Assembly (NCBI GenBank): GCA_903926465.1 | Contig: CAIYJE010000026.1 | Coordinates: forward strand, 1-34,940 | Direction: 5' to 3' | Source of the DNA: an uncultured Planctomycetales bacterium | GTDB lineage: Bacteria; Planctomycetota; Planctomycetia; Isosphaerales; Isosphaeraceae | DNA length: 34,940 nt | Part shown: positions 1 through 34,940 of the stretch, one piece after another | Numbering within the stretch: position 1 is the first letter of the stretch | How the letters are laid out: each line of letters begins with the position of its first letter | Translations under genes and position numbers: made by a program | Notes under the pieces: generated by a model | The model's database searches: none | What the model was told of the DNA's origin: nothing | Seen by the model: only the letters and a program-made list of their open reading frames with translations

Positions 1-819
1 AACACCAGCACAATCATGGGCCAGAAGGTGCCGATTGCTGAAGAGGTCAAGATTGCCGCCGAGGCTGGTTACCAGGCCATTGAGCCCTGGATCCGGGAAC
101 TCGATGCCCACGTGGAGGCCGGCCATTCGCTCGACGACCTGCGCAAGCAAATTGCGGACGCCGGTATGGTGGTCCCCAGCGCCATCGGCTTCTTTGAGTG
201 GGTGGTTGACGATCCTGCTGCCCGCAAGAAGGGGCTGGACGAAGCCCGGCGGAGCATGGAACTGGTGCGGAAGGTTGGCGGGACGCGGATTGCCGCACCG
301 GCCGTGGGTGCCACCGATATCTCGGGTATCAGCCTGCAGGCCATCGGAGACCGCTATCTCGACGTTCTGAAGCTCGGTCGCGAGATCGGCGTGATTCCAG
401 AGATCGAGGTCTGGGGCTTCTCCAAAACCCTGACAAGGCTGGCCGATGCCTGTTACGTGGCGATCTCGGCCGGCGAGAAAGACGCCTGCATTCTGGCCGA
501 CGTCTACCACCTGTACAAGGGCGGTTCGGCCGTTGGCGGCTTGCACCTGCTCCGTGGCGAGAATCTGCCGGTCTTCCACATGAACGACTACCCCGGTCAC
601 CTGTCACCCGAGAAGATCAATGACGCTGACCGGGTTTACCCGGGCGATGGTGTTGCCCCGCTGGGTGAGGTGATCCGGACCTTGCGGGATGTTGGCTTCA
701 ACGGGTACCTGTCGCTGGAATTGTTCAATAAAGAGTACTGGGCCCAAGATCCCAAATTGGTCGCTCGCACCGGGCTAGAGAAGACCAAGGCGGCGGTTAC
801 GGCCGCGCTCAAGGGGTGA
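1..819 (+). CDS. Sugar phosphate isomerase/epimerase-like TIM-barrel protein (5' truncated)
   Basis: The reading frame is open from base 1, and the residues before the first ATG (base 16) read NTSTI, the usual first beta strand of this family, so the true start lies upstream of the window. The visible 272 residues match the xylose isomerase-like / AP endonuclease family 2 fold. Likely metal ligands can be seen as EIEVW (bases about 400-414), ADVYH (about 496-510), HMNDYPG (about 577-597) and LSLELF (about 709-726), the E-D-H-E order of this fold. Family members isomerise or epimerise keto sugars or inositol derivatives in the cytoplasm; the substrate cannot be read from sequence. A hairpin with a T-tract follows at 868-912, so this is probably the last gene of its transcript. 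The family call is firm, the reaction is not. Confidence 0.85.
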   Translation, partial: NTSTIMGQKVPIAEEVKIAAEAGYQAIEPWIRELDAHVEAGHSLDDLRKQIADAGMVVPSAIGFFEWVVDDPAARKKGLDEARRSMELVRKVGGTRIAAPAVGATDISGISLQAIGDRYLDVLKLGREIGVIPEIEVWGFSKTLTRLADACYVAISAGEKDACILADVYHLYKGGSAVGGLHLLRGENLPVFHMNDYPGHLSPEKINDADRVYPGDGVAPLGEVIRTLRDVGFNGYLSLELFNKEYWAQDPKLVARTGLEKTKAAVTAALKG

Positions 820-867
820 GTTGCCGCATTGGGTTGGCCACGCTAGCTGCTGAAATTTGAACCCGTG

Positions 868-912
868 ACTTGGCTTCTTGTCTGAAAAGCATGGAGCCAA
901 GTTTTTTGTTTT
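868..912 (+). terminator. Rho-independent terminator after the TIM-barrel gene
   Basis: An 8-bp perfect stem is formed by ACTTGGCT (868-875) and AGCCAAGT (895-902). The loop can pair further (CTT with AAG). The right arm runs straight into TTTTTGTTTT. It sits about 50 bases after the stop at 819 and about 50 bases before the MATE gene. Confidence 0.7.
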
Positions 913-963
913 GACACGGCGATTTCACTTGTAGGACTGCCGCCCGCGGTTGTCGCTGATTTC

Positions 964-2379
964 ATGAATTTGGTAGAGCCTCAATTGGATGCTGGCGAAA
1001 CGGACCCTGCCGCCTCAACCGCGCGCGGACAGGTTTGGGCAGAGACCCTGGCCACGCTGGCTTTGGCCTGGCCCGTGGTCCTTGCCGAGCTGGGCTGGAT
1101 GGCCATGGGGGTGGTGGATCTGGTCATGGTTGGCCGGTTGGGTCCAGAGGCCATTGGAGCCGTGGGGCTGGGGAATATCACGTATTTCGCAATCGAGGTC
1201 TTTGCGATGGGGGTTTTGCTGGGACTCGATTCCGTGATTTCACAGGCGTTTGGCGCGAAGCAGATTGCCGATTGCAATCGCTGGCTGGTCCAGGGCATTT
1301 ACGTGGCGCTCATGGCAAGCGTGCCAACCATGCTGGGGGTTACGCTGCTGGTCCCTTGGTTGCCAAGCTGGGGGCTGGCACCAGAGGTGGTAACACCGGC
1401 CGCTACGTACCTGAGTATCCTGAACTGGGGAACCCCGCCCTTACTCCTGTACTTCGTGATCCGGCGTTATCTTCAGGCCATGAACGTGGTGAGGGCGGTC
1501 ACGGTTACCTTGATCGCTGCGAACGTGCTCAACTTGGTTGGGAACTGGGTGCTGATTGGTGGCCATTGGGGCTTGCCGGCGTTGGGGGTGGCTGGATCAG
1601 CCTGGGCCACAAACATCTCGCGGCTGGCGATGTTCCTGACGCTTTTGGTGGTGGCGGTGGTGCATTCTTTAAAAGCCGGTACCGGGCTGCTGCGGGTGCC
1701 GCTTGGCCCGAACTGGGCATGGATTGGCCGGTTGCTGGTGCTTGGTGCCCCGATTGCCGCCCAGTTTGGCCTGGAGGTGGGCGTTTTTGGTGCGGCGGCC
1801 CTACTGGCCGGCCGGCTCGGTCCAACGGCGCTGGCGGCTCATGAAGTGGTGCTGAACGTGGCAAGCGTAACGTTCATGGTTCCGCTCGGCATTTCATCGG
1901 CTGGTTCGGTGCGTGTGGGGCAGGCGATTGGTCTGGGAGATCCGTTGGGGGCGGCGCGGGCCGGATGGGTGGCACTGGGAATTGGGGCCTGCTTCATGAT
2001 GCTGGCGGGCCTGACCTTCTTGCTGATCCCCCGATCCATTCTGAGCGTGTTTACCGACGAGGCTCAAGTCATTCGGATCGCGTTGCCGTTACTGGGAATT
2101 GCCGCGATGTTTCAGCTTTTTGACGGGCTGCAGGTGGTGGCGGGCGGTGCGCTCAGGGGCACGGGTGAAACGCAGGTCCCCATGTATGTGAACCTGGCGT
2201 CTCACTGGACCATCGGTTTGCCGATTGGGTTTGTGCTGGGGTTCCCACTTGGCTGGGGCGTGTTTGGGCTCTGGATTGGTCTGGCGTTGGGCCTGATCTG
2301 TGCGGGCGGCTCGCTGCTTTTTTCCTGGTGGCGAACCGTGAAGAAGCTCAAGACCGTCGAACCAGTGTCGCCGGCTTGA
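964..2379 (+). CDS. MATE family multidrug/metabolite exporter
   Basis: This 471-residue protein is the usual length for the multi antimicrobial extrusion family: 12 hydrophobic segments in two homologous six-helix halves. After a hydrophilic N-terminus of about 28 residues comes a first helix with the family-typical WPVVLAELGWMAMGVVDLVMVG. The segment LGPEAIGAVGLGN and, in the second half, LGPTALAAHEVVLNV are the matching positions of the internal repeat. It would export cationic drugs or metabolites across the inner membrane in exchange for Na+ or H+. The ATG at 964 is the first good start; a TTGACA at 911-916 could be a -35 box but has no convincing -10 partner. The gene converges on the epimerase gene with only 15 bases between stops. 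Substrate unknown. Confidence 0.9.
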   Translation: MNLVEPQLDAGETDPAASTARGQVWAETLATLALAWPVVLAELGWMAMGVVDLVMVGRLGPEAIGAVGLGNITYFAIEVFAMGVLLGLDSVISQAFGAKQIADCNRWLVQGIYVALMASVPTMLGVTLLVPWLPSWGLAPEVVTPAATYLSILNWGTPPLLLYFVIRRYLQAMNVVRAVTVTLIAANVLNLVGNWVLIGGHWGLPALGVAGSAWATNISRLAMFLTLLVVAVVHSLKAGTGLLRVPLGPNWAWIGRLLVLGAPIAAQFGLEVGVFGAAALLAGRLGPTALAAHEVVLNVASVTFMVPLGISSAGSVRVGQAIGLGDPLGAARAGWVALGIGACFMMLAGLTFLLIPRSILSVFTDEAQVIRIALPLLGIAAMFQLFDGLQVVAGGALRGTGETQVPMYVNLASHWTIGLPIGFVLGFPLGWGVFGLWIGLALGLICAGGSLLFSWWRTVKKLKTVEPVSPA

Positions 2380-2394
2380 TCTGTGACAGAACGC

Positions 2395-3297
2395 TCAGCC
2401 GGCCGCGTTCACCAGTTGGCCGATGGTTTTTTCCAGGAGCGGCGTGCCGCCGAACACCATGCCCAGCCTCTGGATTTTTCCGGTGGCAATCTGGTGCTTG
2501 GGTTGTGGGGTTTGGCCCTGAACTACGGCGCTTGACCCTGAAAGTTTCTGGGCGATCTGAGCCACTTCAAGATCTGAGACATAGCGATCTGTGCAATTGA
2601 ACGCATGGCCCGTGATCTGAATGGCCGGTGCATTGAGCAGCAAGGCCACAGCGCGGGCCACATCATCCACATGCACTTCCTTGCCGCCTCGCGTGCAAGA
2701 GACCGCCTGGCCTGCCAACACCTGTTTGACTAGCTCAAACCATTTGCTGTGCTCGGCCGGTTGAGCCAAACCGTAGATTCCCGTAGGCCGCAAGGCGCAA
2801 ACCGGGAAGCCGGAGCCTAGCCCGAAGCTGCTCACAAACGCCTCAATGGCGGCCTTGTGTGCGCCATAGTGGCTGGTGCTCCAAAGCGGGTGCGTTTCAT
2901 CAAGCGGCCGATCGTCAAGAATTCGCTCGTGGACCGCGCAGGTGGAGATGAAAATGAATCGTTTAACGCCGGCTTTGCGAGCTTCTTCAATCAGGTTGAT
3001 CGAGCCCACCACGTTCGTTTCCACGAAGTCGATCAGGTTACCTTCAGCGCCCCGGAAACCGGGGCCCGTGCGATCGAGCGCAGCATGCACCACGGCATCA
3101 CAGCCTGAAACGAACTCCGTATGCAACTGCCGGTTTCTGAGGTCCCCTTCCACCCATTCCAGTTCTTGATGCTGGGGCAGAGAGCTACCAATCCGGCCCG
3201 GCCGAAACCAGGCTCGAACCTGGTCTCCGCGGCTGAGCAAGCTGGCAACCACGGCTCGGCCTACAAAACCGGTCGCTCCCGTAACGGCAACTTTCAT
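2395..3297 (-). CDS. NAD-dependent epimerase/dehydratase (extended SDR)
   Basis: This is a 300-residue extended short-chain dehydrogenase. The Rossmann motif GATGFVG is at residues 7-13, the acidic turn GDL at 51-53, a Ser/Thr pair at 118-119 and the active-site Tyr144-X3-Lys148 (YGAHK). Such enzymes act on nucleotide sugars or on small carbonyl substrates in the cytoplasm using NAD(P). At 300 residues, and with a substrate half that lacks obvious UDP-galactose epimerase signatures, the substrate is open. The start is an ATG at 3297 at the beginning of the first beta strand (MKVAVTGATG). Its upstream region contains an intergenic repeat (3426-3520) and the terminator of the FKBP gene, so it probably has its own promoter in about 3300-3550. 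Confidence 0.85.
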   Translation of the reverse strand: MKVAVTGATGFVGRAVVASLLSRGDQVRAWFRPGRIGSSLPQHQELEWVEGDLRNRQLHTEFVSGCDAVVHAALDRTGPGFRGAEGNLIDFVETNVVGSINLIEEARKAGVKRFIFISTCAVHERILDDRPLDETHPLWSTSHYGAHKAAIEAFVSSFGLGSGFPVCALRPTGIYGLAQPAEHSKWFELVKQVLAGQAVSCTRGGKEVHVDDVARAVALLLNAPAIQITGHAFNCTDRYVSDLEVAQIAQKLSGSSAVVQGQTPQPKHQIATGKIQRLGMVFGGTPLLEKTIGQLVNAAG

Positions 3298-3425
3298 GGT
3301 CGGTGTGCTCCACTTGGCGAGGGGTTTCTCAAAGAATGATCGCTGTCTACCATTCCGTGCGGTTTACGATTGGGTTGCACATGGGGGGAGGGCTGCCCTC
3401 GGCGATCTCTTGGGGTCGTTTTGTG

Positions 3426-3520
3426 TGCAATCGATTCGTGAACCGCTAGAGGGGCAATTTCAAAACCTGAGACAGGCAACTCGCGGACTTTGAGCCAGCC
3501 CCGGTTTTGTAACGGCTTCT
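3426..3520 (+). repeat. 95-bp intergenic repeat, copy 1
   Basis: This is one of two related elements in the window; the other is at 12444-12538. The 64-bp core (3457-3520) matches the core of copy 2 at 53 of 64 positions with no gap by hand alignment. It forms an imperfect hairpin: TTTCAAAACC (3458-3467) pairs with GGTTTTGTAA (3503-3512) with one mismatch. The first 21 bp (3426-3446) is the reverse complement of the first 21 bp of copy 2 with one difference. It lies between the FKBP terminator and the start of the epimerase gene and encodes nothing recognisable. Palindromic extragenic elements of this kind are known in many bacteria; I do not know a name for this one. Confidence 0.75.
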
Positions 3521-3554
3521 TAGCTCATGCTGTGTGCGATCTGGTTGTGAGTGT

Positions 3555-3606
3555 TCCTAAAAAAGAACCGAGCCCGGGCCAACACAGATGCGTTGACCGG
3601 GCTCGG
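3555..3606 (-). terminator. Rho-independent terminator of the FKBP gene
   Basis: CCGAGCCCGG (3568-3577) and CCGGGCTCGG (3597-3606) form a perfect 10-bp GC-rich stem. Read on the minus strand the stem is followed by TTCTTTTTTAGG, a good U-tract. It lies 22 bases after the FKBP stop codon. The loop contains a second short pairing (CAAC with GTTG). Confidence 0.85.
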
Positions 3607-3628
3607 CAAAAATCGAGGACCAGCAAAA

Positions 3629-4390
3629 TCACTTGGCGTCTGGTTTTTCGATGTCCAGCAGTTCGATCTCGAAGACGAGCGTTGAGTTGGGTGGGATCAC
3701 CGGTGGGCTTCCGCCTTCGCCGTAGGCCAGCTCAGACGGGATAACCAGCCGGGCCTTGCCGCCGACCTTCATCTGCTGAACGCCATCGGTCCAACCCGCG
3801 ATGACCCGGTTGAGTGGGAACGAGATTGGCTCATTCCGCTTGTAAGAGCTATCAAACTCGGTGCCGTCGATCAGGGTCCCCTTGTAGTGGACCTTCACGG
3901 TGTCTGTTTCTTTGGGGTTGGCGCCAGTGCCTTCCTTGAGAGTTTCTACGTGAACCCCCTTGGCGGTCACTTTTACGCCTGGCTTCTTCTTGTTATCAGC
4001 CAGGAAGGTTGCCCCTTTTTTGAGGCTTTCTTCGCCGGCGGCCTTCATTTTGGCCTGCTGCTGGGCGATGAGCGCGGTCTTGAACTCTTCCATCACGGAT
4101 TCGAGTTCCGCATCGGTCAAGCGGCTCTTACCACCTGAAAGTCCGTCTTTGACGCCTTGAACCAGTTCGTTCACGTCGACGTCGATCTCTTGTTCCTTGA
4201 AGTTCTTGGCGAAGGCCAGGCCAATTCCGTAGCTGGCATCCTTTTTGAGATCGGCAGGGGAACGGGCAGGGGCGGTGGCCTTGACCTTGGCGGTGGCGGC
4301 GGCACCCTTTTCTTGCTGGGCAGAGAGGAAGGCGGGACCGGCGATCAGCAGGGCCGAGCCCCCGATCGCGGCGAGCATGGCGGACTTCAT
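3629..4390 (-). CDS. Exported FKBP-type peptidyl-prolyl cis-trans isomerase
   Basis: The 253-residue protein has a signal peptide (about residues 1-24, hydrophobic core AAIGGSALLIAGPAFL, likely cleaved after LSA), a helical FKBP N-terminal dimerisation domain (about 45-130) and a C-terminal FKBP domain (about 155-248). The latter shows VHYKGTLIDGTEFDSSY, GWTDGVQQMKVGG and ELAYGEGG, the strands and loops that form the prolyl isomerase pocket. The layout is that of Mip/FkpA proteins, which help fold secreted and outer membrane proteins in the periplasm. The start at 4390 is chosen because AAGGAG stands seven bases before it and because it opens directly into the signal peptide; a longer frame to 4450 has neither. 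A strong terminator follows at 3555-3606. It is divergent to the sulfatase gene. Confidence 0.93.
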   Translation of the reverse strand: MKSAMLAAIGGSALLIAGPAFLSAQQEKGAAATAKVKATAPARSPADLKKDASYGIGLAFAKNFKEQEIDVDVNELVQGVKDGLSGGKSRLTDAELESVMEEFKTALIAQQQAKMKAAGEESLKKGATFLADNKKKPGVKVTAKGVHVETLKEGTGANPKETDTVKVHYKGTLIDGTEFDSSYKRNEPISFPLNRVIAGWTDGVQQMKVGGKARLVIPSELAYGEGGSPPVIPPNSTLVFEIELLDIEKPDAK

Positions 4391-4603
4391 CGAAACTCCT
4401 TGTGGGGGTCGGCGGACCTTGGGTAGGTACCGAGTACAAACTCCTGGCAAACTGAATCTTTGAGCATAACGGACAAAACGGCCTGAACCTAGACCAAGTC
4501 GATATCAATGCGTGGTTACCGGCCTTGTCTACAGAAGGCCCAGGTGAGCAAAATCAAGTGAATCCAGGATGGAATTCCTGCGCTTTTAGTTGCGAGGCGT
4601 GCG

Positions 4604-6430
4604 GTGAAAAAAAGGGAATTGATACTATCGCTGGTGGCAATTCTGGGTGCTCCTGGGCTCTTTTGCCGGGCCGAGACCGCCACCAAACCCCCAAATGTCA
4701 TCGTGATTGTGACAGACGACCAGGGTTACGCCGATGCGGGATTCATGGGCAACCCGGTCATAGAAACCCCCAGGCTTGATCGCCTGGCCGCCTCTGGCAC
4801 CGTTTTGACGCGGTTCTACGTGACTCCGGTGTGTGCACCGACCCGAGCCGCGCTGCTCACAGGTCGGTACCCGTATCGCACGGGCGTTGTAGACACGTTT
4901 CTGGGCCGGGCTCTGATGGACCCTGCCGAGCGAACTCTGGCCGAACGGCTTTCCGACAAAGGATACGCCTGTGGGCTTTTTGGAAAGTGGCACCTGGGAG
5001 ACTCATACCCCATGCGCCCTGGCGACCAGGGTTTTGCCAGTTCCCTGGTTCACCGCGGGGGCGGGATTGGCCAGCCGTCTGACCCACGCGGAGGGTCAAG
5101 CTACTTCGACCCAATTCTGTTCCGGGACGGTCGACCTGAAGTGATTCACGGATACTGTACAGACATTTTTGCCGAAGCTGCACTGGAGTTTGTGAACCGG
5201 AACCGTGAGCAGCCGTTTTTTTTGATGCTGGCCTTCAACGCTCCCCACACACCGCTTGAAGTGCCAGAAGCTGACGTAGCGGTGTATCACAACAAGGATC
5301 TGAGCCCGGCCGCGTTTCCGAGCGTGGGTCCAAAGCTGCCTGCCCCGGTTGATGTTTCTGTAGTTGAACGGGTTTATGGCATGATCTCCCGGGTAGACCA
5401 GAACGTAGGTCGGCTTATAGATCGGATTGAATCTCTGGGATTGAGTAATCAGACTTTGGTGATCTTTCTGGGCGACAACGGGCCCGAGCAGCTTCGCTTC
5501 AACGCCGGTCTGAAGGGATTGAAAGGCAGCCTGTTCGAGGGCGGTATCCGGGCCCCTTGTGTGGTGAGCTGGCCCGGCAAGGTGCCGGCTGGCAAACGAA
5601 CGGCAGACCCCGTGGCGGTGATTGACCTGGCCCCTTCCATTCTAGACGCCTGCGGCATGGCGGCCGATCCGTCCATGGATGGCCGGAGTGCCTGGCCGCT
5701 GCTGACGGGTGTGGTGGATTCTCTGCCCGAACGGCCGTATGTGGTTCAGTGGCACCGGGGCGAAGTGCCCCAGCCTCAACGCGCGTGTGCGGTGGTAGAA
5801 AAGCGTTGGAAGCTGCTTCAGCCCCGGGGAGCCTGGGAGCTTGATCCCATGCGTTTCGGGCCGTTCCAGCTCTTTGATCTGATCCAGGATCCGTTTGAAG
5901 AAACCGATGTGGCGGCCAAGCATCCAGAGATCACGGCCCGGTTGCAGGCGGTTTATGACGCTTGGTTTGAGCAGATGCGGGTTTCACGCGGGTTTGACCC
6001 GCTCAGGATTTTTGTGGGTGCGCCCGAGGAAGCGGTGACCATGCTCACCCGCCAAGACTGGCGTGGCCCCCATGCCGGCTGGGAGCCGAACAGCGAAGGG
6101 TTCTGGGAACTTGAAGTGAGCCGCACAGGGCGGTATCGGGCGCGGATCGAGTTCAAGGCTGCGGCGCAACCGCAGCGATTAACGGTCAAGATTGGTGATC
6201 AAGTTCGACGGGTCGAGGTGCCAGCCGATGACGGGGTTTGTGTCATCACAGACCTACGGCTGGAGCAGGGGCCAGCGCGGTTAGAGACCTTCGTTGAAGA
6301 AAGCCATTCCGCGCCCCCGCCCACCAATCGCCGCGGCGTTCAGTTTGTGGAGCTGGAGTGGGCGGGCGGTCTAAAAGAATCGCAACCCGCGTTACTCATG
6401 CCTGAGCGAGGTGATGGGGTCAACCCGTGA
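4604..6430 (+). CDS. Secreted type I sulfatase (arylsulfatase family)
   Basis: This is a 608-residue protein with a GTG start (4604) preceded by GAGG at about 6 bases. A signal peptide covers about residues 1-23. The sulfatase core begins with the metal-binding TDDQG (37-41) and carries the catalytic CAPTR (77-81), in which Cys77 is expected to be oxidised to formylglycine by a separate enzyme. GKWHLGD (about 128-134) and GDNGPE (about 290-295) are further active-site motifs. The last 110 residues look like a beta-sandwich appendix often seen on planctomycete sulfatases. The likely role is removal of sulfate esters from polysaccharides outside the cytoplasm; the exact substrate cannot be told. 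Its 3' end overlaps the convergent ABC permease gene by 39 bases. Confidence 0.93.
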
Positions 6431-7981
6431 GGCCCGTCTGGCGGGGTAAACTGCGGCCAGGGTGGTGATCAGGCACGCGATCAGTGGTGCGCCCAGCACC
6501 AGCCAAGCCGGGAAGATGAAGATTGAACCTGGAATGGGGGTATGGGTTTGCGGCTCCATGATGGCCTTGGCAATCCGATCGCCAGGGAACGAGGCCAGAT
6601 AGGCCAAGGCCAGGCCCAGCAAGCCGCCGAGCAAGCCAATAAGCACCCCCTCGATCAGGAAGATGGCCTGAATTTGCCCGTTACGTGCCCCTAGCGCCTT
6701 GATGATCCCGATCTCTCTTGTGCGTTCCAGCACGCTCATGATCATGGTGTTTGTGATTCCGAGCGCAGCCACTGTCAGGGCAACCACGGCCACAAAGGTG
6801 GTGGCAATGGTGATTAGCAAGAGGTTCATTCGGACCGTATCGATAATTTGCGCCAGGGAGGATGCGTAGAGGCCGAGTTTTTCAAGCTCCTTGGCGACCG
6901 ACTTCACGTGCGCTTCATCGTCTACGGTAACCACCGCGTTCTCAAATCCATGGTCGCGGGCCCAGGTGGTGCGAAGGTAAATGGACGCGGCGGCCTGCGG
7001 CGGCATAATCACCTCGGCATGGTGGAGCCGCCATGCGTTGGGATTGGGTGGGTTGGGGTCGCCGTCCATAAACTGGCGAACCACACCCGAGATCGTGAAT
7101 TCATCCTCGAAATTTTCGAAGTTGTCCTTGGGCGGTGACAGCCGTAGGTTTTGAAAGAGCTTGGTGGCCGCGGTGCGTTCACTGACGCTTATGGGCAAGA
7201 AGGGGACCATCCCCTTGAGGCGGGTCAGAAAGCTGCGAATAGACTCCAGGTCATCGTCCGAGAGGTGAGCTTCGCTATGTTTCAGGATTGCCAGTAGTGA
7301 AGGGGCCGCCGAGCGTCTGAACTCACTCTTGATCCTGATCTTCCTTCCAATGGCCGCGCCAACGTCGTCTCCCTCAAACCCCCAGCGATACAGCAGGTAT
7401 TCATGCACAATCACGCTGTTATACTGGTTCGCTTCCCCAAATCCACCGGCGATGAGGCGATCTCGATAGTCGGGGCTGCCTGGGGTTGCCGAGACCACTT
7501 CCACCGATTCCTCGGGAGTGTCGGCGCCCAGAAGTTCTGCCTTGCCGTTGAATGAGACGCTGGGCTGAACCGCCTGAACGTGGTTCAGGCCCTGGACCTT
7601 GAGCAGGGTTTCTGGCGTGAGTGGGGCCAGTTCCGTGGGCGAGGCGCCTTTGAACCGCTTGGACAGTGCGGCCTCCAGCCGTTTTCGCTTGGCGTCGCTC
7701 ATGACGCCTGTGGGAGTTTTGGCGGCTGCCGGAACGTCTTCTTCGCGGGTTTCGAACCGGGTCCGGACTTCAATCTTGCGCAGGGCGTCAGCATCGCGGA
7801 ACAGAGAGAGAATGGCGTGATCGACACCGCGGCCAATGGACAGGCTCATGACCAGCGTGAAGGTGCCCACCATCACGCCGATCACCGTCAGCATCGTGCG
7901 GACCTTCTGCTGCCGCAAGGCCGATAGTGCAAACGCGGCAAGGTCTCGAAACCGCATGATCCTTGGGCTCCCTCTGGGCAT
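6392..7981 (-). CDS. ABC transporter permease, MacB/FtsX family
   Basis: About 529 residues with the MacB layout: a first membrane helix near the N-terminus ([20 protein letters not shown]), a large extracytoplasmic domain of about 330 residues, then three helices that form the FtsX domain near the C-terminus, including the conserved [15 protein letters not shown] stretch. It should pair with the ATPase encoded just upstream (8003-8686), giving a mechanotransmission type ABC system rather than a classical transporter. I place the start at ATG 7981, six bases after GAGG; an ATG at 7957 ([11 protein letters not shown]) also fits the family, and a TTG at 7993 is possible. Its end overlaps the convergent sulfatase gene by 39 bases. 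Substrate or partner unknown. Confidence 0.9.
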
Positions 7982-8002
7982 TTCGCCCCTCAATCCAGAA
8001 AC

Positions 8003-8686
8003 TTAACCAACAACCAGCCCGTCTTGCATGCGCACAATGCGAGTGGCAGCCCGGGTGGCCAGATCTTCATCGTGCGTAACCATGACCAGAGTGGTGCCAT
8101 GGCGTTCCAGATGCACAGAGAGCAGGGCCAAGATTTCTTGGGCGGTTGAGGAGTCAAGGTTGCCGGTTGGTTCGTCGGCCAGCAAGACCGTGGGCCGATT
8201 GACCAGGGCCCGCGCAATGGCCACGCGCTGATGTTCGCCGCCCGAAAGCTGGTTGGGCCGATGTTCAATCCGGTGCGCCAGGCCGACCGATTCTAGAGCC
8301 AGCCTGGCCGTTTCTCGCCGCTCGCCGGCGGGGCGGCCGGCGAAAATCATGGGCAGTTCCACGTTTTCCAGGGCGGTGCGAGATCCGATCAGGTTGTAAG
8401 ACTGGAAGATCATGCCCACCGTGCTCAGCCGGTAGGCCGCCTGCTGATGAGGGTCCAGTGCACTCAGTTCCTGGCCGGCGACCGAGATCTTGCCACTGGT
8501 CGGCCGGTCCAGCCCTCCCAGCAGGTTCAAGAGTGTCGATTTGCCAGACCCAGACTTGCCGAGCAGCGCCACCCGCTCTCCGGGTTGCAAGGCAAACGAG
8601 ACCCCCCGCAGTACCGGGACCGGGTGAACCCCGCCCCCGTACACTTTCACCAGATCTACCACCTCAATTGCCGGCGATTGCACCAT
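8003..8686 (-). CDS. ABC transporter ATP-binding protein, LolD/MacB type
   Basis: This is a 227-residue ATPase with Walker A GKSGSGKST (residues 43-51), Q-loop in MIFQSYNL (about 92-99), signature LSGGE (147-151), Walker B VLLADE (167-172) followed by PTGNLD, and a switch histidine in MVTHDED. LSGGEHQRVAIARAL and DEPTGNLDS are typical of the LolD/MacB/FtsE group. Start ATG 8686 has GAGAGG three bases upstream; a longer frame from GTG 8716 has no such support. The gene stops about 20 bases before the permease start, so the two form an operon. The ATPase drives conformational change in the permease; what it moves is not evident. Confidence 0.93.
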   Translation of the reverse strand: MVQSPAIEVVDLVKVYGGGVHPVPVLRGVSFALQPGERVALLGKSGSGKSTLLNLLGGLDRPTSGKISVAGQELSALDPHQQAAYRLSTVGMIFQSYNLIGSRTALENVELPMIFAGRPAGERRETARLALESVGLAHRIEHRPNQLSGGEHQRVAIARALVNRPTVLLADEPTGNLDSSTAQEILALLSVHLERHGTTLVMVTHDEDLATRAATRIVRMQDGLVVG

Positions 8687-8730
8687 GGACCTCTCTTCAA
8701 GCCCCTTCCAGAGCACCCGATTTCCAATTC

Positions 8731-8760
8731 TTGACAGCGGCTGTTAACCTTGTCGATAGC
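8731..8760 (+). promoter_or_regulatory. Possible sigma70-type promoter for rarA
   Basis: A perfect TTGACA lies at 8731-8736, and 18 bases later stands GATAGC, which keeps only the ATA core of a -10 box. It is in the divergent region between the ABC operon and rarA. The -35 box is convincing, the -10 is weak, so this is tentative. Confidence 0.3.
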
Positions 8761-8868
8761 CGCAAGGGCAGATTCAACGTGGTTTGACTTCCGCTTGCCA
8801 GGGCCGTAGCGGACCTGCACCATGAAGCGGCAGATTTTTGAACACCCGCTGGCCGAGGATCGGAATCA

Positions 8869-10182
8869 ATGGCGCGAACGGGCCGGATGGATCTCTTCGA
8901 TCGCTTTGAAGACGAAGAAGCGGAAGCCGAACGGGCAGAAAGCCGTGTGGCCCATGCCGATGCGCCTCTGGCCGAGCGGATGCGTCCGCGTACGCTGGCC
9001 GAGTACGTGGGGCAGGGGCATGTGGTTGGCCCTGGCCGATTGCTCGGGCGGTTACTGCAAGGGGGGCGGCTTCCCTCATTGATCCTTTGGGGCCCGCCCG
9101 GTAGCGGCAAGACAACTCTGGCCCGCCTGCTGGCCGATACCAGCGATGCGCGGTTCATCTCGCTCTCGGCGGTCCTTTCTGGGGTCAAGGAACTTCGTGA
9201 GTCCATTGCCGAGGCCCGCACCGTTCGCGCACGTGGGAAGCGAACCCTGCTGTTTATTGATGAAATTCACCGGTTCAACAAAGCCCAGCAAGATGCGTTG
9301 CTGCATGCCGTGGAAGACGGCACAGTAACGTTGATTGGTGCGACCACCGAGAACCCGTCGTTTGAGGTGATCAGTGCGCTACTATCACGCGCACGCGTGG
9401 TAACGCTGGAAGCCCTTTCCGTTGCCGAGATTTCCGGCCTGGTTCGGCGCGCGATTGAAGATGGTGAGCGTGGCCTGGCGAACCTGCGCCCCGAACTTAC
9501 GGATGCGCTAATTGAGAAGCTGGCGACCTCGGCCGGCGGTGATGCCCGGGTGGCGTTGGGGGCGCTGGAAGACTCGGTACTCGCCACCGAACCCGATGCT
9601 GAGGGGCGGCGGGCGGTGGAAGAGCGAACGCTGGGCGATGCGCTTGGACGCGCGCGGTACGCGTATGACAAGCAGGGGGAGAATCATTACAACCTGGCCT
9701 CTGCGCTGATCAAGTCGATCCGCAACAGTGACGCCAACGCCGCGGTGTACTGGCTGGCGCGGTTGGTGGAAGGTGGCGCCGACCCAATGTTCATCGCGCG
9801 ACGGCTTTGCATCTTGGCGTCTGAAGATGTGGGCCTGGCAGATCCGCAGGCGATCTCTCAGGCGGCGGCCGCGGCCCAGATTACCCACCTGATTGGCTTC
9901 CCAGAGGCGCTTTACCCGCTAACCCAGGCCACGATCTACCTGGCGCGGGCGCCCAAGTCGAACCTGATGAAGCGGGCGTTCCATGCAGCTGCGGCTGATG
10001 CTGCGGCCACCGCGCGTGAACCGGTACCGTTGCACTTGCGCAACGCAGTCACCCCCTTGATGAAACAGCAGGGCTACGCCGAGGGGTACCGCTACGTGCA
10101 TAACGATCCCCAAGCCCCTGGACAAATGCCCTGCCTGCCGGAATCTTTGATAGGTCGGGAGTATCTGGATGAGAAGGAGTGA
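8869..10182 (+). CDS. rarA: Replication-associated recombination protein A (AAA+ ATPase)
   Basis: At 437 residues it has the normal length of RarA/MgsA/WRNIP1 proteins, which act at stalled replication forks together with SSB. The AAA+ module shows Walker A GPPGSGKT (75-82), Walker B LLFIDEIH (127-134), sensor 1 GATTEN (157-162) and the SRAR arginine finger region (about 173-176). The C-terminal MgsA oligomerisation domain begins near YDKQGENHYNLASALIKS and holds SEDVGLADP. The start at 8869 has GAGGA nine bases upstream; an ATG at 8887 (MDLFDRF) resembles the start of many homologues and is the main alternative. The stop lies two bases from the stop of the convergent DUF1501 gene. Confidence 0.94.
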   Translation: MARTGRMDLFDRFEDEEAEAERAESRVAHADAPLAERMRPRTLAEYVGQGHVVGPGRLLGRLLQGGRLPSLILWGPPGSGKTTLARLLADTSDARFISLSAVLSGVKELRESIAEARTVRARGKRTLLFIDEIHRFNKAQQDALLHAVEDGTVTLIGATTENPSFEVISALLSRARVVTLEALSVAEISGLVRRAIEDGERGLANLRPELTDALIEKLATSAGGDARVALGALEDSVLATEPDAEGRRAVEERTLGDALGRARYAYDKQGENHYNLASALIKSIRNSDANAAVYWLARLVEGGADPMFIARRLCILASEDVGLADPQAISQAAAAAQITHLIGFPEALYPLTQATIYLARAPKSNLMKRAFHAAAADAAATAREPVPLHLRNAVTPLMKQQGYAEGYRYVHNDPQAPGQMPCLPESLIGREYLDEKE

Positions 10183-10184
10183 GA

Positions 10185-11606
10185 CTACCCAATCGAGCGG
10201 TCGAACAGGGGGGCGATTGGGCTGCCCTTGCAGAGCTGAATCGGGCGCTGAAGGCGGTCGTGAAGTTCAATCTCAGGGTCGATGCCAAGCACCTTGTAGA
10301 TGGTGGCGGCGAAATCGGCAGACGAGTACGCGGTACTCGCGGGGTAGGCACCCATCCGGTCAGACTGACCAATTACCTGGCCGCCTTGTACGCCAGCGCC
10401 GGCAAACGCGGCTGAGAAGCAGGCCGACCAGTGGTCGCGGCCGTCGGGAGTGTTGTTATTGCCGGTCGAGGATCCAATCTTGGGCGTTCGGCCGAACTCG
10501 CCCGTGACCACAACCAGGGTGTCATCCAGCATGCCGTGGCTGGCCAGATCGTCCAGCAAGGCGGAAACACCGCGATCGGTCGGCGGTAGCAGCCTGTCTT
10601 TGAGCGATTTGAAGTTGCCTGAGTGGGTGTCCCAAGTCTGAACCCGGCCCATATTCACCTGCACCACAGGAACCCCAGCCTGCACAAGGCGACGGGCCAG
10701 CAGCAAAGACTGGCCGAACATGTGCCGCCCGTATTTATCTCGGGTGCGCGGGTCTTCATTCTGAATCTCAAACGCCCGGGCAACCTTGCCAGAGGACAGC
10801 AGATTGAAGGCCACCTCACGCTGGCCCGAAAGGGCATCCTTGGTGGTGTTGGATCGGTTGACCGCCTCGCCCCAGGCCTCTTGCTGGGCAGAGATCTCGT
10901 CGAGCAAGTTCCTGCGCCGATCGACCCGTTCTACGCTGAACCCATCGGGCAGCCGAAGGTTATCCTCACGGAATCCTGAGGAGTTTGGGTCTTTACGGAT
11001 CTGCCAGGGGTCATGCTTGGGCCCCAGAAAGCCAGCGTTCTGCCCGGGCCAGAGCAGGGGCCCCTCCATGAGATAGGTGGGGAGCATCACGCCCGAGGGA
11101 ACCCCGTCTGCGCGGGGGCGAATGGCGTTCAGGGCACCGGCGTAGCAGGGGTAATCGTCTCGCGAGGCTATCTTGTCAAAGAAGGCGCCGGGCTGCGGGT
11201 GGCCTGTTAACAACTGGTGAGTGGCGTTCAGGTGGTTGGTGTGCTGGTGCGAGAACGTGCGAACAATCGCCAGCTTATCGGTGCGTGCCGCCAGGCCGGG
11301 CAGGTGCTCACAAATCTGGATCCCTGGGGCATTGGTGGCAACCGGCTTGAACTCACCCCGGATCCCCTCGGGGGCGTCCGGCTTCATGTCAAACGAGTCC
11401 AGATGGCCCAGCCCACCGGTGAGAAAAACCAGGATCACAGATTTGGGGGTGGAGGTTCGAACAGAACCAGCCGCTAGCGATGCGGCAGCACGGCCCTGCA
11501 AAACCGAGCCCGCCGTCAGCCCCAGCAGGCCCGAAAACCCTACCTGCAGGAACTCGCGGCGCACGATGCCACAGCCATGCCAGTGTTCGTGCGTCATGAG
11601 TTTCAT
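10185..11606 (-). CDS. Tat-exported DUF1501 protein
   Basis: About 473 residues. The N-terminus has a twin-arginine signal (RREFLQVGFSGLLGL), followed by the DUF1501 fold, a sulfatase/alkaline phosphatase-related domain. Visible family features are the strand ending in FLTGGLGHLDSFDMKPDAP, the GQSLLLARRLVQAGVPVVQV helix, the conserved GEFGRTPK and GRDHWSACFS, and the terminal IAPLF. DUF1501 proteins are very numerous in Planctomycetes and usually sit beside a DUF1549/DUF1553 cytochrome-like partner; no such partner is next to this copy. Function is not established experimentally for the family as far as I know. Start ATG 11606 or ATG 11597; the region has GGGGG just upstream. An in-frame extension to 11675 is unlikely because it would place 23 polar residues ahead of the Tat signal. 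Confidence 0.92.
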   Translation of the reverse strand: MKLMTHEHWHGCGIVRREFLQVGFSGLLGLTAGSVLQGRAAASLAAGSVRTSTPKSVILVFLTGGLGHLDSFDMKPDAPEGIRGEFKPVATNAPGIQICEHLPGLAARTDKLAIVRTFSHQHTNHLNATHQLLTGHPQPGAFFDKIASRDDYPCYAGALNAIRPRADGVPSGVMLPTYLMEGPLLWPGQNAGFLGPKHDPWQIRKDPNSSGFREDNLRLPDGFSVERVDRRRNLLDEISAQQEAWGEAVNRSNTTKDALSGQREVAFNLLSSGKVARAFEIQNEDPRTRDKYGRHMFGQSLLLARRLVQAGVPVVQVNMGRVQTWDTHSGNFKSLKDRLLPPTDRGVSALLDDLASHGMLDDTLVVVTGEFGRTPKIGSSTGNNNTPDGRDHWSACFSAAFAGAGVQGGQVIGQSDRMGAYPASTAYSSADFAATIYKVLGIDPEIELHDRLQRPIQLCKGSPIAPLFDRSIG

Positions 11607-11825
11607 GCCCCCTACGGTCGAAATTGTTGAATCTCCATTGAATTTAGCCGCTCGGCGGTCGCTCGACAAGCGCAAGCAACCATAACCTGAGCACGCGTGT
11701 GATGTTTATTTGAATTGCCCAGTTTGCCTAAATTTTGAATTCTAGGATTTATGCGGTAAGTTGAAGGGATTGTCCTCCACTTTGCATTGGCAGCTCTTGA
11801 AGAGACTTCCCTGGAGAATTGCATC

Positions 11826-12356
11826 ATGACCAGGCCATTCGGCCGATTCATTTGCGCCGCTGCGCTGCTTGGGGCAACCCAGGCTTGGGCCCAGCAGCCC
11901 ACGGTTTCCAACGTACCCCAGCGCGGCACGGTGGTTGGAAACGGGGTAGCACCCGTGGTTCGCACCCAGGTTGCCGGCACGCCGGTTGTGGGAACGCAGG
12001 TCATTGGCTCGCCCGTGGTCGGTTCCCAGGTTGTGGGTGGCCAGGTCATCGGTGCCCCGGTTACGGGGGCGTATTACGGTGAGCAGGTCAATGTTTATGG
12101 CGCACCCTGGAGCACCGGCGGCATTTCAACCTACCCCATTGCTCCGGTTTACGGCTCCACAGACCTTCCCAGCGGTTTCACCTACAGCTACTACGGTTCC
12201 TGGACCAATCAGCCTCGGGTTTACCAGTCTTACGGCCCGGCCGATCCCTACCCGTTCTACGGCCAGCCTTACGGCCACGCCTATGATCGCTACACCTGGT
12301 CCGCCATGAGCGGAGAGAACCGGCTGGCCCGGTACTTCTATCCCCCAGTTCCCTGA
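11826..12356 (+). CDS. Small secreted protein with decapeptide repeats
   Basis: This 176-residue protein of unknown family has a signal peptide (residues 1-22, likely cut after AWA). Residues 43-82 are four near-copies of a 10-residue unit of the form PVVGTQVIGS, rich in Val and Gly. The rest (83-176) is rich in Tyr, Pro, Gly and Ser (SYYGSW, YPFYGQPYG) with no Cys. Composition suggests a structural or adhesive exported protein rather than an enzyme. The start is ATG 11826, chosen for GGAGAA seven to eight bases upstream and the immediate signal peptide. It is monocistronic: a strong hairpin follows at 12384-12420. No function can be assigned. Confidence 0.8.
   Translation: MTRPFGRFICAAALLGATQAWAQQPTVSNVPQRGTVVGNGVAPVVRTQVAGTPVVGTQVIGSPVVGSQVVGGQVIGAPVTGAYYGEQVNVYGAPWSTGGISTYPIAPVYGSTDLPSGFTYSYYGSWTNQPRVYQSYGPADPYPFYGQPYGHAYDRYTWSAMSGENRLARYFYPPVP
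11952..12071 (+). repeat. Four tandem 30-bp coding repeats
   Basis: Within the small secreted protein, four successive 30-bp units encode PVVRTQVAGT, PVVGTQVIGS, PVVGSQVVGG and QVIGAPVTGA. They differ mainly at third codon positions and at the last residue, so they have been kept by selection on the protein for some time rather than being fresh slippage copies. Confidence 0.75.
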
Positions 12357-12383
12357 TCAACTGGGTTGAGCCCTGAAAAATCA

Positions 12384-12420
12384 AACAGGCCGGCTCGCGG
12401 GTTCCGCGGTCCGGCCTGTT
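12384..12420 (+). terminator. Strong hairpin, probable terminator of the repeat-protein gene
   Basis: AACAGGCCGG (12384-12393) pairs perfectly with CCGGCCTGTT (12411-12420), and the loop continues the stem with CGCGG (12396-12400) and CCGCG (12404-12408). The 3' side runs into TTGCTTTGATCT, a modest U-tract. It lies 28 bases after the stop at 12356. Confidence 0.65.
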
Positions 12421-12443
12421 GCTTTGATCTCGCCAGCGTATGG

Positions 12444-12538
12444 GCGGTTCACGAATCGGTTGCACTGAGAGGCGATTTCAAAACCTGGGACGGGCACCTT
12501 GCAGGCCCGGAGCCAGTCCCGGTTTTGAAACGGCTTCT
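12444..12538 (+). repeat. 95-bp intergenic repeat, copy 2
   Basis: This is the partner of the element at 3426-3520. Its core is a better hairpin than copy 1: 12476-12491 pairs with 12516-12530 over 15 base pairs with one bulged T, and the loop holds a further GGGC/GCCC pairing. The first 21 bp (12444-12464) is inverted relative to copy 1, with the same 10-bp spacer to the core. It sits between two convergent genes (12356 and 12620). Confidence 0.75.
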
Positions 12539-12555
12539 GAGAAACAACCCCAAGA

Positions 12556-12575
12556 GACAGCCGGCGGCGGCTGTC
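12556..12575 (-). terminator. Hairpin downstream of the SMP-30 gene, possible terminator
   Basis: GACAGCCG (12556-12563) and CGGCTGTC (12568-12575) form an 8-bp perfect stem with a 4-base loop. On the minus strand it is followed by TCTTGGGGTTGTTTC, which is a weak U-tract, so termination is plausible but unproven. It lies 45 bases after the stop of the SMP-30 gene. Confidence 0.4.
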
Positions 12576-12619
12576 CCACCCGTGCAACCTAATCGTGAAT
12601 CGCGAATCTCGCTTCTAGA

Positions 12620-13684
12620 TTACTTTCCTTTGGTGGTCAGCTTCACCCGGCCCAGGAACATGTCGGCCGTGATGTAAAGGGTCGAGCCATCGTCGCCCCA
12701 GCCGCAGTTGGCCGTTGCCTCGCCGGTGGCAAAGGTGCCCAGGTGGGTGCCATCGGGGGCAAACACCAGCACGCCGCCAGGTCCGGTGGCAAACAGGTTG
12801 CCCGCGGTATCAACCTTCAGGCCGTCGGGGAGCCCTTTCTTGCCAGGCTGGTCTACCCACTTGGTCACATCGGCAAATACCCGGCCAGGGCCCACGGTCC
12901 CGTCTGCGTTCAGCGGGAACGCCATCCAGATCGCCTTTTCAGGGTCGGAGTTGGCCACGTACAGGGTCTTTTCGTCGGGCGAAAGGGCAATCCCGTTCGG
13001 CCGGCTCATCTCTTTGGTCAGCAGAGAGAGCTTGCCATCTTTGGAGATTCGGTAAACGCCCTGGAAGTTCAGTTCCCGGGCTGGGTCTTCAATTCCCTTC
13101 ACCAGGCCGTACGGTGGGTCTGTGAAGTAGAAGTTGCCGGCCGAGTCAAACACGCCGTCGTTTGGGCTGTTGAAGCGTTTGCCTTCAAACCGATCGGCCA
13201 GGGTCACGAATTCATCTTTGCCGTTCTGGCGGTTCAGGCGTGCCACACGCCGGTCGCCGTGCTGCATCAGCACCAGGTCGCCACTGGCTGATCTTGCCAG
13301 GCCGTTTGAGCCAGGCTCGCCCGTGCGTGAGGTGGCTCCGGTGTAGCCGCTGGGCTTGAGCCAGGGCTTGGCTCCAAAGGTGCCTGGCTTCCACTGGTAA
13401 ACCGTGTTCAGCGGGACGTCTGAGAAGAGCAGGGAGCCGCCGTCGAGGTTGGGCATCCAAACCGGGCCTTCTGCCCAGTCAAACCCCATGGCAAGCTTTT
13501 CAACCTTGGCGTTATTGGGGACCAGGGCATCGAACCGGGGGTCGAGCCGCTCGATGGTGCCGAGCGCCTCGTAGGTGGTCGCCGGCCGGGGCGGAGCAAT
13601 GTCCTGGGCTGGGCTAGAGATCGCTCGGCCCGCAATCAAAAGGAACGCCCAGGCGCACAGGGGACGTGAGATGTGTAGGATCAT
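12620..13684 (-). CDS. Secreted SMP-30/gluconolactonase/LRE family protein
   Basis: This 354-residue protein has a signal peptide (about 1-27, core AWAFLLIAGRAISS) and a six-bladed beta-propeller of the SMP-30/luciferin-regenerating enzyme type. The metal-site signatures are visible in order: AEGPVW (the first Glu ligand), FNSPND with the structural Asn, RPNGIAL, and LPDGLKVD with the catalytic Asp. Characterised relatives hydrolyse sugar lactones; planctomycetes carry many exported versions of unknown substrate. ATG 13684 has GAGG about 10 bases upstream. Its downstream region holds a hairpin and repeat copy 2, and it converges on the small repeat protein gene. Confidence 0.9.
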   Translation of the reverse strand: MILHISRPLCAWAFLLIAGRAISSPAQDIAPPRPATTYEALGTIERLDPRFDALVPNNAKVEKLAMGFDWAEGPVWMPNLDGGSLLFSDVPLNTVYQWKPGTFGAKPWLKPSGYTGATSRTGEPGSNGLARSASGDLVLMQHGDRRVARLNRQNGKDEFVTLADRFEGKRFNSPNDGVFDSAGNFYFTDPPYGLVKGIEDPARELNFQGVYRISKDGKLSLLTKEMSRPNGIALSPDEKTLYVANSDPEKAIWMAFPLNADGTVGPGRVFADVTKWVDQPGKKGLPDGLKVDTAGNLFATGPGGVLVFAPDGTHLGTFATGEATANCGWGDDGSTLYITADMFLGRVKLTTKGK

Positions 13685-13818
13685 CTTGTGGCAGCCTCAT
13701 GGTTTAGAGAGAACATGACCCGGGGCAGGTAGGAGGTCAGGCTATCTTGCCAGCCAGGCCAGAGCAACAGCCCACCACCCCGTTCCCCAAGGAATCAACC
13801 GCTCCACTGGGAGGATTC

Positions 13819-14517
13819 ATGGCCAGCACTAAACCGCGATTGATTGTACTTACCGGCGCAACTCGGGGCCTGGGCCGTGCCCTGGTCGGGCGATTTCATG
13901 AACTGGGCCACACGGTGGTTGGCTGTGGTCGTACTAAGCCGCTGGTGAACGAACTCAGAGCGGCATTTCCTGCGCCTCACCGGTTTGATGCGGTAGACGT
14001 TTCGGATGACGGCCAAGTGGCGGCCTGGGTTGGCTCTTGGCTTGCAGACCTGGGAGCGCCCGACCTGCTGATGAACAATGCCGCCCAGATTAACCACAAC
14101 AAGCCGGTCTGGGAGGTGTTGCCAGCCGAGATGGATCAGCTTTTGCAAACCAACGTCATGGGCGTGCTCAATGTGATCAGGCATGTGGTGCCGGCCATGA
14201 TCAAGCGAGATGCCGGCGTCATTGTGAACCTGAGTTCGTACTGGGGCCGATCCACGTCGCCAGGCGTGGGGCCTTATTGCGCCTCGAAATGGGCCATTGA
14301 GGGGTTAACCCGGGTGCTGGCTCAAGAGTTAACCGGCCAGGTGGCCGCCGTGCCCGTGAACCCTGGAATTATTGATACCGAGATGTTGAGAACCTGCTTT
14401 GGTGCCTCGGCCGGACGTTACATTGGCGCCGAGGAATGGAGCCATGTGGCGGCGCCGTTCTTGCTGGAACTGGGCCGGGCCCACAATGGCAAGCCGGTCA
14501 CCGTGCCCGGTCAGTAG
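13819..14517 (+). CDS. SDR family oxidoreductase
   Basis: This classical short-chain dehydrogenase has 232 residues. The cofactor motif is TGATRGLG (12-19), NNAA stands at 86-89 in place of the usual NNAG, and the catalytic residues are Ser140, Tyr153 and Lys157 (SS then YCASK). NPGIIDTEM follows, the usual nicotinamide-side loop. GRT after the second strand favours NADP(H). Start ATG 13819 is chosen for GGGAGGA three bases upstream; a longer frame from TTG 13747 lacks support. The substrate cannot be predicted. It stands alone, followed by an inverted-repeat intergenic element. Confidence 0.9.
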   Translation: MASTKPRLIVLTGATRGLGRALVGRFHELGHTVVGCGRTKPLVNELRAAFPAPHRFDAVDVSDDGQVAAWVGSWLADLGAPDLLMNNAAQINHNKPVWEVLPAEMDQLLQTNVMGVLNVIRHVVPAMIKRDAGVIVNLSSYWGRSTSPGVGPYCASKWAIEGLTRVLAQELTGQVAAVPVNPGIIDTEMLRTCFGASAGRYIGAEEWSHVAAPFLLELGRAHNGKPVTVPGQ

Positions 14518-14539
14518 AAGAGCCGGGCGAACCTAATTC

Positions 14540-14710
14540 ACCACAGAGACACAGAGAACACGGAGATGATACGGAGGTGAGTAAGAGAATCAAAAATCTC
14601 AAATAACGATGAGTGCCAGTTCACGATTCTCTGCCGTGGAACAAGACACCAACCACTTTCTTCTCAATCGTTCTCTCTGTGTCCTCTGCGTCTCTGTGCT
14701 CAGAATTCTT
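14540..14710. repeat. Intergenic inverted-repeat element (CACAGAG type)
   Basis: The 340-base gap between the SDR and the first porin contains an A/G-rich arm (14540-14565, with CACAGAGACACAGAG) and, about 110 bases on, an imperfect reverse complement (14672-14698, with TCTCTGTGTCCTCTG). Together they form long imperfect terminal inverted repeats around a non-coding middle. This has the look of a small non-autonomous or palindromic intergenic element; similar CACAGAG-type sequences occur between genes of many environmental bacteria, as I recall. No transposase is nearby. Confidence 0.55.
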
Positions 14711-14815
14711 GTCCTGGACTTGCCCGGCTCTCTTTCCTATCCGGAATAACTGCTCCAGGCGGAACCAGGAGTCGATATTTGGAAAAAGCGGAATATTCCA
14801 GGTCAAAACCGTAGC

Positions 14816-14835
14816 GAGTCCTGATGGCAGGACTC
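14816..14835 (+). promoter_or_regulatory. Leader hairpin before the first porin
   Basis: GAGTCCTG (14816-14823) and CAGGACTC (14828-14835) form a perfect 8-bp stem with loop ATGG, 22 bases before the porin start. No T-tract follows, so it is not a terminator. A 10-bp palindrome GGAATATTCC is at 14790-14799. Either could affect expression of the porin; this is inference. Confidence 0.35.
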
Positions 14836-14857
14836 AACGTTCCGGCTGTCGACCAGG

Positions 14858-16585
14858 ATGGGGGCAGATTTGTTGACGCAGGCCAGCCGTCGAAAATGGG
14901 TTTCGAATGGCTTCCAGGCCAGGCGAAAGTGGAGCCTGCGACGGTGTGGTGGGTTACTGGTGGCTGGCGCGGGGCTGATAAGTCCTCTGGCGGCATTTGG
15001 CCAGGCCCCTGGAGAGTCGGCTGAGGTTCCATTGTCATCGGGACGAGTCATCAGCACGAGCGATTTCGAGGAACGGTTCAGGCGGCTGGAAGCCTTGTTA
15101 AACAAACAAGCTGAGCAAATTGGCAAGCAGTCTGAGCAAATCGATAAGCTCACAGGGGAAAACCAGAAACTGGTCGAGCAGGTTCGCGACCTCTCGGCCG
15201 GTGCCGTTCATCCAGATTCGAATTCACCGTTAGAATCGGTCATTCTTCCGTTGACGGATGCGTCGATCGGCGAAAATTCGGGTCTGTTCGGGCCACCGCC
15301 CACTTCTGGAGGACCTGGTTCTGCGCGTACTGCGCTGGATTCGCCCCGTTTCTCAGGAGCAGAGCCGGATCCATCCATCATGAACCGGCCGTATCTGACC
15401 GGTTTGTATGACAATGGGTTTGTCCTGGTCGCGCCCGTTGATAAACAAAAGACGCCGTTTGCGCTCAAGCTGAATATCTCAACACAGATGCGTTACACCG
15501 GCTTTTACAGATCGGTGGATCACTGGACCGATAGCGCGGGGAATGTGTGGCCGGTGTTTAACCGAGGCTACTTCGCGCTCAACCGAAACAGCTTCAGCTT
15601 CAGTGGGTTCGCGTTCTCGCCCAACTTCCAGTACAACGTCTCGGTTTTCAGCACGTCGGCGACCAATCAGACGATCGCCATGGGGGCCCTGAAGTATGTA
15701 TTCGACCCTGGTCTGGCGTTAAATGCGGGCTATTACAAGGTGCCCGGCACGCGTGAGTGGATGGAACCGCTGCAGCAGATGGGTGTAGACCGGACGATGT
15801 CCAACACCTTCTTCCGGCCGAACGTCAGTCCAGGCGTGTGGCTGAGTGGAGAACCCCTGGAGGGGCTTCACTACCTGGCTGGAATCTTCAATGACTACAA
15901 CTCATTGGCCAGCAATGCGTTTCGCACAAACACGAACATGACGTACGCGGCGAACGCCTGGTGGGAGCCACTGGGTGAATTTGGCCCTGGTTACGCGGAT
16001 GCCACAGATCATGAGAATCTGGTCATGCGAACTGGGTCGAGCGTGGTCTTCTCTCGCGCCCGACCTTCGCCCAACCCGAACCCATTTGAAACCAACCCGG
16101 AAAATACGGTCCTGAGGCTCTCGGACGGTACACCGGTCTATTTGCCGAACGCCCTTGGGCCGGGAATCAACGTGAACGCGACCGACGTTCTGCTGTACTC
16201 CTATGATCTTGCGTTCAAGTATCGGGGTTTCAGCCTGAGCGGCGAATACTATGCACGCTGGCTGTTCGATCTGGGAACCTCCAAGGGAGCGATTCCCGCT
16301 GCCTATACGACCATTTTTGATACCGGAGGGCTGGCTCAGGTTTCGGCTTCACTGGTGCCCAGGCATCTGGATGTTTTTGCCAGAACATCGGGAGTTTTTG
16401 GGGCATTTGGAGAAGGCACTGAGTACGGTGGCGGCCTGAACTGGTACATTCGCGGCAACCAGCGATTGCGCGCGACGGCCGAGGCCAAGCGAATCAATCA
16501 CTCATCCGCGAGTAATGTTCTATCCGGTTACTTCGCCGGCCAGACTGGCACCTTGCTCCAGTTACAGCTCCAGACTGATTTTTGA
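14858..16585 (+). CDS. OprO/OprP-like porin with N-terminal coiled coil (paralogue 1)
   Basis: A 575-residue outer membrane protein. A long basic n-region (RRKWSLRRCGG) and the hydrophobic core LLVAGAGLISPLAAFG form a signal peptide, cut near residue 48. A heptad coiled coil follows (about residues 67-112, repeats of KQAEQIGKQSEQIDKL), then a linker rich in Pro/Gly/Ser, then a beta barrel from about residue 185 onward with LKLNISTQMRYTGF and RNSFSFSGFAFSPNFQYNV, typical of phosphate-selective porin O/P. The chain ends LLQLQLQTDF, a C-terminal beta signal with terminal Phe as recognised by BamA. It probably lets anions or small solutes through, and the coiled coil may trimerise or span to the cell wall. 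ATG 14858 has only AGG in front. A close paralogue follows directly. Confidence 0.85.
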   Translation: MGADLLTQASRRKWVSNGFQARRKWSLRRCGGLLVAGAGLISPLAAFGQAPGESAEVPLSSGRVISTSDFEERFRRLEALLNKQAEQIGKQSEQIDKLTGENQKLVEQVRDLSAGAVHPDSNSPLESVILPLTDASIGENSGLFGPPPTSGGPGSARTALDSPRFSGAEPDPSIMNRPYLTGLYDNGFVLVAPVDKQKTPFALKLNISTQMRYTGFYRSVDHWTDSAGNVWPVFNRGYFALNRNSFSFSGFAFSPNFQYNVSVFSTSATNQTIAMGALKYVFDPGLALNAGYYKVPGTREWMEPLQQMGVDRTMSNTFFRPNVSPGVWLSGEPLEGLHYLAGIFNDYNSLASNAFRTNTNMTYAANAWWEPLGEFGPGYADATDHENLVMRTGSSVVFSRARPSPNPNPFETNPENTVLRLSDGTPVYLPNALGPGINVNATDVLLYSYDLAFKYRGFSLSGEYYARWLFDLGTSKGAIPAAYTTIFDTGGLAQVSASLVPRHLDVFARTSGVFGAFGEGTEYGGGLNWYIRGNQRLRATAEAKRINHSSASNVLSGYFAGQTGTLLQLQLQTDF

Positions 16586-16637
16586 CGTGTGAGTATGGCC
16601 CTCACCGCGCCTGAGGCCTGAATCAGCGTCTGCTTTG

Positions 16638-16656
16638 CCTGAAAAACTATTTCAGG
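16638..16656 (+). promoter_or_regulatory. Hairpin between the porin genes
   Basis: CCTGAAA (16638-16644) and TTTCAGG (16650-16656) form a 7-bp stem with a 5-base loop, 53 bases after the first porin's stop. No T-tract follows. It may be a processing or weak attenuation site between the two porin genes. Confidence 0.3.
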
Positions 16657-16864
16657 TGGAATAACCGGTCGATAAAGAACATTATGCATCGTTTCCGAAG
16701 AATGCTGGTGCACACGCCCTTTTACGGGATGGCATCCAGGTTCTGTGTGTTGTGGGCAGGCCGTTGAGCCAACCTGCCGGCCCCGCAGATGCCGAAGACA
16801 ACTCAAGGCTTCATGACGAGTGGAGAGGACAGGGTCCGGTTGATGTACGTGCATTTTCTACTTC

Positions 16865-18472
16865 TTGGACTGGTACTGCTTGGCCCCAGGCGGGTCATGG
16901 GAGGCGCCGGCTGATTCCGCAGAGGCGTCACCGGGCTCGAACTCCGCCAGTTCGAACGAAGTCGAAGATCGCTTCCAGCACCTGGAAACGCTGTTGAGCA
17001 AGCAAGCGGAACAGATTGACAAGCTTTCCAGCGAGAACCAGAAGCTGGTTGAGCAAGTACGCGAGCTTTCCACCGGAGCCGCCAATCCAGAGGTTCAGCA
17101 CTTGCCAGGTGCGGTCTCGCCTCCGTTGCCAGATCCGTCTTTGGTAGAGCCTCAGAGCCTGTTCACCTCCCAGGGGATGGGTTCGGTACCCAGCAACTCG
17201 CCGGTCATGGGTTCGGCCTTGCAGGAAGCAGGCAACTATGCGGCTCCTGCCGCTCATCACGCCAGCGCAGATCGTACGTTTCTGGCGGGCCTTTATAACG
17301 ATGGGTTTGTGCTGGTTGCGCCCAGTGATAAGCAGAAAACGCCGTTCGCACTCAAGCTCAACATCTCGACACAAGTTCGTTACACTGGTTTTTACAAGTC
17401 GGCGGATAGCTGGACCGATAGTGCTGGTCACGTGTGGCCGATAATCAATCGCAGTTATTTCGCGCTCAATCGCAACTTCTTCAGCTTCAGTGGTTTCGCG
17501 TTCTCTCCCAATTTGCTCTACAACGTGACGGTTTTCAGCACCTCAACAACGAATCAGACGATTGCCATTGGAGCCCTGAGCTATGTCCTGGACAAAGGCC
17601 TGTCGCTGAATGCGGGCTACTACAAGGTGCCCGGTACGCGTGAGTGGTTAGAGCCAATTCGCCAGCTCGGCGCAGACCGAACGATGGCAAACACCTTCTT
17701 TCGTCCCTCGGTGAGTCCTGGATTCTGGCTGAGTGGAGAGCCTCTGGAACGTCTTCACTACATCATGGGCATTTACAACGACGTGAATTCCATGTCCAGC
17801 AACGCCTTCCGTGGCAATACCAACATGACCTACGCGGGAAATGTCTGGTGGGAACCGTTGGGAGAGTTCGGCGTCGGTTATGGCGATGCCGTCTATCATG
17901 AAAATCTGGTGATGCGAACGGGGTCGAGCCTCGTGTTTTCGCGCTCGCGCTTGGAAGCGAATCCTAACCCCTATCAGACCAACCCGGAAAATACGGTGCT
18001 GATGCTGTCGAACGGCACGCCACTTTATGAACCCGGAGCGCTCGGCAAAGGAATTAGTGTCAACGCAACCAACCTGCTGCTGTATTCCTACGACCTTGCC
18101 TTCAAGTACCGTGGTTTCAGTCTCAGTGGTGAGTACTATGCACGCTGGTTTTTTGATCTAGGCACCGCCAGTGGTGCGGTTCCCTCTGCCAATCAGACAA
18201 TATTCGATAACGGTGGGCTGGCCCAGATTTCCGCTCCGATCGTGCCCAGGCATCTGGAATTGTTTGCCAGATCCTCAGGCGTGTTTGGTCAGTTCGGAAA
18301 CGGTACCGAATACGGCGGCGGCCTGAACTGGTTCATTGGCGGTAACCCACGCGTGCGAGCGACGGCTGAAGCCAAGCGGATCAATCATTCACCGGCGAAT
18401 AACGTTCTTTACGGTTACTTCGCCGGCCAAAGTGGAACCTTGCTCCAGTTGCAATTACAGACCGAGTTCTGA
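16865..18472 (+). CDS. OprO/OprP-like porin (paralogue 2), signal peptide out of frame
   Basis: The 535-codon frame from TTG 16865 encodes the same architecture as the preceding gene: coiled coil (VEDRFQHLETLLSKQAEQ onward), linker, and a barrel highly similar to paralogue 1 throughout, ending LLQLQLQTEF with the terminal Phe. It has no signal peptide of its own. Frame +1 just upstream, from ATG 16813 (AAGG four bases before) gives MTSGEDRVRLMYVHFLLLGL and VLLGP, an ideal signal peptide, then stops at 16914. Removing one C from the CCCC at about 16883-16886 would join the two into one protein starting at 16813. So this is either an assembly/sequencing error, a recent frameshift, or a recoded gene. 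The rest of the frame is intact. Confidence 0.8.
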   Translation: MDWYCLAPGGSWEAPADSAEASPGSNSASSNEVEDRFQHLETLLSKQAEQIDKLSSENQKLVEQVRELSTGAANPEVQHLPGAVSPPLPDPSLVEPQSLFTSQGMGSVPSNSPVMGSALQEAGNYAAPAAHHASADRTFLAGLYNDGFVLVAPSDKQKTPFALKLNISTQVRYTGFYKSADSWTDSAGHVWPIINRSYFALNRNFFSFSGFAFSPNLLYNVTVFSTSTTNQTIAIGALSYVLDKGLSLNAGYYKVPGTREWLEPIRQLGADRTMANTFFRPSVSPGFWLSGEPLERLHYIMGIYNDVNSMSSNAFRGNTNMTYAGNVWWEPLGEFGVGYGDAVYHENLVMRTGSSLVFSRSRLEANPNPYQTNPENTVLMLSNGTPLYEPGALGKGISVNATNLLLYSYDLAFKYRGFSLSGEYYARWFFDLGTASGAVPSANQTIFDNGGLAQISAPIVPRHLELFARSSGVFGQFGNGTEYGGGLNWFIGGNPRVRATAEAKRINHSPANNVLYGYFAGQSGTLLQLQLQTEF

Positions 18473-18486
18473 TGCCAGAGCGGTGT

Positions 18487-20019
18487 TCAGGGGGCCTGCG
18501 TTCTGAACCGCCAGTCCACGTGCCCTTCATAGGCCATGGTTTCACGTACCAGGTTGTAAAGCTCGGGATCATACTGCGCAAGTTGCTCCCTGCGCGTGAT
18601 CGGGTGAGGGGCGTCGGTGGGCGCAGGGTCCTGGCCGTTGGCCTGGAAGTAGGCCAGTACGCCCACAGACCAGTAATGGGTGGGGCTGTGGACCGCAGCC
18701 GTGCCCTGCCATTTGCCGGCGTTAAGAGCCTGCTCATGGAGGGTTCGTAATTGCTGGTCGAATGTCAGATCGAGCCGTTTCACGTTCAGCTCGTACTGCT
18801 GAACGTTGGAGCCTTTGGACTTCAGCGCGGGTTCAATTGGGCGCATGCCGGCCACCTGATGGATGGCCGTGGCCATCACCCGGACCACGGGGTTTGCCGG
18901 CACACCAGACGTTGCGGGATCCGCCAGCAGATCAGACTCCGTGACGACCAGGGTTTTCGTCCGTGGGTCATAGTCGTGGGTCTGGCTGAGCAGGTCAAAA
19001 TCGGCCTGCACGTCTTGAAACTCAGGCAGGTCGGCCATTGATTCGTTGGCTCCAAGCACCACCAGTTTCATGCCGCTGGCGATGAACGCCTTCAGAATAT
19101 CGTGCCGGTAAGCGAACATCTTGCGGATGATCTGGTTGGCTCTGAGCAGTGCCTCGTCGCTGGCGTTGCGGCCAACCACGGGAAACTCACGTGCAGATGT
19201 GAACTTGGTGTACCAGGGGGCGAGTTTCAGCCGGTTGGGGGGCAAAGAGATATTCGGTAACGGTTGCAGCCATCGGTAACGCCAGTCGGTGGCCGGGGTA
19301 AGCCTGAAGGTGTCACGGACCAGGGCGTACCCGTCTGGGTCGTGGAACCGAAGTTGTTCACGGGTCCCAATCGGGCCGTGGTTCCAGTTGTTCACGCGGT
19401 TGCAATCAAAGTAAGACTGAGCAATTTCCGCCCAGTATTCACCGGCATTGCCGGCGGCGTAGGTACGAGCGTAAAGCCCTTTTTTAATGGCCGATTTGTA
19501 GACCCGGTCCAGGCGATCTGCCCAGGCCGGCTCCAGACGCCTGACGGTGCCGTCGATGGTATGGCAAAACTCGTGGACGGCAATGCTTTCGTCGTCATAG
19601 CGATCCAGTGGCAAAGAGAGCAGGTTTTCCTCGCCAAAGCTGGTGGGGCGTCCACCGGTCCCGCGCACTCGTTCGTTAACGTACGCGGGGTCTGGGTGTG
19701 CGCTATTCTCTGGCATGTCGGTGTAAAGCTGATCCTTGCCAATCACAATCAGGTACATGCGGTCTTTGATCATGGCCTGAAGCACGTCGGGTCGCCCTGC
19801 CAGCAGGTGCGAAACAATTTCGTGAGCCCGCACCAGGGCCTGGTTGGCTACCACCTCGGCCCCCACAATGGGCAAGCCGGCCACCGAAACGCTTTTGGTG
19901 TAGAACGCCCTGGCCGAGGCGCGGTGGGGTTCGTCGACCAGGTCAAAGAAGGCCGGGGTAGGTGGAGTTACGGTGGGCGCGTCGGCCAGCCCCAGAAGCA
20001 GGAAGCAGGTGAGGATCAT
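18487..20019 (-). CDS. Secreted metallopeptidase-like protein, two tandem domains, second catalytically dead
   Basis: 510 residues from ATG 20019, opening with a short signal peptide (MILTCFLLLGLADA). Two copies of one domain follow: about 38-250 and 268-506. Matching blocks are FYTKSVSVAGLPIVG (39-53) with WYTKFTSAREFPVVG (269-283), MYLIVIGKDQLYTDMPE with MKLVVLGANESMADLPE, and TDWRYRW with VDWRFRT. Copy 1 has HEFCH at 149-153, the zinc HExxH motif, and a downstream GEYWAE (193-198) able to give a third ligand. In copy 2 the aligned sites read HQVAG (387-391) and THYWSV (447-452), so the catalytic residues are lost. Lethal-factor-like or other gluzincin folds are possible; family unknown. 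The start is set after the aminotransferase terminator (20053-20091), which a longer frame to 20106 would cross. Confidence 0.8.
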   Translation of the reverse strand: MILTCFLLLGLADAPTVTPPTPAFFDLVDEPHRASARAFYTKSVSVAGLPIVGAEVVANQALVRAHEIVSHLLAGRPDVLQAMIKDRMYLIVIGKDQLYTDMPENSAHPDPAYVNERVRGTGGRPTSFGEENLLSLPLDRYDDESIAVHEFCHTIDGTVRRLEPAWADRLDRVYKSAIKKGLYARTYAAGNAGEYWAEIAQSYFDCNRVNNWNHGPIGTREQLRFHDPDGYALVRDTFRLTPATDWRYRWLQPLPNISLPPNRLKLAPWYTKFTSAREFPVVGRNASDEALLRANQIIRKMFAYRHDILKAFIASGMKLVVLGANESMADLPEFQDVQADFDLLSQTHDYDPRTKTLVVTESDLLADPATSGVPANPVVRVMATAIHQVAGMRPIEPALKSKGSNVQQYELNVKRLDLTFDQQLRTLHEQALNAGKWQGTAAVHSPTHYWSVGVLAYFQANGQDPAPTDAPHPITRREQLAQYDPELYNLVRETMAYEGHVDWRFRTQAP

Positions 20020-20052
20020 GGTGGTGAATTGGTGTAGCCAGAGTAGCGATGG

Positions 20053-20091
20053 GTAACAAAAATGCGGGATCGAGTGGTTCGATCCCGCATT
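20053..20091 (-). terminator. Rho-independent terminator of the aminotransferase gene
   Basis: AATGCGGGATCGA (20061-20073) and TCGATCCCGCATT (20079-20091) form a perfect 13-bp stem with a 5-base loop. On the minus strand the stem is followed by TTTGTTACC. It lies 41 bases after the aminotransferase stop and separates that gene from the metallopeptidase-like gene. Confidence 0.85.
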
Positions 20092-20131
20092 GGGGTTTCG
20101 CGTCAATTTGTCGAGTGTCGGCGGCGTTGGT

Positions 20132-21388
20132 TTAAACGCCGGCCTTGGCTGGTTTCAGGCAGCGGCCGATGTTGCGGATGGCCTGCCGCAGGCGGTGTTC
20201 GTTTTCAACGAGTGCCAGGCGGAGGTACCCTTCGCCCATCTCACCGAACCCGCGGCCGGGGCTAACCACCACTTCGCCTTCTTTGAGAAGTTTCATGGCG
20301 AAGTCAATGGAACCCATGGCGCGCCAGGGCTCTGGAATGGGGGCCCAGACGAACATTCCGCCACGCGGAGATTCAACTTCCCAGCCAATTCTGTGCAGGC
20401 CATCAACCAGCAGGTCACGCCGGCGCTGGTACTCTTCGACCTGGGCAATGCGTGCTTCCTCGCCATGCCGCATGGCCACGATGGCTGCAATTTGCACGGC
20501 CTGGAACAGGCCGTAGTCGTAATAGCCTTTGACGGTTTTCAAGGCACGCAGGGCTTCTCGGTTACCGGCGGCAAATCCAACCCGCCAGCCGGCCATGTTG
20601 TATCCCTTGGACATGGTGGTGAACTCGCAGCCCACGTCCTTGGCGCCAGGGACAGACAGGAAGCTCGGTGGCGTGTAGCCGTCGAAGCCGATATCGCCAT
20701 AAGCGAAGTCATGAATGACGAGGAACTTGTACTTCCGGGCCAGCCCCACCACTTCCTCAAAGAAGGCGCGCTCAACCACGGTGGCTGAGGGGTTGTGGGG
20801 AAAATTGAGCACCAGGACCTTGGGTCTTGGCAGCAGGCGCTGGCAGGTGGTGGCGATCTCGGTCAGCAGGCGTTGGGGATCGCGAACGTCGATGGCAATA
20901 GCATTGGCGCTGGCCAGATTCACGGCGTGCGAGTGAATGGGGAACGTGGGCGCGGGAACCAGGGCGGTATCACCGGGGCCAAGCAGGGCCAAGCACATGT
21001 GGCTGAACCCCTCTTTGGAGCCGATGGTGGTGACCACCTCGGCCTCGGGATCAAGGGTTACGCCGTATCGATTCTCGTACTTCTTGGCAACCTCTTTGCG
21101 GAGGTTGAGAACGCCCGTGGCCACGCTGTAGCGGTGATTCTTGTCTTCGCGGGCTGCCTCGCACAGCTTATCGATCACGTAATCGGGCGGGGGATCGGTT
21201 GGGTTACCCATGCCGAGGTCGATGACGTCGGCACCGTCCTTCCGCATCTGGTACTTCAACTCATTGATGCGCCCGAAAAGATAGGGCGGCAAGTTTTTCA
21301 CCCGCGAGGAGACCTCGATGGTGAACCCCTCGCCCGGATCGGCTCCGGTGCCGTCGTTGGGGTCGCGGTAGAGGGTTGGGTCGCTCAT
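20132..21388 (-). CDS. Class I/II PLP aminotransferase (AlaC / LL-DAP aminotransferase-like)
   Basis: 418 residues, fold type I. PLP-binding residues can be placed: Asn199 in NFPHNPSA, Asp227 and Tyr230 in HDFAYGD, and the Schiff-base lysine Lys261 in [13 protein letters not shown]; the substrate-carboxylate Arg lies in YLRLALVEN near the C-terminus. The [10 protein letters not shown] signature and an N-terminus with [16 protein letters not shown] are characteristic of the AlaC-type alanine-glutamate transaminases and of the related LL-diaminopimelate aminotransferases (DapL2-like). Planctomycetes can use the DapL route to lysine, so both roles are possible and I leave the symbol blank. ATG 21388 has GGGA close in front. 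Monocistronic, with a strong terminator. Confidence 0.9.
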
Positions 21389-21544
21389 TCCCGTGAGATC
21401 CTTCGATATAACCAGTAGGTGGGGCCCCCCGGCGCGCGTGAGGCCCCCTGTGCATGCTCCTGTGATCGCGCCCCAGGGTTCAAACTATCACAAAAACGCC
21501 CGCCAGAAAACGGCGGTTCGCCAACTGTCCTCTTCCTGCAAAGG

Positions 21545-23587
21545 TCAAGGGGCCGCTGGGGTCGGCTTCCAGCGCCAAAGTTCATCAAAGAAATTGGCCC
21601 CCACCACCTTGCCGGGCCACCGGCTGCTGGGCGGGGTGTTCAGGTCAATCACGGCCCAGTCTGGCAACTTGGGGGTTTGCCGGGCATTGTTCAGGTCATC
21701 GTACTCGCGGTAGGTGAAGCCGCTATTCAAAACGATGTAGCGTGCAGGGTTCAGGGGGTTCGGGAATACCAGAATGAGGGCGTGGTCAGACGCCTGGAAT
21801 TTCTGGTCGCCGGCCACAATTTCATCACCGGTCCACTGGAAGGGAAGCTTGTCGGCAATCTTCTTCAAAACCTCGTTGCTGGAAGGGTCGCCCCAAAGGA
21901 TCAGGTTCGAGGCAGCAATCTGGGCCTCGGTCAGGTCCAGGTCTTTCACCTGGGGGGCGATGCCGCGGAATTGGGTACGCCAGCGGGCCACGGCGCGGGT
22001 CTGCTCTGCGTTGCACCACGCCTGAAACTTGGGGTTTGGGCTGGTACCCGTGGGGGTGACAAACAGGAACGAGTCCAGAAAGGCATCGTCAATCGGCCCT
22101 TGCAGGCCATGGCGCTTTTGCAGTTGGTCCTGGGGCAGGGGGCCCAGTTTCCAGGAATCGCCATCTTTGTGAAAAGACGCGGTCCAGGAGCGGTCAGACT
22201 GTGGTGGTGGGGCGAGCACTTCCTGATGGTCAATCTCTACCGGCATGACCGGGTTGCTGGTCTCGCCTTGTTCCATGGGGGCCAAAGGCGCAGAGCCTGG
22301 CGGCATGTTCACGGTGAAGGCGGTTACGTTGGTGGTGCTGAAGAACGGAACCAGATTCTGGCCTCCGTTGATGGTGGCGGCCTTCCAGTGCTCGCCCAGG
22401 GCGTCGATGGTAATCCAGGCACTCTGGTTGTGACGCAGGGTGAAGGTGGTGAAGTGGACATCTTGTGGCACTCGCTTGCGGCCGACTTCGGCCAGCGTGT
22501 CCATCCGGGCTTCCACTTCAGCCTTGGCGCGTGGCTCGTACTGGTGGCCGGTCTTGGGGCCGATCACGTGAAGCAGTTCCATCCCGAACGGCCGAACAGC
22601 CTCGGCCATCACGTCGGCCGCCTGTTTCTGGATATCGTCGGCACCGCTGTAGGCCACGGTGGGAACCATGCGGATATTGCCCGCCCATTTGTCGCAGTCG
22701 TACAGGTTCCAGAGGGCTTTTTCGTACCAGGGGGGATTGAGGGTTTCTTTCTGGAAGACGTTCAGGAACCGGGGTGTTTCTGAGAATCCTGCCCCTGGAT
22801 TGGCGGCGAACCACGAGTTGGGTTGATGGACGGCAATCTGCCAGGCGGCTGCGCCGCCCATAGAGAAACCACGCACGCTCACGCGGTCTTCGTCAATTCG
22901 GTACATCCGTTTGACGGCGGCAATGGCCTCATCCACATCCACTTCGCCGGCAAGCTTGTAGGCATTGCAGTAGCGTCCATAGGGATGCAGAACGATGGTG
23001 TCTTTGGGGGTGAAGGTTCCCGCATTGGTCATGCGGTCATGGAGGAAGTTCAGCTCGCTCAGGGTCTCGCCTCGCCCGTGGAACCAGACGTCCAGCCGGT
23101 ATCGGTCCTTACCTTCGAACGTGTAAGACTCGGGAATCACGAGCCCGAACGGCTGAATTGAGCCGTCGATCTTGGAACGATACGCGCGAGGGACCAGACC
23201 ACGCTGGCGAGTCCAGGGGGCACCTTCGGCGGAAAGCAGATGATCGGCCCGGCGACGGGCCTCCGCCAGCAGGGCACGCGCTTTGTCAAACTCTTCAGGA
23301 GCAAAGAATTCGTTGTACTGAAGCGCATCGGCCACCGCCCTGACAAAAACCTCGATATCAGGCAGTGCGGCCTGTACGTCTGACCTGGGCTTGGCGGCCA
23401 GCGTGGAGATCTCACCGCGTAACGAGTCGATTTCCGTGACCAGGGCCTGCCGGACGGCTGCTGGAACCTCAATCCCTGGCTTGGGTACCGGCCTCACCTG
23501 TTCAATCGTGTTGTCGACTGGCCCGTCGGCATGTGCCCAGGCGCATATTGGCAAGATGTACAGGAGCGGCCAGGCTCGAAAACGCAT
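21545..23587 (-). CDS. Large secreted alpha/beta hydrolase (prolyl oligopeptidase/PHB depolymerase-like)
   Basis: 680 residues. Signal peptide about 1-21 (cut after AHA). Residues 40-130 are mostly helical and may pack on the catalytic domain. The alpha/beta hydrolase core (about 145-370) holds the nucleophile elbow GFSMGG with Ser242, a candidate acid in YSGADD (Asp317/318) and His348 in TGHQY, in the correct order. An oxyanion-type VWFHGRGE is at about 167-174. After it come a beta-rich stretch (about 375-440) and a C-terminal domain (about 470-680) ending in the conserved-looking VVGANFFDELW. Likely an exported esterase or peptidase acting on polymers. ATG 23587 begins directly in the signal peptide. 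Stands alone. Confidence 0.82.
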   Translation of the reverse strand: MRFRAWPLLYILPICAWAHADGPVDNTIEQVRPVPKPGIEVPAAVRQALVTEIDSLRGEISTLAAKPRSDVQAALPDIEVFVRAVADALQYNEFFAPEEFDKARALLAEARRRADHLLSAEGAPWTRQRGLVPRAYRSKIDGSIQPFGLVIPESYTFEGKDRYRLDVWFHGRGETLSELNFLHDRMTNAGTFTPKDTIVLHPYGRYCNAYKLAGEVDVDEAIAAVKRMYRIDEDRVSVRGFSMGGAAAWQIAVHQPNSWFAANPGAGFSETPRFLNVFQKETLNPPWYEKALWNLYDCDKWAGNIRMVPTVAYSGADDIQKQAADVMAEAVRPFGMELLHVIGPKTGHQYEPRAKAEVEARMDTLAEVGRKRVPQDVHFTTFTLRHNQSAWITIDALGEHWKAATINGGQNLVPFFSTTNVTAFTVNMPPGSAPLAPMEQGETSNPVMPVEIDHQEVLAPPPQSDRSWTASFHKDGDSWKLGPLPQDQLQKRHGLQGPIDDAFLDSFLFVTPTGTSPNPKFQAWCNAEQTRAVARWRTQFRGIAPQVKDLDLTEAQIAASNLILWGDPSSNEVLKKIADKLPFQWTGDEIVAGDQKFQASDHALILVFPNPLNPARYIVLNSGFTYREYDDLNNARQTPKLPDWAVIDLNTPPSSRWPGKVVGANFFDELWRWKPTPAAP

Positions 23588-23831
23588 CGGTGAACCTCAA
23601 GCAGGGGTGGGTAGGCAGCCTCACGCAGGTGTGACTTTTGCATCATAAGCCGAGTCAGACCCCGTGTCGCCGGGCCAGGCCATCTTCTGATCGTAATTCT
23701 GTGGGCTGGCGAGGCACCGGATCCCATTTTGAAAAAAGCGTGGACTTTTGATCATCTCTTGGCTACTGTCCTGGCGATAAGTGTGTACGTGGTTACACTG
23801 AACAGAAGTTCCATGGATGGAGGGTACGACC

Positions 23832-24107
23832 GTGGCTCCACTTGAACGGCTTTTCGCGTATGAGATTGAGTTTCATCGTCGGTTGCGAACGGAACTGGCG
23901 GCATTTCAGGATCTTGGGGGGTTGCACACCAGCTACGCGCTTGGGTTGGGGTATGAGCCAATCATCCGGGCGGTGGGCTCGGTCTCGATGCGAGAAATTG
24001 ATGGGGTCATGAAGAAGATGACCTTGGCCGGCGATGTTCGAGATGTTTTGAAGGCCCGAGATTCCGTGATGCGGGTGCTGAGTGTGCGTCAGTTTGAGGG
24101 GCACTGA
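23832..24107 (+). CDS. Small hypothetical protein upstream of the kinase
   Basis: 91 residues from GTG 23832, preceded at seven bases by GGAGGG, the best ribosome binding site in this part of the window; an ATG at 23817 overlaps that site and is less likely. The protein is predicted mainly helical and polar, with no signal peptide, no Cys and a central Gly-rich turn (LGGLHTSYALGLGYEP). I do not recognise the family; it lacks the PqqD features one might expect beside an HprK-like kinase. It starts a plus-strand group with the kinase (24215) and the amidohydrolase (25391), so a shared role is plausible. Calling it a gene rests on the RBS, the position and codon use. Confidence 0.6.
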   Translation: MAPLERLFAYEIEFHRRLRTELAAFQDLGGLHTSYALGLGYEPIIRAVGSVSMREIDGVMKKMTLAGDVRDVLKARDSVMRVLSVRQFEGH

Positions 24108-24125
24108 GGTTGAGCGGGATGCCGC

Positions 24126-24218
24126 TTGGGTAAGAAGCTCGGTACGCTGGAAGATGGTATTCTGGCGGATGGGTTGCCACTGGCGTGGTTTGAAGGTTTT
24201 GAAATGAAGTTGCGATGA
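24126..24218 (+). CDS. Possible 30-codon ORF coupled to the kinase
   Basis: A frame open from just after a stop at 24111 runs to a TGA at 24216-24218. From TTG 24126 it encodes 30 residues (LGKKLGTLEDGILADGLPLA, then WFEGFEMKLR). The stop overlaps the kinase ATG as ATGA (24215-24218), the classic arrangement of translationally coupled genes. Against it: the start codon is TTG with a poor binding site and the ORF is very short. It could be a peptide substrate of the kinase, a leader peptide, or chance. Confidence 0.25.
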   Translation: MGKKLGTLEDGILADGLPLAWFEGFEMKLR

Positions 24219-25321
24219 TGCTGTCCAGCCTGTTGATTGCCCGAAGTGGGCTTGTGATCAAGGTGAGGAGTTCGCAGCCTTCGGATTTGCGCTGGCTGGA
24301 AGAGTGTTTGAGGCCCGGTTTCTCGGTGGTGACGGATGGCCGGTACGACTGGGAGATTTTGGTGCAGGTCGATGGTTTCCGGTATCGCCAGTTGCAGGAC
24401 GGCGGGTCAGCGACTGGTCGGCCGGTCGTCCCGGTCTTCAGTTTTGATAGTGAGGTGGGTGAGTATCCGGTTTGGAATGGCGAACCCTTGACCATTCATG
24501 ATCGTGAGTTTCGACTTTTTTACCGGGTTTGCTCGGCAGAGAAATTGGTTGAGGTGGTAACGGCAGCACCCTTGCCATCGCTTCGGGTGGCGTTGTTGCG
24601 TCTGGTGCGTGAAATCTCGACGCAGCATCTGGTGCGGCGGGGGCAGATTCAATTTCATGGCGCGGTGGTGAGCCTTGCTGGTCAAGGTCTGATGATTTGT
24701 GGGCCGAAGCGTGCTGGTAAGACCAGCCTGACAATCCACCTGTTACAGGACCCTGCGGCCCGCTTCCTCTCAAATGATCGGGCTCTGGTTGAGCTTGGTG
24801 CGCAGCCTCCAGCCATGGTCAGTGGCATGCCCACGGTCATCGCCATCCGGCCCGGCGCACTGACGTTATTTCCAGACTTGCCACTTTCGCAGATTCGTCA
24901 CTGGCGGGCCCGACAAACTCTGGTGGAGTCATTGAACTTGGTAAGTCATGCCGCGAGTGGACCACAGCCGGCCAAGCTGGACATGAATCCTGAGCAGTTC
25001 TGTCATTTTCTGGGAACAGCGGCCGTGGCCGTTGCTCCGCTGAGGGCGGTTTTGTTTCCAAGGGTCAACCCTCAGCAACCACACGTTGAGATTACAAGGC
25101 TGGATATGGCAGAAATTTCTGGCAGGCTTTTGACCAACCTTCTGCTGCCCGGGTATTCGGTCATCACTTCGAGCATGGGCGAATCTTGGTCACTGGACTT
25201 GGTACGGAAACGTGTGAACCAGATTGCCGCTGAGATTCTTGGGTTGGAGATTGTGCTGGGTGAGGGGGCATACCTGGACCGAACGGCCGCGGCGCGTGTG
25301 CTGGAACGGCTTGGACTTTGA
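24215..25321 (+). CDS. HprK-like serine kinase / P-loop ATPase
   Basis: 368 residues. The P-loop domain begins near residue 145 with QFHGAVVSLAGQGLMICGP, the usual HPr kinase-like opening in which a strand-turn precedes Walker A GPKRAGKT (163-170). A second acidic site FLSNDRA (184-190, Asp188) fits the Walker B-like position of HprK-related proteins. The N-terminal 140 residues are a separate domain, beta-rich, of no clear family. HprK-related kinases outside the PTS occur in peptide-natural-product and envelope loci, where some phosphorylate a peptide or a small protein; no HPr or PTS gene is seen here. ATG 24215 overlaps the preceding small frame by ATGA. Part of the plus-strand group 23832-26509. 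Confidence 0.72.
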   Translation: MMLSSLLIARSGLVIKVRSSQPSDLRWLEECLRPGFSVVTDGRYDWEILVQVDGFRYRQLQDGGSATGRPVVPVFSFDSEVGEYPVWNGEPLTIHDREFRLFYRVCSAEKLVEVVTAAPLPSLRVALLRLVREISTQHLVRRGQIQFHGAVVSLAGQGLMICGPKRAGKTSLTIHLLQDPAARFLSNDRALVELGAQPPAMVSGMPTVIAIRPGALTLFPDLPLSQIRHWRARQTLVESLNLVSHAASGPQPAKLDMNPEQFCHFLGTAAVAVAPLRAVLFPRVNPQQPHVEITRLDMAEISGRLLTNLLLPGYSVITSSMGESWSLDLVRKRVNQIAAEILGLEIVLGEGAYLDRTAAARVLERLGL

Positions 25322-25390
25322 GCTTTTGGGATGGGACCTGAGAATCTGATTCCTCGATCACCGATTGACTGATTTTTATGAGAAAATTCT

Positions 25391-26509
25391 ATGAAGTATC
25401 TCAATCGCCGAAGACTGATCACTGGAACGGCGCTGGGGTTGGCCAGTTTGGCAGGCGCAACATTCCTGGCGCGGAGATACGGGGGTAGTGGCTCGAATTC
25501 GCTATCAACGTCGTCTGATTATGACCAGCCGGTGGTACCGGTTATCGATGCGCACTGCCATATTTCCCAGGCGATGCATTCGGAATTTCGATCCACCATG
25601 GACCGGAACCAGGTCCGGTTCTCGATCTCACATGGATACTGGAAAGGGATTGATTACGACGTTGCCACGGTGAGTGAGATCCGAACACAGTATTCAGACC
25701 GATACGCCGCGTTTTATGCTCCGATGTGGGGTAGTACGGATCCCCATTACTTGAAGAGCAAGGAACCTGTCACGGTCACAGATCAATTTCTTTTGGCCAC
25801 GCTTCCAGAGGAACTTCAGCGGTTCATGAAGGCTGGTGGTGCCAGTGCGCTTGGGCTAAAACTATGGCGAGATATTGGCGCCCGAGTGCATGACGAGCAC
25901 GGGCAAATCTTGCAACTGACCGATCCACGGTTTGCCCCTGTACTCAAAACGGCCGAGGCGCTCGGAGCAATCGTTTCCATACACTCGTGCGGTACGTGTC
26001 AGACACTGAGAGATAGCCTGGTTGCCCGCTATCCTGGAATTCAATTTGTGTATTGCCACTGGGGGAGTTCTGCAGGCAAGTTGGCCGAGCTTCGCAAGTT
26101 ACTGAATCGGTTCCCCAATGTGGTTCTGGATACGAGTCCAGCGTCTGGATGGCCGACCTCCAAGGGGTATCGCCAGCAAGAGGTGCATGATTTCTATGTT
26201 GAGTTTCAAGACAGGCTCTTGCTGGGGACAGATTTCGTGGAGACCGAGCGGACGGAGTGTTGCGATGATTTGTGGTGGAGTTGTCTGTACAAGTCATTCT
26301 GGAGGTATCACCAGACCAGCGACCTGGACTTTCAACTCGATGATTGCAACTTGGGGCGCTGGACCGGGGTCGGGTTGAGTTCCGACATCCTGAAAAAAAT
26401 ATACTGGTCCAATGCTTATCGGTTTTTTCGATTGGATCGGGTCATGCCGAATCTAGATTTGGCGAGTGGGAATGATGCGACTGTGGAACGACGGTCCTCA
26501 GTCGGGTGA
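25391..26509 (+). CDS. Tat-signalled amidohydrolase (Amidohydrolase_2 family)
   Basis: 372 residues. The N-terminus NRRRLITGTALGLASLAGATFL is a twin-arginine-like signal or membrane anchor. The TIM-barrel metal site is complete: HxH at 55-57 (DAHCH), Lys157 in GLKLW, His198 (SIHSCG), His223 (YCHWGS) and Asp281 (GTDF). This matches the amidohydrolase_2 family of decarboxylases and C-N or C-O hydrolases. Substrate not predictable. It lies 69 bases after the kinase gene in the same direction, so they may share a transcript. ATG 25391 is preceded by GAGAAA. The 3' end faces the acyltransferase operon with 113 bases between. Confidence 0.87.
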   Translation: MKYLNRRRLITGTALGLASLAGATFLARRYGGSGSNSLSTSSDYDQPVVPVIDAHCHISQAMHSEFRSTMDRNQVRFSISHGYWKGIDYDVATVSEIRTQYSDRYAAFYAPMWGSTDPHYLKSKEPVTVTDQFLLATLPEELQRFMKAGGASALGLKLWRDIGARVHDEHGQILQLTDPRFAPVLKTAEALGAIVSIHSCGTCQTLRDSLVARYPGIQFVYCHWGSSAGKLAELRKLLNRFPNVVLDTSPASGWPTSKGYRQQEVHDFYVEFQDRLLLGTDFVETERTECCDDLWWSCLYKSFWRYHQTSDLDFQLDDCNLGRWTGVGLSSDILKKIYWSNAYRFFRLDRVMPNLDLASGNDATVERRSSVG

Positions 26510-26622
26510 ACCGATTCGTCCGGCGGTTGTCGTTCTTGGGGATTTCGTGAAAGTGCCTCAGGGCGAGGTTCGCAGGCGGCAACCCAACCAGTGCGCGAAC
26601 CCATCAGGGTTCTTGAAGCGTC

Positions 26623-28566
26623 TTACTCACGTGCCAACGCTGAACGCAGGCTATTCCAGATTCGGTCGCTGGCACGCTCGGCGCCGGCCTGGCTCAGATG
26701 ATCATCGTCGTAGTAAAGAACCGTTTTTCCATCGAGAATCCATGCCTGATCTGCTGGTCTCTCAAAGAGATCATAGACAGCAATCCTCCGACAAAACGGA
26801 TATTGCTCGCACAGTGAGCGAACGATTTGCCGTCCCTGCTCATGCTTATTTGTTTTGAGAGCCGGTAAGTACCTGCGTTCATCCGTCTTCGGCCAAAAAC
26901 GAAGATAAGATAAGTACTGCGCCGCGTTACGGTCACCAAAGTACAAGACTGGCGGTTGTTCAATCAGGAGCACCTGGGCCCCAGTTCGGCCGCAGAGTTC
27001 GACCAGGTCTTTGGTGTCCTCCGTGTGATATTTCTCCCAGCGTGCGACGATGATCACAACTTTCGGTCTCCATTCCTCCAGAAAGTTTACGCGTTGCTGG
27101 TCATAAACCAAGAGTTGGTCTTGAGTGAAGTTTCCTGGCGGCCGGTTTGAAAGAGCCAGTGGAAACCGTAAAAACGGACTGGTAGAAACGGTTGCGTAAA
27201 AACTGGTGGTCTGGCCGAGTTCTCTGGTAATGCTATCGATGAGCCCCGACCACATCAGGGCATGTGAGTCTCCCAGTACCACAACGGTTGGTTCCTCTGG
27301 CCCGTTGCGGTGGATAATGCCGCCCGCGGTGTAAGTTGCTGAGAGCTGATTCGTCTTGGTGGTCGCCGGGTTAACATCATAATGCTTGCCCAGAAACACC
27401 ACACGATTGTACCTGGAAACATCGTAACTGTTTTGGCGCAATGCGAGATATGCAGATGCTCCAAGGGAAGGAACGAGCAACGCCAGGCAGATGTAAAGCG
27501 CGGGTTGAGAGGGCAACCGGTACCGGACAGTTGCTTCCACGTACCGATAAGAGGCCAGGGCGAAAAGCAGCGTTAACACCAGTACTAACAACAGGTGGGA
27601 TGGCAGCCGGATACTTAGCCCGCACTGGGTGCCCAGGGCGATCACTGGCCAGTGCCAGAGGTAGAGTGAATACGAGAGTTTGCCAACAAATATGGTTGGC
27701 GGGAGAGCCAGGAACCGCCGGACGAGCGCTTGCCTGGCCTGCGTAAACCCAAGAATCAAGAGACAGCCAGAGACCGGAACGACCAGATAACCCGGGAATC
27801 TGTGGCTGGCGGAAAAGTAAAAAAAAGAGCCGGCTACAAGCACCATGCCCATTAAAGCCAGTGCCGTTGCGTGTCGATGTTCTATGACCCTTCGTGGTTC
27901 CGCCATGCAAACCGCCAGTAAACAGCCTGCGGTAAGTTCCCAGGCGCGCGCGGGTAATAGGTAGAAGGTGGTCAGATCCTGGGAACTGGCCCCCTGGAGG
28001 TAAAGCATGAAAGAACCCACCATCGCGAGCGTTAGCACGAACTTGGTGAATCTTCCCGCGTATCGGATGAGGAGTAGGAGCAGGGGCGGATAAATCAGGT
28101 AGAACTGTTCTTCGACAGAAAGTGACCAGCTATGAAGGAACGGAGTTTCCTGAGCGATCCGCGACCAGTAGCCAAGGTTCTGATGACACAGAACGAAATT
28201 CGCAACCGAGAGGGCCGCCGCAGCCCCCTGAACGCCGTAGCTCACGGTATCGGGCTTGAAGCAAGAGACGGCACTGACCACCGAGGTGATCAACAGCATG
28301 GTCAAGAGCGCGGGCAAGATCCGGCGAATTCGCCGACTCCAGAAGCGCATCAACGAGAATTCGCCCAGTTTGATTTCCCTGGTAATGATTGAGGTGATCA
28401 GATAACCAGAGATGACAAAAAAGACATCGACCCCAAGATAGCCGGCCGGAATGCAGGTCAATTCCAGATGGTAAAGGATGACGGCAAGCACGGCCACGGC
28501 ACGCAGGCCGTCGATTTCAGGACGATACGCGATCGATGATGTACTGCGATGGATGGTCTGAACCAT
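26623..28566 (-). CDS. OafA-type acyltransferase with C-terminal SGNH domain (copy 1)
   Basis: 647 residues, third and last gene of the minus-strand operon. The N-terminal acyltransferase-3 domain opens with YRPEIDGLRA (14-23), has about ten membrane helices, and shows FFVISGYLIT, RRIRRILPA and the catalytic-side HSWSLSVEEQFYL. The soluble C-terminal half is an SGNH hydrolase-like domain with GDSH near residue 432 and DDDH near residue 622, giving the Ser and the Asp/His of the triad. Such fusions (OafA, PatA/OatA-like) move acetyl groups across the membrane and place them on lipopolysaccharide, peptidoglycan or exopolysaccharide sugars. Start ATG 28566 is three bases after the upstream stop. 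Confidence 0.92.
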   Translation of the reverse strand: MVQTIHRSTSSIAYRPEIDGLRAVAVLAVILYHLELTCIPAGYLGVDVFFVISGYLITSIITREIKLGEFSLMRFWSRRIRRILPALLTMLLITSVVSAVSCFKPDTVSYGVQGAAAALSVANFVLCHQNLGYWSRIAQETPFLHSWSLSVEEQFYLIYPPLLLLLIRYAGRFTKFVLTLAMVGSFMLYLQGASSQDLTTFYLLPARAWELTAGCLLAVCMAEPRRVIEHRHATALALMGMVLVAGSFFYFSASHRFPGYLVVPVSGCLLILGFTQARQALVRRFLALPPTIFVGKLSYSLYLWHWPVIALGTQCGLSIRLPSHLLLVLVLTLLFALASYRYVEATVRYRLPSQPALYICLALLVPSLGASAYLALRQNSYDVSRYNRVVFLGKHYDVNPATTKTNQLSATYTAGGIIHRNGPEEPTVVVLGDSHALMWSGLIDSITRELGQTTSFYATVSTSPFLRFPLALSNRPPGNFTQDQLLVYDQQRVNFLEEWRPKVVIIVARWEKYHTEDTKDLVELCGRTGAQVLLIEQPPVLYFGDRNAAQYLSYLRFWPKTDERRYLPALKTNKHEQGRQIVRSLCEQYPFCRRIAVYDLFERPADQAWILDGKTVLYYDDDHLSQAGAERASDRIWNSLRSALARE

Positions 28567-28569
28567 TGG

Positions 28570-30558
28570 TCAGTCTTCCGATAACGCAGAACGCAAGCCA
28601 TCCCAGATTCGATCGCTGGCACGTTCAGCACCGGCCTGGCTGAGGTGATCGTCGTCATGGTAGAGCAGGGATTTTCCGTCGAGAACCCACGCCTGACCTT
28701 CTGGTCCGTCAAAGAGATCTTTGATGTCAATCATCCGACAAAACGGATATTCCTTGCACAGCGAACGGACGATTTGTAAGCCCTGTTCGTACCGGTTGGA
28801 TGGGAGCGTGGGGAAGTATCGACGTTCATCACGCCGAGGCCAAAAATGAAGATAAGAGAGGTACTGGCCTGCTTTACGGTCACCAAACGATAAAACGGGA
28901 GGCTGTTCGATCAGTACCACCTTCGCGCCAACTTTTCCGCAGAACTCAACCAGGTTCCTGGTCTTCTCCAGCGTGGTGTGTTCCCAGCGGGTAACCAGCA
29001 CAACAACCTTCGGTTTCCAGAGTCCGAGGAACTCCAGCCGCTTCTGGTCGTATTCCAAGCGTTGCTCGGGTGTGAATCCCTTGTCCGTGCGCTTGGGTTT
29101 AGAGAGTGGTAGTGTGAAGAACGGACTGATGGAATCTGCGGCGTAGAATGACGTGGTAATTCCCAGGTTTTCTGTGATGCGATCAATGACATTGGACCAC
29201 ATCAGGGCATGAGAATCTCCGAGCACAACAACCTTCGGTACATCTCCACCGTGGTGGTGAATGATTCCACCCGTGGCATAGGCGTTGATAAGTGCATCCT
29301 TCTGCGAGGGTGTTTTCGTCTTGCTTTTCTTGTAGGTCAGGGCAAGGTGTCCCGGATTGACCTTGTACTCATCTCCTTTCCAGGCCTGTTGATACATGGA
29401 GGTGTCATACAGGTTGGAGCGAAGGTAGAGGTAGGCCGATGCGCCCAGGCTTGCCATCAGCAGGCCCAGACAAACACAGAGGGCCGCTGTCGGTTTCAGG
29501 CCGAACCGTACAGGCGATTCCACGAATTGATAGGAACTGAATGCCAGGCCAAGGATGAATGCAACGGTGATCCATCGGTCCAGCAAGGCGGTTTCTTGAA
29601 GCCCAAACTGGTCCCCCAGCACGATCACCGGCCAGTGCCAGAGGTAAAGTGAGTAAGATCGTTTGCCCAGAAATACCAGGGGTGGAAGCGCGAGTGCCCT
29701 TCTGGCGAGAGACTTGGGTGCTTGTGCGTAGCGGATGACCAGGGCTGAGCCGAGCACGGGAATCGCCAGATATCTTCGGAAGCTGTCCTGGCCAGTGAAT
29801 GTGAAGAGCGAAGCCAGTATGAGACTCAGGCCCAAAAGAGCCAGGATGTTCTGACCCCTTCCCGCCACGCTCGAAGCGCGGATTGCTGGAGCCAGGGCTA
29901 GCAAACAACCCGTGGCAAGTTCCCAGGCACGCGCTGGCAGCAGGTAGAAAGTGGCCGTATCCGCGGCTGCATTTTTCTGGATGGTAAGCAAGTACGAGGC
30001 GGCAATGACCAGGATCAGTACGATTGCGGCGCATCGTTTTCCGAAACGAAGCGCGGTGATCAGGATGAGTGGGTAGAAGAGATAAAACTGTTCTTCGACA
30101 GAGAGTGACCAGGTGTGCAGAAAGGGCGTTTTCTGGGCGGTGGTCGACCAGTAATCCAGATTTTGATTCCACAATGCGAGATTGGCGGCAGAGAGTGCGG
30201 CTGCGGCTCCTTGCGTGCCGTAATAGATGGTATCCGGCTTGAAGGTCCAGAATATGCTGACGATCGAGGTGATCAGCAACATGGTCAGAAGCGCGGGCAA
30301 GATCCGGCGAAATCTGCGGCTCCAGAATCTTGGGAGAGAAAAGGTGCCCTGCTCGAATTCGTGAACAATGATCGAACTGATCAGAAAACCGGAGATGACA
30401 AAAAAGACATCAACTCCAAGATAGCCGCCAGGAATCCACGAGACGCCCATGTGGAAGAGGATGACTGGGACGATGGCAAGGGCTCGCAAGCCATCAATCT
30501 CTGGGCGGTAGGGGATAGCAGTTATGGGATTCAGGGCGGAAGGATCAGGCATATTCAT
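28570..30558 (-). CDS. OafA-type acyltransferase with C-terminal SGNH domain (copy 2)
   Basis: 662 residues with the same layout as its neighbours: YRPEIDGLRA near residue 17, GVDVFFVISGFLIS, RRFRRILPALL, HTWSLSVEEQFYL, then GDSH near residue 447 and DDDH near residue 635. Its ATG (30558) overlaps the stop of the upstream gene as ATGA, so the two are probably translationally coupled. The stretch between the membrane part and GDSH carries an insert rich in Lys and Thr (about residues 405-430, near YKKSKTKTPSQ) that the other copies lack, which may tune substrate choice. Confidence 0.92.
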   Translation of the reverse strand: MNMPDPSALNPITAIPYRPEIDGLRALAIVPVILFHMGVSWIPGGYLGVDVFFVISGFLISSIIVHEFEQGTFSLPRFWSRRFRRILPALLTMLLITSIVSIFWTFKPDTIYYGTQGAAAALSAANLALWNQNLDYWSTTAQKTPFLHTWSLSVEEQFYLFYPLILITALRFGKRCAAIVLILVIAASYLLTIQKNAAADTATFYLLPARAWELATGCLLALAPAIRASSVAGRGQNILALLGLSLILASLFTFTGQDSFRRYLAIPVLGSALVIRYAQAPKSLARRALALPPLVFLGKRSYSLYLWHWPVIVLGDQFGLQETALLDRWITVAFILGLAFSSYQFVESPVRFGLKPTAALCVCLGLLMASLGASAYLYLRSNLYDTSMYQQAWKGDEYKVNPGHLALTYKKSKTKTPSQKDALINAYATGGIIHHHGGDVPKVVVLGDSHALMWSNVIDRITENLGITTSFYAADSISPFFTLPLSKPKRTDKGFTPEQRLEYDQKRLEFLGLWKPKVVVLVTRWEHTTLEKTRNLVEFCGKVGAKVVLIEQPPVLSFGDRKAGQYLSYLHFWPRRDERRYFPTLPSNRYEQGLQIVRSLCKEYPFCRMIDIKDLFDGPEGQAWVLDGKSLLYHDDDHLSQAGAERASDRIWDGLRSALSED

Positions 30559-32501
30559 TCCTCTGTCATCGCTGATTGGAGTGCCGTCCGAATTCGATCT
30601 CCAGCCTCTTCCGCGCCCGCCTGGCTGAGATGGTCATCGTCAAGGTAAAGCAGTTTGTTACCGTTCAGTACCCAGACCTGATGACCGGGTGCCTCAAATA
30701 GATCGGCGATCGGTATCAACCGGCAGAATGGATACCGCTGACACAGGTCCCGGACGACGGCGCGGCCTCGATCATAGTCCTTCCAATTCAGAGCCCGAAT
30801 AGATTGGCGCTGGTTCTCTTTGGGCCACAAGTGCAGGTAAGCAAGGTACTGGGCAGTCTTTCGGTCTCCAAAAAAGAGCATGGGAGGTTGTTCGATTAGC
30901 AACACCTTGGACCCAACCCGTCCACAGGCCTCAATCAGATCTTTTGCCTGCGCAACGGTGTATCGTTCCCAGCGGGCAACCAGCACAACCGCCTTAGGTC
31001 TCCAGTTTTCCAGGAATTCTAAACGTTTTTGGTCGTAAATTAGAAGTTGGTCGGGCGTGAATCGGTTGGTCATTCGAGTGGAGCGAGTTAGCGGAAGCGT
31101 AAGGAATGGATTGGTTCCTCCGGCCGCGTAAAACGAAACAGAGACACCCTGTTGTTTTGCGAACTGGTCGATCAGGCTGGACCACATTGCGGCGTGAGAG
31201 TCGCCAAGTACTATGATTTCCGGGGTGGAAGTCCCATATAGCTTCAGAATGCCACCGGTTTCGAAAGAGTTGAGAGTCAGTTTTGGGTTGGAGGTGGTTT
31301 CGGGCTTCACATCATAACCCCGTCCTTTGTATTCAACCTTGAACATGTTATCGACATATCCGGTAGACCTGAAGTTAAGATAGGCACTCACTGCAAGAGT
31401 GGCTATCAAAAGCGTCAGACACACCCGCAGTGCTGCCGATTCCTTTATTTGATAACGAACCGGTGTTTCGACGTATTGATAGGACGCCAAAGCCATGAAA
31501 AGCATGAGCACAACGGTAAATAATTGATCGATCGGAAGATTTTCGTCGAGCCCAAGTATTCTTCCCAGAACGATCACCGGCCAGTGCCAGAGGTAGAGCG
31601 AGTAAGAGAGTGTGCCGGTGAGGACGAGCGGCCTGCATGAGAGAAGCGTGCCAACGAACGAATGCGTGTTGTTCGCCATCGCGATCACGAGGGCGGATCC
31701 AAGTACCGGCATGGCCACGGAACCTGCGAAGTTGGATTCCTCTCCCACCAGAATGAACGAAGCGACCACGATAGCCAATCCCAGGCATGCTAGAAGTTCG
31801 CTAACGATGCGCCCCATTACCGGTTTCTGGTTCCCGGTGAGTACAGCCAGAATACAGCCTGTGGCAAGTTCCCAGGCCCGAGTGGGTAGGAGGTAGAATG
31901 TCGCTGAGATCATGCTTTCCTGGTGGCGTCCGAAAATGAGCAGTCGCGGAACCAACACGGAAAGTAGGAATGAGATGATCCAAAGCAGGCCCAGGACAAG
32001 GACTGTCCGTCTTTTCCCACGTTGGAGCAGTGGGATCAGGATCAGCGGATAAATTAAGTAATACTGCTCTTCCACGGAGAGCGACCAGGTATGCAGGAAT
32101 GGCGTCATTTGTGCCGTGGCCGACCAGTAATCTTTAACTTGAACCCAGAGCGCGACGTTGGCAAGGGAGAGCGCGGCCGCACTGCCTTGTAGTCCATAAT
32201 TCGTGGTGTCCGGCCTGAAACAGAACACCGCACTCACCAGCGAGGTGATCAGAATCATGGTCAAGAGTGCCGGCAAGATCCGGCGCACTCGCCGACTCCA
32301 GAATCTTGGAAGTGAAAAGGTTCCTTGCTCAAAATCTTTGACGATGATCGAGGTGATCAGAAATCCGGAAATCACAAAAAAGACATCAACGCCCAGAAAG
32401 CCACCTGGAATCCATGAGAAGTTCATGTGGAAAAGAATCACCGGCACAATGGCAACCGCCCGTAGTCCATCAAGTTCGGGTCGATATTTGAGACTGGCCA
32501 T
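30555..32501 (-). CDS. OafA-type acyltransferase with C-terminal SGNH domain (copy 3)
   Basis: 648 residues, first gene of the minus-strand operon. Features: YRPELDGLRA at residues 6-15, GVDVFFVISGFLIT, RRVRRILPALL, HTWSLSVEEQYYL, GDSH near residue 434 and DDDH near 620. In the N-terminal third it is closest to copy 2 (shared FEQGTFSLPRFWSRR). A short insert after the seventh helix region (around PRLLIFGRHQESM) is its own. Promoter must lie in 32502-32916, shared with the divergent copy 4. Confidence 0.92.
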   Translation of the reverse strand: MASLKYRPELDGLRAVAIVPVILFHMNFSWIPGGFLGVDVFFVISGFLITSIIVKDFEQGTFSLPRFWSRRVRRILPALLTMILITSLVSAVFCFRPDTTNYGLQGSAAALSLANVALWVQVKDYWSATAQMTPFLHTWSLSVEEQYYLIYPLILIPLLQRGKRRTVLVLGLLWIISFLLSVLVPRLLIFGRHQESMISATFYLLPTRAWELATGCILAVLTGNQKPVMGRIVSELLACLGLAIVVASFILVGEESNFAGSVAMPVLGSALVIAMANNTHSFVGTLLSCRPLVLTGTLSYSLYLWHWPVIVLGRILGLDENLPIDQLFTVVLMLFMALASYQYVETPVRYQIKESAALRVCLTLLIATLAVSAYLNFRSTGYVDNMFKVEYKGRGYDVKPETTSNPKLTLNSFETGGILKLYGTSTPEIIVLGDSHAAMWSSLIDQFAKQQGVSVSFYAAGGTNPFLTLPLTRSTRMTNRFTPDQLLIYDQKRLEFLENWRPKAVVLVARWERYTVAQAKDLIEACGRVGSKVLLIEQPPMLFFGDRKTAQYLAYLHLWPKENQRQSIRALNWKDYDRGRAVVRDLCQRYPFCRLIPIADLFEAPGHQVWVLNGNKLLYLDDDHLSQAGAEEAGDRIRTALQSAMTEE

Positions 32502-32916
32502 ACGAAGTGATTTCTGATTGCCTGTGGGAACGGCATATTCGTAGGTTCACCAACTGGACAGCCCAATCCTATCGCTGGGCCTGCATGACATCTGTCTCTA
32601 AAATACAGGATCAGCGTGCTAACTTCGATTCGAATTTGATCGCCAACCCCACGCGTTCTATCTGACAGTGAGAATTCCGCAATCCGCAATCCTTGCTATG
32701 GACGGGATTGCCTTGGATGAATGGGTGGCTATGGTGGTTGGATCTTACACCGATCATTCGTTCTGGGGTATTGGGATAGTATCTCCTGGAAATTTTTGGA
32801 GTATGCCAGTAATTTAAGGATTGCTGCTCCGCGAATGGAATTACTAGACCTGTTGCTCAAGACCCGCAATTGGTCTGATCTACGCACCAGAAACCTGGAT
32901 TTTAAAAAGCAACGTT
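32502..32916. other. Divergent intergenic region between acyltransferase genes
   Basis: 415 bases separating the starts of the minus-strand operon (32501) and the plus-strand copy 4 (32917). It is richer in A and T than the flanking genes, as expected for a double promoter region, and contains a short direct repeat CGCAATC CGCAATC (about 32679-32692). I see no convincing sigma70 pair, RNA gene or conserved ORF. A 67-codon frame at 32721-32924 overlaps the next start but has no support. Confidence 0.4.
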
Positions 32917-34854
32917 ATGAGTGACTGGAAGTATCGCCCCGATATTGATGGCCTGAGAGCGGTGGCAGTGGTACTCGTCTTACTTTTTCATGGAAAGCTT
33001 GGTTTTCAAGGTGGATTTGTAGGGGTTGATGTTTTTTTTGTGATCTCGGGGTTTGTGATCACGGGTCTGTTCCTCAAAGAACATCATGCCCGGGAATTTT
33101 GTCTGTATGACTTCTGGTTGCGCCGGGTTCGGCGAATTTTGCCAGCCTGTGCGGTGATGGTGGTTGCAAGTCTGACGGTTGGCTATTTTATCCTTTTCCC
33201 AGACGATTATCAGGAACTGGCACTTTCCGCGATCGCGGTTCAAACCCTTTCTGCTAACCATTTTTTTCTCAAGAATACCGGTTATTTTTCAGGCAATGGG
33301 GAGCTCAAGCCGTTACTACATACCTGGTCGCTTGCGGTTGAAGAGCAGTTCTATCTGGTTTACCCTCTGGTACTGATGTTGCTGGGTCGGCTCTCCAGGC
33401 GAATCATGGTTGCCGTGCTGGTCATTCTGGCGTTGGGTTCGTTGATTTTTAGTGAATGGCTTCTGCGGGGACAGCCTGCTTCTTCGTTTTACCTCATGCC
33501 TGCTCGGGCCTGGGAATTGCTGCTGGGCGGCCTGGTTTGCCTTGTCTCCCCGCAGGGCAGGCTTCATCATTGGTTGGCGAATTTGCTGGGCGTTGCTGGC
33601 CTTGCTGGAATATTGGTCTCGGCCTGGTTATTTGATGCGAACACGATCTTCCCAGGCATTTCGGCGGCTTTGCCCTGTGTATCGGCCGCCCTGGTGCTGT
33701 ATGCAAATTCACAAAACTCGACCTGGAGCGGCAAACTGCTATCCTTCAAGCCCATCGTTTTCGTGGGCCTGATATCCTACTCGCTGTACCTGTGGCACTG
33801 GCCGATTCTCAGCTTTGCCCGCTATTTGAACGGCGGTCGGAAACTTGAAACTAGTTCGGTGTTTTACGGACTGGCTGCCAGTTTGGTTATGGCGTCACTT
33901 TCCTGGAAATACCTGGAAACTCCCTTCAGAACCGGCAGATATCTTGCCAGCCCACGCCGTTTGCTCTTGGTGTCGGCCGTGTCTGTACTGGCGATTGTGG
34001 CTAGTTCAAAGGCGATCCTTTTTCGATATGGGCTTCCAGATCGTTTTGATGCCCGGTCTCAAGCCTATGCGGCCGCGATTCGCAGTAAGGTTCATGCACA
34101 CAGCCTGTCGCTGCAAGATCTAACCGCAGGCCGAGTTCCCACATTTGGATCTGAGACCGGCAAACTTCAATGCTTGATTTGGGGAGACAGTCATGCCATG
34201 TCGCTTGTGGCTGGACTGGACTTGGCGTGCAAGACGTATGACATCAAGGGCTTCCAGGTCACCCATTCGGGTCGGCCACCGATTCTTGATTTTATACCGA
34301 GGAAGTCCGAGTTTCTGAATCGGGAAGCGCAAGAGTTCAATCGGGCGGCACTCCAGTTTGCCATCAAGAAGCGAGTGGATTTTGTGGTACTTGGAGGGCT
34401 ATGGTCAAGTTCTGTAACCACCCCCAGATTCGAAGAGTGTTTTCAATCGACTGTTAATCAACTTATCGAGGCTGGTATTCGAGTGGCGATCGTTCGAGAT
34501 GTTGCTGTTTTCAAGGCTCCTGTTCCGCTTCAGCTTGCCACGGCAGTCATGACAAAACGTAATCCAGAACAAATCGGAATCTCGAAGCGGATTTACGGTG
34601 TTGTAAACAATAAGGCAAATGAGTTCTTTGATCCGCTGGCGACGGATCGGGTCACGATCCTTGATCCCGCGCACCGTTTGGTCGATGAGAAGGGGCTCTG
34701 GCGTGCCGAGTATGCTGGCGTTTCTATGTATCGTGATCACTCACACCTGTCGAAAGAGGGAAGTCTGCGCCTCGAGCCAATCTTCGCAAGGTGGTTTGAT
34801 TTGGGTGTAACTACCGGTCCCGCTTTATCCGGTTTTCCCAAGTCTCCCATATAG
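32917..34854 (+). CDS. OafA-type acyltransferase with C-terminal SGNH domain (copy 4, diverged)
   Basis: 645 residues with the same two-part layout but clearly more distant than copies 1-3: YRPDIDGLRA (5-14), GVDVFFVISGFVIT, RRVRRILPACA, HTWSLAVEEQFYL, GDSH near residue 423 and RDHSHLS near residue 606 in place of DDDHLS. Asp and His of the triad are still present with the right DxxH spacing. It is transcribed away from the other three. The likely role is again O-acylation of a surface glycan. Its 3' end overlaps the minus-strand frame at the window edge by 30 bases. ATG 32917 is the only start in phase with the first helix. Confidence 0.92.
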   Translation: MSDWKYRPDIDGLRAVAVVLVLLFHGKLGFQGGFVGVDVFFVISGFVITGLFLKEHHAREFCLYDFWLRRVRRILPACAVMVVASLTVGYFILFPDDYQELALSAIAVQTLSANHFFLKNTGYFSGNGELKPLLHTWSLAVEEQFYLVYPLVLMLLGRLSRRIMVAVLVILALGSLIFSEWLLRGQPASSFYLMPARAWELLLGGLVCLVSPQGRLHHWLANLLGVAGLAGILVSAWLFDANTIFPGISAALPCVSAALVLYANSQNSTWSGKLLSFKPIVFVGLISYSLYLWHWPILSFARYLNGGRKLETSSVFYGLAASLVMASLSWKYLETPFRTGRYLASPRRLLLVSAVSVLAIVASSKAILFRYGLPDRFDARSQAYAAAIRSKVHAHSLSLQDLTAGRVPTFGSETGKLQCLIWGDSHAMSLVAGLDLACKTYDIKGFQVTHSGRPPILDFIPRKSEFLNREAQEFNRAALQFAIKKRVDFVVLGGLWSSSVTTPRFEECFQSTVNQLIEAGIRVAIVRDVAVFKAPVPLQLATAVMTKRNPEQIGISKRIYGVVNNKANEFFDPLATDRVTILDPAHRLVDEKGLWRAEYAGVSMYRDHSHLSKEGSLRLEPIFARWFDLGVTTGPALSGFPKSPI

Positions 34855-34940
34855 ACGGTCGTTTTCCTGAACGATGTGGTAGCCCCAAAACCTGTCCCAC
34901 TCCTCGTTCAGGTACGTGGCTCTTAGGTTGAGCATTGCTT
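34825..34940 (-). CDS. C-terminal end of an unknown protein, possibly a transposase (truncated by window)
   Basis: The minus strand is open from the window edge for 37 codons to TAA at 34827-34825. The residues include MLNLRATYLNEEWDRFWGYH and IVQENDRLYG. The dense Trp/Tyr/Arg/Glu composition and LRA...W..FW..H pattern resemble the C-terminal tails of some IS transposases (ISKra4-like), from memory only. It overlaps the 3' end of acyltransferase copy 4 by 30 bases. Too short for a firm call. Confidence 0.35.
   Translation of the reverse strand, partial: AMLNLRATYLNEEWDRFWGYHIVQENDRLYGRLGKTG

Follow-up and report, generated by a model that had tools for sequence, protein, structure and literature searches.

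Nested and abutting miniature inverted-repeat elements as the probable source of an apparently flipped repeat module in an Isosphaeraceae-type planctomycete genome

IS1031-like IS5 elements are one example of the PHIS/IS5 kind of transposon that uses C|TNA|G targets. Such targets have been described in the PHIS/IS5 superfamily, of which the eukaryotic NuwaII is another example (PMC4482050), and GTAG-tagged REPs associated with RAYT have been reported in Planctomycetes (PMC3733652). A further point of comparison is provided by the bacterial MITEs of the IS630/Tc1-mariner type, such as Correia/NEMIS, RUP, the ERIC-like elements and Nezha. Here we compare with these systems a pair of repeats from an uncultured Planctomycetales bacterium. 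The window, by which we mean the whole stretch of 34,940 nucleotides that was analysed, contains at 3426-3520 what a sequence-only reading had described as a 95-bp repeat, with a 21-bp module that appeared to have been flipped in place beside a 64-bp core. It now seems very likely that this feature is the place where two unrelated miniature inverted-repeat elements meet, F1 and F2, nested in one copy (B) and abutting in the other (A), which are dispersed in this Isosphaeraceae-type planctomycete genome and which would have been mobilised in trans.

The comparisons on which that reading was founded are sound. The cores at 3457-3520 and 12475-12538 agree directly at 53 of 64 positions, exactly as had been claimed, and the module at 3426-3446 matches the reverse complement of 12444-12464 at 20 of 21, as against at most 8 of 21 in direct or shifted registers. 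A repeat search of the window recovers the same blocks, as the direct family D8 (75 nt, 81%) and the inverted pair I8 (22 nt, 95%), together with a third block that had been overlooked: 3383-3421 matches 12542-12580 in inverted orientation (I6). Moreover, both of the compared 21-mers are single arms of pairs, their partner arms being at 3359-3380 in copy A and at 12582-12603 in copy B. The 21-mer appears to be flipped because F2 bears it inverted at its two ends; the right arm in copy A had been compared with the left arm in copy B, and no inversion is needed. The module thus belongs to a different element from the core, one that always bears both orientations, and the two arms of F2 account for the difference in orientation that had been ascribed to recombinase action at this site. 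The observed levels of agreement do not show an inversion, and the arrangement is mostly an ordinary one.

The palindromic element F2 is abundant in the 6.9-Mb genome. With up to three mismatches, its 21-mer arm, GCGGTTCACGATTGGGTTGC, has 92 forward and 82 reverse matches among those listed (174 altogether), and the reversed control has 0 of either. Pairing the forward with the reverse arm matches in the retrieved loci gives two sizes, of about 88 bp (the mode is exactly 88) and about 208 bp. In both the short and the long form the arm is inverted at the two ends, and every full copy has it in both orientations. The terminal inverted repeats, GCGGTTCACGATTGGGTTGCAC, are 22 bp long; they enclose a single hairpin, GACAGCC...GGCTGTC, in the short form and an inverted pair of GTAGGACAGCCGCCCTCGGCTGTC in the long form, where the internal hairpin is preceded by GTAG. 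The insertion sites are TA/TATA, with TATA on both sides of most of the 208-bp copies. At one locus (L066) a long F2 lies within the right arm of a short one, and this arm returns to its usual 22 nt on the assumption of a TA duplication of which one copy has mutated to GA. An IS630 transposase locus of the same genome (L215) has a boundary of the same form as F2, TATA|GC...GC|TATA.

F2 resembles the IS630/Tc1-mariner-type bacterial MITEs in being short (88 or 208 bp) and non-coding, in its 22-bp terminal inverted repeats and TA/TATA context, and in its many dispersed intergenic copies and strong hairpin, the comparison being one of features. With respect to the GTAG REPs associated with RAYT, it shares the GTAG tag on an internal hairpin, and it is this GTAG-type hairpin, doubled as an inverted pair in the long form, that sets it apart from the MITEs, along with a parent transposase that was not found. 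From these traits we infer that F2 is a non-autonomous MITE of the IS630/Tc1-mariner type, whose TA duplication is suggested mainly by the one nested case and by the consistent TATA flanks.

The second element, F1, is smaller still. The core probe finds it in at least 42 places in the genome, most of them without F2, and its central 34-mer has 41 genome matches among those listed, compared with 0 for the control; like the 21-mer, it recurs far more often than chance would allow. In an alignment of 36 two-ended copies (about 34 distinct loci, a few rows being the same palindromic copy read on both strands), the element measures 68-70 bp, nearly always exactly 69, and runs from GAAGCCGTTTCAAAACC to GGTTTTGAAATTGCCTC with TNA flanks on both sides. 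Its terminal inverted repeats, GARGCNRTTTCAAAACC, begin with G. The two flanking 3-mers are equal in 18 of the 36 copies (in 10,000 shuffles 8.2 on average and never more than 17), and their middle bases in 26 of 36 (mean 14.6 and maximum 25, again for 10,000 shuffles). F1 bodies of the same sequence are found with TAA/TAA and with TTA/TTA, and the 3-mer therefore derives from the target and not from the element. The outer bases of CTNAG, C at -4 in 18/36 and G at +4 in 21/36, vary independently; the duplication is therefore TNA within a preferred CTNAG. A 5-bp duplication of CTNAG is not favoured, given this independence of the outer bases and the conservation of the inner G and C. Our first idea, a Y1-type insertion beside a fixed CTTAG, which occurs at both ends of F1, was discarded, the middle base being copy-specific and the outer C and G variable.

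F1 is thus short, non-coding, dispersed and bounded by terminal inverted repeats and a target-site duplication. It is like the C|TNA|G-targeting members of the PHIS/IS5 superfamily, for example NuwaII (PMC4482050), in its 3-bp TNA duplication in CTNAG and its inverted ends starting from G, and differs from them in having only 69 bp and no coding capacity; no IS5-like transposase with matching ends was found. On the evidence of its ends and target, F1 is probably a non-autonomous MITE of the IS5/PHIS type. In addition, an arm segment of F1, AATTTCAAAACCTGGGACA, occurs in about five tandem repeats beside an F1 copy at C156:2494-2851 (L014, L015), suggesting replication slippage at the hairpin.

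In the window, the repeat proposed at 3426-3520 is real, but its boundaries are not those of either element: copy A consists of an F2 at 3359-3446 and an F1 at 3449-3519. This F2 is intact and palindromic, with the modal length of the short form (88 bp) and a loop that is inverted with respect to copy B; its left terminal inverted repeat is at 3359-3380 (plus strand, 1 mismatch to GCGGTTCACGATTGGGTTGC) and its right one, which contains the supposed module and belongs to the inverted pair I8, at 3425-3446 (minus strand). The F1 that abuts the right end of this F2 lies on the minus strand and has 71 bp, with an apparent 2-bp insertion of GG near one end; by position, a diverged copy of the central 34-bp palindrome occupies 3469-3502 (minus strand). 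Its duplication is imperfect on the left, where the flank is CTA, common to the end of F2, as against TTA on the right. Copy B, at 12444-12603, has 160 bp, the sum of an 88-bp F2, a 69-bp F1 and a 3-bp duplication. The F2 terminal inverted repeats are at 12444-12465 (plus strand; the other copy of the module) and 12582-12603 (minus strand; 12584-12603 has 2 mismatches), and the internal hairpin, GACAGCC...GGCTGTC, is at 12556-12575. F1 occupies 12469-12537 on the minus strand (L156), with the terminal repeats GAGGCGATTTCAAAACC / GGTTTTGAAACGGCTTC, and is flanked by TGA at both 12466-12468 and 12538-12540, within a CTGAG target.

Removal of this F1 and of one TGA (72 bp) from copy B leaves exactly 88 bp and an uninterrupted CTGAG target. 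The same operation on L003, where TAA is duplicated, reduces 160 bp to 88 bp, and in a third nested case, L030, it leaves 90 bp, not 88. The empty sites meant here are F2 itself and not an orthologous uninterrupted locus; of the latter none was found, a search of the named genomes with the flanking epimerase giving only distant orthologues (the best with 63% identity). The junctions also take other forms: in L067 a long F2 abuts an F1 end at its TA, and at C178:9789 the nesting is the opposite, F2 being within F1. Copy B would then be the result of an F1 having jumped into an F2, and in copy A the two elements would abut at a TA/TNA targeted by both. The enzymes that mobilised them in trans would be DDE transposases, of an IS5/PHIS-like kind for F1 and an IS630/Tc1-mariner-like kind for F2, now either gone or unassembled. 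The 4 PF13358 and 12 PF01609 loci of the 207-contig assembly included no autonomous element ending like F1 or F2, a weak absence that concerns these two transposase families.

Other explanations of the junction can be measured against these data. The mobile, modular character that had been proposed for the repeat holds in spirit, inasmuch as both blocks are dispersed and transposon-like, but the blocks are two separate elements, and the linkage of the 21-mer to the core, which had been set beforehand as a test, fails: most copies of the 21-mer lie apart from the core. One could nevertheless imagine a composite F2+F1 element that moves as a unit and whose module order can be rearranged. An F2 arm does lie within 60 bp of about 7 of the 34 F1 copies, a density of 2.21 arms per kb compared with 0.138 per kb at 200-1400 bp (about 16-fold), although this is an upper estimate, some of the near pairs having been retrieved through F2. 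A common preference of both elements for intergenic TA-containing targets is sufficient to account for the enrichment. Most F1 copies have no F2 nearby and most F2 copies no F1, and the junctions differ from each other (inside at different points, abutting or with the nesting reversed), all of which makes a single composite element very improbable. To the idea that the 21-bp segment beside the core is turned round in situ by a site-specific recombinase we give even less credence. It has in its favour the identity of 20/21 inverted versus 3/21 in the direct register, but both orientations of the 21-mer already occur in every complete F2, and what adjoins the core is the right arm in A and the left arm in B. 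Furthermore, each copy also has the second arm and the loop, with the loop inverted too (I6), and there is no pair of recombination sites around the 21-mer; the copies do not differ only by an in-place change of orientation.

The presence of RAYT genes raises the alternative that a RAYT (a Y1 HUH transposase) mobilises F1 as a REP/REPIN, with F2 as a bystander. The sequence-only reading had advised looking for such a gene; the genome has 5 PF01797 matches, one of them with the core's central hairpin upstream. This best RAYT, at C129:519-1172, encodes 218 aa (PF01797; 82.8 bits to NF047646 REP_Tyr_transpos, with a cut-off of 80) and is preceded by two copies of the hairpin, and its G028 orthologue has similar hairpins downstream. 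In the 45 family genomes, the clade of this RAYT (E <= 1e-20) is found in 13 of the 14 with the 34-mer versus 15 of the 31 without it (Fisher P = 0.0067), an association that is suggestive only, the genomes not being independent. F1 shares with the RAYT-associated REPs/REPINs (PMC3733652) a palindromic central hairpin that is also found beside a RAYT gene. It differs from them in its target duplications and terminal repeats, and by inspection its copies carry no GTAG/GTGG tag at the hairpin. Because F1 is bounded by copy-specific 3-bp TNA duplications, as well as by conserved ends, its insertion is not of the Y1 kind. In addition, the hairpins by the RAYT gene have CAAAATG arms in place of CAAAACC and are without the F1 ends, and a hairpin is near only 2 of the 30 RAYT loci examined, none being found at the other 28. 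Mobilisation of F1 by a RAYT is, in our judgement, unlikely, if less so than either of the preceding schemes. Three other Y1_Tnp genes (L090, L092 and L093, on C25, C169 and C177) are each bordered by distinct direct or inverted repeats of their own and may represent separate RAYT/REP systems; the one on C169 has a 208-bp F2 immediately upstream.

What is still puzzling is the central palindrome of F1. With 0-3 mismatches, this 34-mer, GGGACTGGCTCCGAGTCYKCGAGGTGCCTGTCCC, is found in 14 of 45 family genomes and has 0 control matches. It is nearly unchanged in several related genera, whereas the adjoining stems differ between genera and copies and yet stay complementary: for 46 arm types the stem extends beyond the 34-mer by a mean of 7.6 bp, compared with 3.7 bp when the right arms are shuffled (the maximum of 500 shuffles being 5.0). 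In genome G014, where 139 matches of the 34-mer core are among those listed, it forms the centre of a different and longer repeat (e.g. L345, L361 and L341-L375) with the ends GAGTCTGTCCC / GGGACAGACTC and CTNAG-type flanks (TCA on both sides in L345, TAA/TCA in L361). Many of the G014 copies run on into a second, related hairpin. We would only tentatively propose, and with more doubt than confidence, that across the family the 34-mer is an independent hairpin, selfish or functional, present in different short elements and tied to the RAYT clade, in such a way that one module would be common to RAYT hairpins and DDE-mobilised MITEs. MITEs may have taken the hairpin over from a RAYT, or it may be a structure that selection or arm-to-arm template switching has preserved.

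Nothing is unusual about the genes next to the two copies, which encode an NAD-dependent epimerase (2395-3297), an FKBP-type isomerase (3629-4450) and an SMP-30/gluconolactonase-like protein (12620-13684). A 24-nt match (83%), CAACACAGATGCGTTGACCGGGCT, links 3580-3603, inside a hairpin resembling a terminator downstream of the FKBP gene, with 15480-15503. Elsewhere in the window, two adjacent plus-strand genes at 14858-18472, the first without a Pfam match, share 300-bp stretches that are 75-79% identical at a spacing of 1887 bp, and at 26623-34854 three acyltransferase-3/SGNH paralogues follow one another in tandem on the minus strand, while a fourth gene like them lies alongside in the opposite orientation, on the plus strand (D1-D3, I1-I5).

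No Rfam family matches the window, and the literature, which was covered in part and thus gives weak evidence of novelty, yielded no description of F1 or F2; a full-text search for the core sequence brought up only papers on other subjects. F1 and F2 would be two apparently undescribed element families for the Isosphaeraceae-type planctomycetes, and what had looked like a DNA inversion becomes an ordinary case of nested miniature transposons. Since nested copies keep the empty site, one element can be dated against the other. Finally, the 34-bp hairpin with its covarying arms offers a test case for how structured DNA repeats may change sequence while keeping their pairing, and for whether RAYTs and DDE transposases may exploit the same hairpin.
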